Origin: a virus
IMG/VR virus record: IMGVR_UViG_3300037584_002964
Coordinates: 1 to 22,046 of that record
Reading direction: 5' to 3' (one strand)
Length of the DNA stretch: 22,046 bases
The position numbers were made by a program, and so were the translations under genes. This document shows positions 1-22,046 of this stretch, piece after piece (position 1 is the first letter of the stretch; every line of letters starts with the position of its first letter). Below the pieces are notes generated by a model. That model did no database searches. It was not told where the DNA came from and was given only the letters and a program-made list of their open reading frames with translations.

Positions 1-205
1 CTAAATATATTGATGCGGGTGCATTTGTGCGTAACACTATAAAAGCAATTTTTCTTCTTTTTTCTATAAGTATATTGCTTTTTGAATTAACCCACAATAA
101 TGTTTCTTTATATTTATTTGCGCTTATTTCATCTCTATAAGTTCTTATAATTTGGTTTTTATCCAAATCTCTAACTTCATACATATATTTATTATTCTCT
201 TTCAT
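1..205 (-). CDS. Hypothetical protein, 3' part beyond window
   Basis: An open frame reads from an ATG at 205-203 to the window edge with no stop, giving at least 68 residues beginning MKENNKYMYEVRDLDKNQ. It is rich in Lys, Asn and Ile, and I recognise no family. The start is supported by the shared A-rich leader (203-220) that precedes almost every gene of this minus-strand block, and by the 11-nt gap to the stop of the upstream gene. The true C-terminus is unknown. Confidence 0.6.
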   Translation of the reverse strand, partial: MKENNKYMYEVRDLDKNQIIRTYRDEISANKYKETLLWVNSKSNILIEKRRKIAFIVLRTNAPASIYL

Positions 206-216
206 TTTATTTTATT

Positions 217-597
217 TTAGTCTATTAATGTTAGTGTTCCGTTTACTTCTTCATATTGCATATCTTCTTCGCATTCCCATTCAGTATAGTAAACATAGTC
301 AGTATGATACCCAATCGTTAATAAATCTTTGTCAGTATCTTTGTTTTTCTTTGCTCTGTTTACTGCTGATTGTAATTCTTTTAAGTCATCATCATTGTGT
401 ATTGTATCTAACTCATCTAAATCACACCCAAGATTATTGATTGCTTCAAGTATATGCTCTCTATCTTTTCTACATTCTTTCAATGTCAATTCTAATGTTG
501 AGGTATAGAATGCTCCATCTCCCCAAATCCACCCATCATTCATTCCTTTTTCTGTTACGCTACATTTTCTCGCCCATAATATTTTTTCTGTTGTCAT
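217..597 (-). CDS. Hypothetical acidic protein, 126 aa
   Basis: A 126-residue, acidic, probably cytosolic protein with no signal peptide or membrane span. It begins MTTEKILWARKCSVTEKG and has an aromatic patch (GWIWGDGAFY, about residues 22-31). The C-terminal third is rich in Tyr, Glu and Asp (YVYYTEWECEEDMQYEE). The N-terminal part resembles small phage proteins of the kind 'start, Cys/Ser, extended Trp/Gly segment', but I cannot name a family. The ATG follows the stop of the upstream gene by one base (TAAGATG), so translation is probably coupled. Confidence 0.7.
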   Translation of the reverse strand: MTTEKILWARKCSVTEKGMNDGWIWGDGAFYTSTLELTLKECRKDREHILEAINNLGCDLDELDTIHNDDDLKELQSAVNRAKKNKDTDKDLLTIGYHTDYVYYTEWECEEDMQYEEVNGTLTLID

Positions 598-598
598 C

Positions 599-805
599 TT
601 ATTTTGTTTTAGTTAATATTTTTTTATTATAATCTAATTCTTTTATTGCATCAATATATATATCTCCTTTATCATCATCATCATCAAACCATTCATTGAG
701 AGTACAAATCACATCTTCAATTAATAAATCACATGATTTTATTCTTTGTATTAAAAGTTCATTTTCTTTTTTTAACTGCTTTACTTGTTCTGCTAATTCT
801 TTCAT
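599..805 (-). CDS. Small coiled-coil protein, 68 aa
   Basis: A 68-residue protein. Residues 1-25 (MKELAEQVKQLKKENELLIQ) have the heptad pattern of a coiled coil. A run of five Asp (about residues 41-45) precedes a basic tail that ends ILTKTK. That tail and the stop codon are encoded by the A-rich junction element shared along this operon, and the next gene starts one base after the stop. No function recognised. It may dimerise. Confidence 0.65.
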   Translation of the reverse strand: MKELAEQVKQLKKENELLIQRIKSCDLLIEDVICTLNEWFDDDDDKGDIYIDAIKELDYNKKILTKTK

Positions 806-833
806 TTTATTTTATTTTAGTTAGTTAAATTAT

Positions 834-851
834 GGGGGTTTTTACACCCCC
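834..851 (-). other. GC-rich hairpin between two small genes
   Basis: GGGGGT (834-839) pairs with ACCCCC (846-851) around a six-base loop, in otherwise AT-rich DNA. It lies just downstream of the minus-strand gene at 861-998 and just upstream of the leader of the gene at 599-805. No strong T-run follows on either strand. An mRNA-stabilising or attenuating hairpin fits better than a standard terminator. Confidence 0.5.
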
Positions 852-860
852 AAGTTTAGA

Positions 861-998
861 TTATATTGTTGGTATGTCAGCGTTAACCCCGTGCACTAAT
901 GCAAAGTAGATTCCTACAAAGGCTAATGTTGATGTTGCCAATCCTACGAAGATAATTTTTACCCTGTCTTCAATGGTTAATTTTTGAAACGATTTCAT
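861..998 (-). CDS. Small single-span membrane protein, 45 aa
   Basis: A 45-residue protein starting MKSFQKLTIEDRVKIIFVGL. Residues about 15-36 form one hydrophobic membrane segment (IIFVGLATSTLAFVGIYFAL), preceded by a charged amphipathic N-terminus and followed by a short tail ending ADIPTI. It reads as a single-pass inner-membrane peptide. Its 5' side is a 139-nt non-coding stretch containing a palindromic site, so it may be the first gene of a sub-operon. Function unknown. Its small size lowers confidence, but the open frame fills the gap precisely. Confidence 0.55.
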   Translation of the reverse strand: MKSFQKLTIEDRVKIIFVGLATSTLAFVGIYFALVHGVNADIPTI

Positions 999-1137
999 GT
1001 CCTAATAATTTATCGTGTTTCATTTTGCCTACTCTTACCAAGGATTTTCAGCTACCTCCTATTATTATAACGTGTGTATTACACTTTTGTTACACTTATT
1101 TTATTTATTTTTTATATTTAGAATCATTCTATTTGTT
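999..1137. other. Non-coding gap in the minus-strand block
   Basis: 139 nt without a supported gene. It contains the palindrome at 1116-1133, a GTGTATTACAC palindrome (1074-1084) and two TTACACTT copies (1079-1086 and 1090-1097). I found no TAnnTTTG box on the minus strand here, so a separate promoter is not demonstrated. Confidence 0.5.
1116..1133. promoter_or_regulatory. Palindromic operator-like site, copy 1
   Basis: AGAATCATTCT (1120-1130) is a perfect odd-length palindrome. The 11-mer ATTTAGAATCA (1116-1126) recurs exactly at 2660-2670, within a longer palindrome. Both copies lie upstream of minus-strand genes (998 and 2521). This is the pattern expected of a repressor binding site. No binding protein can be assigned. 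Confidence 0.4.
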
Positions 1138-1308
1138 TTAAAAAATCCATACTGCGTTATATTCTTTTACAAAGAATCTCATTAATTGTCTTAGTGTAAA
1201 TTCTTTTTTCCATTGGGTTGTCTGCTCTACCCATACACCATCACGTCTTTCGTGTGCGTTACCATCTTCTATCCATTGTAGGAATAGCTCTTTTGTTTCC
1301 TTGTTCAT
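1138..1308 (-). CDS. Hypothetical protein, 56 aa
   Basis: A 56-residue protein beginning MNKETKELFLQWIEDGNAHE and ending YNAVWIF. It has four Trp residues and alternating charges and probably forms a small soluble helical fold. I recognise no family. The ATG is one base after the stop of the upstream gene (TAAGATG), within the junction element at 1306-1330, which supports both the start and translational coupling. Its stop codon sits at the edge of the non-coding palindromic region. Confidence 0.6.
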   Translation of the reverse strand: MNKETKELFLQWIEDGNAHERRDGVWVEQTTQWKKEFTLRQLMRFFVKEYNAVWIF

Positions 1309-1309
1309 C

Positions 1310-1498
1310 TTATTTGTTTTTAGTTATTAGTTTTTCTGCGTTCTTAAAATCTCTTACTATCTCTATTGGTACTCTGTATTTTTCATTTGTAGTTTCATCA
1401 ATCCATATTTCATAATCAACATCTTCATCAAAATCAAACCATTTAAAAGTTCTTTGCGCAAGTAACCTTTCTAATTTATCTTCTAGTTTATTTTTCAT
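1310..1498 (-). CDS. Hypothetical protein, 62 aa
   Basis: A 62-residue protein with a basic amphipathic N-terminal helix (MKNKLEDKLERLLAQRTFKW), an acidic centre (FDFDEDVDYEIWIDE, about residues 22-36) and a C-terminus ending AEKLITKNK. The last residues and stop are encoded by the conserved junction element. The 27-nt stretch at this junction (from 1306) is identical to the one at its own start (from 1496). Family not recognised. Confidence 0.65.
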   Translation of the reverse strand: MKNKLEDKLERLLAQRTFKWFDFDEDVDYEIWIDETTNEKYRVPIEIVRDFKNAEKLITKNK

Positions 1499-1499
1499 C

Positions 1500-1694
1500 T
1501 TATTTGTTTTTAGTTATTAGTTCTTTTAATCTTTCATTTAGGTTTTTAACAATATGCAATTCATCATTGAATTTACTTGCAAGTATATCATCTGTTTCAC
1601 TTGATATAATTATTCTTAGATTTCTTATTTCTTTTGATGCTAAGTCTTGCACTATTATTAATTCGTCTTGTGTTAAATTTATTTTTGCTTTCAT
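1500..1694 (-). CDS. Hypothetical helical protein, 64 aa
   Basis: A 64-residue, largely helical protein beginning MKAKINLTQDELIIVQDLAS and ending KELITKNK. The Leu/Ile spacing over residues 10-60 suggests two antiparallel helices or a coiled coil. The ATG overlaps the TGA of the upstream 29-residue gene (ATGA). The tail LITKNK is encoded by the shared junction element. Function unknown. Confidence 0.65.
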   Translation of the reverse strand: MKAKINLTQDELIIVQDLASKEIRNLRIIISSETDDILASKFNDELHIVKNLNERLKELITKNK

Positions 1695-1780
1695 CTTTTT
1701 TGTTTTTGATCTTTTTCGTTTAGTTTATATTGCATATATAATAATATGCTTATCAATATTGTTGTTGCTAGTGTGTTCAT
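1691..1780 (-). CDS. Micro-protein with membrane span, 29 aa
   Basis: A 29-residue open frame: MNTLATTILISILLYMQY followed by a charged tail (KLNEKDQKQKR). About residues 3-18 are hydrophobic enough for one membrane span. The start has the operon's standard leader with stop-G-ATG spacing from the upstream gene (TAAGATG), and the TGA overlaps the next ATG. The precise fit on both sides is the main support for a real gene. Function unknown. Confidence 0.5.
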   Translation of the reverse strand: MNTLATTILISILLYMQYKLNEKDQKQKR

Positions 1781-1781
1781 C

Positions 1782-1931
1782 TTATTTTATTTTAGTTAGT
1801 TCTGTTTCTATTTCTTTTCTCATCTGTTTTAATTCGTCTTTACTCAAATTAAACTTATTAAACATTGGTATTGTAATCATTTCATTTATTGATTTCAAAA
1901 CTGTTTGTAATTCTTTTTTCGTTCTTTTCAT
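1782..1931 (-). CDS. Hypothetical protein, 49 aa
   Basis: A 49-residue basic helical protein, MKRTKKELQTVLKSINEMIT then PMFNKFNLSKDELKQMRKEI, ending ETELTKIK. The tail ELTKIK is identical to that of the next upstream gene (1933-2220), because the junction element at 1778-1800 repeats the one at 1929-1950. Starts one base after the upstream stop. No recognised family. The size and amphipathic pattern would suit a host-factor-binding peptide, but that is a guess. Confidence 0.6.
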   Translation of the reverse strand: MKRTKKELQTVLKSINEMITIPMFNKFNLSKDELKQMRKEIETELTKIK

Positions 1932-1932
1932 C

Positions 1933-2220
1933 TTATTTTATTTTAGTTAATTCTCCATTCCATAGTTCACCATTCAAAAACCATTGAAAGTTCTTTTGAT
2001 ATATGCTTACATTTGGCAATCCGTTCAAGCGTTCTTTTGTGGTGTTTGATTCCCACCCACAGTTAGTGATGAATAGTTCATTGTTTTCTAGTGTTGCTAT
2101 ACAATTTCCATGTAACCATAAACAAGCCTTATCATTGTATATTGTTACTTCCATGTTTTGCTTTTTGAATTTCGTTCTGTTCAAAAATGCGTTGATTGAT
2201 TCTTCTGTGATTTTTCTCAT
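1933..2220 (-). CDS. Conserved small phage protein, 95 aa
   Basis: A 95-residue protein that resembles a small uncharacterised family common in phages. The pattern is an N-terminal KITEESINAFLN segment, then a beta-rich core (VTIYNDKACLWLHGNCIATL, about residues 25-44), then ITNCGWESNTTKERLNGLPN (51-70) and a closing W-x-LNGE-x-W-NGE motif (80-90). The family is known to me only as hypothetical, with no assigned role. It ends ELTKIK through the shared junction element. A GC-rich hairpin lies in its leader. Probably cytosolic. Confidence 0.75.
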   Translation of the reverse strand: MRKITEESINAFLNRTKFKKQNMEVTIYNDKACLWLHGNCIATLENNELFITNCGWESNTTKERLNGLPNVSIYQKNFQWFLNGELWNGELTKIK

Positions 2221-2235
2221 CTTATTTGGTTTTGT

Positions 2236-2253
2236 GAGGGGCTTTCGCCCCTC
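2236..2253 (-). other. Perfect GC hairpin with GAAA loop
   Basis: GAGGGGC (2236-2242) and GCCCCTC (2247-2253) form a perfect 7-bp stem. On the minus-strand transcript the loop is GAAA closed by C-G, a GNRA-type tetraloop. It sits between the gene at 2270-2521 and the start of the gene at 1933-2220. No T-run follows on either strand, so it is probably an RNA stability or attenuation element instead of a classical terminator. Confidence 0.55.
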
Positions 2254-2269
2254 TGATTAATTAATTGTT

Positions 2270-2521
2270 TTATTGATTAATTATAAGTTCAATTTGTTCT
2301 AATTCGTTATGTGTATCATCCCATTTTGATATAGTGAAAGTACTGTTATCTGTTTGTACTAAAATCAAATCTTCACTTCTATTGTATTGTGATAAAGTTA
2401 TTATTTCATTTCCTTTTTCAAAATGGTAAGATTTGAAGTTATAGTCTATTAATCCGTTTTCTATTTTCATGTCATTTTTCATGTCATTTAATAGTGTTTC
2501 AAAATTTTTGTATGTTTTCAT
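2270..2521 (-). CDS. Hypothetical protein, first gene of the minus-strand operon, 83 aa
   Basis: An 83-residue acidic protein beginning MKTYKNFETLLNDMKNDMKI, with a beta-rich centre (SYHFEKGNEIITLSQYN, and LILVQTDNSTFTISKWDD) and a C-terminus QIELIINQ. It resembles small single-domain phage proteins of unknown function. It is the promoter-proximal gene: a minus-strand TACATTTG box lies 32 nt upstream of the start (2553-2560) and no gene intervenes. Unlike its neighbours it does not end with the LTKxK tail. Confidence 0.65.
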   Translation of the reverse strand: MKTYKNFETLLNDMKNDMKIENGLIDYNFKSYHFEKGNEIITLSQYNRSEDLILVQTDNSTFTISKWDDTHNELEQIELIINQ

Positions 2522-2552
2522 ATTGTTTATTATTTAATTAATTATTGTTTAA

Positions 2553-2560
2553 CAAATGTA
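2553..2560 (-). promoter_or_regulatory. Bacteroidota-type -7 box TACATTTG for the left operon
   Basis: Minus-strand TACATTTG matches the TAnnTTTG consensus of the Bacteroidetes primary sigma factor and lies 32 nt upstream of the first minus-strand gene. I see no clear upstream TTTG element at the usual distance. Confidence 0.5.
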
Positions 2561-2659
2561 TATTATTAGAACGATATAAAAGCACTTTTGTTTCATTATT
2601 TTTAAAACTTTTTTTTCTGTATTCTATAAGTTATTAACTATCAGTATGTTATGAATTAA

Positions 2660-2678
2660 ATTTAGAATCAATCTAAAT
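2660..2678. promoter_or_regulatory. Palindromic operator-like site, copy 2
   Basis: ATTTAGA (2660-2666), spacer ATCAA, TCTAAAT (2672-2678): a perfect 7-bp inverted repeat located about 100 nt upstream of the left operon's promoter box. It shares the 11-mer ATTTAGAATCA with the site at 1116-1133. Confidence 0.45.
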
Positions 2679-2776
2679 AAGATATTAATATATATCTGTA
2701 TTATTTGGGGCTTGATTGTTTACAGGATTGAACAGGGTTACTGATGTTATCCTCCCTCTCTCATTGTCTGTAACAA

Positions 2777-2824
2777 GGGAAGGGAACGGGAATACGGGAC
2801 GGGGGAACGGGGGACGGGGACGGG
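2777..2824 (+). repeat. Tandem G-run tract (G-quadruplex-capable)
   Basis: Eight runs of three to five G (starting 2777, 2782, 2788, 2796, 2801, 2809, 2816, 2822) are separated by 2-5 bases, usually AAC or AC. This exceeds the usual four-run G-quadruplex pattern and could form two adjacent structures on the plus strand. Composition differs sharply from the AT-rich flanks. No coding function is evident. Confidence 0.7.
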
Positions 2825-3033
2825 AGCAACGGAAACAAGGACCACAAGGAACGGACACCATGCAACAAGGACACCAACAAGAAGAGCAGGAGCACCCCGA
2901 TACAAAAAGCCTAAAAAATCCACACCGCACCAACAAAACAACACCCCCCCCTATCGAAAATAAATCACTTTGGGTTTGCAAAATTTTTACGTGTGGCCAT
3001 ATATAACCCAATTACTCAGTATATCTAAAAAGA

Positions 3034-3065
3034 TTTGTTTAATTAAAAAATTATTATTATATTTG
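3034..3065 (+). promoter_or_regulatory. Bacteroidota-type promoter for the 65-aa gene
   Basis: TTTG (3034-3037), a 20-nt spacer, then TATATTTG (3058-3065) is a full match to the Bacteroidetes TTTG-N19/20-TAnnTTTG layout. The start codon is 16 nt downstream. Confidence 0.65.
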
Positions 3066-3081
3066 TTTAAATACTTTTATT

Positions 3082-3279
3082 ATGAAAGATTATGTAGACG
3101 GATTATATGTGAAGGATGGCAGATTAATTAATGATCGTCCTGATGGTATAAGTGGAATAGAGCAGGCTGCTATGATCAGACGTTCTGTAAAGAGAGGTAT
3201 AAAAGTAGAAGAGATTTCTCAAGGCATTCAAAAGGCTGAGGCAATGAAAATGATTGAGAAGAATATAAGAAGATTCTAA
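3082..3279 (+). CDS. Hypothetical basic protein, 65 aa
   Basis: A 65-residue protein beginning MKDYVDGLYVKDGRLINDRP, with a basic helical C-terminal half (RRSVKRGIKVEEISQGIQKA, about 33-52) that ends KNIRRF. Size and charge would allow nucleic-acid or polymerase binding, but no family is recognised. It is a single-gene unit, with its own promoter 16 nt upstream and an intrinsic terminator 25 nt downstream. That arrangement, next to the candidate origin, suggests independent regulation. Confidence 0.7.
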   Translation: MKDYVDGLYVKDGRLINDRPDGISGIEQAAMIRRSVKRGIKVEEISQGIQKAEAMKMIEKNIRRF

Positions 3280-3303
3280 CAACGATGTCCTAATATGTTG
3301 TTC

Positions 3304-3340
3304 AAAGGGTTACCCGAAACGGTAGCCCTTTACTTTTGGT
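3304..3340 (+). terminator. Intrinsic terminator after the 65-aa gene
   Basis: AAAGGGTTACC (3304-3314) pairs with GGTAGCCCTTT (3321-3331) through an 11-bp stem with one G-U pair and loop CGAAAC. A short T-rich tail follows. Confidence 0.75.
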
Positions 3341-3516
3341 GTTAATTTTTATTTTAATGGTGTTGATTTGGTGTTGATTATTTATAGCTAACTACTTGAT
3401 TATCAGTAGTGGTGTTAATAATGTTGATTTTTAAGTCTCGTATGTAGAATAAAAAATAAGAAGTAATAGGAATATATATATAGTATAGCGACACCATTTT
3501 TCAACACCTCAACACC
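3338..3516. repeat. Iteron-like GGTGTTGAT array with inverted copies
   Basis: Direct copies: GGTGTTAAT (3338), GGTGTTGATT (3359 and 3370), GGTGTTAAT (3411) and a partial copy ATGTTGATT (3421). Inverted copies: ACACC (3491) and two adjacent TCAACACC (3501-3508 and 3509-3516). The paired direct copies at 3359-3379 and paired inverted copies at 3501-3516 face each other across about 120 nt. The array fills the non-coding region between a terminator and the groEL promoter. It could be protein-binding iterons of an origin or an operator for groEL. Confidence 0.6.
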
Positions 3517-3535
3517 TTTAGTATATTTTTTTTTC

Positions 3536-3543
3536 TATCTTTG
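3536..3543 (+). promoter_or_regulatory. -7 box TATCTTTG for groEL-groES
   Basis: TATCTTTG lies 22 nt before the groEL start codon, with a T-run just upstream. The leader is A/T-rich with no Shine-Dalgarno sequence. The TCAACACC pair ends 19 nt before the box, placing it over the expected upstream promoter region. Confidence 0.6.
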
Positions 3544-3565
3544 TGTAAATTAAATTTAATATAAT

Positions 3566-5173
3566 ATGAATCAACAACAAGGATACTCTCCTAAAGATTT
3601 AAACTTTGGAGAGACAGGACGTAATAAGTTAAAGAGTGGTATCACTAAAATTTCAGAAGCAGTAAAGAGTACACTAGGACCTAGGGGTAATACTGTGTTG
3701 ATTGAATCGCCACAGCACACCTCAAGTATAACAGTTACTAAGGATGGTGTTACTGTAGCTAAGGCTGTTGATCTAATGGATCCGGTGGAGAACTTAGCGG
3801 TCAAGATGATGAAGCAAGCTGCGGATAAGACCGCAAGTGTTGCAGGAGATGGAACAACTACAGCGATAGTATTAACTGAGGCTATTGTGAAGGCGGGTGA
3901 TTATTTTATGAATGATGATCACAATAGAACTGAGGTATTAAGAGAATTGAACAGAGCGAAAGATTATGTTGTTGAGTCCTTACAGAAAGACTCACAAGAT
4001 TTGAGTGCGAAAAAGTTACAGGATGTAGCTACTCTATCAGCGAACAATGATAGCTTTATAGGTGAGTTGATAGCAAAGACATATAGTGAAGTGGGCAAGG
4101 ATGGTATAGTAACGGTTGAGAAATCACAGAGTGCTGACACTTACTACGAGAGCACTAATGGTTTAAAAGTAGATAGAGGATATTCATCTGAGCTGTTTAT
4201 TAATAATCACAAAAAGGATGAGTGTATATTTGATGACGTTAGGATCTTAACATCAGATGCTGAGATAAGTAATGTCTTACAGATTGAGGCGGTATTGAAA
4301 CCACTCATATCAGACGGGAAGAAGCTATTGATCATTGCACCTTGTTCACAGAACGTGATCAATACACTAGCTGCCAATGTGATGAAGAACAATTTAAAGA
4401 TATGTGTAATACAGCCACCTAACTTTGGCTACAAGCAGCATGAGCTGATGAGTGATATTGCTGTGGCTGTAGGTGGGAAATATTTCTCAGAGAAGACAGG
4501 CGATGATCTGAGCTTAATAAACTTCGGTGACTTGGGTTATGCATCAAGAGTGATCGTGGGCAGGAACTCATCGGTTATCATCAAGGATGACAATCGTACA
4601 ACTGAGGATGTTCAGAAGAGAGTAGATGAGTTGTGGGATGCTCACGCCATCACAGAGAAGAAACAAGACAAGGAATTTGTGCTGTCGCGAATTGCCACCC
4701 TTACGGGCGGCATAGGTGTTATCCACGTTGGAGGCGATACTGACATACAACAAAAGGAGTTGTATGATAGAGTTGATGATGCTGTATGTGCAGTACGCTC
4801 TGCACTTGAAGATGGTATATTACCGGGAGGAGGTGTTTCATTAATGCATTACGCTAGTTACTATGATAATAAAAAATCAAATGATAAGAATAAAAAGGTA
4901 GCGTATAAGATAATGGCTCAAGCATTAGCAGCACCTGCTAATCAGATTTTAGTTAATGCAGGGAAAGACATAGAGAAGATATACAAGAACTTACCTCCTA
5001 CCAATCATGGTTATGATGTGAAGAATGAAAAGAACGGAAACTTGATTGAGATGGGTGTAGTTGATCCGACAAAGGTTACAAAGAACGCACTGATCAATGC
5101 AATGTCAGTAGCGACAACCATACTAAGTACAAATGCAATAATCACAATGGCACGCAGTTATGAAACCAATTAA
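3566..5173 (+). CDS. groEL: Phage chaperonin GroEL
   Basis: A 535-residue chaperonin 60, the ATP-driven folding barrel subunit. Visible family motifs: STLGPRGNTV near residues 35-44, TKDGVTVAK with D60, AGDGTTT with D95, and RVDDAVCAVRSALEDGILPGGG with D405. These three Asp match D52, D87 and D398 of E. coli GroEL, which handle Mg-ATP and hydrolysis. The apical region (about 190-375) keeps DRGY (203-206) and hydrophobic L210/F211 but is otherwise divergent, for example PPNFGYKQHELMSD. The protein ends SYETN and lacks the Gly-Gly-Met tail of most bacterial GroELs. It overlaps groES by 14 nt. Chaperonin activity is likely but the client is unknown. A virion protein is the natural guess. Confidence 0.95.
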   Translation: MNQQQGYSPKDLNFGETGRNKLKSGITKISEAVKSTLGPRGNTVLIESPQHTSSITVTKDGVTVAKAVDLMDPVENLAVKMMKQAADKTASVAGDGTTTAIVLTEAIVKAGDYFMNDDHNRTEVLRELNRAKDYVVESLQKDSQDLSAKKLQDVATLSANNDSFIGELIAKTYSEVGKDGIVTVEKSQSADTYYESTNGLKVDRGYSSELFINNHKKDECIFDDVRILTSDAEISNVLQIEAVLKPLISDGKKLLIIAPCSQNVINTLAANVMKNNLKICVIQPPNFGYKQHELMSDIAVAVGGKYFSEKTGDDLSLINFGDLGYASRVIVGRNSSVIIKDDNRTTEDVQKRVDELWDAHAITEKKQDKEFVLSRIATLTGGIGVIHVGGDTDIQQKELYDRVDDAVCAVRSALEDGILPGGGVSLMHYASYYDNKKSNDKNKKVAYKIMAQALAAPANQILVNAGKDIEKIYKNLPPTNHGYDVKNEKNGNLIEMGVVDPTKVTKNALINAMSVATTILSTNAIITMARSYETN

Positions 5174-5417
5174 TAAATACATTATCGTAAAGGGAATTAA
5201 CGAGGAGATGAAAACAGGCTCCGGGCTGTTATTATCAGCAGAGGATGTAAACTCATTTAGATACAAGAAGGGCAAGGTGATAAAGCCGGGCACTGAGGTT
5301 CATGACATAAATGAGGATGACGTAATCTACTATGACAAGCGAGCAGGTCACTCAATGCTTATTGATGACAAGCCTGTTACCATTATTCTTGAGAGGGACG
5401 TTGTCGTAGTCGTCTAA
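5160..5417 (+). CDS. groES: Phage co-chaperonin GroES
   Basis: An 85-residue chaperonin 10-like protein, the lid partner of GroEL. It begins MKPINKYIIVKGINEEMKTG. A mobile-loop-like segment SGLLLSAEDV (about residues 21-30) carries three hydrophobic residues where classical GroES has Ile-Val-Leu. The GKVIKPG strand, DDVIYYDKRAG and a hydrophobic end (ILERDVVVVV) follow the Cpn10 plan. It is shorter than E. coli GroES (97). The start lies inside the groEL 3' end, giving a coupled pair. The 3' end overlaps a convergent minus-strand gene by 35 nt. Likely forms a heptameric lid for the phage GroEL. Confidence 0.88.
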   Translation: MKPINKYIIVKGINEEMKTGSGLLLSAEDVNSFRYKKGKVIKPGTEVHDINEDDVIYYDKRAGHSMLIDDKPVTIILERDVVVVV

Positions 5418-5820
5418 ACTCATTCATCTTCATAATCATATTGCGATATGTCTTATCGGTATATCGCACATTCTTTTTGAAGAGGGGATTAGTTTGAGGA
5501 TCTACTGACAATTCAGCACCGCTCAGTTTGTTATATATATCAGTGAGTAGTTTCTGTGACTTGTATGTTAGCTTATATATTGTCTCATACTTCCTTGGTC
5601 TTTTAGAGAACACTTCTAGCCAACCATTAGCGAGAAGATATGTAAAGCGTTTCTTATTCCATGAGACAAGTTGATTGAACTCATCAAACTTCTTTTTAGT
5701 AAAATACTTTTCTGATTTTAGGAACAGAAGCATATCAAGATCTGCTGCTTTCATGTCGTGCTTACGGAGGTAGTAATACTTAATCACCCTCCAATACTTG
5801 AGGTAGTCGTTATCATGCAT
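5383..5820 (-). CDS. Putative winged-helix DNA-binding protein
   Basis: A 145-residue basic protein beginning MHDNDYLKYWRVIKYYYLRK. The central part (about 23-95: DLDMLLFLKSEKYFTKKKFDEF, then KKRFTYLLANGWLEVFSKRP) has the helix-helix-recognition-helix-wing order of MarR-like winged-helix proteins, where 'L-x-x-GWLEV' often marks the wing. The C-terminal tail is Arg-rich. It is the only minus-strand gene in the right part of the window, convergent with groES (35-nt overlap) and divergent from the structural units through interleaved promoters. This is a typical position for a regulator of late genes. Target unknown. Confidence 0.6.
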   Translation of the reverse strand: MHDNDYLKYWRVIKYYYLRKHDMKAADLDMLLFLKSEKYFTKKKFDEFNQLVSWNKKRFTYLLANGWLEVFSKRPRKYETIYKLTYKSQKLLTDIYNKLSGAELSVDPQTNPLFKKNVRYTDKTYRNMIMKMNEFRRLRQRPSQE

Positions 5821-5835
5821 TAAATTAAATTTTAT

Positions 5836-5855
5836 TATCTTTGCTTACAAAGTTA
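5836..5855. promoter_or_regulatory. Interleaved bidirectional promoter boxes
   Basis: Plus-strand TATCTTTG (5836-5843) and minus-strand TAACTTTG (5855-5848) are separated by four bases, forming the near-palindrome TATCTTTG-CTTA-CAAAGTTA. The plus box would drive the 5885 gene. The minus box lies 28 nt upstream of the winged-helix gene. Each transcript would start within or beyond the other's box, so the two promoters should compete. Confidence 0.6.
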
Positions 5856-5884
5856 ACTAATTGTACAATTAAAAAAAAGAAACG

Positions 5885-6211
5885 ATGGCAACATTAAAAA
5901 GTCAAAAAATGGTGAGTATGAGAGATACAAAAACACCACTAGCTAAATCAGTAATGGATAAACCTCTAAAAAACGGTAACGGTAACGGTAACGGTAACGG
6001 TAAAAAAGGAGGACCGGCAGATCCAAAGTTAAAACAATCAAAAAAGGGAACTGTAAATATTTATGGTAAAGACGGAAAATTTATGAAGGAAATGTCTCTT
6101 AAGGCGTTTCGTGATCTTGATAAAGCAACCACTAAAAAAACAGGTAATCCGGCTTCAACATATATGAGAAAAGTTAAGGGAGGAGTTCAATACACAAAAA
6201 AATTAAATTAA
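5885..6211 (+). CDS. Small basic protein with Asn-Gly repeat, 108 aa
   Basis: A 108-residue, very basic protein beginning MATLKSQKMVSMRDTKTPLA. Residues 30-39 are five Asn-Gly dipeptides, followed by KKGGPADPKLKQSKKG and a folded-looking C-terminal part (NIYGKDGKFMKEMSLKAFRD, then TYMRKVKGGVQYTKK). The high Lys content suggests DNA or RNA contact or a virion-internal role. Family not recognised. It opens the plus-strand late region behind the promoter at 5836-5843. The repeat is a perfect hexanucleotide microsatellite that could change length without breaking the frame. Confidence 0.75.
   Translation: MATLKSQKMVSMRDTKTPLAKSVMDKPLKNGNGNGNGNGKKGGPADPKLKQSKKGTVNIYGKDGKFMKEMSLKAFRDLDKATTKKTGNPASTYMRKVKGGVQYTKKLN
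5972..6001 (+). repeat. Hexanucleotide repeat (AACGGT) x5
   Basis: Five perfect AACGGT units inside the gene at 5885-6211 encode Asn-Gly repeats. A six-base unit keeps the reading frame when copies are gained or lost. Confidence 0.9.
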
Positions 6212-6322
6212 ATAATTGAAAAAAATAATCAAACTTTTAAACCAAATACACGCATTCGTATCCTTTTTCAATAGAGAGAGGATGAATGCTATGGTTCATT
6301 CACACACCCCAATATTTTAATT

Positions 6323-6544
6323 ATGCCTAGAAAAGTAACACGTGGTATGTTTGACGTTGAAGTAGATGGCAAGACGTATCTAGTAAAAGGAAAGCGAGTT
6401 GAGAAAACACGTGGAGACAAAACCGTAACTAAGTTTAAAGCAAGAGGGGGAAAGGACACACCGATTAAAAAAATAAATGACAAGCACATTAAGAAGAAGG
6501 GCTTGACAAAAATGAATAGAAACAATACAAAATACAGAAGCTAA
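6323..6544 (+). CDS. Small basic protein, 73 aa
   Basis: A 73-residue Lys/Arg-rich protein beginning MPRKVTRGMFDVEVDGKTYL. A short beta segment (FDVEVDGKTYLVKGKRVEKT, about 10-29) is followed by a basic tail (KKINDKHIKKKGLTKMNRNN). Small basic proteins of this type sit beside virion genes in many marine phages, with no established role. The gene ends directly before the next start (TAA then ATG, no spacer). The 111 nt upstream holds only a weak inverted repeat (TGAATG/CATTCA near 6283-6302). Confidence 0.65.
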   Translation: MPRKVTRGMFDVEVDGKTYLVKGKRVEKTRGDKTVTKFKARGGKDTPIKKINDKHIKKKGLTKMNRNNTKYRS

Positions 6545-6802
6545 ATGGAAGAAACATTATTGGACATCATAGTAGAAGCATATCCTGACGAGGAGATATT
6601 AAAAGCAGATGGATTTGATCAAGCCATCATAGGGATTGACGATCACAGTATGCGATTAATATATTCAATACGTAAATGCATAGAGATATTAATGGAAGAA
6701 GATCTGACTCATGAAGAGGCATTAGATGCTTTTTATTACAACACTCACTCAGCATATGTAGGAGAAAAGACACCAATATGGTGTAATGATTTTACATATT
6801 AA
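6545..6802 (+). CDS. Hypothetical acidic protein, 85 aa
   Basis: An 85-residue acidic helical protein, MEETLLDIIVEAYPDEEILK, continuing with an MRLIYSIRKCIEILMEEDLT segment and ending TPIWCNDFTY. It resembles small phage proteins of the pattern 'acidic start, I-x-IL-M-x-E-D-x-T-x-EEALDAFYYN', known only as hypothetical. It abuts the preceding gene with zero spacing, so the two are probably translationally coupled. It is the only strongly acidic protein in this basic cluster and could be a partner for one of its neighbours. Confidence 0.7.
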   Translation: MEETLLDIIVEAYPDEEILKADGFDQAIIGIDDHSMRLIYSIRKCIEILMEEDLTHEEALDAFYYNTHSAYVGEKTPIWCNDFTY

Positions 6803-6812
6803 TTTTTATGAT

Positions 6813-6820
6813 TATCTTTG
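6813..6820 (+). promoter_or_regulatory. -7 box TATCTTTG
   Basis: TATCTTTG lies 21 nt upstream of the start at 6842, with an A/T-rich leader and no Shine-Dalgarno sequence. It would drive the cluster 6842-9085. Confidence 0.6.
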
Positions 6821-6841
6821 TGAGTATAAAAAATTTAAATT

Positions 6842-7066
6842 ATGAAAAAGCAAGGATACAACGCAAGATTAGATGAGTCATTAGGTGCAAAGCATAAAGG
6901 ACCTCATAAGCAATCACTAAAGTCAAGAAGACATGAGAGTGAAGCAATGGAGAAAAAAATCTACGATCACAAGTTTGGGTCTGATTCAAAGATGTCATAC
7001 AGACATGATCACCCTGAGTGTGTTAACTATGTAGGAAAACATATATCAGGTTTAATCAAGAAGTAA
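6842..7066 (+). CDS. Small basic conserved phage protein, 74 aa
   Basis: A 74-residue protein with the opening MKKQGYNARLDESLGAKHKG, a pattern I associate with small conserved proteins of unknown function in phages of this type. The middle is rich in Ser, Arg and His (QSLKSRRHESEAMEKKIYDH). The end is CVNYVGKHISGLIKK. Net basic and His-rich. Its stop overlaps the next ATG (TAATG). The position ahead of virion genes suggests a virion-associated or DNA-binding role, but no evidence shows it. Confidence 0.7.
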   Translation: MKKQGYNARLDESLGAKHKGPHKQSLKSRRHESEAMEKKIYDHKFGSDSKMSYRHDHPECVNYVGKHISGLIKK

Positions 7067-7266
7067 TGGCTAAGAAAGGTAGAACTAAATTTCCTGCAAT
7101 AAAAGAAGCTAATGAAGGTAAGTTCACCAAGTGGGCAGAAAAAAATATGCCCGGCAAATCTGTATGCAGTGCTGCATCATCTGTTTTAAAAAACAAAGAT
7201 AAATATAAAGGCTCTGTTGTTAAGATGGCAAACTTTGCTAATAACTTTGGATGTAAAAGAAAATAA
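7066..7266 (+). CDS. Small basic conserved phage protein, 66 aa
   Basis: A 66-residue basic protein, MAKKGRTKFPAIKEANEGKF with KWAEKNMPGKSVCSAASSVL and a C-terminus VVKMANFANNFGCKRK. The pattern 'KFTxWxxKNM-GKxxCxAAxxV ... VVKMANFAxNFGC' recurs in small uncharacterised proteins of Bacteroidota phages. Two Cys residues (about 39 and 63) could pair or bind metal. The start overlaps the upstream stop by one base. Function unknown. Confidence 0.7.
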   Translation: MAKKGRTKFPAIKEANEGKFTKWAEKNMPGKSVCSAASSVLKNKDKYKGSVVKMANFANNFGCKRK

Positions 7267-7268
7267 CT

Positions 7269-7436
7269 ATGCACAAGAACAAGTCAAGAGGTTTCGGAGA
7301 TTCAGTAGAGAAGTTTACTACTAAGACAGGTATAAAAAAAGTTGTCGATAAAGTAACTAAGGCTGCCGGCATTGAAGACTGTGGTTGTGGTAAAAGGCGT
7401 GATACCTTAAACAGAATAATCCCATATAAAAAATGA
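7269..7436 (+). CDS. Small Cys-containing basic protein, 55 aa
   Basis: A 55-residue gene between two firmly packed neighbours. It starts MHKNKSRGFGDSVEKFTTKT and ends AAGIEDCGCGKRRDTLNRII then PYKK. The C-terminal CGCGKRRDTLNRIxPY block resembles a conserved tail in small proteins of Bacteroidota phages. The Cys-Gly-Cys pair could bind metal or form a disulfide. The start is two bases after the previous stop, and the TGA overlaps the next ATG (ATGA), which is the main support for it being real. Function unknown. Confidence 0.7.
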   Translation: MHKNKSRGFGDSVEKFTTKTGIKKVVDKVTKAAGIEDCGCGKRRDTLNRIIPYKK

Positions 7437-7654
7437 AAACAGTTGCAATGAGAAAAGCTGCCAAGGCAAAAGCCAATGGCAACGGTAAAGAAAAGAAACC
7501 CCGTAAAATCTCACGCGTTTCGACACCAAATAAACCTAACATAAAAGATTTTACGTCTATTAGTAAAGATTCTAAAGGTAATTTAACAAAGAATACCGAT
7601 TGGAAAGCATATGAGCGTGCACAGACGAATTATCGAGTACGTACAAAAAATTAA
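7433..7654 (+). CDS. Small basic protein, 73 aa
   Basis: A 73-residue protein beginning MKTVAMRKAAKAKANGNGKE. The N-terminal 30 residues are Ala/Lys-rich and histone-tail-like with a short Asn-Gly repeat, echoing the (NG)5 stretch of the 5885 gene. The rest (KDFTSISKDSKGNLTKNTDW then RAQTNYRVRTKN) is polar. It overlaps the preceding gene by four bases and ends five bases before a virion-type gene. Possibly DNA-binding or virion-internal. Confidence 0.65.
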   Translation: MKTVAMRKAAKAKANGNGKEKKPRKISRVSTPNKPNIKDFTSISKDSKGNLTKNTDWKAYERAQTNYRVRTKN

Positions 7655-7659
7655 TAAAA

Positions 7660-8124
7660 ATGGCATACCAAAAATTACAAGCCCGTAGAGCATTAGCAGT
7701 AATAACAAGCGATACTATTGACATTCCAAACCCTGCAGCGACAGCAGCAACAGGAACAGCAGCCGCACCTACAGGCGCTCAGTTAGTGGGTACAGGAACA
7801 AACTTCCTTACAACTGTAAAGGTGGGTGATATTATATATGCAGGAACTATTGTAGCTACAGTAGATGCAGTAGTAAGCGACACAGTTCTTACTACATCTA
7901 CAGCTATTACAGCAGGTTTAACATATACTATATATTCTCAAACTGACAATCCAAGTAACGGATGTGTTTTATTTGCAGGCGGAGCAGGAGACATAAACCT
8001 GATCACTGTAGATGATGACACTGTGTTATTCAAAGGAATTGTGGCAGGACAGTTTTTACCTGTACAGGTAAAAAGAGTAAAAGCTACAAGCACTTCAGCG
8101 ACTGACATTGTTGCATTATGGTAG
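7660..8124 (+). CDS. Virion decoration/fibre-type protein, 154 aa
   Basis: A 154-residue Ala/Thr/Val-rich beta protein. The N-terminus is MAYQKLQARRALAVI. Residues about 20-45 are Ala/Thr/Gly-rich. The segment from about 45 (GTGTNFLTTVKVGDIIYAGT) to LTYTIYS resembles the small beta-barrel found in phage particle proteins. The end, LFKGIVAGQFLPVQVKRVKA with TDIVALW, matches the C-terminal pattern of capsid or tail decoration proteins in which a V-x-RV-x-AT-xT strand closes the fold. Its stop overlaps the start of the lectin-like gene. Role in the particle surface is an inference from composition and context. Confidence 0.65.
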   Translation: MAYQKLQARRALAVITSDTIDIPNPAATAATGTAAAPTGAQLVGTGTNFLTTVKVGDIIYAGTIVATVDAVVSDTVLTTSTAITAGLTYTIYSQTDNPSNGCVLFAGGAGDINLITVDDDTVLFKGIVAGQFLPVQVKRVKATSTSATDIVALW

Positions 8125-8807
8125 GAGGCGGACTAGCAAATATGATAGGAATGACTACCTGTGGCGGACAAGCCGGAACAGGTGAAGGCTTTACAAATTT
8201 ATATTCAACAGAATATGACGGAGTTGATGATGAAGTAAATTTTAATAGTTTTAGTTTTTCAGGTGCTTTTACTTTGTCCTTTTGGTTAAAACCTTCTGCA
8301 TTTAACAAGTACATAATTGGAACGCAATCTTTAACAAGAAATTTTATAAAACTACATAGTGCCACAGATATTAGAATAAGACAGGAACTTACTCAAAAGA
8401 ATTTTACTGAAAGTTCTAATGTTATGGTTTTAAATCAATGGCAACATTTATTGTATGTAAGAGATGCAAGTAATAATGTATCACTTTTTAGAAATGGTGC
8501 AGCTTTTGGTAGTTCTGCTACAAATAATAAGACATTTATTATTGACACTATTAGTGGCTTGGCTAACAATTTTTATTACGAGGGTAATATTGATGAGTTT
8601 GCTTTATGGAATAGTGACCAAAGTTCTAATATTTCTGCTATTTATAATAGTGGAGTTCCAAATAATCTCAATGATTTAAGCACTCCTCCTTTATGTTGGT
8701 ATAGGTTCGAAGAGGGTAGCGGCACAACAGCAATAGATAGTGGAACAGGTGGCAATAACGGAACTTTAATAAACGGAACTGCATATAGTACAGACGTACC
8801 AACTTAA
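8118..8807 (+). CDS. LamG/concanavalin A-like lectin domain protein
   Basis: A 229-residue protein with one laminin-G-like jelly-roll domain. After a Gly-rich leader (1-25) come the first strand YDGVDDEVNF (33-42), FTLSFWLKPS (51-60), NQWQHLLYVRD (about 107-117), SLFRNGA (122-128), GNIDEFALWN (156-165) and the closing CWYRFEEGSGTTAIDSG (193-209). These are hallmark positions of LamG_3-type sugar-binding domains. No signal peptide. Likely a virion surface lectin that binds host or environmental glycans. It overlaps the upstream decoration-like gene by seven bases, suggesting joint production. Confidence 0.85.
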   Translation: MVGGGLANMIGMTTCGGQAGTGEGFTNLYSTEYDGVDDEVNFNSFSFSGAFTLSFWLKPSAFNKYIIGTQSLTRNFIKLHSATDIRIRQELTQKNFTESSNVMVLNQWQHLLYVRDASNNVSLFRNGAAFGSSATNNKTFIIDTISGLANNFYYEGNIDEFALWNSDQSSNISAIYNSGVPNNLNDLSTPPLCWYRFEEGSGTTAIDSGTGGNNGTLINGTAYSTDVPT

Positions 8808-8815
8808 AATAAAAA

Positions 8816-9085
8816 ATGAAAACAAGTGATTTAAAAATAAATAATCTGACATACGCTACAATTAGTATTGATGATTTACCAAAAGTAGATTTTTCTCAAG
8901 TAGGAGAAACTTCGCAAGATACAGTTAGAAAAAATATTTTAACCCCACCTACTAAATTTGTATTAAAGTGGAGCTTTGAACCTACCTTTATTGCAGATGG
9001 AACAATTATACCTGATGGATTATATACTCATCAAGAATGTTTAGATTTAATGGCTACATCTGAATGGACTGAACCAATGCCGTAA
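8816..9085 (+). CDS. Hypothetical protein, 89 aa
   Basis: An 89-residue protein beginning MKTSDLKINNLTYATISIDD, with a hydrophobic-aromatic segment (TKFVLKWSFEPTFIADGTII) and the end ECLDLMATSEWTEPMP. No signal or membrane segment. It follows the lectin gene by eight bases and is the last gene before a new promoter, so it probably belongs to the surface-protein unit. It could be a small fibre or fibre-assembly protein, but the sequence does not identify it. Confidence 0.65.
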   Translation: MKTSDLKINNLTYATISIDDLPKVDFSQVGETSQDTVRKNILTPPTKFVLKWSFEPTFIADGTIIPDGLYTHQECLDLMATSEWTEPMP

Positions 9086-9098
9086 ATATTTTTTTTTG

Positions 9099-9106
9099 TA
9101 TATTTG
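9099..9106 (+). promoter_or_regulatory. -7 box TATATTTG before the lysis-type genes
   Basis: TATATTTG follows a T-run and lies 31 nt upstream of the start at 9138. A decoy ATG at 9133 reads straight into a stop. Confidence 0.5.
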
Positions 9107-9137
9107 TGATAATTAATTAATAGACAATTTTTATGTC

Positions 9138-9407
9138 ATGATTCTATCAGAAAAAACAAAACTAACATTTACTATTGGAAACCTTATAACTTTAGTAACT
9201 ACCGTTTTTTTTATTGCAGGTGTGTGGTATCATTTAGATGCACAGATAGAAGAAGCAAAGACTCTCCCCAAACAAAATAATGATAAGATTGTACGAGAAA
9301 CAATTATCCATATGGATGCCAATATGCAATATATCAAAGAAGAAATAATTGAGATAAAAGAACGTCTCAATCAAATGGAGGAAAGGCTTTACGAACTTAA
9401 AAGATAA
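9138..9407 (+). CDS. Holin-like membrane/coiled-coil protein, 89 aa
   Basis: An 89-residue protein. Residues about 12-31 (FTIGNLITLVTTVFFIAGVW) form one membrane span, and about 50-88 (IHMDANMQYIKEEIIEIKER, then MEERLYELK) form a coiled coil. One span plus a charged cytosolic helix, directly in front of a cell-wall enzyme gene (one base between stop and next start), fits a holin or holin-associated protein. The same layout occurs in other small phage membrane proteins, so the lysis role is inferred from position. Confidence 0.55.
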   Translation: MILSEKTKLTFTIGNLITLVTTVFFIAGVWYHLDAQIEEAKTLPKQNNDKIVRETIIHMDANMQYIKEEIIEIKERLNQMEERLYELKR

Positions 9408-9408
9408 T

Positions 9409-10017
9409 ATGACTTTAATTGATAAGATTACCTTAGCCAAGGTACAAGAAGTATTTGCAGAAAAGAACTATGCATTCTTCACCAAAGGAAACTACAACTT
9501 AAATATAATAGGAGTAAGAAGCCCAATCAAAGAAGCAAATAGCTTTGATGATTATATGCTTGTTATATACAAAAAAAATAACAGTTGGGTTATCCATGAG
9601 TTTACTATCACTACTGATGCAGGATTGTATTGGTTAAAAAACCCTATGAATAAAAAAGGTACAGCATTACTTGTTCCTAATCAGTATAGAAGTACATATA
9701 AGATTGATGGTCATGGAAGAACAAGATACGAAGCCTTGTGTCAGAGACTCGCAAACGTAGAGGTATATCGTGATGACAACAAGGACAAGATACTTGACTA
9801 TGATGATGCAACAAAAGAGTGGGGGATGTTTGGTATAAACATTCATCGTTCACATCCTTACCATGAGAAAGACACAGTAGATAAATATAGTGCAGGATGT
9901 CAGGTCTTTCAATCTATATATGAGTACAATGATTTTTTAGCTTTGTGTAATACCTCAGCAAGACTGTATGGTAATAGCTTTACATATACCCTTCTTTTAG
10001 AAAGTGATTTATTATAA
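9409..10017 (+). CDS. Putative peptidoglycan enzyme (YkuD-like endolysin)
   Basis: A 202-residue protein whose C-terminal half carries FGINIHRSHP with H146, then a 14-residue stretch and YSAGCQVFQS with C164. The spacing matches the His ... [S/T]-x-Gly-Cys active site of L,D-transpeptidase/YkuD-type enzymes, with Ala where those have His. VYRDDNKDKILDYDD (about 119-133) resembles a calcium-binding EF-loop. I associate the combined 'VxRDxNKDxxxD ... FGINIHR ... SAGCQVF' pattern with putative cell-wall enzymes in several phages. It follows a holin-like gene directly, so an endolysin is the best reading. A non-hydrolytic role is possible. Confidence 0.6.
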   Translation: MTLIDKITLAKVQEVFAEKNYAFFTKGNYNLNIIGVRSPIKEANSFDDYMLVIYKKNNSWVIHEFTITTDAGLYWLKNPMNKKGTALLVPNQYRSTYKIDGHGRTRYEALCQRLANVEVYRDDNKDKILDYDDATKEWGMFGINIHRSHPYHEKDTVDKYSAGCQVFQSIYEYNDFLALCNTSARLYGNSFTYTLLLESDLL

Positions 10018-10027
10018 TTAAATTTCG

Positions 10028-10045
10028 TTATCTTTGTAAAAAGAT
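10028..10045 (+). promoter_or_regulatory. -7 box TATCTTTG with palindromic leader
   Basis: TATCTTTG (10029-10036) leads into TTATCTTTGTAAAAAGAT (10028-10045), an imperfect hairpin (ATCTTT/AAAGAT). The same 18 bases recur at 21471-21488. The start codon is at 10052. Confidence 0.6.
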
Positions 10046-10051
10046 AATACA

Positions 10052-10294
10052 ATGAAATTAAATAAAGAAGAACTTGAACGACTTCAACAATTAAACAACT
10101 CGTTTAATAAATTAAAAATAGCTTTAGGAGATCTTGAGATAAAAAGGCATTCAATGTTAAGTGAGCTTGATGGACTCAAGGCTATGTTTAGTTCAGAGGA
10201 GAAAAAATTTATTGATAAATATGGATCCGACTCTGTTATTAATTTACAAACAGGTACGGTGACTAAAAAACAAACCAATGTCAAAGATAAGTAA
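10052..10294 (+). CDS. Small coiled-coil protein, 80 aa
   Basis: An 80-residue protein, MKLNKEELERLQQLNNSFNK, with heptad spacing through about residue 45 and then FSSEEKKFIDKYGSDSVINL followed by a QTGTVT segment. The 'I-x-LGDLE-x-K ... KYGxDSVINxQTG' pattern recurs in small conserved proteins of Bacteroidota phages, function unknown. It overlaps the fibre-like gene by 17 nt, so the two are probably co-translated. It might be a chaperone or linker for the fibre. Confidence 0.65.
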   Translation: MKLNKEELERLQQLNNSFNKLKIALGDLEIKRHSMLSELDGLKAMFSSEEKKFIDKYGSDSVINLQTGTVTKKQTNVKDK

Positions 10295-10739
10295 TACTGC
10301 ATCATATCCTACTGTAACACCTGCAGATGGAGACTTGTTAATAGGAACAGATGTTAATGATAATGATGCAACAAAAACATTCACTATAGGATCTATAAAT
10401 GCTTTAACACCTGCGGATACTTTATCTGAAGTTTTAACAGCAGGCAATACAGCGACTAATAATATAGTGTTAACAGGGGATATAAGCTGTACTAACTTAA
10501 CTTCAACTACAGCTATATCAGGAGCTACGATTACAGCCACTACTTCAGTTACCACTCCATTTATAGCAACTACAGCAAAAAATTTGTTAAGTGGATCTAT
10601 TCCTATAAAATTTGATAGCCTTTCTGCATATAGAGATGATGCTGCAGCAGGAACTGCAGGTTTAGTGACAGGAGATATTTATCAAACGGATGCAACTAAT
10701 CCCACACTTGGAGCAGGAGTGCTAATGGTAAAACAGTAA
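10278..10739 (+). CDS. Fibre-like virion protein, 153 aa
   Basis: A 153-residue Thr/Ala/Ser-rich protein. The N-terminus (MSKISNTASYPTVTPADGDL then LIGTD) resembles particle-attachment segments of phage fibres. The centre (SEVLTAGNTATNNIVLTGDI then repeated T/A/I triplets, about 50-115) has the repetitive beta pattern of trimeric fibres. The end, AYRDDAAAGTAGLVTGDIYQ, is a C-terminal motif I associate with phage surface proteins. No chaperone domain or lectin domain is visible. A tail-fibre or head-fibre role is likely, the exact site unknown. Confidence 0.7.
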   Translation: MSKISNTASYPTVTPADGDLLIGTDVNDNDATKTFTIGSINALTPADTLSEVLTAGNTATNNIVLTGDISCTNLTSTTAISGATITATTSVTTPFIATTAKNLLSGSIPIKFDSLSAYRDDAAAGTAGLVTGDIYQTDATNPTLGAGVLMVKQ

Positions 10740-10963
10740 TGGATATACGTAAGATCTCAATAGGTCCTGACTATAAGTCGGGAGCCATGCATTATCTTGT
10801 AGGGCAGGAAGTGCTTAATGGATCTTACCGCATTCATTTAATACAGCTAGATAGGGTTAAACATTCGTTTAAAATTTGGATAATAAAGAACAAAGAAGTA
10901 GTTTTATGGAAAGAGTTTACTTCTGATGTTCCGGTATCAATAGAGTATAATATAAACTTTTAA
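10739..10963 (+). CDS. Hypothetical protein, 74 aa
   Basis: A 74-residue beta-rich protein beginning MDIRKISIGPDYKSGAMHYL, with a central VLNGSYRIHLIQLDRVKHSF segment and a C-terminus PVSIEYNINF. The opening 'MDIRKISIGPDYK-x-AMHY-x-VGQEV' looks like a conserved short phage family of unknown function. The start overlaps the preceding stop (TAATG), linking it to the fibre gene. Probably soluble. Confidence 0.7.
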   Translation: MDIRKISIGPDYKSGAMHYLVGQEVLNGSYRIHLIQLDRVKHSFKIWIIKNKEVVLWKEFTSDVPVSIEYNINF

Positions 10964-10965
10964 TT

Positions 10966-11154
10966 ATGAAAACACGAATAGTATCAAATTATGTAACAAC
11001 TATTATTGGGTTGTTAATTATGGCATTTTGCCTAGTAATGATTTACACAGAGAAAGCAGACAGCACTGAAATGAGTGGATGGCTAGCGGTATCTTTGTTG
11101 TTCTTACGATCTAAAGATTCTTTAATTGCTCTACCTAAAGATGGAGAAAAATAA
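10966..11154 (+). CDS. Small membrane protein, 62 aa
   Basis: A 62-residue protein with a hydrophobic span at about 10-27 (VTTIIGLLIMAFCLVMIY), a polar loop (TEKADSTEMSG) and a second moderately hydrophobic stretch (WLAVSLLFLRSKD). This one- or two-span layout is holin-like. It overlaps the spanin-like gene by 14 nt and lies in the lysis neighbourhood. It could instead be a minor membrane accessory. The end reads SLIALPKDGEK. Confidence 0.65.
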   Translation: MKTRIVSNYVTTIIGLLIMAFCLVMIYTEKADSTEMSGWLAVSLLFLRSKDSLIALPKDGEK

Positions 11155-11854
11155 AGATGACATACTTACTATACGCAATATAATAATAGCGATATTAATT
11201 ATCTTGTTGTGCATGAGCGGATGCTCTGCAATAAGAAGTTACAATAAACTCAAAGACTACGAAAAGCAAATTGAAAAGTTTCAGCTACACGAACAGGAGT
11301 TTGAACTTATACAAGATAATAACGGTAAGTTAATTGCTCAACAAGAGCAAGTAATATTAACACAAAAACAGGCTATCAAGAATGGATTGGTAGCCTATGT
11401 TGATTTAAAGAATATACAAAGTCAAGTAAGAGTTAGAACTATAACTAAGTTAGACAGTGTATTCATCCCTTTTATAAAGGATAGTCTTGTTACACAACGT
11501 GACACAATTTATATAGACACTAATCAGCACATTGCAGATTTAACTACTCCTAAGCAATTTAAAATATCAAGAGAGTTTTTTAATATAGGTGGACACATCA
11601 AACCATTTGGGGTAGTGTTGGATAGCTTAAATATATTTAATCAAACCAATGTAAGTGTTGGTATGAAGTCGCAAGGGTTTTTTAAAAAACCATTACCTGT
11701 TGTAAAGGTAGAGCATTCTAATCCTTACATTAAAACAATAGGATTAAGCAACGTAATAATAAAAGATGAAAAGAAGTTCTATGATCGAAAATTATTTTGG
11801 TTCGGATTAGGACTTGTTAGTGGTGTTACAACTACTATTTTTATAACTAAATAA
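11141..11854 (+). CDS. Spanin-like protein with lipobox and C-terminal membrane span
   Basis: 237 residues from the ATG at 11141. A TTG 15 nt upstream would add MLYLK, but the ATG is favoured. The N-terminus has a basic/acidic leader, hydrophobic core IIIAILIILLCMSGC and a lipobox-like MSGC with C28, typical of a secreted lipoprotein. A long coiled coil follows (about 35-90: KLKDYEKQIEKFQLHEQEFE onward), then a beta-rich middle with repeated DSV/DSL segments. The last 20 residues (about 218-237) are a Gly-rich hydrophobic span. Lipoprotein start plus C-terminal span is the layout of a unimolecular spanin that fuses outer and inner membranes at lysis. Gene context agrees. The fold is not confirmed. 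Confidence 0.5.
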   Translation: MEKNKDDILTIRNIIIAILIILLCMSGCSAIRSYNKLKDYEKQIEKFQLHEQEFELIQDNNGKLIAQQEQVILTQKQAIKNGLVAYVDLKNIQSQVRVRTITKLDSVFIPFIKDSLVTQRDTIYIDTNQHIADLTTPKQFKISREFFNIGGHIKPFGVVLDSLNIFNQTNVSVGMKSQGFFKKPLPVVKVEHSNPYIKTIGLSNVIIKDEKKFYDRKLFWFGLGLVSGVTTTIFITK

Positions 11855-11860
11855 AATTAA

Positions 11861-12424
11861 ATGCAATCACCTGACAGGTTTATAGTTCGCCCTATAAAAG
11901 GGAAGAGGTATAATAACACTAAAGATATTGGAGGGCTAGAATTTATTACTAGCACCTCTGAAGAAGATTTTAAGTTCTCTAATAGAGAGGCTGAAGTAAT
12001 GTCTGTTCCTTTAAATTATAAAGGAGAGATAGAGAAAGGAGATGTTTTACTTGTTCATCACAATGTATTTAAGTTTTATAACGACATGAAGGGCAGGAGG
12101 CAAAGTGGTAGGAGTTTTTTTAAGGATGATTTATTCTTTATTGAAGACGAACAGTTCTATATGTATAAAAAGAATGGCAAGTGGAAAGCTCATGGAAGGA
12201 ATTGTTTTATAAAACCATCTGCAGTAAGGAAAAGTTTTATAGATAAGCCGGGTGAGTATGAGCCTTTAATAGGAACAGTGAAATATATTAATGAAGAGTT
12301 AATAAAGTTAGGAGTAAAAGAAGGAGATGAGATTTCATTTCAACCTGAAAGTGAATATGAGTTTAGAGTAGATGATGAGATTTTATATAGGATGTTTACA
12401 AATAACATTACATTTATAGTATAG
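11861..12424 (+). CDS. GroES-like (Cpn10-fold) protein, 187 aa
   Basis: A 187-residue protein whose N-terminal half follows the co-chaperonin plan: SPDRFIVRPIKGKRY (3-17), a mobile-loop-like GGLEFITSTSEED (24-36), REAEVMSVP (42-50), IEKGDVLLVHHNVF (57-70) and DDLFFIEDEQF. The C-terminal half has LIGTVKYINEEL (136-147), LGVKEGDEISF (150-160) and VDDEILYRMFTNNITFI, again a GroES-type barrel pattern. It may therefore be a double-barrel GroES-like protein, roughly twice the size of the phage GroES at 5160. It sits two genes upstream of the terminase. It could be a specialised lid for the phage GroEL or a structural protein using the same fold. Similarity is by pattern only. Confidence 0.55.
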   Translation: MQSPDRFIVRPIKGKRYNNTKDIGGLEFITSTSEEDFKFSNREAEVMSVPLNYKGEIEKGDVLLVHHNVFKFYNDMKGRRQSGRSFFKDDLFFIEDEQFYMYKKNGKWKAHGRNCFIKPSAVRKSFIDKPGEYEPLIGTVKYINEELIKLGVKEGDEISFQPESEYEFRVDDEILYRMFTNNITFIV

Positions 12425-12425
12425 A

Positions 12426-12716
12426 ATGGATACGTTTGAGATATTAACACAGTATGGAGTGTTAGGTATATGGGTTCTATATGCTATTACACGTGAGCGT
12501 TGGTTGCTCAGAAAGATTGAGGAAATATCTGAAAGGTCCACAAGAGAACGTGAGACATGGCATGAAGAAAGAGAATCATATATTAAAGAGATTGCTATGA
12601 TACGTCTTGAAGAAAGAAATGCTTTTATAAGACAGGTGCAAAAAATATTAAATGACAACAATGGAATCAAATCAACTCAAACTAAAAATAATAGAGGCAG
12701 GAAAAAAAGCAGTTAA
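12426..12716 (+). CDS. Small membrane/coiled-coil protein, 96 aa
   Basis: A 96-residue protein with an N-terminal hydrophobic span (about 4-22: FEILTQYGVLGIWVLYAIT), an Arg/Glu-rich coiled coil (about 24-75) and a basic tail (NNRGRKKSS). This layout is like BhlA/UviB-type holins, small proteins with one span and a charged helix. It starts one base after the upstream stop and overlaps the next gene by 65 nt. Another holin-like candidate lies at 9138, so its role in lysis is uncertain. Confidence 0.6.
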   Translation: MDTFEILTQYGVLGIWVLYAITRERWLLRKIEEISERSTRERETWHEERESYIKEIAMIRLEERNAFIRQVQKILNDNNGIKSTQTKNNRGRKKSS

Positions 12717-12942
12717 AGAATTAATAAAAGTTGCTCAAGAAGAAATAATAAAGCCTGACCCTGAAGATGAGCTTGCTGCAGATAGATTAAAGAATGCTGC
12801 GGCTACAAAGAAACTAGCCATCATAGATGCGTTTGATATATTAAAACGTATAGATGAAGAGAAAGAAAAATTAGATTACGAAGGAACAGGAACAAAACGA
12901 ACAGACACAAAACAAGGATTTGCAGAGCGAAGATCAAAATAA
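12652..12942 (+). CDS. Possible small terminase subunit, 96 aa
   Basis: A 96-residue charged helical protein directly before the large terminase. The start is taken at ATG 12652 (behind an A-rich leader), with ATG 12661 a close alternative. The core (AGKKAVKELIKVAQEEIIKP, then AADRLKNAAATKKLAIIDAF and DILKRIDEEKEKL) resembles the proteins that commonly precede the terminase in phages of this kind. Small terminases recognise the viral DNA, but I see no clear helix-turn-helix, so this is a positional call. It overlaps both neighbours: 65 nt upstream, 23 nt downstream. Confidence 0.45.
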   Translation: MTTMESNQLKLKIIEAGKKAVKELIKVAQEEIIKPDPEDELAADRLKNAAATKKLAIIDAFDILKRIDEEKEKLDYEGTGTKRTDTKQGFAERRSK

Positions 12943-15166
12943 TTTATACAGAGTAGTAAAGGATTATATCCCTGCTAAAAAAATAGCTCGTTATAACAAG
13001 CTAAAGAAGTGGGACTATGGATATAATAAAGATTATGACGTAGTTGTTATTTCTAAGAATGGAACTATTGGTGAGATTATTTGTATTAGTGGTTTGTATA
13101 TAGCCCTTCCTTCTGTTCCTAGTAAAGTGTATTCAAGAAGTAAAAAAACAAGCGAACAATATTGGGAAAGAAAAGATTATGATCGGAGTTTAAGCAGAAT
13201 CAATTCTATATTTCAATGGAATGAAATGCCAAGAGACTTTAAGGATAAGTGGGTAGACTACATTGAAAAAGAGTTTGACAGTAGAGATTACGGACATTGG
13301 TTTAAAAACAATGGAACACCTACTTATATTACAGGAGCACACTATATGTATTTACAGTGGACAAAGATTGATGTAGGTTATCCTGACTACAGAGAAGCTA
13401 ATAGAATATTCTTTATATATTGGGAGGCTTGTAAAGCTGATAAGAGATGCTTTGGCATGATATACTTAAAGATAAGACGTTCAGGTTTTTCATTCATGGG
13501 TTCAGCAGAAGCTGTCAATACAGCAACTATTGCAAGAGACTCAAGAGTAGGTATCTTGTCTAAAACGGGAGCAGATGCAAAGAAGATGTTTACCGATAAG
13601 GTAGTTCCTATATCTCATCACTTACCTTTCTTTTTTAAGCCTATTCAAGATGGTATGGACAAACCAAAGACTGAATTAGCCTACAGGGTTCCTGCCTCTA
13701 AGATTACAAAAAAGAATATGTATGATGTAGACAACGAGGAAATTCAAGGGCTTGACACTACAATAGATTGGAAGAATACTGATGACAACTCTTATGATGG
13801 TGAGAAGTTGTTACTACTTGTACATGATGAGAGTGGTAAATGGCTAAAGCCTAACAATATATTAAATAATTGGAGGGTAACTAAAACTTGTTTAAGGTTG
13901 GGTAGTAAGATAATTGGAAAGTGCATGATGGGATCTACATCAAATGCTTTAAGTAAAGGGGGTGGTACTTTTAAAAAACTATATGAAGACTCTAATGTAT
14001 TGAAAAGAAACTCCAATGGCATGACAAAGAGTGGTATGTATTCTTTATTTATTCCTATGGAGTGGAACATGGAGGGTTTTATAGATAGATATGGATGTCC
14101 TGTATTTAGAACACCTAAGACACCGATAAGAGGAGTGGATGATGAGATGATTGACTTTGGTGCAGTAAACTATTGGGAGAACGAGGTCACATCTTTAAAG
14201 AGTGACCCTGATGCACTTAATGAATTTTATAGACAGTTTCCTAGAACAGAGTCTCATGCCTTTAGAGATGAAAGTAAATCTTCTTTATTTAATCTTACTA
14301 AGATATATCAGCAGATAGATTACAATGACTCTTTAATACAAGACCATCATACAACAAGAGGGTCATTTCATTGGTTGAATGGAGAGAAAGATACTAAGGT
14401 AGTATTTAGTCCTGATAAGAGAGGCAGGTTCCTTGTAAGTTGGACTCCTGAGAAAGCCTTACAAAATAGAATCATCATTAAGAATGGAATTAAATATCCT
14501 GCCAATGAACATCTAGGTGCGTTTGGGTGTGACTCGTATGATATATCAGGAGTAGTAGGTGGGGGTGGATCTAATGGTGCGTTACATGGTGTAACTAAAT
14601 TCAATATGGACAATGCTCCAAGTAATGAGTTTTTCTTACAGTATGTTGCACGACCACAAACGGCTGAGATATTCTTTGAAGAAGTATTAATGGCTTGTGT
14701 TTTTTATGGTATGCCAATACTTGCAGAGAATAATAAACCAAGAATACTTTATCATTTTAAGAATAGAGGGTATAGAGGCTTTTCAATGAATAGACCTGAT
14801 AAAGTTTATACGAAGCTCTCTAAGACCGAAAGAGAGCTAGGAGGGATACCTAATACCTCTGAAGATGTAAAACAATCTCACGCTGCAGCTATTGAGTCTT
14901 ATATTGAAAAGTATGTAGGCATAGACATGGAGGGAACATATAGGGACAGTGATGCAATGGGATCAATGATATTCACAAGGACATTGGAAGATTGGGCAAG
15001 ATTTGATATAAATAATAGAACAAGATATGATGCGACAATAAGCTCAGGACTAGCTGTAATGGCTATTCAAAAACACTTATATCAACCTGAGAAAAAAGAG
15101 TCAAAAATAAGCATTAACTTTGCAAGGTATAATAACAAGGGAAGAACAAGCGAATTAATAAGATAG
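12920..15166 (+). CDS. terL: Terminase large subunit
   Basis: A 748-residue DNA-packaging motor: ATPase followed by an RNase H-like nuclease. Likely Walker A is KIRRSGFS (184-191). It lacks the usual GK[S/T], as in phage lambda gpA (KSARVGYSK), where the key Lys is shifted upstream. Walker B is LLLLVHDE with D303/E304, followed by a coupling-motif-like MMGSTSN (336-342). The nuclease has GCDSYD with D538, acidic MPILAEN (E603), and TSEDV near 647-650. The N-terminal about 100 residues are an additional region. The start is TTG at 12920. The open frame has no ATG or GTG upstream before the stop at 12872, and the next ATG is at residue 103. It packages DNA into the procapsid through the portal. 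Confidence 0.93.
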   Translation: MQSEDQNNLYRVVKDYIPAKKIARYNKLKKWDYGYNKDYDVVVISKNGTIGEIICISGLYIALPSVPSKVYSRSKKTSEQYWERKDYDRSLSRINSIFQWNEMPRDFKDKWVDYIEKEFDSRDYGHWFKNNGTPTYITGAHYMYLQWTKIDVGYPDYREANRIFFIYWEACKADKRCFGMIYLKIRRSGFSFMGSAEAVNTATIARDSRVGILSKTGADAKKMFTDKVVPISHHLPFFFKPIQDGMDKPKTELAYRVPASKITKKNMYDVDNEEIQGLDTTIDWKNTDDNSYDGEKLLLLVHDESGKWLKPNNILNNWRVTKTCLRLGSKIIGKCMMGSTSNALSKGGGTFKKLYEDSNVLKRNSNGMTKSGMYSLFIPMEWNMEGFIDRYGCPVFRTPKTPIRGVDDEMIDFGAVNYWENEVTSLKSDPDALNEFYRQFPRTESHAFRDESKSSLFNLTKIYQQIDYNDSLIQDHHTTRGSFHWLNGEKDTKVVFSPDKRGRFLVSWTPEKALQNRIIIKNGIKYPANEHLGAFGCDSYDISGVVGGGGSNGALHGVTKFNMDNAPSNEFFLQYVARPQTAEIFFEEVLMACVFYGMPILAENNKPRILYHFKNRGYRGFSMNRPDKVYTKLSKTERELGGIPNTSEDVKQSHAAAIESYIEKYVGIDMEGTYRDSDAMGSMIFTRTLEDWARFDINNRTRYDATISSGLAVMAIQKHLYQPEKKESKISINFARYNNKGRTSELIR

Positions 15167-17602
15167 ATGAAAGACGTTAAGATAAATATATCCTCAGCAG
15201 GATTTCCAAATCAGTTTGTATCTGATGCGGAAAAAGCAACCGATCAATATGGATTACAAATCGGTCAAGCCATTCAGTATGAGTGGTTTAGAAAAGACGG
15301 AAGCCAATGTAGATTTTACAATCAGTTTGCAAACTTTAATAGATTAAGGTTGTATGCTAGAGGTGAACAGTCAATAGCTAAATATAAAAATGAAATAGCT
15401 GTTGATGGTGACTTATCTTATTTGAATCTTGATTGGACTCCCGTCCCTATACTCCCTAAGTTTGTAGATATAGTTGTTAATGGTATGGCAGATAGACTAT
15501 TTAAAGTTAATGCCTACGCACAAGATGCTGTGTCTCAAGCTAAAAGAAGTAAGTATCAGGAGATGGTAGAATCTCAAATGAATGCTAGAGATATACTAAG
15601 CCTAGTTAAAGAAGAGTCAGGAGTTGATCCTTTTATTATGCCTGAAGAAGAACTACCAAAAACAGATGAGGAGCTTAGTTTATTCATGCAAGTTAACTAC
15701 AAGCCTGCAATAGAGATAGCTGAAGAAGAAGCTATTGACACCTTGCTTGAAGCCAACCACTATCAAGACCTAAGAAAAAGATGCGACTATGACCAAATGG
15801 TATTAGGTGTATCTATGGCAAAGCATGAGTTCTTACCGGGAGCAGGAGTGAAGGTGTCTTATGTAGATCCGGCTAATGTAGTTTATAGCTATACTGAGGA
15901 CCCTCACTTTAAAGATTGTTTCTATTGGGGTGAGATTAAAACACTTCCTATAACAGAGCTTTTAAAAATTGATCAAGACCTAACTAATGAAGACTTAGAG
16001 GAAATAAGCAGTCATAGTCAAAATTGGTATAACTATTATAATGTTGCTCAGTTCTATGAGAATAGTTTATTCTATAAAGACACTTGTACTTTATTATATT
16101 TTAATTATAAGACCACTCAAAAGACTGTATATAAAAAGAAATACTTTGAAGGAGGAGGAAGCAAAGTAATTGAGAAAGATGATAGCTTTAACCCACCTGC
16201 AGAAATGATGGAAGAGGGTAAGTTTGAAAAAATAGAGAAGACTATTGATGTGTGGTATGAAGGGGTAATGGTAATGGGTACTAATATTATATTAAAGTGG
16301 GAGCTTGCAAAGAACATGGTTCGACCTAAGTCTGCAACTCAACACGCTATACCTAATTATATTGCTGTAGCACCACGAATGTATAAAGGAAACATTGAGT
16401 CGCTTGTAAGAAGAATGATTCCATTTGCTGACTTAATTCAAATAACTCATTTAAAAATACAACAAGTATTATCAAGAGTAGTTCCTGATGGTGTATTTAT
16501 AGATGCTGATGGATTGAATGAAGTAGATCTTGGAACAGGAAATGCTTACAATCCTGAAGATGCATTAAGATTGTATTTCCAAACAGGTAGCGTTATCGGT
16601 AGAAGCTATACTCAAGACGGTGAGTTTAATCAGGCAAGAGTGCCTATTCAAGAATTAAATAGTAACTCAGGAGGCGGAAAGTTAAATATGTTGGTTAACA
16701 ACTACAACCATTACTTAAACATGATAAGGGATGTGACAGGACTAAATGAAGCAAGAGACGGTTCATCACCTAATCCTAATTCATTAGTTGGTTTACAAAA
16801 ACTTGCAGCGTTAAGTTCTAATACAGCAACACGCCATATCCTAAACAGCAGTTTATATATGATGAGAACTTTAGCTGAAGGACTTACATATAGAGTAGCA
16901 GACATATTAGAGTACGCTGACTTTGCTGATGAGTTCGCAAATCAAATAGGTAAGTATAATGTAGCGAGACTTGAAGATATAAAAGATCTTTACATATATG
17001 ACTTTGGTATTTTTATAGAGGTTAGTCCTGATGAAGAAGAGAAAGCTATGCTTGAACAAAACATTCAAATGGCCTTATCTCAAAAGGATATTAACCTTGA
17101 GGATGCTATTGACATTAGAGAAGTTAAAAATATAAAACTTGCTACTCAACTATTAAAGGTTAAAAGAAAGCAGAAGCAAGAGCATGATGACTTTATGGCT
17201 ATGCAGGCACAACAGATGCAAGCACAGCAACAGATGCAAATACAGCAGATGGCTGCACAGTCCGCACAAGAAAAGATTCAGGCTGAAACACAATCTAAGA
17301 TTCAAATCAAAGAAGCTGAGATACAGTTTGAGGTGCAGAAAATGCAAGCTGAAGCACAACTTAAACGTCAGCTAATGGCTGAAGAGTTTGCTTACAATCA
17401 AGAGCTAAGGGGAATGAGTGAGACTGCTTTACAAGAAAGAGAAAGTCAAAGGGAGGTGGCTAAGTCTGACAGGATAACACAACAGAACAATCAACAGTCT
17501 AAATTGATCAATCAAAGGAAGAATAATTTACCCCCTCAAACCTTTGAATCTAATGAAGATAGTTTAGATGGCTTTGACCTTGCAGAATTTTCTCCAAGGT
17601 AG
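15167..17602 (+). CDS. Portal protein
   Basis: An 811-residue portal: the dodecameric ring at the capsid vertex through which terminase threads DNA. Evidence: immediate position after the terminase (zero spacing), length near 800 as in podovirus and crAss-like portals, an N-terminal region with YLNLDWTPVPILPKFVDIVV then NGMADRLF, a typical core (DPANVVYSYTEDPHF, then IPFADLIQITHLKIQQVLSR, about 420-440) and a DVTGLNEARDGSSPNPNSLV segment. From about residue 665 to 775 the chain is a Gln/Ala/Met-rich helix (QAQQMQAQQQMQIQQMAAQ), like the long barrel or crown of portals. No internal truncation seen. Confidence 0.88.
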   Translation: MKDVKINISSAGFPNQFVSDAEKATDQYGLQIGQAIQYEWFRKDGSQCRFYNQFANFNRLRLYARGEQSIAKYKNEIAVDGDLSYLNLDWTPVPILPKFVDIVVNGMADRLFKVNAYAQDAVSQAKRSKYQEMVESQMNARDILSLVKEESGVDPFIMPEEELPKTDEELSLFMQVNYKPAIEIAEEEAIDTLLEANHYQDLRKRCDYDQMVLGVSMAKHEFLPGAGVKVSYVDPANVVYSYTEDPHFKDCFYWGEIKTLPITELLKIDQDLTNEDLEEISSHSQNWYNYYNVAQFYENSLFYKDTCTLLYFNYKTTQKTVYKKKYFEGGGSKVIEKDDSFNPPAEMMEEGKFEKIEKTIDVWYEGVMVMGTNIILKWELAKNMVRPKSATQHAIPNYIAVAPRMYKGNIESLVRRMIPFADLIQITHLKIQQVLSRVVPDGVFIDADGLNEVDLGTGNAYNPEDALRLYFQTGSVIGRSYTQDGEFNQARVPIQELNSNSGGGKLNMLVNNYNHYLNMIRDVTGLNEARDGSSPNPNSLVGLQKLAALSSNTATRHILNSSLYMMRTLAEGLTYRVADILEYADFADEFANQIGKYNVARLEDIKDLYIYDFGIFIEVSPDEEEKAMLEQNIQMALSQKDINLEDAIDIREVKNIKLATQLLKVKRKQKQEHDDFMAMQAQQMQAQQQMQIQQMAAQSAQEKIQAETQSKIQIKEAEIQFEVQKMQAEAQLKRQLMAEEFAYNQELRGMSETALQERESQREVAKSDRITQQNNQQSKLINQRKNNLPPQTFESNEDSLDGFDLAEFSPR

Positions 17603-17628
17603 CTTAATTAAGTTGTGTTTTTTTTGTT

Positions 17629-17636
17629 TAACTTTG
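17629..17636 (+). promoter_or_regulatory. -7 box TAACTTTG before the scaffold gene
   Basis: TAACTTTG lies 17 nt before the start at 17654, behind a T-rich stretch. It gives the scaffold and capsid genes a promoter separate from the terminase and portal. Confidence 0.55.
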
Positions 17637-17653
17637 TAGTAAAATTTAATTAA

Positions 17654-18769
17654 ATGGAAATAAAAGTAAAAGCAATAGAAGGGAGTGGAGAAAAAAGCAC
17701 TCAAGAAGTAGAAAAAGAATTACTTGAAAAGCACGAAGAACAATTTGAAGAATCTTCAGTTCAAGTGCAAGAAAAAACGGAAACTCCTGTAGAGGAAGTT
17801 CCACAAGTTGAATCGAAAGAGGAAACAAAAGAAGAAGCATCCTTAACGGATGATGACGTTCTTTCATATATTGAGGATAGGTACGGAAAGAAAATCAATT
17901 CATTTGATGAGTTGATGACAGAGCGTGAGACATCAGAAGAATTACCTGAAGATGTAGCAGCTTACTTTAAGTACAAAAAAGATACAGGTCGTGGCATTGA
18001 AGATTATGTTAAGTTACAGCAAGACTTTGATTCAATGGAAAGCGACCATTTGTTAGCTGAATACTATATGGCTACAGAAGAAGGTTTAGACCGAGAAGAT
18101 GTAGAAGATATGGTAGATGAGTTTTCGTATGACGAAGAAATTGATGATGAGAAAGACATCAAGAAAATGAAGCTATCAAAGAAAAAAGAAATTGCAAAGG
18201 CTAAGAAGTTTTTCAATGAGCGGAAGGAAATGTATAAACAACCCCTTGAGTCAAGTACGGTTGGAATGACCGAAGATGCCAAGAAACAACTAGAAGAGTA
18301 CAAGCAATATGTAGACAATGCAAAGTCGTATGAAGAGGAGAACAAGCGTAAGAGCGAGTGGTTCGTAAAGAAGACAGATGAAGTGTTTGACAATGAGTTC
18401 AAAGGTTTTGAGTTCAAGTTAGATGACCGAAGCGTTACTTACTCTCCTGCAGATGCAGCAGAACTAAAGAAGTCACAGATGACTCCAATGAATTTTGTAA
18501 ATAAATACTTGGATGAAAATGGACTAATGAAGGATGCGGCAGGATACCACCGAGCACTATCTATAGCTATGAACCCTGAGAGGTTTGCTAAGTTCTTTTA
18601 TGAGCAAGGTAAATCAGAAGCGGTAGACGGAGTGATGCGTAAACAAAAGAATGTCAACATGACAACACGCAAAGCACCTGAGACTGTGAGCAAAGGGGGA
18701 TTACAAATTAAAGCTATGAATCCTGATTCAGGACGAGGGCTTAAAATTAGAAGTATAAAAAGAAAATAA
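17654..18769 (+). CDS. Putative capsid scaffolding protein
   Basis: A 371-residue, very acidic and Lys-rich, largely helical protein between portal and major capsid genes, the standard place for a scaffold. The N-terminal 65 residues are low-complexity Glu/Lys/Val (QEVEKELLEKHEEQFEESSV). The middle has long charged helices (KKMKLSKKKEIAKAKKFFNE). The C-terminal basic end is SGRGLKIRSIKRK, matching the idea that scaffolds bind the capsid protein through a basic tail. No protease motif seen. It has its own promoter box at 17629. Function rests on position and composition. Confidence 0.6.
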   Translation: MEIKVKAIEGSGEKSTQEVEKELLEKHEEQFEESSVQVQEKTETPVEEVPQVESKEETKEEASLTDDDVLSYIEDRYGKKINSFDELMTERETSEELPEDVAAYFKYKKDTGRGIEDYVKLQQDFDSMESDHLLAEYYMATEEGLDREDVEDMVDEFSYDEEIDDEKDIKKMKLSKKKEIAKAKKFFNERKEMYKQPLESSTVGMTEDAKKQLEEYKQYVDNAKSYEEENKRKSEWFVKKTDEVFDNEFKGFEFKLDDRSVTYSPADAAELKKSQMTPMNFVNKYLDENGLMKDAAGYHRALSIAMNPERFAKFFYEQGKSEAVDGVMRKQKNVNMTTRKAPETVSKGGLQIKAMNPDSGRGLKIRSIKRK

Positions 18770-18792
18770 AAACAATTTAAAAATTAAAAAAA

Positions 18793-20259
18793 ATGGCAGT
18801 TTTAGCAACACCGGGATTTGACTTACAACCAAGTGCACAACAGGTCCCAACATCAACAAACTACATTACCGATTTTAATTTCTTGAATCAGTATCTACCT
18901 GATACTTATGAAAAAGAATTTGAAAGATATGGTAATAGAACAGTAGCATCTTTCCTTAGAATGGTAGGAGCAGAGATGCCTTCAAACTCAGACCAAATTA
19001 AATGGGCAGAGCAAGGAAGATTACACATAAAATATACTAAAGTAGGATCAGCAGCTCTTGCAGCAGCAACTACGGCAACATTGCAAATAAATGATGATCC
19101 TGTCCCTGCAGGTTTAGCAGCACCACAAGGTAGCACAGCAGGAACTCCTTTCAACGCTAGTCATGGTATTGCACTCAGAGTTGGACAAACAATTATGTTA
19201 GTTCCAAATGCAGGAGGTGCAAGCAACAAAGCTGTAATCACTGCAGTAAACGGAACTCTTACTCAATGTACAGTAGCGTTCTACGATAATGGTGGTTTAG
19301 CAGTGGCAGGTACAGGTGTAGGTAATGCAGACTATACTTTATTTGTTTATGGTTCTGAATTTAAAAAAGGAACAGAAGGAATGGCAGGAAGCCTTGAGTC
19401 AGATGACTTTATCTTCGCTAACAATCCTATCATTATCAAAGATACTTATGCAGTATCAGGTTCTGATATGGCTCAAATCGGATGGATCGAGATCTCAACT
19501 GAAGACGGTGGATCAGGATACCTTTGGTATTTAAAATCTGAGCATGAGACAAGACTACGTTTTGAGGATTACTTAGAAACAGCAATGATCGAAGCAGTTC
19601 CTGCAACTACAGCAGCAGGTGGATCCGGAGCAGCAACAGCAGGCTTCATGGGATCTGAAGGTATTTTCTACGTGGTAGAGAATAGAGGTAATGTATGGGG
19701 TGGAGGTAACCCTGTAGCATTAGCTGACTTCGATGCAGTTATTCAAAGATTAGACAAGCAAGGTTCTATTGAAGAAAATGTTATCTTCTTGAATCGTCAG
19801 TTTAGTTTTGATATGGATGATATGTTAGCAGCTCAAAACTCTTACGGAGCAGGTGGTACGTCTTACGGACTATTTGACAACGATGAGGAGATGGCTCTTA
19901 ACTTAGGATTCTCAGGATTCAGAAGAGGATATGACTTCTACAAAACAGATTGGAAATACTTAAATGATCCAACAATGAGAGGTGGTATTGACGGAGCAGG
20001 TGTAGGAATCAATGGACTATTAGTTCCTGCAGGTTCAACTTCTGTATATGACCAAATCCTTGGAAAGAATGCAAAACGTCCTTTCTTACACGTACGTTAC
20101 AGAGCTTCTGAAACAGAAGACAGACGATACAAATCTTGGGTTACAGGTTCAGCAGGAGGTGCAAGAACTTCTAGCTTAGATGCAATGGAAGTAAACTTCT
20201 TATCTGAAAGAGCAGTTTGTACGCTTGGAGCGAACAACTTCTTCTTATTCAAAGACTAA
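18793..20259 (+). CDS. Major capsid protein (HK97-fold)
   Basis: A 488-residue protein with features of HK97-fold capsid subunits. Residues 20-60 (TSTNYITDFNFLNQYLPDTY then FERYGNRTVASFLRM) are an N-arm. The region about 80-185 (VGSAALAAATT, then GIALRVGQTIMLVPNAGGAS) is a Gly/Ala-rich beta insertion. An E-loop-like section and spine helices follow (DFDAVIQRLDKQGSIEENVI). The C-terminus is HVRYRASETEDRRYKSWVTG with DAMEVNFLSERAVCTLGANN. This last pattern resembles the capsid proteins of marine and crAss-like phages. A strong terminator follows directly, and codon use is skewed to abundant simple codons, as expected of a highly expressed gene. Confidence 0.88.
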   Translation: MAVLATPGFDLQPSAQQVPTSTNYITDFNFLNQYLPDTYEKEFERYGNRTVASFLRMVGAEMPSNSDQIKWAEQGRLHIKYTKVGSAALAAATTATLQINDDPVPAGLAAPQGSTAGTPFNASHGIALRVGQTIMLVPNAGGASNKAVITAVNGTLTQCTVAFYDNGGLAVAGTGVGNADYTLFVYGSEFKKGTEGMAGSLESDDFIFANNPIIIKDTYAVSGSDMAQIGWIEISTEDGGSGYLWYLKSEHETRLRFEDYLETAMIEAVPATTAAGGSGAATAGFMGSEGIFYVVENRGNVWGGGNPVALADFDAVIQRLDKQGSIEENVIFLNRQFSFDMDDMLAAQNSYGAGGTSYGLFDNDEEMALNLGFSGFRRGYDFYKTDWKYLNDPTMRGGIDGAGVGINGLLVPAGSTSVYDQILGKNAKRPFLHVRYRASETEDRRYKSWVTGSAGGARTSSLDAMEVNFLSERAVCTLGANNFFLFKD

Positions 20260-20269
20260 GAACACATAT

Positions 20270-20300
20270 AAGGGGAGGGTTAATTCCCTCCCTTTTTTTT
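20270..20300 (+). terminator. Strong intrinsic terminator after the capsid gene
   Basis: AAGGGGAGGG (20270-20279) pairs with CCCTCCCTTT (20286-20295) around loop TTAATT, 10 bp with one G-U pair. A run of eight T (20293-20300) completes a classical Rho-independent terminator. Confidence 0.9.
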
Positions 20301-20325
20301 TATTATAAATTTTAAATCAAATCAA

Positions 20326-21078
20326 ATGAAAACAAAAAAACAAATGCCTACTGTAAAGCAGTATAGGCTAAGACAAAACTCAGCTCCTTTATCTTATTTA
20401 TTACCTACAAGACACACAAGGAGATCGCCCTTACTTTATTTCGATAAAGACCAAAACATAAACAGACCTTTAAGATATTCATCTAACCAAAAGAGTCCTT
20501 TCGAGGATGAACAAGATGGAAACTTTATAATGGAGCCAATCATTTTTGAAGATGGCTTTTTAACAGTTCCTGCAAACAATCCTGTTCTTCAGCAATTCTT
20601 ACACTATCATCCGCAAAGAGATATTGTATTTGAGGAGGTGGATAAAGAAAGAGATGCTAAAGAAATTGTGGAAGAATTAAATGCAGAGGTAGATGCTTTA
20701 ATTAAAGCAAGACAGCTTACTATAGAACAACTAGAAAATGTATCACGTATATTGTTTAATGTTGACGTATCTAAAGTTTCAACAGCAGAATTAAAAAGAG
20801 ATGTACTTATATATGCACGTAATGAACCTGAAAACTTTTTAGATGTTTTATCTGATCCTGAGTTAGATCTTCAAGCTAAGGTAGCTATGTTCTTTGAAAA
20901 AGGATTGCTTGGATTTAGAAATAAAAACAAAGACGTATATTTTTATACGCCATCAAATAAAAAGAGAATGTTGACAATTCCTTATAATGAAGATCCTTAC
21001 TATGTAGTTACTTCATACTTACAAAGTGATGATGGTATTGATGCATTAAAGATGCTTGAAAGCCACCTAGAAGACTAG
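20326..21078 (+). CDS. Conserved virion-region protein, 250 aa
   Basis: A 250-residue protein downstream of the capsid terminator. The N-terminal section (SPLLYFDKDQNINRPLRYSS then NQKSPFEDEQDG, about residues 35-66) and the following beta strand (EPIIFEDGFLTVPANNPVLQ) form a pattern I associate with conserved phage structural-region proteins of unknown function. The C-terminal 140 residues are helical, with DALIKARQLTIEQLENVSRI and a YTPSNKKRMLTIPYNEDPYY segment. No signal or membrane span. Likely a capsid-associated or assembly protein. No promoter box was seen between the terminator and the start. Confidence 0.7.
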   Translation: MKTKKQMPTVKQYRLRQNSAPLSYLLPTRHTRRSPLLYFDKDQNINRPLRYSSNQKSPFEDEQDGNFIMEPIIFEDGFLTVPANNPVLQQFLHYHPQRDIVFEEVDKERDAKEIVEELNAEVDALIKARQLTIEQLENVSRILFNVDVSKVSTAELKRDVLIYARNEPENFLDVLSDPELDLQAKVAMFFEKGLLGFRNKNKDVYFYTPSNKKRMLTIPYNEDPYYVVTSYLQSDDGIDALKMLESHLED

Positions 21079-21089
21079 ATTTTTTTATG

Positions 21090-21097
21090 TATCTTTG
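21090..21097 (+). promoter_or_regulatory. -7 box TATCTTTG
   Basis: TATCTTTG lies 31 nt before the start at 21129, behind a T-run. Confidence 0.55.
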
Positions 21098-21128
21098 TAG
21101 TATTATTAACCCATTAAATTTTTAAACA

Positions 21129-21413
21129 ATGGCAAAGTTTTTATCAATCCCTGTAACAAGTGAAGGGAATCAATTAGTATCTGCTGATAACATTAAACTT
21201 ATTGAGCAGGCTTCAACTACTACCGTAACTATTGTATATGGTGGAGCAGCAGCACAAGATGTTATAACAATTACTCACGCTACTCAATCAAGTGGTCAAG
21301 AGATGAGAGATGTTATTCAAAATGCAGTTGTTGAGGCACATCAAACTTCGTGGCATAATGTTGTGACTACAGTAGCACCTACTAAAGCAGTAAGTGGTAT
21401 TGCTATAGCATAA
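21129..21413 (+). CDS. Small conserved structural-region protein, 94 aa
   Basis: A 94-residue protein, MAKFLSIPVTSEGNQLVSAD, then a beta-rich ASTTTVTIVYGGAAAQDVIT, helix QEMRDVIQNAVVEAHQTSWH and the closing PTKAVSGIAIA. The 'FLSIPVTxxGxQLVSxDxI ... TWxxVVxxxxPxxAVSxIxIA' layout occurs in small proteins near capsid genes of diverse marine phages. The alternating strand-helix pattern suggests one small alpha/beta domain. It is a single-gene unit, with its own promoter and terminator, which suggests high or independently tuned expression. Confidence 0.75.
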   Translation: MAKFLSIPVTSEGNQLVSADNIKLIEQASTTTVTIVYGGAAAQDVITITHATQSSGQEMRDVIQNAVVEAHQTSWHNVVTTVAPTKAVSGIAIA

Positions 21414-21435
21414 TATAAACCATAGTTTTATTATT

Positions 21436-21468
21436 AGAGGATGTAAAAAAATGCATCCTCTTTTTTTT
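21436..21468 (+). terminator. Intrinsic terminator
   Basis: AGAGGATG (21436-21443) pairs with CATCCTCT (21454-21461) over a 10-nt loop. A run of eight T (21461-21468) follows. Only three bases separate it from the next promoter element. Confidence 0.9.
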
Positions 21469-21470
21469 CT

Positions 21471-21488
21471 TTATCTTTGTAAAAAGAT
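21471..21488 (+). promoter_or_regulatory. -7 box TATCTTTG with palindromic leader, copy 2
   Basis: TTATCTTTGTAAAAAGAT (21471-21488) is identical to 10028-10045, with the start codon six nt downstream (21494). The -7 box is 21472-21479. Confidence 0.6.
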
Positions 21489-21493
21489 CACAA

Positions 21494-22046
21494 ATGATAA
21501 ACTCGATCAGAAACACTGTACTATCCATTATAAATAAAAATAACTATGGATATATTTCTCCTTCGGACTTTAATCTATTTGCTAAACAAGCACAGCTAGA
21601 TTTGTTTGAAGATTATTTTTACACGTACAATTTTCAAATCAACAAAGAAAACGCAAGAAGATCAGGAACAGGTTATGCTGATTTAAAGAAAGGATTAGCA
21701 GAAGTAATTGAATCTTTTTCGGTTAGTGCTGACCTATCACAAAACTTAGGGAATACTTTTATTGTACCGACAGCAGCTACTACAGGTAGTGATTACTATC
21801 TTATCAACAAAGTATTGTTTAATACCGGAGTGGCAGGAACCCCTTTAAGAGAAATGGAAAAGGTAAACCATACTAAAATAACCATGCTCAACAATTCTTT
21901 ACTTACAGCACCTAACGAAACTTTTCCTGCGTATACTTTAGAGGGAGATCTTATTACTGCATATCCTGCCACTATAGATGGTAGTGGGACTCAAAAGGTT
22001 AACTGTCAATACTTTAGGTATCCTAAAGATCCTAAGTGGACCTATG
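21494..22046 (+). CDS. Putative neck/connector-type structural protein, truncated by window end
   Basis: An open frame of at least 184 residues that runs off the window. It starts MINSIRNTVLSIINKNNYGY with ISPSDFNLFAKQAQLDLFED (about 21-40), then YNFQINKENARRSGTGYADL and strands such as DYYLINKVLFNTG and MEKVNHTKITMLNNSLL, ending in QYFRYPKDPKWTY at the edge. The N-terminal helix pair 'TVxxIINKxNxGYISPSDFN' and the later 'YFRYPKDPKW' resemble phage head-tail connector or neck proteins near the capsid gene. Confidence is limited by truncation. Confidence 0.65.
   Translation, partial: MINSIRNTVLSIINKNNYGYISPSDFNLFAKQAQLDLFEDYFYTYNFQINKENARRSGTGYADLKKGLAEVIESFSVSADLSQNLGNTFIVPTAATTGSDYYLINKVLFNTGVAGTPLREMEKVNHTKITMLNNSLLTAPNETFPAYTLEGDLITAYPATIDGSGTQKVNCQYFRYPKDPKWTY

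Follow-up and report, generated by a model that had tools for sequence, protein, structure and literature searches.

A phage locus with GroEL, a short GroES and a Cpn20-like protein may encode a dedicated, probably single-ring folding machine

Chaperonin genes of a podovirus-type contig

The window analysed here is a stretch of 22,046 nt from an IMG/VR virus record (IMGVR_UViG_3300037584_002964), in which terminase, portal and head genes lie beside the chaperonin genes; it is a podovirus-type phage contig, and the chaperonin locus is a phage locus. The gene for the terminase large subunit (terL; 12920..15166, plus strand; phrog_6681, 2e-172) is followed on the same strand by those for the portal protein (15167..17602; phrog_6547, 2e-144) and for a 488-aa virion structural (head) protein (18793..20259; phrog_13704, 2e-99), which is probably the major capsid protein and could plausibly be a client of the chaperonin. 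The nearest named genome is MW202828, a podovirus from Manatee Spring (TerL 75%, GroEL 62% and two-domain protein 62% identical), and the next nearest are the flavobacterial elemo phages and the Cellulophaga phages. The phage probably belongs among viruses of marine Bacteroidota, with a host probably in the Flavobacteriia.

Several other features were observed in the window. A Laminin_G_3 (concanavalin A-like lectin) domain protein is encoded in the structural region at 8118-8807 (plus strand; PF13385, 6e-14), and a small basic protein at 5885-6211 (plus strand) has an (NG)n run from a GGTAAC tandem repeat. On the minus strand, 217-2521 holds a series of small genes with near-identical A-rich leaders (about AACTAAAAACAAATAAG) before their ATGs; these leaders overlap the end of the upstream gene, and the products of several of the genes end in ITKNK or similar. 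A DUF805b RNA, a candidate cis-regulatory motif (Rfam RF02914, 39.1 bits, over the gathering score), lies at 1026-1061 on the minus strand.

The groEL gene (3566..5173, plus strand) encodes a 535-aa group I chaperonin and groES (5160..5417, plus strand) an 85-aa co-chaperonin, each starting with ATG. Both frames are intact and overlap by 14 nt. GroEL matches Pfam Cpn60_TCP1 over residues 29-528 (2e-59, 202 bits against a cut-off of 34.3) and the phage chaperonin family phrog_5725 (2e-126), while GroES matches Cpn10 (4e-9, 36.7 bits against a cut-off of 21.1) and phrog_3188 (2e-15). An earlier sequence-only reading of this DNA had proposed a complete phage-borne GroEL-GroES pair, and with both frames open and both products above the Pfam cut-offs our results agree. 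It had also singled out the overlap of the frames. This is ordinary coupling, and we rejected any special meaning for it, since the spacing varies widely across relatives, from overlaps of 14-17 nt in the nearest and 4 nt in others to a full range of -44 to +2095 nt. GroES is encoded next to GroEL and is conserved with it across relatives, and all three chaperonin genes described here are under purifying selection (dN/dS 0.05-0.12; 0.12 for groEL).

A repeat search of the non-coding leader of groEL found three to four degenerate direct copies of GGTGTTRAT (3335..3430, plus strand) and an inverted copy at 3502-3525, which together form a possible operator. A pattern scan located a Bacteroidota-type -7 element (TAnnTTTG), TATCTTTG, at 3536..3543 (plus strand), 22 nt upstream of the groEL ATG. 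It is the position of this element that suggests a promoter of their own for groEL and groES; the TAnnTTTG pattern overall is not enriched relative to shuffles (39 versus 31, s.d. 5.9). TATCTTTG itself occurs on the plus strand at 3536, 5836, 6813, 10029, 21090 and 21472, at roughly 15-45 nt upstream of ORF starts, a placement that fits a Bacteroidota-type promoter. At the far end of the pair, an antisense gene (5383-5820, minus strand; phrog_17028) overlaps the 3' end of groES with its own 3' end by 35 nt, and its counterpart in MW202828 is annotated as a 'repressor protein'.

The LLL triplet reported earlier for the GroES mobile loop is real (S21-G22-L23-L24-L25-S26). G22 and L25 are invariant in 39 relatives, and the loop of the short GroES reads KTSSGLLLS in the clade. 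A normal Cpn10 fold with a mobile loop is predicted, by an AF2 model of pLDDT 91.6 that matches Thermus Cpn10 with Z 11.5. Compared with bacterial GroES, the roof beta-hairpin is absent through an 8-9 residue deletion; this hairpin is not required in a GroES, as T4 gp31 is also roofless (PMC6318259).

A third chaperonin component, overlooked by the sequence-only reading, lies outside 3566-5417 and about 6 kb away. This gene (11861..12424, plus strand) encodes a 187-aa two-domain, Cpn20-like co-chaperonin and has terL 0.5 kb downstream; in all lineages seen, it stands directly before terL or one or two small ORFs away. The protein falls into phrog_13932, 'co-chaperonin GroES' (1e-22). Its AF2 model (pLDDT 89.9) has Chlamydomonas CPN20 as the best PDB match (7ekq_R; Z 9.9, rmsd 4.2 over 158 residues, 13% identity), with residues 1-187 aligned structurally to CPN20 11-193, and single-domain GroES structures rank after it, matching the C-domain. 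The C-domain is GroES-like by sequence (hhalign probability 91.7%, E 8e-7). The N-domain is undetected by GroES profiles (hhalign probability 3.6%), and it is the AF2 model and the resemblance of its loop that make it appear GroES-like. Relatives pass the Pfam Cpn10 cut-off of 21.1 bits (phi18:3 with 33.3 bits, phi40:1 with 24.1 bits), whereas the window protein stays below it at 16.5 bits and is thus described as Cpn20-like rather than as a Cpn20.

The N-domain loop spans 29-33 residues and in most members carries GG and then [ILV][ED][FL] (GG-LEF-I in the window); in phi18:3 it reads KTESGLELH, close to the loop of the clade's short GroES. Since the middle residue of the E. coli GroES triplet I25-V26-L27 tolerates Asp (PMC5575113), the [ILV][ED][FL] triplet could in principle dock. 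The C-domain loop is shorter (17-20 residues) and has a weaker S-[YF]-I motif. According to the depositors' annotation of phi40:1 and phi18:3, several neighbours of the two-domain protein are virion proteins annotated by MS/MS, and the two-domain protein is not among them.

Constant and altered residues of the clade GroEL

For GroEL, we compared a clade of 81 members, 61-100% identical to the window protein, with 78 bacterial sequences, and used 34 clade representatives under 80% identity as a subset. The mean column entropy of the two sets is nearly equal (0.99 bits for the clade and 0.97 bits for the bacterial GroELs). The catalytic aspartates D60, D95 and D405, described as kept by the sequence-only reading, do align with E. 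coli D52, D87 and D398. In E. coli numbering, T30, D52, D87, D398 and the TTT of 89-91 are the same in the window GroEL and in 81 of 81 clade members, and D495 is likewise invariant across the clade. By domain and catalytic residues, the protein is classed as a group I chaperonin. The absence of a GGM tail also stands: the protein ends in MARSYETN, and GGM-type tails occur in none of the 81 clade members versus 63 of the 78 bacterial GroELs. The claim of a divergent apical region holds in part, as its identity to E. coli is lower (32%) but the rest is little better (37-39%).

Six positions in E. coli numbering, K105, A109, R452, E461, S463 and V464, which we take to be the ring-ring contacts of GroEL, are conserved in bacteria and variable in the clade. 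Their mean conservation loss is 2.08 bits; of 20,000 sets drawn at random from residues of similar conservation, either overall or in the equatorial domain only, none reached this value. Within the clade these positions average 2.96 bits versus 0.99 bits over all columns, and the loss of conservation persists in the 34 representatives. The alignment of the window protein to E. coli GroEL is gap-free at all six, which read Y, D, N, D, E and K in the window, and charged residues take the place of V464 and A109 in the clade. The GroEL of phage SJC03 retains the bacterial inter-ring residues.

The E. coli single-ring GroEL was made by changing precisely R452, E461, S463 and V464 (PMC5575113, PMC12696368), and a resurrected single-ring ancestor has V464E (PMC12696368). 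The E. coli mutant stays locked to its GroES and becomes functional only with a weakened lid contact (PMC5575113). Loss of the inter-ring residues does not by itself imply a single ring, because human mitochondrial Hsp60 is without the same salt bridges and can still form double rings (footballs) in its cycle (PMC5575113). The combination of lost inter-ring conservation with invariant catalytic residues predicts that the clade GroEL probably works as a single ring.

The groove for GroES docking is rewritten. L234 is replaced by E in 79 of the 81 clade members and by D in the other two, E238 by K and V264 by A in all 81, V263 by A in 74, and Y203 by L or M in all 81. In the cavity wall, E252, D253 (deleted) and E255 are lost, and D359 is now K. 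A groove that is rewritten yet nearly invariant within the clade points to a private lid, and host GroES should fit it poorly. A cycling single-ring system would be expected to show just this combination of lost ring contacts and a less hydrophobic groove.

Linkage, origin and known systems

All 24 long contigs (>50 kb) chosen by GroEL alone also encode GroES and the two-domain protein, and seven of the eight contigs chosen by the two-domain gene have GroEL and GroES. A profile of the two-domain gene is accompanied by GroEL in 35 of 36 records. The trio is also present in elemo, phi40:1, Panino and MW202828; a search of IMG/VR with the Panino two-domain protein gave no matches. The exceptional contig (G028, the contig of L183; 54 kb) has the two-domain gene, and GroEL and GroES were not found in it; on its left side, 9 kb of sequence precede the two-domain gene, usually enough to include groES. 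On the contig of L027 (G010:C1:44689-45239, minus strand), the two-domain gene is split over two overlapping frames that contain stops, through either disruption of the gene or an error in sequencing.

Cellulophaga phages phi18:3 and phi19:3 encode a short GroES and a homologue of the two-domain protein (hhalign E 8e-12 in phi18:3). No GroEL was detected at E up to 0.1 in phi18:3, phi19:3 or Tenacibaculum phage Gundel_1, with control genomes giving matches, and Pfam searches of Gundel_1 found no chaperonin-system genes. The lids of phi18:3 and phi19:3 are presumably used with host GroEL, as in T4. Because both lids are kept there without a GroEL, the two-domain gene would be tied to chaperonin work generally and not to one GroEL. 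We also considered a GroES or two-domain gene in the crAss-like phage cr108_1 and rejected it: the gene before the terminase and two ORFs after groEL are not Cpn10-like, and a weak PF00166 match at 14073-14255 is below the cut-off.

GroEL clusters with phage sequences, as the sequence-only reading had anticipated. The clade is monophyletic (support 100/100) and, with elemo and Panino, stands apart from all bacterial GroELs sampled; long branches leave the exact position of elemo, Panino and phi40:1 unsure. The protein is also far from near-identity to a host groEL (34-38% over the 78 bacterial sequences).

The rarity claimed for phage GroEL-GroES pairs was overstated. Such pairs, and the GroEL of this phage group, are already published (PMC5332604, PMC7185714): GroEL was reported in the phi38:1 group in 2017 in 36 environmental genomes (PMC5332604), and PMC7185714, with reference to Marine et al. 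2017, mentions phages that have both GroEL and GroES. Pervagoviridae have cpn10 among their core genes (PMC8776804), and the Panino paper names both GroEL and GroES (PMC11590407). The biochemically studied phage chaperonins EL, OBP and AR9 are lidless (PMC5934643, PMC9598537). The literature searched, with the main viral chaperonin survey of Marine et al. 2017 outside its scope, describes no phage two-domain lid, nor any phage GroEL that is predicted to be single-ring and has lids of its own. The pair itself is already known; what is new is the three-part composition, the clade-wide loss of conservation at the ring contacts and the fixed new lid groove.

Cellulophaga phi38:1 and phi40:1 (Pervagoviridae; group 2 of PMC5332604, PMC8776804) belong to the same wider phage group as the window, and phi40:1 has GroEL, a short GroES and the two-domain gene before terL. 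The phi40:1-type GroEL differs, being about 30-44% identical per domain to that of the window, and the excerpted accounts of the phi38:1 group mention GroEL and 'chaperonin cpn10' and say nothing of a two-domain lid or of a lost ring interface (PMC5332604, PMC8776804). The Flavobacterium elemo phages (Elemovirus) likewise have GroEL, GroES and, directly before terL, an annotated second 'co-chaperonin GroES' of 180 aa, although their GroEL and two-domain protein are only 36% and 38% identical to those of the window. T4 gp31 and RB49 CocO are also phage-made GroES proteins (fold match Z 9.1-9.6); gp31 is roofless, has a lengthened loop and serves the folding of the major capsid protein (PMC6318259). 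T4 relies on host GroEL, whereas the window phage encodes GroEL and a second, two-domain lid.

EL, OBP and AR9 have phage GroEL-like barrels too, which are single-ring or ring-splitting (PMC5934643, PMC9598537). They work without a lid, and the identity of EL to GroEL is about 22-25%; the window, in contrast, encodes two lids and a GroEL about 36% identical to bacterial ones, and its two co-chaperonin genes argue against membership of this type. Chloroplast and apicoplast Cpn20 resembles the two-domain protein in having two GroES-like domains per chain and gives the best full-length structural match, but identity is 13% and the phage C-domain loop is shortened (17-20 residues versus 29-33 in the N-domain). 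Human mitochondrial Hsp60-Hsp10 shares the loss of conserved inter-ring salt bridges and a weaker lid contact (PMC5575113); it is without a two-domain lid, and double rings occur in its cycle.

A candidate two-lid machine and its alternatives

As far as sequence can tell, the three genes are intact and under purifying selection, they stay linked throughout the phage group, and GroEL retains its ATPase site. We propose that they probably encode a dedicated phage folding machine for late proteins, likely single-ring and with two lids. Its three parts would be a GroEL barrel powered by ATP, a lid formed by the short GroES that has no roof, and a GroES-like lid of two domains from the late (packaging/head) block. 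Unfolded late phage proteins would bind the barrel, and capsid or portal subunits would be the likeliest clients, a guess from gene position. ATP would swing the apical domains up, and the phage lids would dock by their mobile loops on the private, less hydrophobic groove (E234, K238, A263 and A264 in E. coli numbering). The barrel would mainly be a single heptameric ring, since conservation has been lost at the residues that join two rings, and the weakened groove would let the lid leave without a second ring. The missing GGM tail, the roofless GroES and the disappearance of most of the charges that line the cavity would fit a larger or different chamber. The two-domain protein, with one good mobile loop per chain, may be an alternative lid, possibly with its C-domains as a second tier. 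A more specific version, which we offer as speculation and hold to be rather improbable, is a natural single-ring GroEL with a true GroES cycle and alternative lids, either the short roofless GroES or a seven-fold two-tier lid of double-domain chains that would enlarge the chamber for capsid proteins.

The two-domain protein may not serve GroEL at all, and could instead be a GroES-fold factor for packaging or head-tail functions, or cap another seven-fold ring, for example ClpP. The structure that it matches best belongs to the Chlamydomonas ClpP complex 7ekq, chloroplast CPN11/20/23 are thought to cap ClpP, and every lineage seen has the gene immediately before terL or very close to it. We consider this unlikely, while granting it a substantial chance: GroEL accompanies the gene in nearly every record with the profile, the phi18:3 N-loop is very like a GroES mobile loop, and the protein has no MS/MS virion annotation in phi40:1 or phi18:3. 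Alternatively, the pair could be a conventional double-ring GroEL-GroES whose presence in a phage is incidental, with the interface rebuilt from other residues and the two-domain gene a side issue. A rebuilt interface should be conserved in the clade, and the positions are instead highly variable, with charged residues replacing V464 and A109. Given that mitochondrial Hsp60 forms football double rings without the conserved salt bridges (PMC5575113), and that other phages have pairs (immuto and Bacteroides phage SJC03, the latter with bacterial inter-ring residues), this reading keeps a modest chance of being right.

That a host chromosomal groESL was captured recently, or that the contig is itself chromosomal, was rejected as barely credible. 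A 3430-bp contig of a Cytophagales MAG (L235; WTJX01000705.1) could suggest it, encoding a 65% identical GroEL and the same type of GroES; this GroEL nests inside the phage clade, and the contig is most simply phage DNA in the bin, or else a prophage. The best true cellular GroEL matches are 34-39% identical, the window has TerL, portal and head genes, and the E. coli reference order is groES-groEL, the opposite of that in the window. A role of the phage GroEL as a decoy or inhibitor, one that would mix with host chaperonin or titrate it, is also very improbable. Group I subunits can in principle co-assemble, and the apical groove is altered, but a decoy needs neither the invariant ATPase residues nor the low dN/dS of groEL nor a matched GroES, all of which are kept.

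If the clade GroEL is, as we favour, mainly a single ring working with its own lids, it would bear on a long-standing question, as a single-ring GroEL with a lid has so far been addressed mainly through mitochondrial Hsp60 and engineered mutants. A large phage clade appears to have carried out the single-ring experiment in the course of its evolution, with the catalytic site frozen, the ring contact released, and the groove rewritten and then refrozen. The related phages form a natural gradient of chaperonin independence, from no chaperonin genes found, through two lids without GroEL, to the full set, and this gradient makes it testable why phages carry their own chaperonin.
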